This document shows positions 1-20,362 of a DNA stretch of 20,362 nt, one piece after another. A program made the translations under genes and the position numbers. The notes below the pieces were generated by a model that saw only the letters and a list, made by a program, of their open reading frames with translations, searched no databases and was not told the origin of the DNA. Each line of letters opens with the position of its first letter. The first letter of the stretch is position 1. The DNA comes from a virus. The stretch is taken from positions 1-20,362 of the IMG/VR virus record IMGVR_UViG_3300025151_000393, one strand, 5' to 3'.

Positions 1-93
1 GAAAAGCGTAAAGCAACTCGAAGAGGAAAACAAGTTTCTAAACAGCCAAAAGCGATTGCTCGAAAAACGAAGAAGTTTAGAAGTTTTAGCTAG
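1..93 (+). CDS. C-terminal end of an upstream gene (partial, highly basic)
   Basis: The first frame is open from the window edge to a TAG at 91-93 and encodes about 30 residues, roughly half of them Lys or Arg, with the stretch KPKAIARKTKKF-like in character and ending in RSFS. The next gene starts 10 nt after this stop, which fits the tight packing of the rest of the cluster, so this is likely the tail of a real gene and not chance. A basic C-terminus suggests nucleic-acid contact, but no domain can be read from so short a piece. It could also be a chance open frame at the edge. Confidence 0.5.
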   Translation, partial: EKRKATRRGKQVSKQPKAIARKTKKFRSFS

Positions 94-102
94 GTTTAAG
101 TA

Positions 103-297
103 ATGACATTTCTACACACATTAAAACCTGAAGAAAGAAGAATACTTCGTTTAGTTGTAAAGAGAGTTCATCTTAAACATCACCCTGAACAATTTTGTAC
201 AGATTTAGAAGCTGATAAAGTTATTGCTGCTATTGGACCTGAAACAGTTGATAAGTTATTAAGGGTAGGAAAGAACACAAAGATTGATACAGTTTAA
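103..297 (+). CDS. Small conserved-type phage protein upstream of terminase (64 aa)
   Basis: This 64-residue protein starts at ATG 103 after a weak TAGG at 91-94 and ends at TAA 297, overlapping the terminase start by 14 nt. The sequence has a PEERRILRLVVKRVHLKHHP segment, then EADKVIAAIGPETVDKLL, which reads as two or three short amphipathic helices. I recognise the general pattern as a small protein often placed directly before the large terminase in marine podoviruses, but I know no proven function. Position, size and charge would suit a small terminase subunit or packaging accessory. It lacks a clear helix-turn-helix, and the T7 small subunit is larger (89 aa). Treat it as hypothetical. 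Confidence 0.7.
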   Translation: MTFLHTLKPEERRILRLVVKRVHLKHHPEQFCTDLEADKVIAAIGPETVDKLLRVGKNTKIDTV

Positions 298-1804
298 ATA
301 CAAACCTGACGGAGATGTCCTCAAGGCTTTTATGAAAGACAGTACTTTCTTTCGTGGCATTAGAGGTCCAGTTGGTAGTGGCAAGTCAGTTGCTTGTAGT
401 ATAGAAATATTTAGAAGAGCCTTAATGCAAGAACCTGATAAGTCAGGCAAGAGAAAAAGTAGATGGGCAATTATAAGAAACACAAATCCACAACTTAGAA
501 CAACAACAATAAAGACTTGGCTTGATTGGTTTCCTGAAAATGAATGGGGTAAGTTTGCTTGGTCAGTTCCTTATACTCATAATATAACAGCAGGTGATCT
601 TGAGATGGAGGTTATCTTTCTTGCACTTGATAGACCTGAAGATGTTAAGAAACTATTATCTTTGGAACTTACTGGAGTTTGGGTCAATGAAGCTAGGGAA
701 ATACCTAAGTCAATTATAGATGCTTGTACTATGAGAGTTGGCAGATATCCTTCTGTAAAAGATGGTGGTGCAACTTGGTCAGGTGTTATCTGTGATACAA
801 ATAGTCCTGAAGAAGATCATTGGTGGTCAATAATGAGTGGTGCTGTACCAGTTCCAGATCATATATCTATTGAAGAAAGTCGTATGTTAATCAAGCCTGA
901 TAACTGGCAATTCTTTACACAACCTAGTGGAATGATAGAAAAGAAAGATGATGATGGTTCTGTTATTGGTTATGAGCCAAATGATAAAGCAGAAAATAAA
1001 AAAAATATTTTAGCTTCATACTATCCTAATCTTGTTCAAGGTAAAACAAAGTCTTGGATAGATGTTTATGTAATGAATAGACTTGGTTCTATACAAGATG
1101 GTAAGCCAGTTTATAATATGTTTGTTGCAGATACTCATGTATCGAAAGAAGAAATACCAGTAGCAGATGGTGTGCCACTTTATATTGGCTTAGATTTTGG
1201 TCTTACACCTGCTGCTGTTTTTGGTCAAAAGGTTCGTGGTCGTTGGCTTATCTTACAAGAACTTGTAGCATTTGATATGGGTATTGTTAGGTTTGCAGAA
1301 CTACTACGTTCAGAAATAGCAACACGTTATAGTAATCTTGAGGTAAATATATATGGTGACCCTGCAGGTGACTTCAGGGCACAGACAGATGAAAGCACAC
1401 CTTTTCAGGTTTTAAGAGGTGCAGGATTAATGGCAAGACCTACAAATAGTAATGATGTTTCGTTGAGAATTGAGTCAGTTTCTACAGTTTTAAATAGAAT
1501 GGTAGATGGTCAATCTGGAATTTTAATTGACTTTAGGTGTAAAGAATTGGTAAAAGGGTTTGAGGGGGGTTATCAATACCGAAGACTCCAAGTATCAGGA
1601 GAACGATATGAAGATAAACCTCTAAAGGATAGATACTCACATATCCATGATGCAATGCAGTATCTTATGTTGGGTGCAGGTGAGGGAAGGCAAGTGTTAG
1701 GTATGAATAAACCATTAGAAACATTTAATGCAAGAGTTGAGTATGATGTATTTCAAAGAAAAGCAAAACCAGTTAGAAGACAAGGCTTATGGGCAAGAAT
1801 GTAA
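284..1804 (+). CDS. terL: Terminase large subunit (ATPase plus nuclease, DNA packaging motor)
   Basis: This is the motor that cuts concatemeric phage DNA and pumps it through the portal into the procapsid. Visible parts in order are: Walker A GPVGSGKS at residues 28-35; a Walker B-like GVWVNEARE at 131-139, with E136 the likely catalytic glutamate; a coupling-type ICDTNSP at 169-175; and an RNase H-like nuclease with YIGLDFG (D304), YGDPAGDF (D359) and SHIHDAMQY (D456), a plausible metal-binding acidic triad. Length (506 aa) is normal for the family. The start is TTG at 284 behind AGGGTAGGA at 262-270. The next in-frame ATG (332) would remove the FKYKPDGDVLKAF segment that I recognise as conserved in marine relatives, so TTG is preferred. 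In T7 the terminases lie after the tail fibre; here the gene precedes the portal. Confidence 0.95.
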   Translation: MIQFKYKPDGDVLKAFMKDSTFFRGIRGPVGSGKSVACSIEIFRRALMQEPDKSGKRKSRWAIIRNTNPQLRTTTIKTWLDWFPENEWGKFAWSVPYTHNITAGDLEMEVIFLALDRPEDVKKLLSLELTGVWVNEAREIPKSIIDACTMRVGRYPSVKDGGATWSGVICDTNSPEEDHWWSIMSGAVPVPDHISIEESRMLIKPDNWQFFTQPSGMIEKKDDDGSVIGYEPNDKAENKKNILASYYPNLVQGKTKSWIDVYVMNRLGSIQDGKPVYNMFVADTHVSKEEIPVADGVPLYIGLDFGLTPAAVFGQKVRGRWLILQELVAFDMGIVRFAELLRSEIATRYSNLEVNIYGDPAGDFRAQTDESTPFQVLRGAGLMARPTNSNDVSLRIESVSTVLNRMVDGQSGILIDFRCKELVKGFEGGYQYRRLQVSGERYEDKPLKDRYSHIHDAMQYLMLGAGEGRQVLGMNKPLETFNARVEYDVFQRKAKPVRRQGLWARM

Positions 1805-1815
1805 AGGAGTAAACT

Positions 1816-2043
1816 ATGTGTGTAGGTAGAAGTAGTCCAAGTCCTCCACCACCAACAGTAGAAGAAAAAGAAGCTGAGATGGAGAGAGAGGCAGAAAGAG
1901 AAGTACAAACTGCTGAAAGAAAAGATGCAAGGCAAGATGTGCTTGAACAAAATATTACACGAAAAAGAAAAGGTGTAGGTCGTAGATCGTTACTTCGTGG
2001 TTCAGGTGGTGGTATAGGATTTTATAACGAGTATCAAGACTAA
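1816..2043 (+). CDS. Small Pro/Glu-rich virion-associated protein, T7 gp7.3-like (75 aa)
   Basis: A good ribosome-binding site (AAGGAG, 1804-1809) precedes ATG 1816, and the stop overlaps the portal start by one base (TAATG). The protein has three zones: a short N-terminus with SPSPPPP, a charged Glu/Arg helix at residues 16-45, and a basic Gly-rich end containing GVGRRSLLRGSGGGIGF. That C-terminal pattern resembles the end of T7 gp7.3 (a Lys-rich run, then SL, then SSGGGI), and the gene sits directly before the portal as gp7.3 does. In T7, gp7.3 is a small virion protein ejected to the host envelope. I infer a similar role; the match is short and could reflect only a shared tail- or head-binding peptide. 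Confidence 0.8.
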   Translation: MCVGRSSPSPPPPTVEEKEAEMEREAEREVQTAERKDARQDVLEQNITRKRKGVGRRSLLRGSGGGIGFYNEYQD

Positions 2044-3587
2044 TGCACGAAAAAACTGCTGACATGATGTTGCAAAAGTATGAGAAGGCTCTTGCTATAA
2101 GGCGAGAGTTTGAAGAACTTTATGATGAAATTTTTGAATATTGTTTGCCACAACGTCAAGGATTTAAAAATTATTCAGCAGGTCAACGAAGAGATGATAA
2201 GATATTTGATGAAACTGCTGTAGTTGGAATACAAGAGTTTGCATCAAGATTACAATCAGGACTAACGCCTAACTTTGCTAGATGGGCAGACTTTGTTACT
2301 GGTCAAGAAGTGCCTGAAGAAGAAAGAGATGATGTTAACAATAAGTTAGATGAGGTAACAGATTATGTATTTGAAGTATTGCAAACATCAAATTTTGCCC
2401 AAGAGATACACGAGTGCTTTATCGACTTGGCTCTGGGTACTGCTGTACTTTGTGTCATGGAAGGTGATGCTGTTAATCCTATTCGTTTTCAATCTATACC
2501 TTTGCCTCATGTTGTTTTAGATACTGGACCTGATGGCATGGTAGATCATGTTTATCGTGAACGTATGATGAAGAATGAAGATATTATGATTGCATATCCT
2601 AATGCAGTTCTAAGTCCTAGTATTGCTAATAGAATACAAAATAATCCTGAAGCACAAACTAAAATATTAGAAGTATCTTGTAAGTTATACGATAAGCCTA
2701 ATGAAGAAAGATATTCTTATATGGTTATTGATGTAGCTGATAAAACAATGATTATGCAAGAAACATATGAAGGTGTTGGCTCTAATCCATTTATTGCTTT
2801 TAGATGGAGTAAAGCATCAGGAGAAATTTATGGCAGAGGTCCTGCTGTAAATGCGTTAAGTGCAATCAAAACAACTAACTTAACAATAGAGTTAGTATTA
2901 GAAAATGCACAAATGGCTATATCAGGTATCTATCAAATTGATGATGATGGTGTTGTTAATGTTGATACAATAAATCTTTTGCCCGGAACTGTTATTCCTA
3001 AAGCGCCTAATAGTCAAGGACTACAACCTATTAGAGCAGCAGGTTCTTTTGATGTAGCTAATTTAGTTTTAAATGATATGAGAAATAATATCAAACGAGC
3101 ATTATATAATGATATGTTAGGTGATCCAAATAAAACACCTGCCTCTGCAACAGAGGTAGCAGAAAGAATGGCTGATTTATCAAGAAAGATTGGTTCTGCT
3201 TTTGGTAGGCTACAAGCAGAAATGGTACAACCAGTTTTACAAAGAGTAGTTTATATTCTAAAGAAACAAGGTCGTATTGAAATGCCAACAGTTAATGGAA
3301 GAGAAGTAAAGATAAGAAGTGTATCTCCATTAGCACAAGCACAAAGCAATCAAGATATAGTATCTTTAAATAGATTCTTACAAACAGTTGCTAACTCTTT
3401 TGGTCCTGAGATATTGAACATACTTATCTCATCAGAAGAAACTGCACTATATCTTGCTAAAAAGTTTGGTGTTCCTGACACACTAATTCGTGATGCTGAC
3501 GAAAGGCAACAGTTAGTTGAGATGGCACAACAAATGCAACAACAAGGAGGATTACCACAAAATGCAACCGAAGCACTTGGGGGTTGA
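2043..3587 (+). CDS. Portal (head-to-tail connector) protein, T7 gp8-like
   Basis: Twelve copies of this protein form the ring at one capsid vertex that nucleates assembly, binds the terminase and later holds the tail. The 514-residue length is close to T7 gp8 (536). The N-terminus (residues 5-40, with YEKALAIRREFEELYDEI and YCLPQRQGF) and the downstream LQSGLTPNFARWADF segment are typical of the podoviral head-tail connector family. A later part contains RWSKASGEIYGRGPAVNAL and ALYNDMLGDPNKTPASATEV, also hallmarks. The C-terminus is Gln/Met-rich (residues 495-510). The start overlaps the previous stop by 1 nt, implying translational coupling. Confidence 0.95.
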   Translation: MHEKTADMMLQKYEKALAIRREFEELYDEIFEYCLPQRQGFKNYSAGQRRDDKIFDETAVVGIQEFASRLQSGLTPNFARWADFVTGQEVPEEERDDVNNKLDEVTDYVFEVLQTSNFAQEIHECFIDLALGTAVLCVMEGDAVNPIRFQSIPLPHVVLDTGPDGMVDHVYRERMMKNEDIMIAYPNAVLSPSIANRIQNNPEAQTKILEVSCKLYDKPNEERYSYMVIDVADKTMIMQETYEGVGSNPFIAFRWSKASGEIYGRGPAVNALSAIKTTNLTIELVLENAQMAISGIYQIDDDGVVNVDTINLLPGTVIPKAPNSQGLQPIRAAGSFDVANLVLNDMRNNIKRALYNDMLGDPNKTPASATEVAERMADLSRKIGSAFGRLQAEMVQPVLQRVVYILKKQGRIEMPTVNGREVKIRSVSPLAQAQSNQDIVSLNRFLQTVANSFGPEILNILISSEETALYLAKKFGVPDTLIRDADERQQLVEMAQQMQQQGGLPQNATEALGG

Positions 3588-3819
3588 TGGATTCCCACGA
3601 AGCAAAGATAAAGATAAAATAATATCACAAAATGTACAATCTTTGTTTAATACACCAACTGGTATAGAAGTATTAAAATATTTAAAGTCTGTAACTATAG
3701 AAGCAGTATCAGGCAGTAATATTTCAGATGCCGAACTTAGGCACTTGGAAGGGCAACGATATCTCGTTGCTTTAATAGTTAAAAGAATCAATCATGCAAT
3801 GAGGTTAAAAAATGAATGA
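3562..3819 (+). CDS. Bbp19-like small phage protein (85 aa)
   Basis: The chosen start is ATG 3562, preceded by AGGAGG at 3544-3549. A longer reading from TTG 3517 lies entirely within the portal gene and adds only a low-complexity Asn/His/Lys-rich head. The protein overlaps the end of the portal in another frame and runs 8 nt into the scaffold gene. The core is FNTPTGIEVLKYL, then SDAELRHLEGQRYLVALI and KRINHAM. This pattern of a short helix, an H-x-E-G-x-R signature and a final helix resembles the Bbp19-like family found between portal and scaffold in many podoviruses. The family has no firmly proven function known to me; position suggests a head-assembly role. Confidence 0.8.
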   Translation: MQPKHLGVDGFPRSKDKDKIISQNVQSLFNTPTGIEVLKYLKSVTIEAVSGSNISDAELRHLEGQRYLVALIVKRINHAMRLKNE

Positions 3820-4558
3820 AGAACAACAAGTAACACAAGAATCTGCTACTGAGCCTACATCAGATGTGATAAGTAATCCTCCCACAACTGAATCAGTAGC
3901 AGACCCAGTAGCTACACCTAGACCTGAAGGCTTACCTGAAAAGTTTAACTCTTGGCAAGATATGGCTAAGTCATACTCTGAGTTAGAGTCTTGGAAAGGT
4001 AAAAAGGAAGAAGATATTAAAAATGGATTGCTTCAAGAGTTAGAAACTGAAGCCTATTCTAATAGACCTGCAAGTGCAGGTGATTATCAAATACCTGAGA
4101 TATTAGATGATGCAGAAGCAGCAACTAATCCCCTTTTAAAATGGTGGGCAGATTATTCTTGGAATAATGGACTATCACAAGAAGAGTTTGATGAAGGTAT
4201 ACAAAAATGGGCAGAACATACTCCTCAGCCCAATCTTGATGAAGTAAGAGCATCATTAGGTGACAATGCTAATGCAAGAGTAGAATCAGCACAGTTGTTT
4301 ATGCAAAAGTTTTTTCCTGCTGAAATGCAAGATGCTGTTGCACAGCTTGGCACAAGTAAAGAAGGCATTATGGCTTTAGAACTTATACAAGAAAAAATGA
4401 AAGGTATTAATCCACAACAAGAAGTTACACAGCCTAGTCAACTAACACAAGGTGATCTTGAAGCAGCAATGCGTGATCCTAGATACTGGGATGCTAAGCA
4501 AAGAGATATGAATTATGTCAAAGAAGTCGAAGGTAAATTTAAGAAACTTTATGGGTGA
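3812..4558 (+). CDS. Capsid assembly scaffolding protein, T7 gp9-like
   Basis: Scaffold proteins fill the procapsid, direct coat protein into the right curvature and leave before DNA entry. This 248-residue protein is acidic and shows the family design: a disordered N-terminus rich in Thr, Ser, Pro and Glu (1-36), a conserved LPEKFNSWQDMAKSYSELE segment (about 41-59), then helical Gln/Glu-rich sequence with RPASAGDYQIP near residue 90 and LKWWADYSWNNGLSQEEFD after it, and a basic C-terminus (YVKEVEGKFKKLYG) that probably contacts the capsid. It lies between portal and capsid as expected. The start at 3812 follows TGAGG at 3800-3804 and overlaps the previous gene by 8 nt. Confidence 0.92.
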   Translation: MNEEQQVTQESATEPTSDVISNPPTTESVADPVATPRPEGLPEKFNSWQDMAKSYSELESWKGKKEEDIKNGLLQELETEAYSNRPASAGDYQIPEILDDAEAATNPLLKWWADYSWNNGLSQEEFDEGIQKWAEHTPQPNLDEVRASLGDNANARVESAQLFMQKFFPAEMQDAVAQLGTSKEGIMALELIQEKMKGINPQQEVTQPSQLTQGDLEAAMRDPRYWDAKQRDMNYVKEVEGKFKKLYG

Positions 4559-5063
4559 AGGCGTTTATGATGGCTTTGCTATTGCAAAAGCTACATCTGA
4601 ACACGCTAACATACTTCAACATAATTTAAGAGATAGTGATGTACGAGAATGTATAATACATGGTGCATCACCTTTTCGTGCTTTAATGGCAAGCATAAGA
4701 GAAAAAGGTGAAAACTATACTTGTATTATAGATGGTGAGCCTATCTGTATGTTTGGTGTTAACTCGATAATGGATCATATGATTGGTCGAATATGGCTTC
4801 TTGGTAGTTATGAAATAGAAAAAAGAGGTCGTAAGTTTCTTAGATGGTCACAATCTGTGGTAAATTACTATCAAAATAAATATTATCAGTTAGAAAATGT
4901 AGTCCCTGCTGACCATAAACATACTATAGATTGGTTAGAATTTTTAGGATTTCAGATACTTTCCCCATCAGTAAAAGTAAATAGTTTTAAGGTTTTTAGA
5001 TTTGTTCGTTGCAAAGGTGACGAAATTTTGATAAATAAAGAAGAACAGCCTATTCAATGTTGA
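4515..5063 (+). CDS. GNAT-fold acetyltransferase-like phage protein, T7 gp13-like (DUF2833 type)
   Basis: The protein fits the family of T7 gp13, an N-acetyltransferase-fold protein needed for virion morphogenesis. The family pattern is visible: an N-terminal IAKATSEHANIL strand-helix, RECIIHGASPFRAL, CIIDGEPICMFGV, RIWLLGSYEIEKRGRKFLRW and finally LENVVPADHKHTIDWLEFLG, which matches the LWNYV...HIRFLKTIG end of T7 gp13. The usual acetyl-CoA loop (Q/RxxGxG/A) is not obvious, so enzymatic activity is doubtful. The start is uncertain: ATG 4515 gives 182 aa, while ATG 4551 gives 170 aa and an 8-nt overlap with the scaffold stop, the same spacing seen at the previous gene junction. Neither has a strong ribosome-binding site. 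In T7 this gene follows gp12; here it precedes the capsid gene. Confidence 0.85.
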   Translation: MSKKSKVNLRNFMGEGVYDGFAIAKATSEHANILQHNLRDSDVRECIIHGASPFRALMASIREKGENYTCIIDGEPICMFGVNSIMDHMIGRIWLLGSYEIEKRGRKFLRWSQSVVNYYQNKYYQLENVVPADHKHTIDWLEFLGFQILSPSVKVNSFKVFRFVRCKGDEILINKEEQPIQC

Positions 5064-5138
5064 TAGCCCTATTGGATAACTAGATGACACAAAGAGTAGA
5101 TAACTGGAAATGTAAATAACTTTTAATAGGAGAGTGTA
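5064..5138 (+). promoter_or_regulatory. Longest early-half intergenic gap, before the capsid gene
   Basis: This 75-nt gap precedes the most highly expressed gene and is one of the few places with room for a promoter. It contains two copies of GATAACT (5075-5081 and 5099-5105) 24 bp apart and ends with the strong capsid ribosome-binding site AATAGGAGAG. No convincing sigma-70 pair or phage-type 20-bp promoter is readable, so a promoter is only a possibility. Confidence 0.3.
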
Positions 5139-5954
5139 ATGGCTAACACAATAGATCAAGCCTTTATTACGCAGTTCGAAACAGAAGTTCATTTAGCTTA
5201 TCAGAGAATGGGCAGTAAACTTAGAAATACTGTTCGTACAGTAAGTAATGTGAATGGAAACACAGTAAGATTTCAAAAGATTGGTACTGGAACTGCAACA
5301 ACAAAGTCTAGAAATGGACAAGTAACACCAATGGAATTGGCTCACACTAATGTCAATGTGACTATGCAAGACTTTTTTGCAGCAGAATTTATTGATAAAT
5401 TAGATGAGTTAAAAACTAACATTGATGAAAGACAAGCAATAGCAACAAGTGCTGCTGCTGCTCTAGGTCGTAAGACTGATGAGTTGCTATATACAGCTAT
5501 GGATTCAGGTGCTAACTCATCTCAAATCCATGACACTGGTTCAGCATTAGAAAAAGCTGACTTGTTATCATTGTTTGAAACTTTTGGTACTGCTAATATC
5601 CCTGAAGATGGACAGAGATATTTAGCTATGCATCCAAAAGGATATGCTGACTTATTCTTAATTAATGAGTTTGCATCATCAGACTTTGTTGGTGAGCAAA
5701 ACCTACCTTTTGCAGGTGGTATGACTATGAAAGAATTTTTAGGATTCAAGATATTCTCAACTGCTGCAATCACAGCAGGTAAGAATATGGCATATCATAC
5801 AACTGCTATAGGTCTTGGTATTGGTGCAGATGTAACAACAGAACTAAACTATGTCGCTGAAAAAGTATCACACTTGGCAACTTCAATGATGTCAATGGGT
5901 GCTACTGTCATTGATGACAATGGCGTATATGAAGTTCTTGATAACAATTCATAA
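5139..5954 (+). CDS. Major capsid protein (HK97-type fold, inferred)
   Basis: This is the shell protein of the head. A strong ribosome-binding site (AGGAGAG at about 5127-5133) fits high expression. The N-terminus IDQAFITQFETEVHLAYQR is followed by GSKLRNTVRTV, VRFQKIG and, at about residues 86-96, EFIDKLDELKT; these segments match the coat proteins of marine podoviruses. The later LAMHPKGYADL and GGMTMKEFLGFKIFST regions are the usual P-loop and A-domain area. At 271 residues it is on the short side (T7 gp10A is 345). The following gene is out of frame and no slippery run is apparent at the end, so a long gp10B-like readthrough form is not supported. Confidence 0.94.
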   Translation: MANTIDQAFITQFETEVHLAYQRMGSKLRNTVRTVSNVNGNTVRFQKIGTGTATTKSRNGQVTPMELAHTNVNVTMQDFFAAEFIDKLDELKTNIDERQAIATSAAAALGRKTDELLYTAMDSGANSSQIHDTGSALEKADLLSLFETFGTANIPEDGQRYLAMHPKGYADLFLINEFASSDFVGEQNLPFAGGMTMKEFLGFKIFSTAAITAGKNMAYHTTAIGLGIGADVTTELNYVAEKVSHLATSMMSMGATVIDDNGVYEVLDNNS

Positions 5955-5964
5955 GGAGTAGATT

Positions 5965-6270
5965 ATGGCTTTAGATTTAAGTAACTTAACACGACTAGCA
6001 GGTGGTAGTGGTGTTAATCTATGGTACTACACCTCAAATGATGCTTTATCTGTAGTAAGAGCAGCAAACTACTTTTCTACAGCAGATGCAACTGGTGGTG
6101 AGATGAATGGGCAGTCAGCATTAGGAATGATGAAAGAAGGTGATGTCGTTCTTATATGTGATGCTAATTCAACCCATAAAACTTTATCTGCTACAGTAGT
6201 TAAATCTGTATCAGCCACAGCAATAGACTGTGGTGATGGTTCAGACTTAAGTACAGCCGATAGCGATTAA
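5965..6270 (+). CDS. Capsid-adjacent accessory virion protein (101 aa)
   Basis: The ribosome-binding GGAG at 5955-5958 and a 10-nt gap tie this gene closely to the capsid gene. The protein has a short helix-like N-terminus (MALDLSNLTRLAGG), then a pattern I recognise from many phages: LWYYTSNDALSVVRAANYF, a variable linker, then a KEGDVVLICD strand pair and a Ser/Thr-rich tail. The pattern 'aromatic-x-x-T/S-x-DA ... xYF ... GD-x-I/V' occurs in small proteins next to capsid genes and is sometimes labelled head fibre or decoration. A role on the outside of the head is inferred from position and form. No enzyme motif is present. Confidence 0.85.
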   Translation: MALDLSNLTRLAGGSGVNLWYYTSNDALSVVRAANYFSTADATGGEMNGQSALGMMKEGDVVLICDANSTHKTLSATVVKSVSATAIDCGDGSDLSTADSD

Positions 6271-6273
6271 AGG

Positions 6274-6293
6274 GAGGGGGAGTAATCCCCCTC
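6274..6293 (+). terminator. G/C-rich hairpin after the capsid genes; candidate terminator or attenuator
   Basis: GAGGGGG (6274-6280) and CCCCCTC (6287-6293) form a perfect 7-bp stem around the loop AGTAAT. In DNA this AT-rich such a stem stands out. The sequence after it (ATCTTAT) is T-containing but not a clean T tract, so termination would be partial at best. The position matches the T7 terminator that follows gene 10. The stem also contains the only purine-rich Shine-Dalgarno-like sequence (GGAGGGGGAG, 6273-6282) before ATG 6301. Confidence 0.6.
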
Positions 6294-6300
6294 ATCTTAT

Positions 6301-6888
6301 ATGTCTAGTACAGTAGCAAACTCAGCAATAGATATAGCATCAAGAGCATTAGTTCTTGTAGGTGCAGAGCCTATTACTTCATTTGACTCATCTAGTACAG
6401 AGGCATTAGTAGCAACAAATCTTTATGAAGATACAGTAAGAGCAACTTTATCTACAGCAAGATGGAGATTTGCTACAGAACAAGCAGTATTAAATCAATT
6501 ATCAGATACACCAACTGGTCGTTTTGATATTGCACATCAATTACCAAGTAATCTATTAGTTTTACATGGTGTTACAGTAAATGATACATTAATAGAGTAT
6601 ACAGTTTATGGTGATAAAGTATTTAGTGATTCAACATCTTCAGATGTTTTAATAGCAGATTTTACATTTCGAGCAGATGAAATTAACTTTCCATCATATT
6701 TTTCTTTAGCATTGCAATATACATTAGCTTCTATGTTTGCAACATCTATTGCAAGAGATGATAGACTTATGCAAATGATGGAAACAAAAGCTACTATGTT
6801 AATGGCAAAAGCTAGAAACTTAGATGCACAACAACAAACAACAAGAAAGTTATCTACATCAAGATTTATTACTAATAGGAGAAGTTAG
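6301..6888 (+). CDS. Tail tubular protein A, T7 gp11-like
   Basis: This adaptor sits between the portal ring and the tail nozzle. The N-terminus IDIASRALVLVGAEPITSF, followed by LYEDTVRATLSTARWRFAT, is the classic signature of the family (a helix, then '-R-A-L-x-x-I/V-G', then 'Y-x-x-x-R-x-x-L-x-x-x-x-W-x-F-A'). Further on are RFDIAHQLPSN and the C-terminal helical region (ALQYTLASMFATSIARDD). The 195-residue length equals T7 gp11 (196). The start at 6301 lacks a normally spaced ribosome-binding site: the only candidate is in the hairpin 18 nt upstream. Confidence 0.95.
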   Translation: MSSTVANSAIDIASRALVLVGAEPITSFDSSSTEALVATNLYEDTVRATLSTARWRFATEQAVLNQLSDTPTGRFDIAHQLPSNLLVLHGVTVNDTLIEYTVYGDKVFSDSTSSDVLIADFTFRADEINFPSYFSLALQYTLASMFATSIARDDRLMQMMETKATMLMAKARNLDAQQQTTRKLSTSRFITNRRS

Positions 6889-9168
6889 ATGGCAAGAATA
6901 AGAGTGCCATTAAATAACTTTCAGTTTGGTGAAGTTAGTCCTTCTTTGACATCAAGGACAGACACAAAAGTTTATACAAATGCAGCAGAAGAAGTTAGAA
7001 ACTTTTTTATTAGATCAGAAGGTGGTTTAAAAAAAAGAACTGGCACAAAACGAATACATAATTTTGACACATCACCTAGCTATACAGACATAGCAAATCT
7101 TAGACAAAGTGTAAGAATAGAACCTTTTATATTCTCAGATGATGAAAAATATATAATAGCATTTAGTAATACAAGAATAGAGATATTTCAAATAAGTCCT
7201 ACTACTGGTGCTGTGTCATCTATACAATCTTTAACAAGTCAATCATGGTTAGTAAATACAACATCAGCGCCTTATCTTGAAGAAATTACTTTTGCACAGC
7301 AAGGTGATCTAATGTTTATATGTCATAATACTTTTCAAACGAGAATACTAGAAAGGACTAGCCTTACTACATTTACAATATCTACATTTAATTTTGATAC
7401 ATCAAGAGATGGTAATGACATATTTCAGCCATATTTTAGCTTTCAATCATTAGGCACAACAATAACTGTAAATAATACAAGTGGTAGTGGCAGAACTGCT
7501 ACAACAAGTTCAGACTATTTTGTATCAGATCATGTGGGTACTGATCTTTTAATAGGAGAAACTCGTTGTCGTATTACAGGAGTAACAGATGCTACAAATG
7601 CTACTGTTACTATTAATGGCACATTAAGACAGCAACTTGAAGTTGATAGTTTAGAAGTATTTGAGGGTAGTGGTACAGTTAAAGTAACAAAAGCATTACA
7701 TGGATTGGCAACTGGTGCTTCGATTACTATAGAAAGAGCAGGTGCAGTTGGAGGTATAGCTAATAGTAATATAAATGGTTCTAGAACTATTACTGCTGTG
7801 CCTGATGAAAATACATTTGAGTTTACAGCAGGTAGTAGTGCAACTGCTACATCTAGTGCTGTGGGTGGTGGTAGTCCTCGTATTGTTACTGGTGCAGCTA
7901 CTACTGAGTTTAGTGAGCAAAGTTATTCTGCTCTTCGTGGCTATCCTGCTGCTGTCACATTTCATCAAAATAGACTTTGGTTTGGTGGCACACTAGCACA
8001 ACCTGATGGTATTTGGGGAAGTAAGTCAGGGCAGTTTTTTAATTTTGATATTGGTGATGCAGAAGATAATGATGCTCTTGATCTTACTGCAAATGTAGGT
8101 GAGATATTTTCTATAAGACATTTAGTATCAAATAGAGATTTACAAGTATTTACAACTGGCGCTGAGTTATTTGTACAAGCACCTACAGATAAACCAGTAA
8201 CTCCTGCTAATGCACAAATTAGAAGACAAACTCCATATGGTAGTAGTTTTGTAAGACCTATAGTATTTGATGGTGGAACTTTGTTTATACAAAAAACTGG
8301 TAGTGCATTAAGAGAGTTTTTATTTACAGATGCAGAAGCAGCATATACATCTGTAGCTGTATCAGGTCTTGCACCTCATTTAATATTAGACCCAGTACAA
8401 CAAACATCTATTAAAGGTGCTTTAAATAGAAGTGAATCTTATGCTTTTTTAATTAATAATGATGGAACTATAGCTGTATTTTATTCTGTACGAGGAGATC
8501 AAAAAGCAGGTTGGAGTTTATGGAATACTCAAGGATTATGGCATAGTATATGTGCAGTACATGAAAGATTATTTGTTGTGTGTGCAAGAGATGATGGGTC
8601 AGGCACAACTAAATTATTTCTTGAGGAGTTTCAAGATGATATGCCAATGGATTTTTGTGATACCTTTAGTGGTAGTGCTAGTGTTTTTGGTAGTTTAGGT
8701 TCACACTTTGCAAATAATGCTGTTGTAAAAGCAACAAATGGTAATGATTTTTTAGGAGAGTTTACTGTAGCAAGTGCAGAAATAGATGCAAGTTCTGTGA
8801 AAACTGGATTAACTCAAGCATTTATAGGTTATGCTTTTACACCTACATTAAAAACATTACCTATAGATGCAACTATACAAGGAGGACCTCTAACTGGTGA
8901 ACCTAGACAAATACCTAAAGTTATATTAGATTTAAACTCAACATTAGCTGTTAGTGTACAAGGACCAAGCACAACATCAACAGCGAGGGATTTAGTGATT
9001 AGAAATACAACTGATACAGTAACTGGTGGTTTTATGGAAAGAACTGCTGTTACTGGTAAAGAAGAATTTAGATTATTAGGATATAGTCGTGATCCTAGAG
9101 TTATAATATCACAGTCTTTTCCTTTGGATTTACAGATTAACGGAATGATAGTAGAGGTAGCATTTTAA
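6889..9168 (+). CDS. Tail tubular protein B (tail nozzle), T7 gp12-like, with an FCCH-like insert
   Basis: This protein forms the nozzle of the short tail and the fibre dock. The N-terminus, PLNNFQFGEVSPSLTSRTD with RNFFIRSEGGLKKRTGTKR, is the standard opening of the family. FHQNRLWFGG with WGSKSGQFFNF (around residues 357-386) is the conserved mid-section, and RRQTPYGSSFVRPIVFDGG follows. The total of 759 residues is near T7 gp12 (794). Residues about 258-330 look like a separate beta module: GTVKVTKALHGLATGASITI, then SRTITAVPDENTFEFTAG, the pattern 'V-T-x-x-x-H-G-L-x-x-G-x-x-I ... G-x-x-x-I-x-x-V-x-x-x-T-F'. That matches the domain databases call ubiquitin-activating E1 FCCH, which recurs in phage tail proteins. 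The ribosome-binding site AGGAG overlaps the end of the preceding gene. Confidence 0.95.
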   Translation: MARIRVPLNNFQFGEVSPSLTSRTDTKVYTNAAEEVRNFFIRSEGGLKKRTGTKRIHNFDTSPSYTDIANLRQSVRIEPFIFSDDEKYIIAFSNTRIEIFQISPTTGAVSSIQSLTSQSWLVNTTSAPYLEEITFAQQGDLMFICHNTFQTRILERTSLTTFTISTFNFDTSRDGNDIFQPYFSFQSLGTTITVNNTSGSGRTATTSSDYFVSDHVGTDLLIGETRCRITGVTDATNATVTINGTLRQQLEVDSLEVFEGSGTVKVTKALHGLATGASITIERAGAVGGIANSNINGSRTITAVPDENTFEFTAGSSATATSSAVGGGSPRIVTGAATTEFSEQSYSALRGYPAAVTFHQNRLWFGGTLAQPDGIWGSKSGQFFNFDIGDAEDNDALDLTANVGEIFSIRHLVSNRDLQVFTTGAELFVQAPTDKPVTPANAQIRRQTPYGSSFVRPIVFDGGTLFIQKTGSALREFLFTDAEAAYTSVAVSGLAPHLILDPVQQTSIKGALNRSESYAFLINNDGTIAVFYSVRGDQKAGWSLWNTQGLWHSICAVHERLFVVCARDDGSGTTKLFLEEFQDDMPMDFCDTFSGSASVFGSLGSHFANNAVVKATNGNDFLGEFTVASAEIDASSVKTGLTQAFIGYAFTPTLKTLPIDATIQGGPLTGEPRQIPKVILDLNSTLAVSVQGPSTTSTARDLVIRNTTDTVTGGFMERTAVTGKEEFRLLGYSRDPRVIISQSFPLDLQINGMIVEVAF

Positions 9169-9169
9169 T

Positions 9170-9658
9170 ATGGGATTACCATTAGCATTAGCAATAGCAT
9201 CAACTGGTTTGCAAGTATTTGCAGCAGATTCAGCTTCAAGGGCAGCAAAAGCACAAGGCAGATTACAAGCTAGACAGTTTGCAAATCAACAAAAAGATAT
9301 TTCTTTTACTGCTTTGCAAGAACATAATAAACGTTTAGCAAATTTAAAAACATTCATAAATACTAATGAAGCAATATTAGGCACATCAGGTCGAGCAATG
9401 GATAGATCATATGATGCTATTATTAAAAAAGCAAAACAAGATGCAAGAACAGACGTGACTCGATTAAGAATAGATGCAGCTATGAAAACTGGTCAGGCTT
9501 CATTACAAGGATCAATGGCAATGTTACAAGCACAAAATAGAGCAAATGCTTATAGATTCCAAGCATTAGGATCACTAATGTCAGGTGCAGCAAAAGCATA
9601 TCCACTTATGCCAAATAGTCCCACTACACCTGATTATAGATTTGTAGGTATGGATTAA
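9170..9658 (+). CDS. Internal virion protein, T7 gp14-like (162 aa)
   Basis: This is the first of three consecutive internal core genes, placed right after tail tubular B as gp14 is after gp12 and gp13 in T7. It begins with a hydrophobic Gly/Ala-rich segment (LPLALAIASTGLQVFAADSA, residues 3-22), which fits a protein that inserts into the host outer membrane during DNA ejection. A long Ala/Gln-rich helix follows (residues 23-130), with GTSGRAMDRSYDAII in its middle. The size is slightly below T7 gp14 (196). The hydrophobic start is not a convincing signal peptide because no basic residues precede it. ATG 9170 lies one base beyond the previous stop. Confidence 0.85.
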   Translation: MGLPLALAIASTGLQVFAADSASRAAKAQGRLQARQFANQQKDISFTALQEHNKRLANLKTFINTNEAILGTSGRAMDRSYDAIIKKAKQDARTDVTRLRIDAAMKTGQASLQGSMAMLQAQNRANAYRFQALGSLMSGAAKAYPLMPNSPTTPDYRFVGMD

Positions 9659-11922
9659 TGAGTTTTGTAAAATCAAAAGGTACATCATTTATAAATAGAC
9701 CAGTAGGAGTTGTATCAACAAGAACTGGTGCTGAAGAACTGTATCAAACTATAACAAGAACTGCGAATGCAGTATCAAATGATTTGTTTGCCTTAGCTAA
9801 ACAAGAAGAAATAAAAAAAGGTAAAGACTTTGGAATGTCTGTACAAACAAGAGATTCTAATGGTGCATTAAGAATAGAAAAAGCACCTGATACTTTTAGT
9901 GATATAGCAAAACAAACTGCTCAAGGTGAATTAAATAGAATCTATGCAAATGAATTAGCTAATGATATTAATATACAACTTACTAAAGCAAGAGCAGATT
10001 CAAATGGAGATGTAGAGACATTTCAAAAACTAGCTTCTACTTATTTAGGTGAAACAGAAAAAGTTATTAGCAGTCAAGGTGGCAGTCAATATGTGCCAAT
10101 GCTTCGTAGGGCAGGTTCAAGATATATGGCTCAACATCAAAATGCTTTAGTTTTACAAGCAGCAAAAGATGCAGAAAGAAAAGCTACTAATTTAGAATTA
10201 AATGATATCGGTGCTAAATTAATAGAATTAGATGCTCTTATATCAGATGGTGTAGAATTTTTTGATGATGAACTTACTGGAGAAGATTTATCTGTAGATT
10301 CTTGGAGAGAATCTTTAGTACAAAGAGCCAATGTATTATTAAATAATGGCAAGATATCAAACCCTAAACATAAAGAAATAGTTGGCGAAATACAAAAAAC
10401 ATTTTTAACTGCAAGAACAAGATATAAACTAAATCCAATGGGTAACTCCTTAGATATTAATGCAATAAATATATTAAAAAACTTTGCTTTAGATGGAAGT
10501 TTAACAGATACAGAAAAAGAAACTTTAGCAAAATATGATGTTGATGATGCTTGGTTAGAAGACTTTGATAAAATATCAAGAACAAATAGAGATTATATTG
10601 TGCAAAGAATAAATCAGTTTGGTACAGCAGTTAATGGAAGATTAACATTAATAGGAAAAAAGAATAAAGATATTGAGTTTACTAGAAAGTTTGAAGGTAA
10701 TGATATAATAAAATTTAGTGGTGATGATGAAAAGAAAATGGATTCTTACCTTTCAAAAAAATATAATAATAGTCAGCCATTAACTAATAATGATATTTAT
10801 AGAATATCATCTACACAACAAGGTTTATCTGATTTATTAAAACACAATGGTCTATCAAGAAAAGTAAAAGATTTATTTCAAAATTTACCACAGTTTTTGA
10901 CTAAGGTTCAAAAAGAAGGTGATAAAGCATTACCTGAATTAATTAAACAAGTTGATTTATTTAAAAATTTTTACACATCTTTTGGTATAGGTGGCAACAT
11001 AAGTAATCAATCATTTAGAGATGCTATTGGTAATGGAACATTTGAACAATGGTTATCATTAACAACAAGGATAGGTTTGTATGGTGAAGAAAATGTTGCA
11101 GGTATTTTAAAAGATATACAATCAACAGATATAGATGCAGCAAGTCGAGAAGTTATGCAAAAGAAAAACTTATCAATCATTGATTCTGATTTTACAAAGT
11201 TTGGAGTAGAAGCAAGTATTAACTCATTAATGAGAAAATATATTGATGAAGGATTGTTTGGTAGTGGTGCAGATTTTAATCCTGAATCTATTTTATATAT
11301 GAAAATGGTAGCTAAAAAAGAATTAGCTATTGATAACACAGATGAATCAACACTAAAAGAAATATTAAAAAATACTTATAATGCTTTATATGTAGAGTCA
11401 TCAGTAATATTTAGTGAGTCACAACAAACTGGTGAATCAGCTTTTTATACTTTTGGCATGGGTACAAAATATTTAAGAAGTAGATTTGCACCTGAACGAT
11501 TTTTTGGTACTGGCGAAGTATTTGATGGATTTAAATTATATGTAAATAAGCATGTTAAAAGAATTATGGGTGATGGTAAAGATTATAAGTTAGGTGAAAA
11601 TATATTTTTATTTCCAACTAAAAGATCAGGTACATTAAGCACAGCAGAATATATGGTAGTATCAAGTGATGGACAATCGCAGTTACTAAAACAAGATGGT
11701 GATATTATTGCTATTACTACAAATGGTTATATGAAAAAACTTAATGATGAAAATAGAGTTAAATATCTTGCTAGAATAGAAGAATTAAGGAAACAAAGAA
11801 TTGCTAGAATCAAAGGTACAAAACAATTAACTAAAAAATTAAATGAAGATCAAAGTGTTTTTCAACAAATTTTAAAAAGTTTTACAGCAACTCAAGATAT
11901 AACAGGACAGTTATTAAAGTAA
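9658..11922 (+). CDS. Internal virion protein, T7 gp15-like (754 aa)
   Basis: I recognise no domain directly. Assignment rests on gene order (between gp14-like and gp16-like genes), on length (T7 gp15 is 747 aa) and on composition: a long, mostly helical, Lys/Asn/Asp-rich protein without signal peptide or membrane span. The N-terminal part has TGAEELYQTITRTANAVSND and a pattern of helices up to about residue 260; the middle contains alternating charged helices, and the C-terminus (residues 710-754) is basic with RIEELRKQRIARIKGTKQ. In T7, gp15 bridges the periplasm with gp16 during DNA entry. The gene overlaps the previous stop by 1 nt and ends directly against the next ATG. Confidence 0.82.
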   Translation: MSFVKSKGTSFINRPVGVVSTRTGAEELYQTITRTANAVSNDLFALAKQEEIKKGKDFGMSVQTRDSNGALRIEKAPDTFSDIAKQTAQGELNRIYANELANDINIQLTKARADSNGDVETFQKLASTYLGETEKVISSQGGSQYVPMLRRAGSRYMAQHQNALVLQAAKDAERKATNLELNDIGAKLIELDALISDGVEFFDDELTGEDLSVDSWRESLVQRANVLLNNGKISNPKHKEIVGEIQKTFLTARTRYKLNPMGNSLDINAINILKNFALDGSLTDTEKETLAKYDVDDAWLEDFDKISRTNRDYIVQRINQFGTAVNGRLTLIGKKNKDIEFTRKFEGNDIIKFSGDDEKKMDSYLSKKYNNSQPLTNNDIYRISSTQQGLSDLLKHNGLSRKVKDLFQNLPQFLTKVQKEGDKALPELIKQVDLFKNFYTSFGIGGNISNQSFRDAIGNGTFEQWLSLTTRIGLYGEENVAGILKDIQSTDIDAASREVMQKKNLSIIDSDFTKFGVEASINSLMRKYIDEGLFGSGADFNPESILYMKMVAKKELAIDNTDESTLKEILKNTYNALYVESSVIFSESQQTGESAFYTFGMGTKYLRSRFAPERFFGTGEVFDGFKLYVNKHVKRIMGDGKDYKLGENIFLFPTKRSGTLSTAEYMVVSSDGQSQLLKQDGDIIAITTNGYMKKLNDENRVKYLARIEELRKQRIARIKGTKQLTKKLNEDQSVFQQILKSFTATQDITGQLLK

Positions 11923-14900
11923 ATGCCACAACCAATACCATATTATAGTAGAAATCAGGGCATATCTACTGCACCTGATTTAGGATTTTGGGAAGATGTA
12001 GGTAATAATTATGCTAGACAATATAAAGGTATATTAAGAAGTTTTAACGCTACATTATTTGAAGATTTTGCAACAGAAGAATCTGAAGAAGATTTTGCTT
12101 GGTATAATGATATTGAAGGATATGAAGAAGAAGCTGAGTATTTAAGTCAGGCAAAAAACAAAAAACATTTAGATTACTTAAAAGAAAATTTAGAAATACA
12201 AAGAGAGATAAGACGGAAGGCTGAAAGAGGTGGCATTTTACCTGCTATTGTTGCAGGTATTGCAGACCCATTAAATGTAGGTTTTATGTTGCCTATATTT
12301 AATACTGGGATTAGAGCAGCATGGCAGGCAAAAAATGCTTTTGGTGTTGGTTATGAAACTGCAAAGATTGCTGTTCCTTTTGCTGTAACACGAGAAGCAA
12401 TTAGAGCACCCTTTGATCCTTACACTACTGCTGCTGAGATTGGCACAAATATTAGTGCCGAAGTTTTATTATCTGGTTTATTTGGTTTTGCTGCTAGAGG
12501 TGCTGCAAATAAAATCATGCAACCAAAAATACAAGAACAGATAAGAAAATATACAGATTATATATTTGATAGAGATACTATTCCAAAAGATATTAATGGT
12601 GTTAAAGTAAATCAAAAGCCAACTGGCAAGACTCGACCTGATGGTTCTAAAGTAAATGCTTATTATAGTCCAACAAAAAAAGAAATCTTTTGGGATAAAA
12701 AATCTTTGATAGATGAATATCCTTTAAAACCTTGGCTATCACCAAAAGTAAAAGGTGTACAACCTTTACCTGATTATTTATTTCAAAAGCCAGAAGATTG
12801 GGCAAGGTTTGTTTTACATCACGAAAAAGCTCATGCAGAAAATCCATTTGAAACATTACGAGTTCGTTATGAAGCACAGAATCCAAACTTTAAATATTCA
12901 AGAGCAGATTATGAAAATGAAATAAATAATATTGCTATTGAAGATTTTTCAAAAGGTTTTGGTTTAAAACAAACTGTAGGAACTAAAAGTGCTTTTTACA
13001 AAATGATAACCACCCCCGGCAAAAGAATATTAAATGATACAAAACTGCCTAATGAAATTAAAAAATCTTATGCAGATTTATTTTATAATGCTTCTATAAG
13101 TTTAGAAGGTAATTTAAGTGGAGCAGGCACTCATGGAGGTAGTGCTGCTGCTCGAACAATACCTTATAGAGCAACTGCAAAAAGAACTAATGATGCGATA
13201 AAGGCTGCTTACTTACAAGAGTTAAAAGGTAATCCATTATCATCACAAATTCTTGGTTTAGATATAGATGCTTTAAGTGTAAGGATAGGCAACTATGGCG
13301 AAAAAGCAAAGACTTATCAGGATTTCTATACAAATTTAGTATCTTTTAGAATTGATATGGTAACTGATCCTGCATTTGATATGAACTTATATCATGCTTT
13401 ACCTGATAAACATAAAGAAGCATTAGATGCTTTAGAAACATTTTTTACAGACTTTGAAAAAGGATTAAGAGATGTAGGTAAATTAGGTGATGATACTGGA
13501 GTAAGAAGAAAAGTAGCTGATTTAAAAAAAGCTAAAGAATATCACGAATCACAAATAGAAGCACTTAATAAAAATGTTGTTAAAGGTGAAACAAGAAATA
13601 AATACATTAATAAACTTAAAATAGATTTAATTGCTACCCAAAAAAAGATAGACGAATTAATAGATTTTAAAGATAAAAATATGGGTAAGCCAGTTACTCG
13701 TGAGTTTTTTAATAAAAAAACTGGCAGAAGAGATTTTGGTAAATTTAAATATACATTGAAAATGTTTAATGAAGATGCTGCTGAATTTAATCGTAGAAGA
13801 ATAAGATTAAAAGGTGAGATCAAAGCAGCAGAAGCAAATCCAAATTATCTTGGTTCTGAAGAATTTAATATTAAAGTTATACCTCATCAGCAATATATAA
13901 ATAAAATTGATACTGAAATAGAATTTTTAAATGGAGTATTGGAAACACCAATTAGAAAGTATGCTTATCCACATTATTTTAATAAAAGACTTTTATTAGA
14001 AGATGAAAATGCAAGAGCAAGATTTAAACAAAAACTTACAGATTTATTTTTTAAAGAAGGTGGCAAAAAAACTTGGGATGAAGATTCAGGCACTTATTTA
14101 TTAGAAGATGCAAGTGATGTTGGGAAAGCAGCAGAGTTAGCAGAAAGAACAATACTACATATATTAGAAGACCCTGATATTATTAATCTTTTACCTAGAA
14201 GCGGCAAAAGAAAACATTTAATGCAAAGAGTTTTAAATTTTCCAACACATGAACTAAAAGAGTTTCTTATTCTTGATGAAAGAGTAATTGAAAAGTATGC
14301 AAATCAAATGGGATTTCATATAGAGTTTGGTCGTAAGATGGGCACTATGGATATTGATGATGTGCTAGATAGACATGAATTTGTTATGAGAGAAAAAGGT
14401 ATACCTGAAAAAAGAATAGCTGAAGTTCGTAGTGATTTTTTAGGTGATTATGAAAGAGAAGCAGGTATACATATTCGTGATCCTGAAGCTAGAAGTCAAA
14501 GATATGTCAGAAACTTACAAGCTGTATCAGGTATGACTTATCTAGGTGGTGCAGGTCTAACTTCTCTTATAGATGCAATAGGTATGCCTATATTTAGGTT
14601 TGGTCCAACTAAAGTTTTTAAAACTGGTATGGATGCAATTAATGGTGATTTCCCTGAAATGTTAAAAATGGGAAAACAACTTAGAGAATTAGCAGGTGAA
14701 GCTATTGAAATGGATGTTCCTATTGTTCAACAAAGATATTTAGGCGATAGTGTAAGAGATATACAGCCTCGTCTTACTGAAAGAGTTATACAAGGTGCAG
14801 AAAAAATATTTTACAGAGCCAATCTATTATCACAAGTAACAGTTGCAGGTAAATACTTAGATAATAATATTTTAATACCTACTTTTTATCAAAGAGCATT

Positions 14901-15807
14901 AGCAATAAAAAATAAAGAATCTATAATTGAAGGTGGCAAAGATGTTACTGATAGTGTTATCGAAGAATTAGCAAGATATGGCATTAGTCCACAAACAGCT
15001 ATAGATATGATAGATTCAGCAGGTTGGTACTTATCTCCAAAAGGTCATGCAAAAGTTGATATAAGTCAGTGGGCAGATAAAACTGTTGCTCAAAGAGAAC
15101 TAAAACAAAGTTTTCTTACATACATGGGAACTCATGCTCGTAATACTATTATGAACGCTACTGCTTTTGATAAACCTATGATTATGGATGGGTTTATGTA
15201 TGTAAGAATGAATCCAATATTAAAGATGATGGGGTATACTGCTGATAAAAGAGCTTCTACAGCTAATATAGATATGGTTCGTTTAGAATCTGCTGTATTT
15301 GCTTTACCTTTTAAGTTTTTAAATTTTGTATTTGCAGCTACTAATCGTATCACAATGAATATGTTTGATGCTAATGTACAACATAGATTGACTGGTATGA
15401 TGGGATTAATGGCTATGAGTTATTTAGTTTTAAAATTAAAAAAACCTGATTATTGGTTTGAAAATAGAAGCACACCTGATTTAGTTGCAAGAGTTTTTGA
15501 TCAAAGTGGTATTGGTGGTATTTATACAGATTTAGCTTATCATGCTATACATAGTGCTATTGCACAAGGACATTATAATAATAATACTGCTTGGATTAAA
15601 GGTAAGTTTAAGCCAACACCAATGGATGATTTATTTGACAAACTAGGTGCAACACCTAGCATGATTAGAGAATGGACTCTTGGTGCATATGAATTAACAG
15701 CAGGTAGCACAGATGAAGGTATTAAAAGACTAATGAGAAATGTACCTATATTAGGATTATTTGGCATGAATAGAGATTTAGAGTATATGTTTAGAACAAG
15801 ATATTAA
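11923..15807 (+). CDS. Giant internal virion (ejection) protein, T7 gp16-like, with a zincin-like HExxH motif
   Basis: At 1294 residues this is close to T7 gp16 (1318), the largest ejected protein, which crosses into the inner membrane and helps pull DNA in. The N-terminus is acidic; hydrophobic stretches follow at about 105-125 (LPAIVAGIADPLNVGFMLPI) and 180-195. Residues about 245-340 hold a probable metallopeptidase module: KEIFWDKKSLIDEYPLKPWL, then FVLHHEKAHAENPFETL with H300-E301-x-x-H304, then YENEINNIAIEDF with E331 or E333 as possible third ligand. The middle (515-660) is coiled-coil rich. Hydrophobic segments recur at about 868-890, 1123-1142 and 1156-1172 (LTGMMGLMAMSYLVLKL). No lytic transglycosylase domain like that at the T7 gp16 N-terminus is visible. 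The peptidase activity is inferred from motif only. Confidence 0.88.
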   Translation: MPQPIPYYSRNQGISTAPDLGFWEDVGNNYARQYKGILRSFNATLFEDFATEESEEDFAWYNDIEGYEEEAEYLSQAKNKKHLDYLKENLEIQREIRRKAERGGILPAIVAGIADPLNVGFMLPIFNTGIRAAWQAKNAFGVGYETAKIAVPFAVTREAIRAPFDPYTTAAEIGTNISAEVLLSGLFGFAARGAANKIMQPKIQEQIRKYTDYIFDRDTIPKDINGVKVNQKPTGKTRPDGSKVNAYYSPTKKEIFWDKKSLIDEYPLKPWLSPKVKGVQPLPDYLFQKPEDWARFVLHHEKAHAENPFETLRVRYEAQNPNFKYSRADYENEINNIAIEDFSKGFGLKQTVGTKSAFYKMITTPGKRILNDTKLPNEIKKSYADLFYNASISLEGNLSGAGTHGGSAAARTIPYRATAKRTNDAIKAAYLQELKGNPLSSQILGLDIDALSVRIGNYGEKAKTYQDFYTNLVSFRIDMVTDPAFDMNLYHALPDKHKEALDALETFFTDFEKGLRDVGKLGDDTGVRRKVADLKKAKEYHESQIEALNKNVVKGETRNKYINKLKIDLIATQKKIDELIDFKDKNMGKPVTREFFNKKTGRRDFGKFKYTLKMFNEDAAEFNRRRIRLKGEIKAAEANPNYLGSEEFNIKVIPHQQYINKIDTEIEFLNGVLETPIRKYAYPHYFNKRLLLEDENARARFKQKLTDLFFKEGGKKTWDEDSGTYLLEDASDVGKAAELAERTILHILEDPDIINLLPRSGKRKHLMQRVLNFPTHELKEFLILDERVIEKYANQMGFHIEFGRKMGTMDIDDVLDRHEFVMREKGIPEKRIAEVRSDFLGDYEREAGIHIRDPEARSQRYVRNLQAVSGMTYLGGAGLTSLIDAIGMPIFRFGPTKVFKTGMDAINGDFPEMLKMGKQLRELAGEAIEMDVPIVQQRYLGDSVRDIQPRLTERVIQGAEKIFYRANLLSQVTVAGKYLDNNILIPTFYQRALAIKNKESIIEGGKDVTDSVIEELARYGISPQTAIDMIDSAGWYLSPKGHAKVDISQWADKTVAQRELKQSFLTYMGTHARNTIMNATAFDKPMIMDGFMYVRMNPILKMMGYTADKRASTANIDMVRLESAVFALPFKFLNFVFAATNRITMNMFDANVQHRLTGMMGLMAMSYLVLKLKKPDYWFENRSTPDLVARVFDQSGIGGIYTDLAYHAIHSAIAQGHYNNNTAWIKGKFKPTPMDDLFDKLGATPSMIREWTLGAYELTAGSTDEGIKRLMRNVPILGLFGMNRDLEYMFRTRY

Positions 15808-15842
15808 TAGACATTTATGTAAAAAAAATGTAAAGGTTAATT
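15808..15842 (+). promoter_or_regulatory. Short intergenic gap before fibre block with AT-rich inverted repeat
   Basis: The 35-nt gap holds ACATTT (15811-15816) and AAATGT (15826-15831) as a 6-bp inverted repeat around a 9-nt A-rich loop, then TAAAGG (15831-15836), which probably serves as ribosome-binding site for ATG 15843. It is one of the few real gaps in the cluster and marks the switch from ejection to fibre genes. The stem is AT-only apart from one pair, so a strong terminator is unlikely; an operator or promoter element cannot be shown. Confidence 0.3.
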
Positions 15843-16997
15843 ATGACAATAGCTTTAAGTGCAAATACACCAAGAGTTAGTTACACAGTAAGTCAAGGTG
15901 TGACACAAACATCTTTTGCTGTGCCTTTTGTATTTTTTACTGATTCAACCGATTTAAATGTATTTGTGGATAACACAGCTAGGACTTTTGATGCTTCAAC
16001 TGCTAATACATCTTTGTTTACTGTGTCTGGTGGTGATGGTTCTACTGGGACAGTTACAACAACTGTAACTGGTGCAACTGGTGGTAGCACAGTTGTTATT
16101 ACTAGAGCAGTGCCATTATCTCGTACTACAGATTTTCCTAGTTCAGGTGCTTTTGAAGTATCTAAACTTAATACAGAATTAGATACTATAACTGCTATTC
16201 AATCTGATTTTAATGATTCGGCATCAAGAGCAGTAAGATTAAAAGATTCTGATAGCGCTGTATCAATGGAATTACCTTTACTTGATGCAAGAAAAGGAAC
16301 TGTTCTTGGATTTAATGCTACTACTGGTGCTGTCGAAGCAGGACCAACAATAGCTAATGTAAATAGTTTGTCTGCTATAACTGCTAATATAAATACAGTT
16401 GCAGGAATAAGTGCAAATGTAACTACTGTAGCAGGAATAAGTAGTAACGTAACTACTGTAGCAGGTATAGCAAGTAATGTAACAACAGTTGCAGGTGTTT
16501 CATCTCAAGTAACTGCATTAGGTGCATCAGATGTTATAGCTGATATGGCTTTATTAGCTAATTCAGATGTTATAGCTGATATGGCTTTGCTTGCTGATAG
16601 TGATGTAATTGCAGATATGAATACACTTGCTACAAGTGATATTGTTTCAGACTTAAACACTTTAGCAACAAGTGATATTGTAACTGATTTAAATATATTA
16701 GCTACTTCAGATAATGTTACAAATATGGCAACATTAGGTGCTAGTGGAGTTGTAGCAAATATAGCTACAGTTGCAGGGATAGCAAGTAATGTTACTACTG
16801 TTGCAGGTGTTGCAAGTAATGTAACAACAGTTGCAGGCATAGCAAGTAATGTAACAAGTGTAGCAGGTATAGCAAGTAATGTGACTACTGTTGCAAGTAA
16901 TATATCAGACGTAAATACTGTTGCTTCAAATATATCTACAATAAATCAAAAAGCATCACTAGATGATGCAACAGCTTTAGCAATAGCTTTAGGATAA
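15843..16997 (+). CDS. Tail fibre protein, T7 gp17-like N-terminus with repeat shaft
   Basis: Residues about 10-140 form the tail-attachment domain known from T7 gp17: YTVSQGVTQTSFAVPFVFF opens it and SDFNDSASRAVRLKDSD closes it. The rest is a shaft made of repeats: 10-residue units of the type VAGIxxNVTT (about 186-225), then seven 12-residue units of the type SDVIADMxxLAx (229-312), then 10-residue IASNVTTVAG units (313-361). The protein ends after a short helix (ASLDDATALAIALG) without a receptor-binding head, so tip function must be supplied by the following genes or by the repeat end itself. Such repeats usually form trimeric fibrous stalks. A weak TAAAGG precedes the start. Confidence 0.9.
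   Translation: MTIALSANTPRVSYTVSQGVTQTSFAVPFVFFTDSTDLNVFVDNTARTFDASTANTSLFTVSGGDGSTGTVTTTVTGATGGSTVVITRAVPLSRTTDFPSSGAFEVSKLNTELDTITAIQSDFNDSASRAVRLKDSDSAVSMELPLLDARKGTVLGFNATTGAVEAGPTIANVNSLSAITANINTVAGISANVTTVAGISSNVTTVAGIASNVTTVAGVSSQVTALGASDVIADMALLANSDVIADMALLADSDVIADMNTLATSDIVSDLNTLATSDIVTDLNILATSDNVTNMATLGASGVVANIATVAGIASNVTTVAGVASNVTTVAGIASNVTSVAGIASNVTTVASNISDVNTVASNISTINQKASLDDATALAIALG
16398..16925 (+). repeat. In-frame 30-bp and 36-bp coding repeats of the fibre shaft
   Basis: Block one (about 16398-16517) has 30-bp units, block two (16527-16778) has seven 36-bp units, and block three (16779-16925) returns to 30-bp units. Adjacent copies keep strings such as GTAACTACTGTAGCAGGAAT and TCAGATGTTATAGCTGATAT nearly intact while other copies differ at wobble positions. 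The mix of near-identical and diverged copies suggests growth by unequal recombination or slippage followed by drift. Every unit length is a multiple of three. Confidence 0.9.
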
Positions 16998-17007
16998 GGA
17001 GTGAAAA

Positions 17008-17358
17008 ATGGCTAATACATTTAAGTTAAAAACAAATGCAGCCATGCCATCAAGTGCAGGTTCACCTCTAACTCTTTATACAGTTCCAAGTAGTACAACT
17101 TCAGTTATTCTTGGATTGGTGTTATGTAATGTACACACAAGTCAAGTTACTGTAGATGTTCAGTTAGTATCAGATACAAATGATACAGAAACAAATGAAA
17201 CTGTTAAATTGTTAGATAATGCACCAATTCCTGCAGGATCAAGTTTAGAGATTCTATCAGGTAATAAAGTGGTTATGCAAACAACAGATGTATTAAAAAT
17301 AGATTGTAGTGTGTCAGCTAAAATTGATGCAACATTATCTATTATGGAGATTACATAA
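17008..17358 (+). CDS. Marine-phage-type small structural protein (116 aa)
   Basis: AAGGAG at 16996-17001 gives a good ribosome-binding site, and the gene ends in a TAATG overlap with the next. The sequence reads as a single beta-sandwich: YTVPSSTTSVILGLVLCNVH, a variable acidic turn (DTNDTETNET), then LLDNAPIPAGSSLEIL, VVMQTTDVLKIDCSV and a final short strand. I recognise this layout ('tvYtvP..tT.vi..l.lsN' ... 'iPagssl' ... 'GDvlkv') from small proteins in the tail regions of cyanophages and pelagiphages. It is probably a virion component, perhaps a fibre or tail decoration. No enzymatic motif is visible. Confidence 0.8.
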   Translation: MANTFKLKTNAAMPSSAGSPLTLYTVPSSTTSVILGLVLCNVHTSQVTVDVQLVSDTNDTETNETVKLLDNAPIPAGSSLEILSGNKVVMQTTDVLKIDCSVSAKIDATLSIMEIT

Positions 17359-18005
17359 TGGCATATATTGGCAATCAGATAACAACAGTATTTCCAAGTT
17401 CTATAAGTGTTGATGATGCTACTATAAGTGGCAATACAACTATTGGTGGCACATTAGGGGTTACTGGTGCTTCAACATTATCAAGTACATTAGCTGTTAC
17501 TGGTGTATCTACTTTGTCAGATAACATTGTTTTTGATGCTTCATCTAAAGGAGTGCATCTTGGAGTAACTTCAGCAACGTCTACTAATTTACTTGATGAT
17601 TATGAAGAAGGAACATGGACTCCTGCGTTTACTTCAACTGGTGCATCTTTTAGTTATGGAACACAATCTGGAGAATATATTAAAGTTGGTCGTATAGTTT
17701 TTGTTAGCTTTAGGATACAATTAAGTGGTTCTCCAACTGGCACAACATCAAATACAACATTTCTTACTGGATTACCAATAGCAATAGATTCTACAGCACA
17801 TTTTGGTGGTACTCATGCAGGGCATTATTTTCAAATTAATAAAACTAGCACAGATGAAGAACCAGTATATCAAGCACAACCTGGAGACACTAAATTTGAA
17901 ATAAAAATGGTTGGAGATAATCAAGGTGAATCTAATTTAACACCTGCACAAATGAACAGTACTGCACAAATTAGAAGTTCAGTAACATACCTAGCAGGAT
18001 CATAA
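17358..18005 (+). CDS. Tail fibre / adhesin protein with beta-repeat stem (215 aa)
   Basis: The N-terminus MAYIGNQITTVFPSSISVDD is a short cap related to that of the gene at 18352 (MPYIGTSPSNG). It leads into a repeat stem, ISGNTTIGGTLGVTGASTLS and SSTLAVTGVSTLS (about residues 23-54), typical of trimeric beta-structured stalks. From about residue 80 the sequence DDYEEGTWTPAF, then SGEYIKVGRIVFVSFRI, matches a head domain widespread in phage fibres, ending near residue 145. The C-terminus (150-215) carries GGTHAGHYFQIN and looks like the last part of the same beta domain. Start and preceding stop overlap by 1 nt. Receptor recognition is inferred. Confidence 0.88.
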   Translation: MAYIGNQITTVFPSSISVDDATISGNTTIGGTLGVTGASTLSSTLAVTGVSTLSDNIVFDASSKGVHLGVTSATSTNLLDDYEEGTWTPAFTSTGASFSYGTQSGEYIKVGRIVFVSFRIQLSGSPTGTTSNTTFLTGLPIAIDSTAHFGGTHAGHYFQINKTSTDEEPVYQAQPGDTKFEIKMVGDNQGESNLTPAQMNSTAQIRSSVTYLAGS

Positions 18006-18015
18006 GGAGATAAAT

Positions 18016-18351
18016 GTGTCTTTAACGAAAGAAACAGAAATATCTAAAATTGAAGTTGTCAATCAATGGATAATACAAGTAAGAACAGATACTGTTGTTA
18101 GAGAAAATAATATAGAAATATCAAGAACTATTCACCGACATACTTTGTTGCCTTTTATATCTAATTATGAAGTTAAAACAGAAGATAATAAATGTGTTCC
18201 AAATTTAGATTCAAATGGTAAAAAACAATGGACACATATAGCGACAGATATTAGCAATGAAGATTCAAGTGTTCAAGCTATAGCTAATACAGCATGGACA
18301 ACAAAGGTCAAAAATGCTTATAAAAAATTTATTGAAAGCCGTGAGGAATAA
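18016..18351 (+). CDS. Small conserved-type tail-region protein (111 aa), GTG start
   Basis: The start is GTG 18016, with AAGGAG at 18004-18009 upstream. An ATG at 18014 overlaps it but opens only three codons before TAA, so GTG is required for the long frame. The protein begins TKETEISKIEVVNQWIIQVR, has a basic centre (SRTIHRHTLLPF), and ends with DISNEDSSVQAIANTAWTTK plus KNAYKKFIES. The WTHIATDISNEDSSVQAI region and the 'ANT-x-W-T' helix are familiar from small proteins in marine phage fibre blocks. It has no signal peptide or membrane segment. Function is unknown; a fibre chaperone or structural role is only a guess from position. The stop abuts the next ATG. Confidence 0.8.
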   Translation: MSLTKETEISKIEVVNQWIIQVRTDTVVRENNIEISRTIHRHTLLPFISNYEVKTEDNKCVPNLDSNGKKQWTHIATDISNEDSSVQAIANTAWTTKVKNAYKKFIESREE

Positions 18352-19260
18352 ATGCCATATATAGGAACATCACCAAGTAACGGAGTCAGAAGAGTTTACA
18401 CCTACACAGCTACTGCAAGTCAAACAACTTTTAGTGGTGCAAGTAACGAAGGCTCTACACTAGCTTATGTTGATAACAACTATTTAGATGTGTATCAGAA
18501 TGGCATATTGCTTGGTTCTGCTGATTATACTTCTACTAATGGAACTTCTGTTGTACTTGCACAAGCAGCTTCTTTAAATGATATTATTGTTATTGTAGCT
18601 TATGATGTGTTTTCTGTAGCAGACACAGTAAGTAAGACAGATGGTGGTACATTTGATACTGATGTTGCTTTTACTACAGCTATAAAAACACCAACCATTA
18701 AAGCAGCCAATGGTGAAACTGGTATTACTATAGCTGATAATGGTAGTGTTGAAGCATATCACGACAATTCTGCAAAACTTGCTACAAATAGTTTTGGAGC
18801 AACTGTAACTGGTTATTTACATCAAACTGCACCAGTCGTTTCAATAATGTCACATACAAGCCAGATATCTATACCAGATAATTCTTCAACTGTTATACCT
18901 TTTCAAACAAGTGACGTTGATACACATGGTCTTTATGATGCAACCAATGACAGATTACTCATTACATCAGCATTTAATGGTCATTATTTTCAGATTACTT
19001 GGGCAGTAGCTGTAACTGGTGGAACAAATGGTGATAATATGTTTGGTTCTTTAAGAAAAAATGGTGGAGTAATACAAAACGATAATATCTTTTTAACTGG
19101 AGATGAAGGTGAACAGATCACATTTCAAGGAACTTGGATTGGAACTGTAGCAACTAATGACTACTTTGATTGCATTGCATTTTCAGATCAATCAAGTGGC
19201 ACTAAAAATAGTTTAACTGGTTTAGTCAATAGTTTTTTAACAGCAATAAAAATATTTTAG
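18352..19260 (+). CDS. Tail fibre with C-terminal C1q/TNF-like head (302 aa)
   Basis: The N-terminal domain (residues 1-95) has MPYIGTSPSNGVRRVYTYTA, then YLDVYQNGILLGSADYTS and an IIVIVAYDVFSVADTVS end, a layout common to marine phage fibres. A linker with DGGTFDTDVAFTTAIKTPTI resembles phage stem repeats. The C-terminal 140 residues look like a C1q/TNF-type jelly roll: VIPFQTSDVDTHGLYD, LLITSAFNGHYFQITWAVAV, LRKNGG, then a Gly-rich strand and LTGLVNSFLTAIKIF at the very end, with the final IKIF strand closing the fold. Such trimeric heads bind ligands in other systems; a host-surface role here is inferred. The ribosome-binding GAGG lies inside the previous gene. Confidence 0.9.
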   Translation: MPYIGTSPSNGVRRVYTYTATASQTTFSGASNEGSTLAYVDNNYLDVYQNGILLGSADYTSTNGTSVVLAQAASLNDIIVIVAYDVFSVADTVSKTDGGTFDTDVAFTTAIKTPTIKAANGETGITIADNGSVEAYHDNSAKLATNSFGATVTGYLHQTAPVVSIMSHTSQISIPDNSSTVIPFQTSDVDTHGLYDATNDRLLITSAFNGHYFQITWAVAVTGGTNGDNMFGSLRKNGGVIQNDNIFLTGDEGEQITFQGTWIGTVATNDYFDCIAFSDQSSGTKNSLTGLVNSFLTAIKIF

Positions 19261-19270
19261 GAAATAGGAT

Positions 19271-20362
19271 ATGACAAAAGCAGCAGAATTAGCAAAGATG
19301 GGTGAAGTCCTAACCAATAGTCAGATTGGTGGGCGAAGGAATATTATAATTAACGGTGCAATGCAAGTTGCACAAAGAGGTACAAGTTCTACTGGATTAG
19401 GTGCAAGTTCAACTTATCCTACTGTAGACAGATTTAATCATGCTTTTGATGCAACAGCAGGAAGATTAACTTCTTCTCAAGTAGCTAGTGGATTGAATGG
19501 TTTTGGTAATGCTTTAAAATTAGATTGCACAACTGCTGATACATCTGTTGCAGCAGGAGAACTTTTTATCATACAACAAAGAATAGAAGGACAAGATTTA
19601 CAACAGTTAAAAAAAGGTACATCAGATGCCGAACAAGTCACTTTATCTTTTTATGCAAAAGTTGTTGGTAGTTCTACAGATATAGTTGTTGAATTAGAAG
19701 ATGCAGATAATTCAAGGCACGTTGCAAAGTTATTTACATTAACTACAAGTTGGGCAAGATACACATATACTTTTCCTGCTGATACAACTGGTACTTTAGA
19801 TGATGATAATGCTAATTCTTTTCTTGTAAACTTTTGGCTTCATGCAGGTTCTACATACAATAGTGGAACTTTAGCTACATCTTGGGCAAGTAAAACAGAA
19901 GCAAACAGAGCAGTTGGTGCTGACTCATTTTTTTCAAGCACAGACAATGAATTATTTTTGACTGGAGTCCAACTAGAAGTAGGCTCACAAGCTACACCAT
20001 TTGAGCATAGGTCATTTGGGGAAGAGAGACAACTTTGCTATCGCTATTATTATCAAATGAAAGCCGCAACAAATTTTATGAAAATTGGACATGGCAGAGC
20101 ATACAACACCTCTAATTCTACTGCTACATATCCAGTACCAGTTCCTATGAGAGCAAATCCTACTGGCTCTGTATCAGCAGCTTCTCATGTTGGAGTTGCA
20201 GGGTTGTCAGCAGGAGGAACTACATCAACAAATGCAGCATCAGAAACTTTTAACGATTTTAGTAGATTTGCAATAAATGTTACAAGAAGTGGTGCTGATT
20301 TTACTACTGGAAATATATTTCAAGTGGAAGCAGATAACACTACAGATATGACTATAAAATTA
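19271..20362 (+). CDS. Tail fibre / receptor-binding-type protein (partial, runs off the window)
   Basis: ATG 19271 follows AGGAAATAGG (19259-19268). The frame stays open for 364 codons to the window edge, so only the N-terminal part is present. After a short helical cap (TKAAELAKMGEVLTNSQIG) comes RRNIIINGAMQVAQRGTSS at residues 22-40. A long beta domain follows, resembling a carbohydrate-binding jelly roll: FGNALKLDCTTADTSVAAGE, IEGQDLQQLKKGTSDAEQVT, SFYAKVVGSS, WARYTYTFPAD and LTGVQLEVGSQATPFEHRSF at about 230-250, then QLCYRYYYQM. I recognise this arrangement from tail fibres of marine podoviruses and myoviruses. Glycan binding is the most likely role but is inferred. The remaining C-terminus beyond the window would carry the tip. 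Confidence 0.9.
   Translation, partial: MTKAAELAKMGEVLTNSQIGGRRNIIINGAMQVAQRGTSSTGLGASSTYPTVDRFNHAFDATAGRLTSSQVASGLNGFGNALKLDCTTADTSVAAGELFIIQQRIEGQDLQQLKKGTSDAEQVTLSFYAKVVGSSTDIVVELEDADNSRHVAKLFTLTTSWARYTYTFPADTTGTLDDDNANSFLVNFWLHAGSTYNSGTLATSWASKTEANRAVGADSFFSSTDNELFLTGVQLEVGSQATPFEHRSFGEERQLCYRYYYQMKAATNFMKIGHGRAYNTSNSTATYPVPVPMRANPTGSVSAASHVGVAGLSAGGTTSTNAASETFNDFSRFAINVTRSGADFTTGNIFQVEADNTTDMTIKL

What the first reader, a model, noticed from the sequence alone, without database searches (positions are those of the whole stretch)
12655..12945. Zincin-like metallopeptidase motif inside the giant gp16-like ejection protein
Seen: residues 299-304 read HHEKAH, giving HExxH (H300, E301, H304), followed 27-29 residues later by YENEINNIA with acidic candidates E331 and E333. 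A beta/loop segment KEIFWDKKSLIDEY precedes it, the usual order in compact zincins. Known: HExxH plus a downstream Glu is the zinc site of gluzincin-type peptidases, and T7 gp16 instead carries an N-terminal lytic transglycosylase. Inference: this virion may carry a peptidase that is ejected with the DNA, to open the peptidoglycan peptide cross-links, process other ejected proteins, or cleave a host envelope protein.
Basis: partly seen in the sequence, partly recalled or inferred. Interest (0 to 1): 0.62.

Follow-up and report, generated by a model that had tools for sequence, protein, structure and literature searches.

The report
Exchangeable metallopeptidase domain in phage ejection protein
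A protein that this marine phage is expected to inject into its host carries a small, conserved zinc-peptidase-type domain that close relatives carry elsewhere in the same protein, replace with another domain, have lost the active site of, or lack altogether, which makes it look like an optional weapon mounted on the DNA-delivery machine.

Summary
The 1294-aa gp16-like ejection protein (11923-15807) has HHEKAH at aa 299-304 and DYENEIN with E331, and this is not chance. All 17 HExxH in 357,480 aa of ORFs from 85 loci lie in this domain. H300, E301, H304, E331 and N335 are invariant in 30 aligned copies of 17-75% identity. In a scan seeded only on the Glu helix, 32 of 34 loci keep HExxH. AlphaFold2 gives pLDDT 86.6 and the order strand-strand-strand-helix-helix(HExxH)-helix-helix(E331). 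No family model is passed; the nearest is Pfam MPTase-PolyVal, best E 0.008.

It occurs at three or more sites of the gp16 chassis, once as a clean 125-aa insertion between proteins 72% identical. An ART-like domain, or nothing, occupies the window's site in phages whose tail tube is 79-90% identical. The window's copy follows the region aligned to T7 gp16 243-405, so it should face the cytoplasm, which argues against a peptidoglycan role.

Best reading: a virion-delivered zincin effector, a known kind (polyvalent-protein MPTases; Iyer 2017) in a new family and host protein. Catalysis and target are untested.

The parts
11923..15807 (+). gp16-like internal virion (ejection) protein, 1294 aa, host of the domain
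   Evidence: PHROG 342 'internal virion protein with endolysin domain' E 1.1e-19; hhalign of its family with T7 gp16 243-405, prob 94%, E 1.2e-7; gene order terminase-portal-scaffold-capsid-tail tube-gp14-gp15-gp16-fibre
12547..12957 (+). zincin-like domain, about aa 209-345
   Evidence: aligned with the domain inserted elsewhere in other gp16s, 32-34% identity, E 1e-13 to 4e-15; AF2 pLDDT 86.6, pTM 0.84 for aa 201-355
12601..12693 (+). three predicted strands, aa 227-230, 246-249 and 254-257
   Evidence: DSSP on the AF2 model
12790..12840 (+). predicted helix aa 290-306 bearing H300-E301-x-x-H304 (12820-12834)
   Evidence: sequence; AF2; invariant in 30 copies
12901..12951 (+). predicted helix aa 327-343 bearing E331 (12913-12915, proposed third zinc ligand) and N335
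   Evidence: AF2; E331 and N335 invariant in 30 copies
12055..12507 (+). chassis region aa 45-195, matches T7 gp16 243-405, with hydrophobic stretches aa 105-123 and 173-191
   Evidence: hhalign; hydropathy
9170..9658 (+). gp14-like ejection protein
   Evidence: PHROG 418 'internal virion protein' E 1.6e-7
9658..11922 (+). gp15-like ejection protein (by position and size; no family match)
   Evidence: gene order, 754 aa

Best explanation
The segment is a compact zincin-type zinc metallopeptidase domain inserted in a T7 gp16-like ejection protein, just after its presumed membrane-crossing region. Zinc would be held by H300, H304 and E331, with E301 as general base. Packed in the virion core and ejected with gp14 and gp15, it would end up on the cytoplasmic side of the inner membrane and cut one or more host proteins early in infection: an optional effector mounted on the delivery machine, exchangeable with other domains such as an ART-like one. 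Shown: the motif, its conservation, the predicted fold, its optional presence at several sites, and the homology of the preceding region to T7 gp16 243-405. Inferred: zinc binding, catalysis, cytoplasmic exposure, host target.
For: Motif exact and not chance. Invariant F296, H300, E301, H304, E331, N335 in 30 copies at 17-75% identity; a scan seeded only on [DE]YENRIN gave 34 loci whose copies keep HExxH in 32. AF2 model confident, with three strands, a helix, the HExxH helix and the Glu helix, the core described for MPTases of polyvalent proteins (PMC5512222). Same domain at another chassis site in L048 and relatives, absent from L076, as a clean 125-aa insertion in proteins 72% identical; a third site in L051, L007, L081. 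Close relatives (tail tube 79-90% identical) have an ART-like domain at the window's site (L033, L083, L027, L010) or only a short linker (L060, L059, L016). Preceding region aligns with T7 gp16 243-405, while T7 gp16-C (411-1118) is placed in the cytoplasm (PMC8954989). dN/dS 0.06 in the domain among near copies.
Against: No significant hit to a solved zincin (best PDB Foldseek E 0.94) and no Pfam model above its cut-off. Degenerate copies without both His exist (Hodr, L155, L159), so some function may not need catalysis. No target is known. Cytoplasmic topology is carried over from T7. The ART-like call rests on motif and a non-significant fold match (E 0.55).
Confidence: 0.6

Rival explanations
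1. Self-processing: the domain cuts gp16 itself, or gp14/gp15, during assembly or after ejection, to release or reshape parts of the ejectosome.
For: Proposed for MPTase domains of polyvalent proteins; phage P1 DdrB is processed before packaging (PMC5512222).
Against: Chassis of close relatives lack the domain and it sits at several unrelated sites, so no shared cleavage geometry is needed for gp16 function. N4 vRNAP keeps its HExxH domain and is packaged uncut.
Confidence: 0.2
2. Peptidoglycan peptidase: the domain opens peptide cross-links on the way in, in place of the T7 transglycosylase.
For: The N-terminal SLT domain of T7 gp16 (found as positive control) is missing from the window's gp16 and from the relatives scanned.
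Against: The domain lies after the presumed membrane region, not before it where T7 has its SLT domain; relatives without the zincin also lack SLT; no similarity to peptidoglycan peptidase families.
Confidence: 0.07
3. A non-catalytic zinc-binding or structural module: the fold is kept for packaging or binding, and activity is incidental or lost.
For: Hodr, L155 and L159 have lost both His but keep the fold's other residues, including the two Glu.
Against: 56 of 59 distinct proteins keep HExxH, and the ligands are among the most conserved residues of the domain.
Confidence: 0.12

Closest known systems
MPTase (zincin-like) domains of phage polyvalent proteins, Pfam PF18818 MPTase-PolyVal; phage N4 vRNAP C1 domain, P1 DdrB (Iyer et al. 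2017, PMC5512222)
   Same: Zincin-like HExxH domain with a Glu on a following helix, three strands and helices, embedded at variable places in giant phage proteins, some of them virion proteins delivered with DNA and combined with ART domains.
   Different: Sequence below the Pfam cut-off (3 of 30 members hit weakly, best E 0.008; no record passes); profile comparison with N4 and P1 domains aligns little beyond the HExxH; own signature ..GVxPL..FVxxHExxH..[DE]YENRIN; host protein is a T7 gp16-like ejection protein, which that paper does not mention.
T7 gp16, internal virion protein D
   Same: Position after gp14 and gp15, size, and the region around the membrane-crossing part (T7 243-405).
   Different: No N-terminal SLT transglycosylase domain; the zincin insert follows the region that aligns with T7 gp16, and no T7 equivalent of it was found in the alignment.
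ImmA/IrrE (PprI), SprT and anthrax lethal factor type zincins
   Same: HExxH plus downstream Glu on a later helix; the weak structural match list holds PprI (8sln) and lethal factor, and SprT/IrrE-like phage proteins.
   Different: No significant sequence or structure match to any of them.
gp16-like protein of Pelagibacter phage EXVC031P Hodr (WDQ27578.1)
   Same: Same chassis (25% identity) and same domain site; E of HExxH and the Glu-helix ENRIN kept.
   Different: HExxH degenerate (KKEVYR), so probably catalytically dead.

Membership tests
Zincin superfamily, HExxH + downstream Glu (gluzincin-like) | HExxH on a helix, conserved | tested here: met
   invariant in 30 copies, 32 of 34 loci in a scan seeded on another motif
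Zincin superfamily, HExxH + downstream Glu (gluzincin-like) | third ligand Glu on a following helix | tested here: met
   E331 invariant, on predicted helix aa 327-343
Zincin superfamily, HExxH + downstream Glu (gluzincin-like) | fold significantly similar to a solved zincin | tested here: inconclusive
   best PDB Foldseek E 0.94; zincins in the list but not significant
Zincin superfamily, HExxH + downstream Glu (gluzincin-like) | two His and Glu meet in one metal site; zinc and activity | not testable with these tools
   no model coordinates returned; needs structure and assay
MPTase-PolyVal, Pfam PF18818 | score above the curated cut-off | tested here: not met
   3 of 30 members match weakly, best E 0.008; no match at E 1 or better in 13 records
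MPTase-PolyVal, Pfam PF18818 | profile similarity to N4 vRNAP C1 or P1 DdrB | tested here: not met
   only 9-16 columns align, prob below 1%; single sequences were used on that side, so sensitivity is limited
MPTase-PolyVal, Pfam PF18818 | core of three strands and two C-terminal helices carrying HExxH and Glu, in a large multidomain delivered protein | tested here: met
   AF2; host proteins of up to 4206 aa; LPD39 in one of them, L133. Delivery itself not tested
T7 gp16-like ejection protein | homologous sequence and gene order after gp14 and gp15 | tested here: met
   PHROG 342, hhalign with T7 gp16 243-405, order
T7 gp16-like ejection protein | N-terminal SLT lytic transglycosylase | tested here: not met
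   no Pfam hit in the window; SLT found in T7 as control; not universal in gp16-like proteins (PMC8954989)
T7 gp16-like ejection protein | present in the virion and ejected | not testable with these tools
   needs virion proteomics

The most novel reading that the evidence does not exclude
The ejectosome genes gp14-gp15-gp16 of these marine phages form an exchangeable cassette, and gp16 has fixed slots into which effector domains (zincin, ART-like, nested inserts including a NADAR-like one) are plugged, so that near-identical virions deliver different enzymes into the cytoplasm at the first moment of infection, probably against host defences.
Probability: 0.4. Interest if true: 0.75.

Novelty: new variant of a known kind. 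Interest (0 to 1): 0.58.

Why it matters
Phage ejection proteins are usually seen as a DNA conduit with, at most, a cell-wall hydrolase. Here the largest of them carries an optional peptidase-type domain on the expected cytoplasmic side, while the head and tail-tube genes of the same phages stay about 80-99% identical. This gives natural pairs of nearly identical virions with and without the enzyme, which makes it testable what a delivered peptidase is for. It also defines a domain family without a Pfam model of its own (59 distinct proteins here), found only in viral sequences so far.

Tried and rejected
Chance motif: rejected. E333 as ligand: rejected, not conserved. Peptidoglycan role: disfavoured by position relative to the T7 membrane region. 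Pfam and PHROG scans of the domain: only weak hits. Sequence search of PDB with the domain profile and with the gp16 profile: nothing. Bacterial relatives in 84,980 genomes: two scans, none confirmed. tblastn in cultured phages finds only Hodr at a meaningful E-value. Profile comparison with N4 and P1 MPTase regions: not significant. ART-like domain: AF2 pLDDT 73.5, best PDB hits are an ADP-ribosyltransferase toxin but E 0.55, so only tentative. NADAR-like insert in L120: Pfam E 0.003, below the cut-off. Tree of the domain: insertion site is mostly inherited, 5 changes by parsimony on a weakly supported tree, so frequent hopping is not shown. Papers: none found that describes a zincin in a T7 gp16-like protein; the library holds open-licence papers only.

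Full report
OBSERVATION. The window is a 20,362-base IMG/VR virus record holding the structural genes of a T7-like short-tailed phage: terminase, portal (Pfam Head-tail_con), scaffold (Phage_T7_Capsid), capsid, tail tube proteins, gp14-, gp15- and gp16-like ejection proteins, and fibres. For this composition 0.026 HExxH are expected.

NOT CHANCE. Loci were collected through the tail tube protein B, without use of the motif, besides a few from the first gp16 search. Of 42 full-length gp16-like records among them, 16 (a few from the same contig) have HExxH, and all 17 HExxH in 357,480 aa of ORFs lie in this domain. In 30 aligned copies, H300, E301, H304, E331 and N335 are invariant at 17-75% identity to the window. 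Some of these copies were found with motif-based patterns, so the fairer test is the scan seeded only on [DE]YENRIN: 32 of 34 loci keep HExxH. The exceptions, L155 (REYKY) and L159 (KEINK), and Hodr (KKEVYR) have lost both His but keep both Glu. In all, 59 distinct proteins carry the domain and 56 keep HExxH.

FOLD. AlphaFold2 on aa 201-355 with 30 sequences gave pLDDT 86.6 and pTM 0.84; order: strands 227-230, 246-249, 254-257, helix 259-268, helix 290-306 with HExxH, helix 309-319, helix 327-343 with E331. This is the core described for MPTase domains of polyvalent proteins (PMC5512222). Foldseek against PDB gave nothing significant, though PprI and anthrax lethal factor, both zincins, are in the weak list. 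Among viral models the four significant hits are proteins of 990-1325 aa, followed by small SprT- or IrrE-like proteins without significance. Distances between the ligands could not be measured.

OPTIONAL AND MOVABLE. The window's domain (aa 209-344) matches aa 1045-1180 of L048 (32-34% identity in that group, E down to 4e-15). L048 and L076 are 72% identical, and the domain is a clean 125-aa insertion between KWTT and the following helix. A third version with YHELSH sits in the middle region of L051, L007 and L081. At the window's own site, L033, L083, L027 and L010 carry FPDYVFHRT..., with H in strand 1 and Y in a later strand, and PDB ranks 1 and 3 are an ADP-ribosyltransferase toxin without significance; the ART-like domain lies at that same place in the 20 loci of a further scan, some of them the same contigs. 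L060, L059 and L016 have only a linker. The domain can itself be interrupted: about 280 aa in L097 and 130 aa in L046, and a NADAR-like domain in L120 (Pfam E 0.003). A tree of the domain shows that the insertion site is mostly inherited, with 5 changes by parsimony on weak support.

CASSETTE. Between the window and relatives, capsid is 86-99% and tail tube B mostly 79-91% identical, but gp14 is mostly 33-49%, gp15 22-38% (often only part aligned) and gp16 C-part 25-41% outside the window's own group. The ejection genes thus differ as a block. Internal virion proteins were noted among under-recruiting islands of marine phages before (PMC3909814), and mosaicism of ejection proteins is known (PMC8954989).

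WHERE IT ACTS. The gp16 family aligns with T7 gp16 243-405 over window aa 45-195 (prob 94%, E 1.2e-7), with hydrophobic stretches at 105 and 173. In T7, residues 1-228 are periplasmic and 411-1118 are placed in the cytoplasm (PMC8954989). The zincin follows directly, so cytoplasmic exposure is expected. This, and the absence of the domain from close relatives that also lack SLT, speaks against a cell-wall role. Position independence speaks against an obligatory self-cleavage. A host-protein target is the most likely reading, by inference.

KNOWN OR NEW. Zincins in delivered phage proteins are known (Iyer et al. 2017, PMC5512222; N4 vRNAP C1, PMC12633501). This family does not pass PF18818, does not align with N4 or P1 domains beyond the HExxH, and was not found in bacterial genomes (limited sensitivity). 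I file it as a new variant of a known kind: it works like a polyvalent-protein MPTase; membership in that Pfam family is not shown.

Noticed in passing
window 5965-6270: The 101-aa gene between capsid and tail tube A has two divergent alleles among relatives: 99-100% identical in L046, L040, L045, L056 but 31-41% in the others; tail tube A goes the other way (73-74% against 80-90%), which points to crossovers beside it.
   Followed up: no
L120:1-1020: NADAR-like domain (Pfam E 0.003, below cut-off) inserted between the HExxH and the Glu helix of a zincin copy.
   Followed up: partly
L097:4394-8950 and L046:11523-13409: Nested insertions of about 280 aa and 130 aa inside zincin copies.
   Followed up: partly
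L033:15717-16082: ART-like domain at the same gp16 site in relatives; no Pfam hit; found at the same site in all 20 loci of a further scan.
   Followed up: partly
L144:4938-11360: Two zincin copies in tandem, the first degenerate, in a protein that also holds DUF7831 (Pfam E 2e-18).
   Followed up: no
window 15843-16997: Fibre-like protein with repeats of the type VAGIASNVTTVAG (weak Pfam LED_rpt).
   Followed up: no
window 4515-5063: 182-aa ORF between scaffold and capsid genes, no Pfam hit; function not tested.
   Followed up: no
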